From positions 1-5,064 of the forward strand of contig JALGWK010000162.1 in NCBI GenBank assembly GCA_025774205.1: a stretch of DNA of 5,064 nt. The letters are read 5' to 3'. Below the pieces are notes generated by a model. That model was not told the origin of the DNA and ran no database searches. It worked only from the letters and a program-made list of their open reading frames with translations. The position numbers and the translations under genes are program-made. Origin of the DNA: a bacterium. Lineage in GTDB: Bacteria > Blakebacterota > Blakebacteria > Blakebacterales > Blakebacteraceae. This document shows, in pieces, positions 1 to 5,064 of the stretch (the stretch's first letter is position 1; each line of letters begins with the position of its first letter).

Positions 1-68
1 CAAAGCCAGCCTGGAGAGAGAGAACCATAGGAGAGGTGCCTGAGGAATCTATGCAGGCTCGGCCATGA
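1..68 (+). CDS. Possible 3' end of an upstream gene (partial, unidentified)
   Basis: Frame 3 is open from the left edge to a TGA at 66-68, encoding about 21 residues ending in PEESMQARP. Its stop overlaps the ATG (65-67) of the following gene as ATGA, an arrangement common between co-translated operon genes; this overlap is the main reason to suspect a real gene end. An open frame this short is also likely by chance in GC-rich DNA. No family can be recognised from the tail. An alternative reading is a five-codon leader peptide starting at the ATG at 51-53, which has a TGAGGA ribosome-site-like stretch at 41-46. Confidence 0.35.
   Translation, partial: KPAWRERTIGEVPEESMQARP
33..46 (+). promoter_or_regulatory. 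Shine-Dalgarno-like stretch with unusual spacing before the PPDK_N gene
   Basis: GAGGTG (33-38) and TGAGGA (41-46) resemble ribosome binding sites, but they lie about 26 and 18 nt before the ATG at 65, too far for a normal site. A stop codon at 41-43 in the frame of the gene, and no ATG, GTG or TTG between it and 65, make 65 the first possible start. TGAGGA is well placed for the ATG at 51, whose frame ends in the ATGA overlap, so the main gene is probably started by translational coupling. No TATA-like promoter is visible in the first 64 bases. Confidence 0.35.
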
Positions 69-1723
69 AGATCACTGAACTCACCGGGGATGTGAAGGCA
101 TACGGTGACGGCTCGATGGGCGGTAAAGGTGCCGGTCTTGCCAGGATCAACGAATGTCTGATCCCTCATAGTGAAAAGATCAGAACCCGGATCCTGGCCA
201 CCAGCTTTTTCGATCGGTTCCTCGAGAACGATGGTGAGTTCGGGGATGATGAACGAGGCGTGTTCATCTCCATCCTCGATAATCTCGGAGAGGGTCCGAT
301 CGGTGTCCGATCCTCGGCTACCAACGAATCAGGGATGTCCACCGACAAGGAGGACCTCGTCCACGCCGGGGAATACCAGTCCTACATGCTTCCGAACAAC
401 CATCCCGACCCGGCGATCCGTCTGAGGATGGTTCAGCAGGCGATCTCGAACATTTATCAGGATTTTATCGAGAAACAGCCCCCGGCGAGCACCGAGAAGA
501 TGGCCATCATCCTGAATCCTGTTCACGGGGTGTATGATGAAACCAGGGCGGGGCCCTGCTACTACCCCTGCATCTCGGGAGTGGCCGATTCATTCTTTCC
601 CCATGCCCTGAAGGGGCAGGACCCGCAGGGGGGGTTCGCCCGGATCGCGTTCGGCCACGGTTACGCCACTATCCTGGATGATTTTCCCGTGATCTCGATG
701 GCGACGATCAAGGACCCGCTCCCCCTCAAGCTGCTGCAGATCGGCAGAGGGCAGCGTTATTTCTACGCCCTCGACATGACCAGAAACCGGGACCTTGGAG
801 GCGGGGAACTCGACACCATGGCCAAACTGCACACCAGGTTCGCTGATCCCCGTCGTCTCCGGGTGCTCGGCATGGAAGAGAGCTTTATAACCATAGAAGA
901 ACTCATCCAGAACGACCGGTTCCAGTTCAGGACGGGACTCGATGAGATCATGGGCACCATCTCATCCGAGATCACCCCCCACTTCCAGATCGAATTCGTG
1001 TTCAACATCAACACCTCTGACATGGAGGCGGACGGCATCTTTCACATCGTCCAGCTGACACCCCTGCCTGAACTGAAAAGGGAATCAGTTCAGATGCCTG
1101 AGTCTCCCCGCCATACCTGGCTGGCGATCGACAATGTGCAGGGACATGGGGTCATCAGGGGGATCACCCGCGCTGTTGTCATCTCACCCTTCCTTTACGA
1201 GATGGAGATGCATGATGAGGTGCGCGAGAGCATCTCGGAGGTCAATACCACGATGCGAGAACAGGGTGAGAACTACATCCTCATCGTTCCGGGCCGGCTG
1301 GGCAGCAGCAATCGCGACTGGGGGATCAATATCGACTACCGGGAACTCAATCATGCCTCGGCCATCTTCGAGTACGGAGTGGATATCGCCGGACGGGCCG
1401 AGCCACTACCGGAAGAGAGCGGCAGTACAGGGGGGATCTACGGCAGTCACTTCCTCTACATGATCCAGGGCGGTCATGACGAGGAGAAGAAACGGCTCAA
1501 AACCCGGATGCAGGGCACCCAGGGAACCCATTTTCTGACAAACCTGATCGCCAACAACGTGATCTACGGGTTTATAGCCCCGACCGAGGACACACTTGAT
1601 CCCTGGTTCTTCTCGGCGCCCGATCCCACCAGGGCACTCTCGGTGTTGACGTTCCCTGAACCAGTGGCGATTTACGGAGACTCTCTCAATCAACGGTGCA
1701 AGGTTGTTACTGATAATGGCTGA
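65..1723 (+). CDS. PEP synthase/PPDK-like ATP-binding domain protein, stand-alone, without phosphohistidine domain
   Basis: This 552-aa, probably cytosolic protein (no signal peptide or membrane segment seen) begins with a PPDK_N-type ATP-grasp domain, roughly residues 1-335. Visible motifs are GGKGAG (19-24, matching the GGKnAsL loop of PEP synthase), VRSSAT (81-86), an AGEYQSYM segment, a YPCISGVA segment, IEF with Glu310, and HIVQLTP with Gln330. The conserved Arg of the usual QxRP motif is Thr332 here. From about 350 to 552 is a second domain with GHGVIRGI, PGRLGSS (409-415), and two similar motifs, GSHFL (460-464) and GTHFL (487-491). In bacterial PEP-synthase/response-regulator fusion proteins, as I recall them, this domain follows PPDK_N with a single GSHF. 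The swivelling phosphohistidine domain and the PEP/pyruvate barrel are absent, so classical PEP synthesis is unlikely. The next gene overlaps by 8 nt and supplies the receiver modules of the fused relatives. Domain assignment is firm; substrate and reaction are unknown. Confidence 0.85.
   Translation: MKITELTGDVKAYGDGSMGGKGAGLARINECLIPHSEKIRTRILATSFFDRFLENDGEFGDDERGVFISILDNLGEGPIGVRSSATNESGMSTDKEDLVHAGEYQSYMLPNNHPDPAIRLRMVQQAISNIYQDFIEKQPPASTEKMAIILNPVHGVYDETRAGPCYYPCISGVADSFFPHALKGQDPQGGFARIAFGHGYATILDDFPVISMATIKDPLPLKLLQIGRGQRYFYALDMTRNRDLGGGELDTMAKLHTRFADPRRLRVLGMEESFITIEELIQNDRFQFRTGLDEIMGTISSEITPHFQIEFVFNINTSDMEADGIFHIVQLTPLPELKRESVQMPESPRHTWLAIDNVQGHGVIRGITRAVVISPFLYEMEMHDEVRESISEVNTTMREQGENYILIVPGRLGSSNRDWGINIDYRELNHASAIFEYGVDIAGRAEPLPEESGSTGGIYGSHFLYMIQGGHDEEKKRLKTRMQGTQGTHFLTNLIANNVIYGFIAPTEDTLDPWFFSAPDPTRALSVLTFPEPVAIYGDSLNQRCKVVTDNG
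1068..1093 (+). repeat. Perfect 9-bp inverted repeat inside the PPDK_N gene
   Basis: CTGAACTGA (1068-1076) and TCAGTTCAG (1085-1093) are exact reverse complements separated by 8 nt. The repeat falls at the junction between the ATP-grasp domain and the C-terminal domain (about residues 335-343). It could fold in the mRNA, but no function is evident and chance is possible. Confidence 0.4.
1695..1706 (+). promoter_or_regulatory. Ribosome-site-like stretch supporting the ATG at 1716
   Basis: GGTG at 1695-1698 and AAGGT at 1700-1704, inside the end of the preceding gene, resemble the purine-rich ribosome site complementary to the 16S rRNA tail. The AAGGT lies about 11 nt before the ATG at 1716, a slightly long but workable distance. 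The in-frame TTG at 1704 overlaps this site, which argues against it as the start. Weak motif, so moderate confidence only. Confidence 0.35.
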
Positions 1724-3140
1724 TACCTCCGCCGACAGCATCAGCCGGTTCGTGCCCCGGACGATCAACCCGGTAAAGGTCGGACGGGTTGTCTTCTTCA
1801 GCGCGGAGAAGCGGATCCGTGAGAGCGCCGGGATCATCAAAGAGAACATGCCCTGGATCGATGTTGATGTCGTGCATGATCCTCAATCGGTGAACGAGTA
1901 TATCGCCAACCTCCCCCTGGTATTCATCTTCGATGACACCGCCCTGCCCCTCGTCGACGCGGAAGCCGTTCGGTCGAACAATCCCGGCTGCGTGATTGTC
2001 CTTGTCACCGCCAACACGTTTCTCCAGAGTTCCGCACCCCGGCCTTCCCGTGAGAGGTTCCCTTACTCCGCCCAGGCTGACCTGGTATTCGCGTACGATT
2101 CCGATACCTGCGCTCCCCCCCTGATCGTTCCGGCGGCGGTCAGAGCGGCCGAGGACCTCATCAATATCCGGCAACCGGGACGCGTACGTCGGTTCGTTTT
2201 CCTTGTAGTCGATGACGAACCCCGCTGGGTATCACAATTCCTGCCTGTTCTCTACAATATCATCGGTCAGCGGGCAGCGGTGATGATCGCCAGGACATTC
2301 GAGGAGGCCCTGGTCCTCCTCTTCGGGACCGGGGATGATGCTCTGATTGCAGATCCCGGGTCAGAGACCACCGGTCAGGGTGATGACGTGGTCTTCCTGA
2401 TCACCGATCTCTTCTTCCCCCGGAGAGAAGAACTCGACCGCGACACCGGGCGGGACCTGATCCGACTCACATCACAGCATTACCCCCGGATACCGATCGT
2501 GATCGCCTCGAAGGCTGATGAAGCGGACACCTTCAGGGACGATTTCTATATCCTGCCAAAGGGGGATCCGGGGAGTCTGAAGGAGCTGAAAGATCACATC
2601 CATGATTACTCCGGCATCGGCGATTTTATTGTTATCAACGAACCGGGTGAAGTGCTCTATCGGATCACGAACATCCATGAATTGCATGAAGTATTGTGTC
2701 AAGCTGAGGAGGAGAGTCCGGAGGGTCTGGAACTCAGAGAGGTTTTCAAAAGCTACGGACGGCGGGATGCATTCTCCACCTGGCTCTACATGCACAGTTA
2801 CCGGGAGCTCGGCGACACCATACGTCCTAACCGAAGCCAGGGTCTGCAGTTGATCACCTTCCTGAAGGAACATATCGAGAAGGAGATCGAGCGCCTCGAC
2901 ACCACCCCACTCATCATTGGAACAAATCAGGTATTCACTCTTCAAGAACTCGTCGAGACTCTGAAGTCAGTACCACGCGGCGTCATCCAGCACCTGGCGG
3001 ATAACGATGTCATCTCATCCTGGCTCGACTGGAAGGGATATCCGCTGCTTGCCGAAGAGGTGCGACCGATCCATGGGAGTGGAGAAGATCTGCGGGAGGT
3101 CCTGACCACCTTGATCGAGCGCCGGATACGTGAATATTAA
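1716..3140 (+). CDS. Response-regulator-like protein: pseudo-receiver, receiver, and two WL...RP modules
   Basis: This 474-aa protein is numbered from the ATG at 1716; the alternative TTG at 1704 adds four residues and is less likely. Residues about 20-150 have a receiver-like alternation (VVFFSAEKR, LVFIFDDTALP, VIVLVTAN) but lack the paired N-terminal acids and the Lys. Residues about 160-300 form a receiver domain with all phosphorylation residues: Asp166-Asp167 in LVVDDEP, acceptor Asp231 in LITDLFFP, Ser265 in IVIAS and Lys282 in LPKGDPG. Two copies of a C-terminal module follow, about 302-371 and 400-451, each with an ELxExL helix and a WLxxxxYxxLxxx(I/V)RP ending. The module resembles the segment after the receivers in bacterial PEP-synthase fusion proteins, and more distantly DUF5752. 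There is no DNA-binding or other recognisable output domain and no signal peptide. Overlap by 8 nt with the PPDK_N gene suggests co-translation and a shared complex. The kinase partner is not in the window; function beyond phospho-signalling is unknown. Confidence 0.85.
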   Translation: MADTSADSISRFVPRTINPVKVGRVVFFSAEKRIRESAGIIKENMPWIDVDVVHDPQSVNEYIANLPLVFIFDDTALPLVDAEAVRSNNPGCVIVLVTANTFLQSSAPRPSRERFPYSAQADLVFAYDSDTCAPPLIVPAAVRAAEDLINIRQPGRVRRFVFLVVDDEPRWVSQFLPVLYNIIGQRAAVMIARTFEEALVLLFGTGDDALIADPGSETTGQGDDVVFLITDLFFPRREELDRDTGRDLIRLTSQHYPRIPIVIASKADEADTFRDDFYILPKGDPGSLKELKDHIHDYSGIGDFIVINEPGEVLYRITNIHELHEVLCQAEEESPEGLELREVFKSYGRRDAFSTWLYMHSYRELGDTIRPNRSQGLQLITFLKEHIEKEIERLDTTPLIIGTNQVFTLQELVETLKSVPRGVIQHLADNDVISSWLDWKGYPLLAEEVRPIHGSGEDLREVLTTLIERRIREY

Positions 3141-3174
3141 GAAGAGCGGCAGGTTCCCCAACCTGCCGCTCTTC
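3141..3174. terminator. Perfect 15-bp hairpin with CCCC loop between convergent genes
   Basis: GAAGAGCGGCAGGTT (3141-3155) and AACCTGCCGCTCTTC (3160-3174) are exact reverse complements around a CCCC loop (3156-3159). The stem starts at the first base after the TAA at 3138-3140 and lies in the 119-bp spacer between genes converging from both strands, so it can serve as 3' end for both. There is no T run on the plus-strand side. On the minus-strand side the stem is followed by TTAATATTC, a weak T-rich tail that falls over the end of the plus-strand gene. It may act as a transcript-end stabiliser rather than a classical intrinsic terminator. Confidence 0.6.
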
Positions 3175-3259
3175 GATCTGCAGCTTCGACTGCCTGCCGG
3201 GCTCCGTTCCGTGATTGATCAGAAGGAGTCAGAGCGGTCGTCGATGGAACGAGCGGATC
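3175..3259. other. Rest of the convergent spacer, nothing clear
   Basis: These 85 bases contain no convincing gene, promoter or RNA. A weak imperfect pairing of GCTCCGTTCC (3201-3210) with GGAACGAGC (3246-3254), with a one-base bulge and a 35-nt loop, could form just downstream of the peptidase stop but is not strong enough to call. Confidence 0.4.
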
Positions 3260-4807
3260 TCAGCCGCCGCGCCGACCCCGTCCTCTGCCTTCGCCCTCGT
3301 CCTCTTTTTCCTTCTCGGCCTCCTCGTACTTTTTGTAGTCCTTCACGTACCGATCGAGCCAGGGGATCCAGCGGGCCCACAGGTCGAGGTTGGTCTCGAG
3401 CGTGGCGGGTCCGTGGTCCTCGTAGGGGTACATGTAGAGTGAGGCCGTCTTCCCGAGGACATTCATGGCGTGGAACATCTTCGGCGCGTGGAAGGGCGCG
3501 GTCCCGGTGTTCTGGTCATGCATGCCGTGGTACATCAGCAGGGCGCCCTGCAGCTCGTTGGCCCAGAGTATGGGTGACATCCGGAGGTAGACCTCGCGCA
3601 TCTCCCACAGTTCCCGGCGCTCCGACTGGAAGCCGGCCGGGGTGAGGAGCCGGTTGTAGTTGCCGTCTCCAGCGATCCCGGCTCGGAAGAAGGGGGTCTG
3701 GATCATGGCGTTGGCGGTCCCGAAGGCACCGTAACTGTGGCCGCCGATCGCCATCCGGTCGGTATCGACGTATCCCTTCATGTCGAGGGCCTGCATCACG
3801 GCGTAGAGGTTGTTCCGCAGGTCGGAGGTGTAGACGTCGTTCAGCGCCCCCTCATCGCCCATGATGGGGCAATCGGGCTCCACCACGGCGTACCCCAGTT
3901 TGGTGAGGATCACCATCGAGCGGGTGCTGACGCGCGGGAAGGAGTTGATGTTCGTCCGCCGCTTCGACTCATCGAGCGACTTCTGACTGGCGTACTCGCG
4001 CGGATAGAACCACCACATCGCCGGGAGGGGCTTGTCGCCTTCGGTCCAGTCGGGCGGCAGGGTGACGGTCACCCAGAAGGTGATCCCGTCAACCCGCGTG
4101 ACCTCGAACCGATCACGGATGGCGTTGGTGAGTTCGGGCGAGTGGTCGACGTTGTTGGTCATCTTCCTGTAGTCCTCGGAAGACCGCGTCCACAGCCATG
4201 AATCGCCTATCTGGGTGGGGGATTGCCGTGAGATCATCAGCTGCGAGAGGTCGTCGTCCATGGGCTGCACCCCTTCGCTGAATCCGTCGGGGGTCTCATA
4301 GACGCGCTTGACCTCACCCGTCGTGATCTCGACCTGGTCGATGAAAGCCTTCGGGGCTTCGTTGTACCACTCCTCAAACGACTGCGTGCCGGAGAGGTAG
4401 ACGAAGTTCCCATCGGTGGAGGTCCGCACCACCGAGCCGCCCATCGGGCCGCGCTTCGACATCAGGCTGCCCGGGTTGGCGTAGTAATCCTCGGTCTTGT
4501 ACTCGGAGATGGGGTATCGGGTCTCCGGATCGTCCAGGTTCACCGCATAAACGGTCCGGGTTCCGCCCTCACTCCCGGTGATGAAGAGGGTCCGGCAGTC
4601 GGCCGAGTAGGCCGCACTGCTCATCCGCTCTTCACTCTCGTAGACCATCTGCGTGCTGGTCGAATCGAAGGGAGCGAGCCACTGCATCACACGGTCCTTC
4701 CGCGGCTCCTCTTCCTCTTCCTCGGCTTCCTCTTCGGCGGGTTCTTCATCCGCATCGGTCGAATCACTCTCCGACCTCTTTCTCGGTTCCATCTGGAGGA
4801 AGCTCAT
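3260..4807 (-). CDS. S9 family serine peptidase (S9D/glutamyl-endopeptidase-like), C-terminal part after a frameshift
   Basis: This 515-codon ORF is the downstream part of a larger peptidase gene. Numbered from the ATG at 4807-4805, residues 1-230 are propeller blades (SADCRTLFITG, TDGNFVYLSG) carrying an acidic insert at about 18-34. The alpha/beta-hydrolase domain begins near 235 (VTRVDG) and carries the triad: Ser358 in GGHSYGAF (codon 3734-3736), Asp431 in HDQNTGT (3515-3517) and His465 in YEDHGP (3413-3415). GIAGDGNYNRLLTP and the WE/MSP region match the plant chloroplast glutamyl endopeptidase and abundant Gemmatimonadota/Bacteroidota-type homologues, as remembered. Such enzymes cleave peptides; the bacterial ones are usually exported, but the N-terminus is outside the window. 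The tail (about 487-515) is Lys/Glu then Gly/Arg-rich. The ATG is probably not the native start: the frame stays open and family-like upstream to 4870 (DDKRALSWRPDGQG), and the missing N-terminal part is read in another frame from 4804 to 5064. If expressed alone it lacks several blades. Confidence 0.85.
   Translation of the reverse strand: MSFLQMEPRKRSESDSTDADEEPAEEEAEEEEEEPRKDRVMQWLAPFDSTSTQMVYESEERMSSAAYSADCRTLFITGSEGGTRTVYAVNLDDPETRYPISEYKTEDYYANPGSLMSKRGPMGGSVVRTSTDGNFVYLSGTQSFEEWYNEAPKAFIDQVEITTGEVKRVYETPDGFSEGVQPMDDDLSQLMISRQSPTQIGDSWLWTRSSEDYRKMTNNVDHSPELTNAIRDRFEVTRVDGITFWVTVTLPPDWTEGDKPLPAMWWFYPREYASQKSLDESKRRTNINSFPRVSTRSMVILTKLGYAVVEPDCPIMGDEGALNDVYTSDLRNNLYAVMQALDMKGYVDTDRMAIGGHSYGAFGTANAMIQTPFFRAGIAGDGNYNRLLTPAGFQSERRELWEMREVYLRMSPILWANELQGALLMYHGMHDQNTGTAPFHAPKMFHAMNVLGKTASLYMYPYEDHGPATLETNLDLWARWIPWLDRYVKDYKKYEEAEKEKEDEGEGRGRGRRGG
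4706..4736 (-). repeat. GAG/GAA low-complexity tract encoding an acidic loop
   Basis: On the coding strand this is a run of GAG, GAA and GCC codons, partly a GAGGAA hexamer repeat, encoding a Glu run at about residues 24-34 of the C-terminal peptidase ORF. The frame stays open through it. It appears to be a surface loop inserted between propeller strands. Confidence 0.65.
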
Positions 4808-5064
4808 CCCCTGCCCGTCGGGACGCCAGGAGAGCGCGCGCTTGTCATCGCCGCCACCACCGCCTGCGCCCCGCCTGCGCCACCCCGGCCGCCGCCACCG
4901 CCGCCCTGGTTCGAGAGGCCGGTGCGCAGTTCACGCTTCTGGATCTCGTGGAGGACGTTCCCGTCCAGGTCCCAGATCTCCTCCACGGTGCCGAAGTTGC
5001 CCATCGGTACGATGTAGGAGAAGGGCTTCATCATCCTGGTCACCCGCAGGTACTGCCCGTCGGG
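4804..5064 (-). CDS. S9 family peptidase, upstream propeller fragment (partial at right edge, frameshifted end)
   Basis: The frame is open from the right edge to a TGA at 4806-4804. The edge codons read PDGQYLRVT, a typical propeller-blade strand, so the GTG at 5043-5041 is internal and the true start lies outside the window. The segment RMMKPFSYIVPMGNFGTVEEIWDLDG matches the N-terminal propeller of S9D-type peptidases (compare the HRPYSFIVP segment of plant chloroplast glutamyl endopeptidase, from memory). Correct coding ends within the glycine-rich tract near 4871. After that the frame reads a non-family tail (QAVVAAMTSARSPGV) until the stop. Its TGA overlaps the ATG of the downstream ORF as ATGA, which imitates an operon junction, but the continuity of the family alignment shows one interrupted gene. 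Confidence 0.75.
   Translation of the reverse strand, partial: PDGQYLRVTRMMKPFSYIVPMGNFGTVEEIWDLDGNVLHEIQKRELRTGLSNQGGGGGGRGGAGGAQAVVAAMTSARSPGVPTGRG
4850..4905 (-). repeat. GC-rich low-complexity tract encoding a glycine-rich linker
   Basis: The tract is almost only G and C on the coding strand (GGC, GGT and GGG codons with a few Ala and Arg) and encodes a Gly-rich loop between two propeller segments of the S9 peptidase. It contains the 11-bp tandem repeat and the frame break. Such tracts are prone to slippage in the cell and to sequencing error. Confidence 0.7.
4860..4881 (-). repeat. Two perfect tandem copies of an 11-bp unit at the peptidase frameshift
   Basis: On the minus strand GGCGCAGGCGG occurs twice head to tail (4881-4871 and 4870-4860). 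Since 11 is not a multiple of three, the second copy moves the frame. Removing one copy joins the upstream frame exactly to the frame reading GGGDDKRALSW and on into the peptidase body. Loss of one G from a 12-bp unit (the G run is at 4872-4869) would give the same sequence, so a sequencing or assembly slip is equally possible. Confidence 0.8.

Follow-up and report, generated by a model that had tools for sequence, protein, structure and literature searches.

The two overlapping genes at positions 65-3140 of the window (the whole 5,064-nt stretch of DNA analysed here) correspond to a large and widespread bacterial protein, a putative regulator, that elsewhere is made as one chain. The conserved pairing of the genes, together with the joining of their domains in a single polypeptide elsewhere, suggests that the two products, ORF1 and ORF2, may form a complex. 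As the best explanation overall we tentatively favour an ATP-grasp regulator that is gated by a receiver and whose catalysis is altered in this lineage. The features of the window are as follows.

65-1723, forward strand: ORF1, 552 aa; ATP-grasp (PPDK_N-like) domain and C-terminal PGR domain.
65-1069, forward strand: ATP-grasp domain, ORF1 residues 1-335; K21, R82, E310 and Q330 kept, residue 308 Q and residue 332 T.
1115-1720, forward strand: PGR domain (ORF1 residues 351-552), a candidate for a diverged swivel domain of the phosphohistidine type.
1529-1531, forward strand: codon of His489 in the QGTHF motif; this residue opens the predicted helix 488-496.
1716-1723, forward strand: overlap of the two genes, ATGGCTGA, 8 nt, in which the ORF1 stop and the ORF2 start are joined.
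1716-3140, forward strand: ORF2, 474 aa (start ATG at 1716, or possibly TTG at 1704); one pseudo-receiver and one receiver, followed by two DUF5752-like modules.
1779-2171, forward strand: receiver-like domain 1, ORF2 residues 22-152; without the canonical, conserved acidic set.
2187-2618, forward strand: receiver domain 2, ORF2 residues 158-301; complete phosphorylation site.
2406-2408, forward strand: codon of Asp231, the expected phospho-acceptor; Asp in 38 of 39 aligned rows.
2619-3137, forward strand: two DUF5752-like 'WL...RP' repeats, ORF2 residues about 302-396 and 397-474.
4807-3260, reverse strand: gene for a Peptidase_S9 protein (Pfam scan), the third gene of the window.

The peptidase gene is unrelated to the pair. 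The initial annotation had described separate, overlapping genes with the ATP-grasp protein first, and this is the arrangement found, with the receiver gene second. The overlap is also 8 nt in a genome of the same genus and 8-11 nt in one of the same family; in a Riflebacteria relative it is 4 nt (GTGA), and a Zixiibacteriota relative has a short gap between the two genes instead.

The initial annotation had also stated that the same domains occur in single large proteins with the receivers first, and such fused homologues proved to be common in many phyla. Because their receivers come first, the gene order in the window is reversed. Among 386 genomes selected for their relationship to the source, for the most part with one or a few per family, 76 contained ORF1-like matches at E<=1e-30, and 38 open frames in the fetched survey loci encode fused receiver-receiver-DUF5752-ATP-grasp-PGR proteins, mostly of 980-1100 aa. 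A scan of GTDB genomes found at least 568 relatives. The best 80 of these are mostly fused proteins from Bacteroidota, and the other phyla among the 80 include Cloacimonadota, Spirochaetes, Gemmatimonadota, Planctomycetota and Acidobacteriota; the viral contigs searched contained no relatives. The fused Response_reg/DUF5752/PPDK_N proteins (~1000 aa) have the same domains as the pair, can be aligned with it end to end, and include a PGR domain with an invariant His. They differ in being encoded by one gene with a single DUF5752 copy, whereas the window has two genes and two copies; in addition, they keep Arg or Lys at the QxR position and often adjoin a glutamate dehydrogenase (GDH) gene, whereas the window pair has Thr and no adjoining GDH. 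Searches of the open literature returned no study of the fused family: DUF5752 yielded no paper, and its combinations with glutamate dehydrogenase yielded none about this family. The family also has receiver-less forms: a standalone protein of ~590 aa, then an ATP-grasp/PGR protein of ~1070 aa with a C-terminal nucleotidyltransferase domain, and further proteins of 700-900 aa. Since the receiver is absent from several such groups, the core function does not depend on it.

An absence of fused homologues or of conserved pairing, either of which the initial annotation had taken to speak against its proposal, was looked for, and both fusion and pairing were found. It had not mentioned the GDH neighbours of the wider family, the invariant His of the PGR domain, the loss of the QxR Arg/Lys in this lineage or a second ORF2 copy elsewhere in the assembly. 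The pair occurs in the same order in the same-genus genome (G001), the same-family genome (G002), a Zixiibacteriota metagenome-assembled genome (MAG; locus L154) and a Riflebacteria MAG (L155); in G001 it spans two contigs sharing some 500 bases with 94% identity. An Aminicenantes MAG (L156) contains only the end of ORF1. The five split-form ORF1 proteins form one clade with support of 100, on a long branch. A further candidate for a split locus, L070 in genome G120, was not counted, as its two genes lie on opposite strands and are not adjacent. Gene fission from a nested fused ancestor was considered and not adopted, the split clade lying outside the fused clade on its long branch and the root not being fixed; the tree favours neither a fusion-first nor a fission-first order.

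The assignment of ORF1 to PPDK_N was upheld by its relatives and by its predicted structure. In a plain Pfam scan the window protein gives PPDK_N alone, below threshold (E=0.01); when matches up to E 10 are listed and the window itself is counted, 49 of the 50 aligned ORF1 rows have a PPDK_N match (best E 2e-54). The AlphaFold2 model is confident (pLDDT 85.7), and rifampin phosphotransferase (RPH) is the best match of its ATP-grasp domain both in Foldseek and in structural alignment (Z 22.6, 262 residues; 257 residues for the isolated ATP-binding domain, 5hv6). Over longer ranges, model residues 9-551 align to residues 9-467 of the PEP synthase chain 2ols (Z 22.1, rmsd 4.7, 337 residues) and residues 1-552 to residues 2-512 of the PPDK chain 1dik (Z 18.8, rmsd 5.7, 339 residues). 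Fold-search rows with E>0.01 (chitinases, carbamoyl phosphate synthetase) were disregarded. ORF1 thus has the ATP-grasp fold and most of the nucleotide-site residues in common with PEP synthase and PPDK. Unlike them, it has no room for a pyruvate/PEP barrel: it ends at residue 552, and neither a C-terminal pyruvate/PEP-binding domain nor any other Pfam family was matched. The ATP-grasp domain of RPH (5hv1, 5fbs) is likewise similar, but ORF1 has no rifampin-binding domain.

The dikinase nucleotide-site set is represented in ORF1 by K21, R82, E310 and Q330, which together with R411 (window numbering) are essentially invariant across 83 rows; the Arg of QxR, found in PEP synthase and PPDK, is replaced by T332. 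Residue 332 is Thr in the family of the window and in Zixiibacteriota, and Arg or Lys in all other relatives compared, including the Riflebacteria row, where it is Lys. At residue 308, which is the DxE position, the split rows have Gln and nearly all other rows Glu or Asp. We take these two positions to correspond to PPDK R337 and D321, respectively. Judged from the residues, T332 and Q308 suggest that ATP chemistry has been altered or lost in this lineage, and because the QxR position is Thr, alteration is probable.

The structural alignments place the PGR domain at the position in the chain that the phosphohistidine domain occupies in PEP synthase and PPDK, and its model has the order strand-strand-helix-strand-strand-His helix-strand-strands. 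Phosphohistidine swivel domains have the same order of secondary structure. His489 is His in 83 of 83 and 50 of 50 rows of two alignments whose rows partly overlap, and is equally invariant in the receiver-less subfamilies. The full-length alignments to PEP synthase and PPDK extend ~80 residues beyond the ATP-grasp domain alone and reach the phosphohistidine region, their ranges being end points only. On balance, we consider it somewhat more likely than not that the PGR domain is a swivel domain. Homology at the sequence level is not claimed: a profile-profile comparison with the PPDK and PEP synthase phosphohistidine domains gave no significant match (probability 1, 12 columns), and PF00391 matched none of the 50 ORF1 relatives in the Pfam scan, even below threshold. 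Residues 439-471 of the model are a low-confidence stretch inside an insertion. The swivel domain of RPH lies at 767-865, after the rifampin-binding domain (PMC4844700), and the top RPH alignment row (5hv1) ends within the latter domain, not in the swivel domain.

For ORF2, the pseudo-receiver, receiver and 'WL...RP' module read from the letters are borne out by structural alignments and by Pfam matches among relatives. The window protein has no match in a plain Pfam scan. With matches listed up to E 10 and the window included, Response_reg occurs in 37 of 39 rows (best E 1.2e-13) and DUF5752 (PF19027) in 30 of 39 (best E 6.4e-07), the same region being aligned. The AlphaFold2 model is confident (pLDDT 86.8); residues 158-301 align to receivers at Z 14.8, and residues 22-300 to a double-receiver protein at Z 13.0. 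The site residues of receiver 2 are all kept (D166, D167, D231, S265 and K282). ORF2 thus has two tandem receiver-type domains, as do PleD-type regulators (1w25; 3luf), but the complete site is in the second and not in the first, and DUF5752-like repeats take the place of the GGDEF output.

A possible clue to the function of the family comes from its neighbours. A GDH gene lies within 5 kb in 23 of the 37 survey loci with fused genes, where 0.24 would be expected, an excess of about hundredfold over a null of uniform placement (69 GDH genes in 37 genomes) that takes no account of operons or of common descent among the loci. In a second set of loci, the corresponding count is 36 of 75. It is found beside receiver-less relatives as well as fused genes, and is the only clearly recurrent unrelated neighbour family (71 loci). 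Because its orientation varies, the link is not one inherited operon. No GDH lies beside the split pair on the window contig, on the G001 and G002 contigs, or at L154 and L155. The only GDH found in the source genome and its congener, both incomplete MAGs, belongs to a far longer reading frame; the incomplete MAGs G002 and G003 yielded none. The other large neighbour clusters look like opposite-strand frames of the same genes.

We suggest the following scheme for the receiver-gated regulator. A histidine kinase would phosphorylate Asp231 of ORF2, which would then gate ORF1, the two proteins being bound to each other in the way their domains are connected in the fused relatives. ORF1 would bind ATP and probably carries phosphate, or ancestrally did, on His489 of its swivel-like domain. 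What is regulated in most of the family is probably glutamate dehydrogenase or the ammonia/glutamate node. The ATP chemistry of this lineage is probably altered. At L154 the pair is preceded, on its own strand, by genes for a histidine kinase and an NtrC-like regulator, and at L155 a histidine kinase with a receiver is encoded in an opposite-strand frame; these kinases favour the view that receiver 2 takes its input from a conventional kinase. The receiver is also more likely to be an input than an acceptor of the His489 phosphate, because some members of the family lack it, while all share the ATP-grasp/His core and the receiver-less ones, too, show the GDH link. A broader formulation, possible but in our estimate unlikely, is that of a previously unrecognised signalling family in which a dikinase-type ATP-grasp/phosphohistidine module modifies GDH and either is controlled by the receiver or phosphorylates it, the system being split here into two genes and redirected to another target.

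The same evidence bears on other scenarios. If the changes at the nucleotide site abolished catalysis, ORF1 of this lineage could be a dead scaffold, with nucleotide or nothing bound, that acts as a docking partner, its shape switched by the receiver protein with no phosphotransfer. The Thr at the QxR position in the window's family and Zixiibacteriota, the Gln at the DxE position in the split rows compared, the lack of a GDH neighbour and the existence of a second ORF2 copy without ORF1 are all consistent with such a scaffold, but K21, R82, E310, Q330 and His489 remain and related genomes retain ORF1 at 61-83% identity, and we regard the scaffold as a minority possibility. An unusual phosphorelay, in which the ATP-grasp domain charges His489 and the phosphate passes to Asp231 of ORF2, would make the pair a dikinase-type histidine kinase and its receiver, and would fit the retention of an invariant candidate His with a complete receiver, in cis or in trans. 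However, His489 is no less invariant where there is no receiver, ordinary histidine kinases adjoin two of the split pairs, and QxR is changed in this lineage, which together make the relay improbable. Also doubtful, to a similar degree, is a metabolic role for ORF1 as an ATP-dependent small-molecule ligase or kinase whose activity the receiver protein only adjusts. The ATP-grasp superfamily consists mostly of ligases and kinases, and PigC and RPH are dikinase relatives that act on small molecules (RPH: PMC4844700), but ORF1 has no third, substrate-binding domain and members of the family adjoin GDH rather than a biosynthetic cluster.

The family combines two-component receivers with a PEP-synthase-like ATP-binding core in many bacterial phyla, cultured gut Bacteroidota included, and if it controls glutamate dehydrogenase, nitrogen regulation would have a layer not recognised before. 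In the split pair, two separately expressible halves are available for asking whether a receiver can switch an ATP-grasp/phosphohistidine enzyme in trans.

Finally, we note that the second ORF2, on contig C128 of the same assembly, is 76% identical to that of the window. Its immediate neighbours are guaA, a gene for a GMP synthase subunit, on the upstream side and a methyltransferase gene on the downstream side; in G001, ORF1 and then ORF2 stand at this place. This ORF2-only copy may reflect either loss of ORF1 or a strain-mixed assembly.

A second copy of ORF2, the window's receiver-DUF5752 gene, lies on contig C128 of the source assembly G000, in a stretch (L023, 6831-10051) that also holds a GMP synthase ATP-PPase subunit gene and a methyltransferase gene. 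Comparison of this locus with the same-genus genome G001 indicates that ORF1, the ATP-grasp/PGR gene, is absent from C128 where G001 has it (C229/C181). In an Aminicenantes MAG (L156), just the C-terminal part of ORF1 is present (7968-8678, 63% identical), and ORF2 was not found at that locus; the partial ORF1 is likely a remnant.

The sole match to PF00208 (glutamate dehydrogenase, GDH) is L148 in G000 (C425) and L149 in G001 (C258), and both matches sit in a reading frame of ~1000 aa, whereas the GDHs of genomes with fused, single-chain relatives are mostly 410-510 aa. At seven Bacteroidales loci (L158, L161, L163, L166, L170, L174, L175), two fused genes, one of ~1000 aa and the other of ~1200 aa, stand in tandem close to GDH. 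Elsewhere (L058, L060, L062-L066), in genomes from several families, GDH forms a trio with ATP-grasp/PGR proteins of ~590 aa and ~1070 aa, the latter having a C-terminal nucleotidyltransferase domain (NTP_transf_2/Polbeta; domain checked in L062 and L065).

Positions 3260-5064 of the window contain:

4807-3260, minus strand, Peptidase_S9 gene

Directly upstream, 5064-4804 (minus strand) has an open reading frame in a different phase, which may belong to the same gene, with a frameshift.
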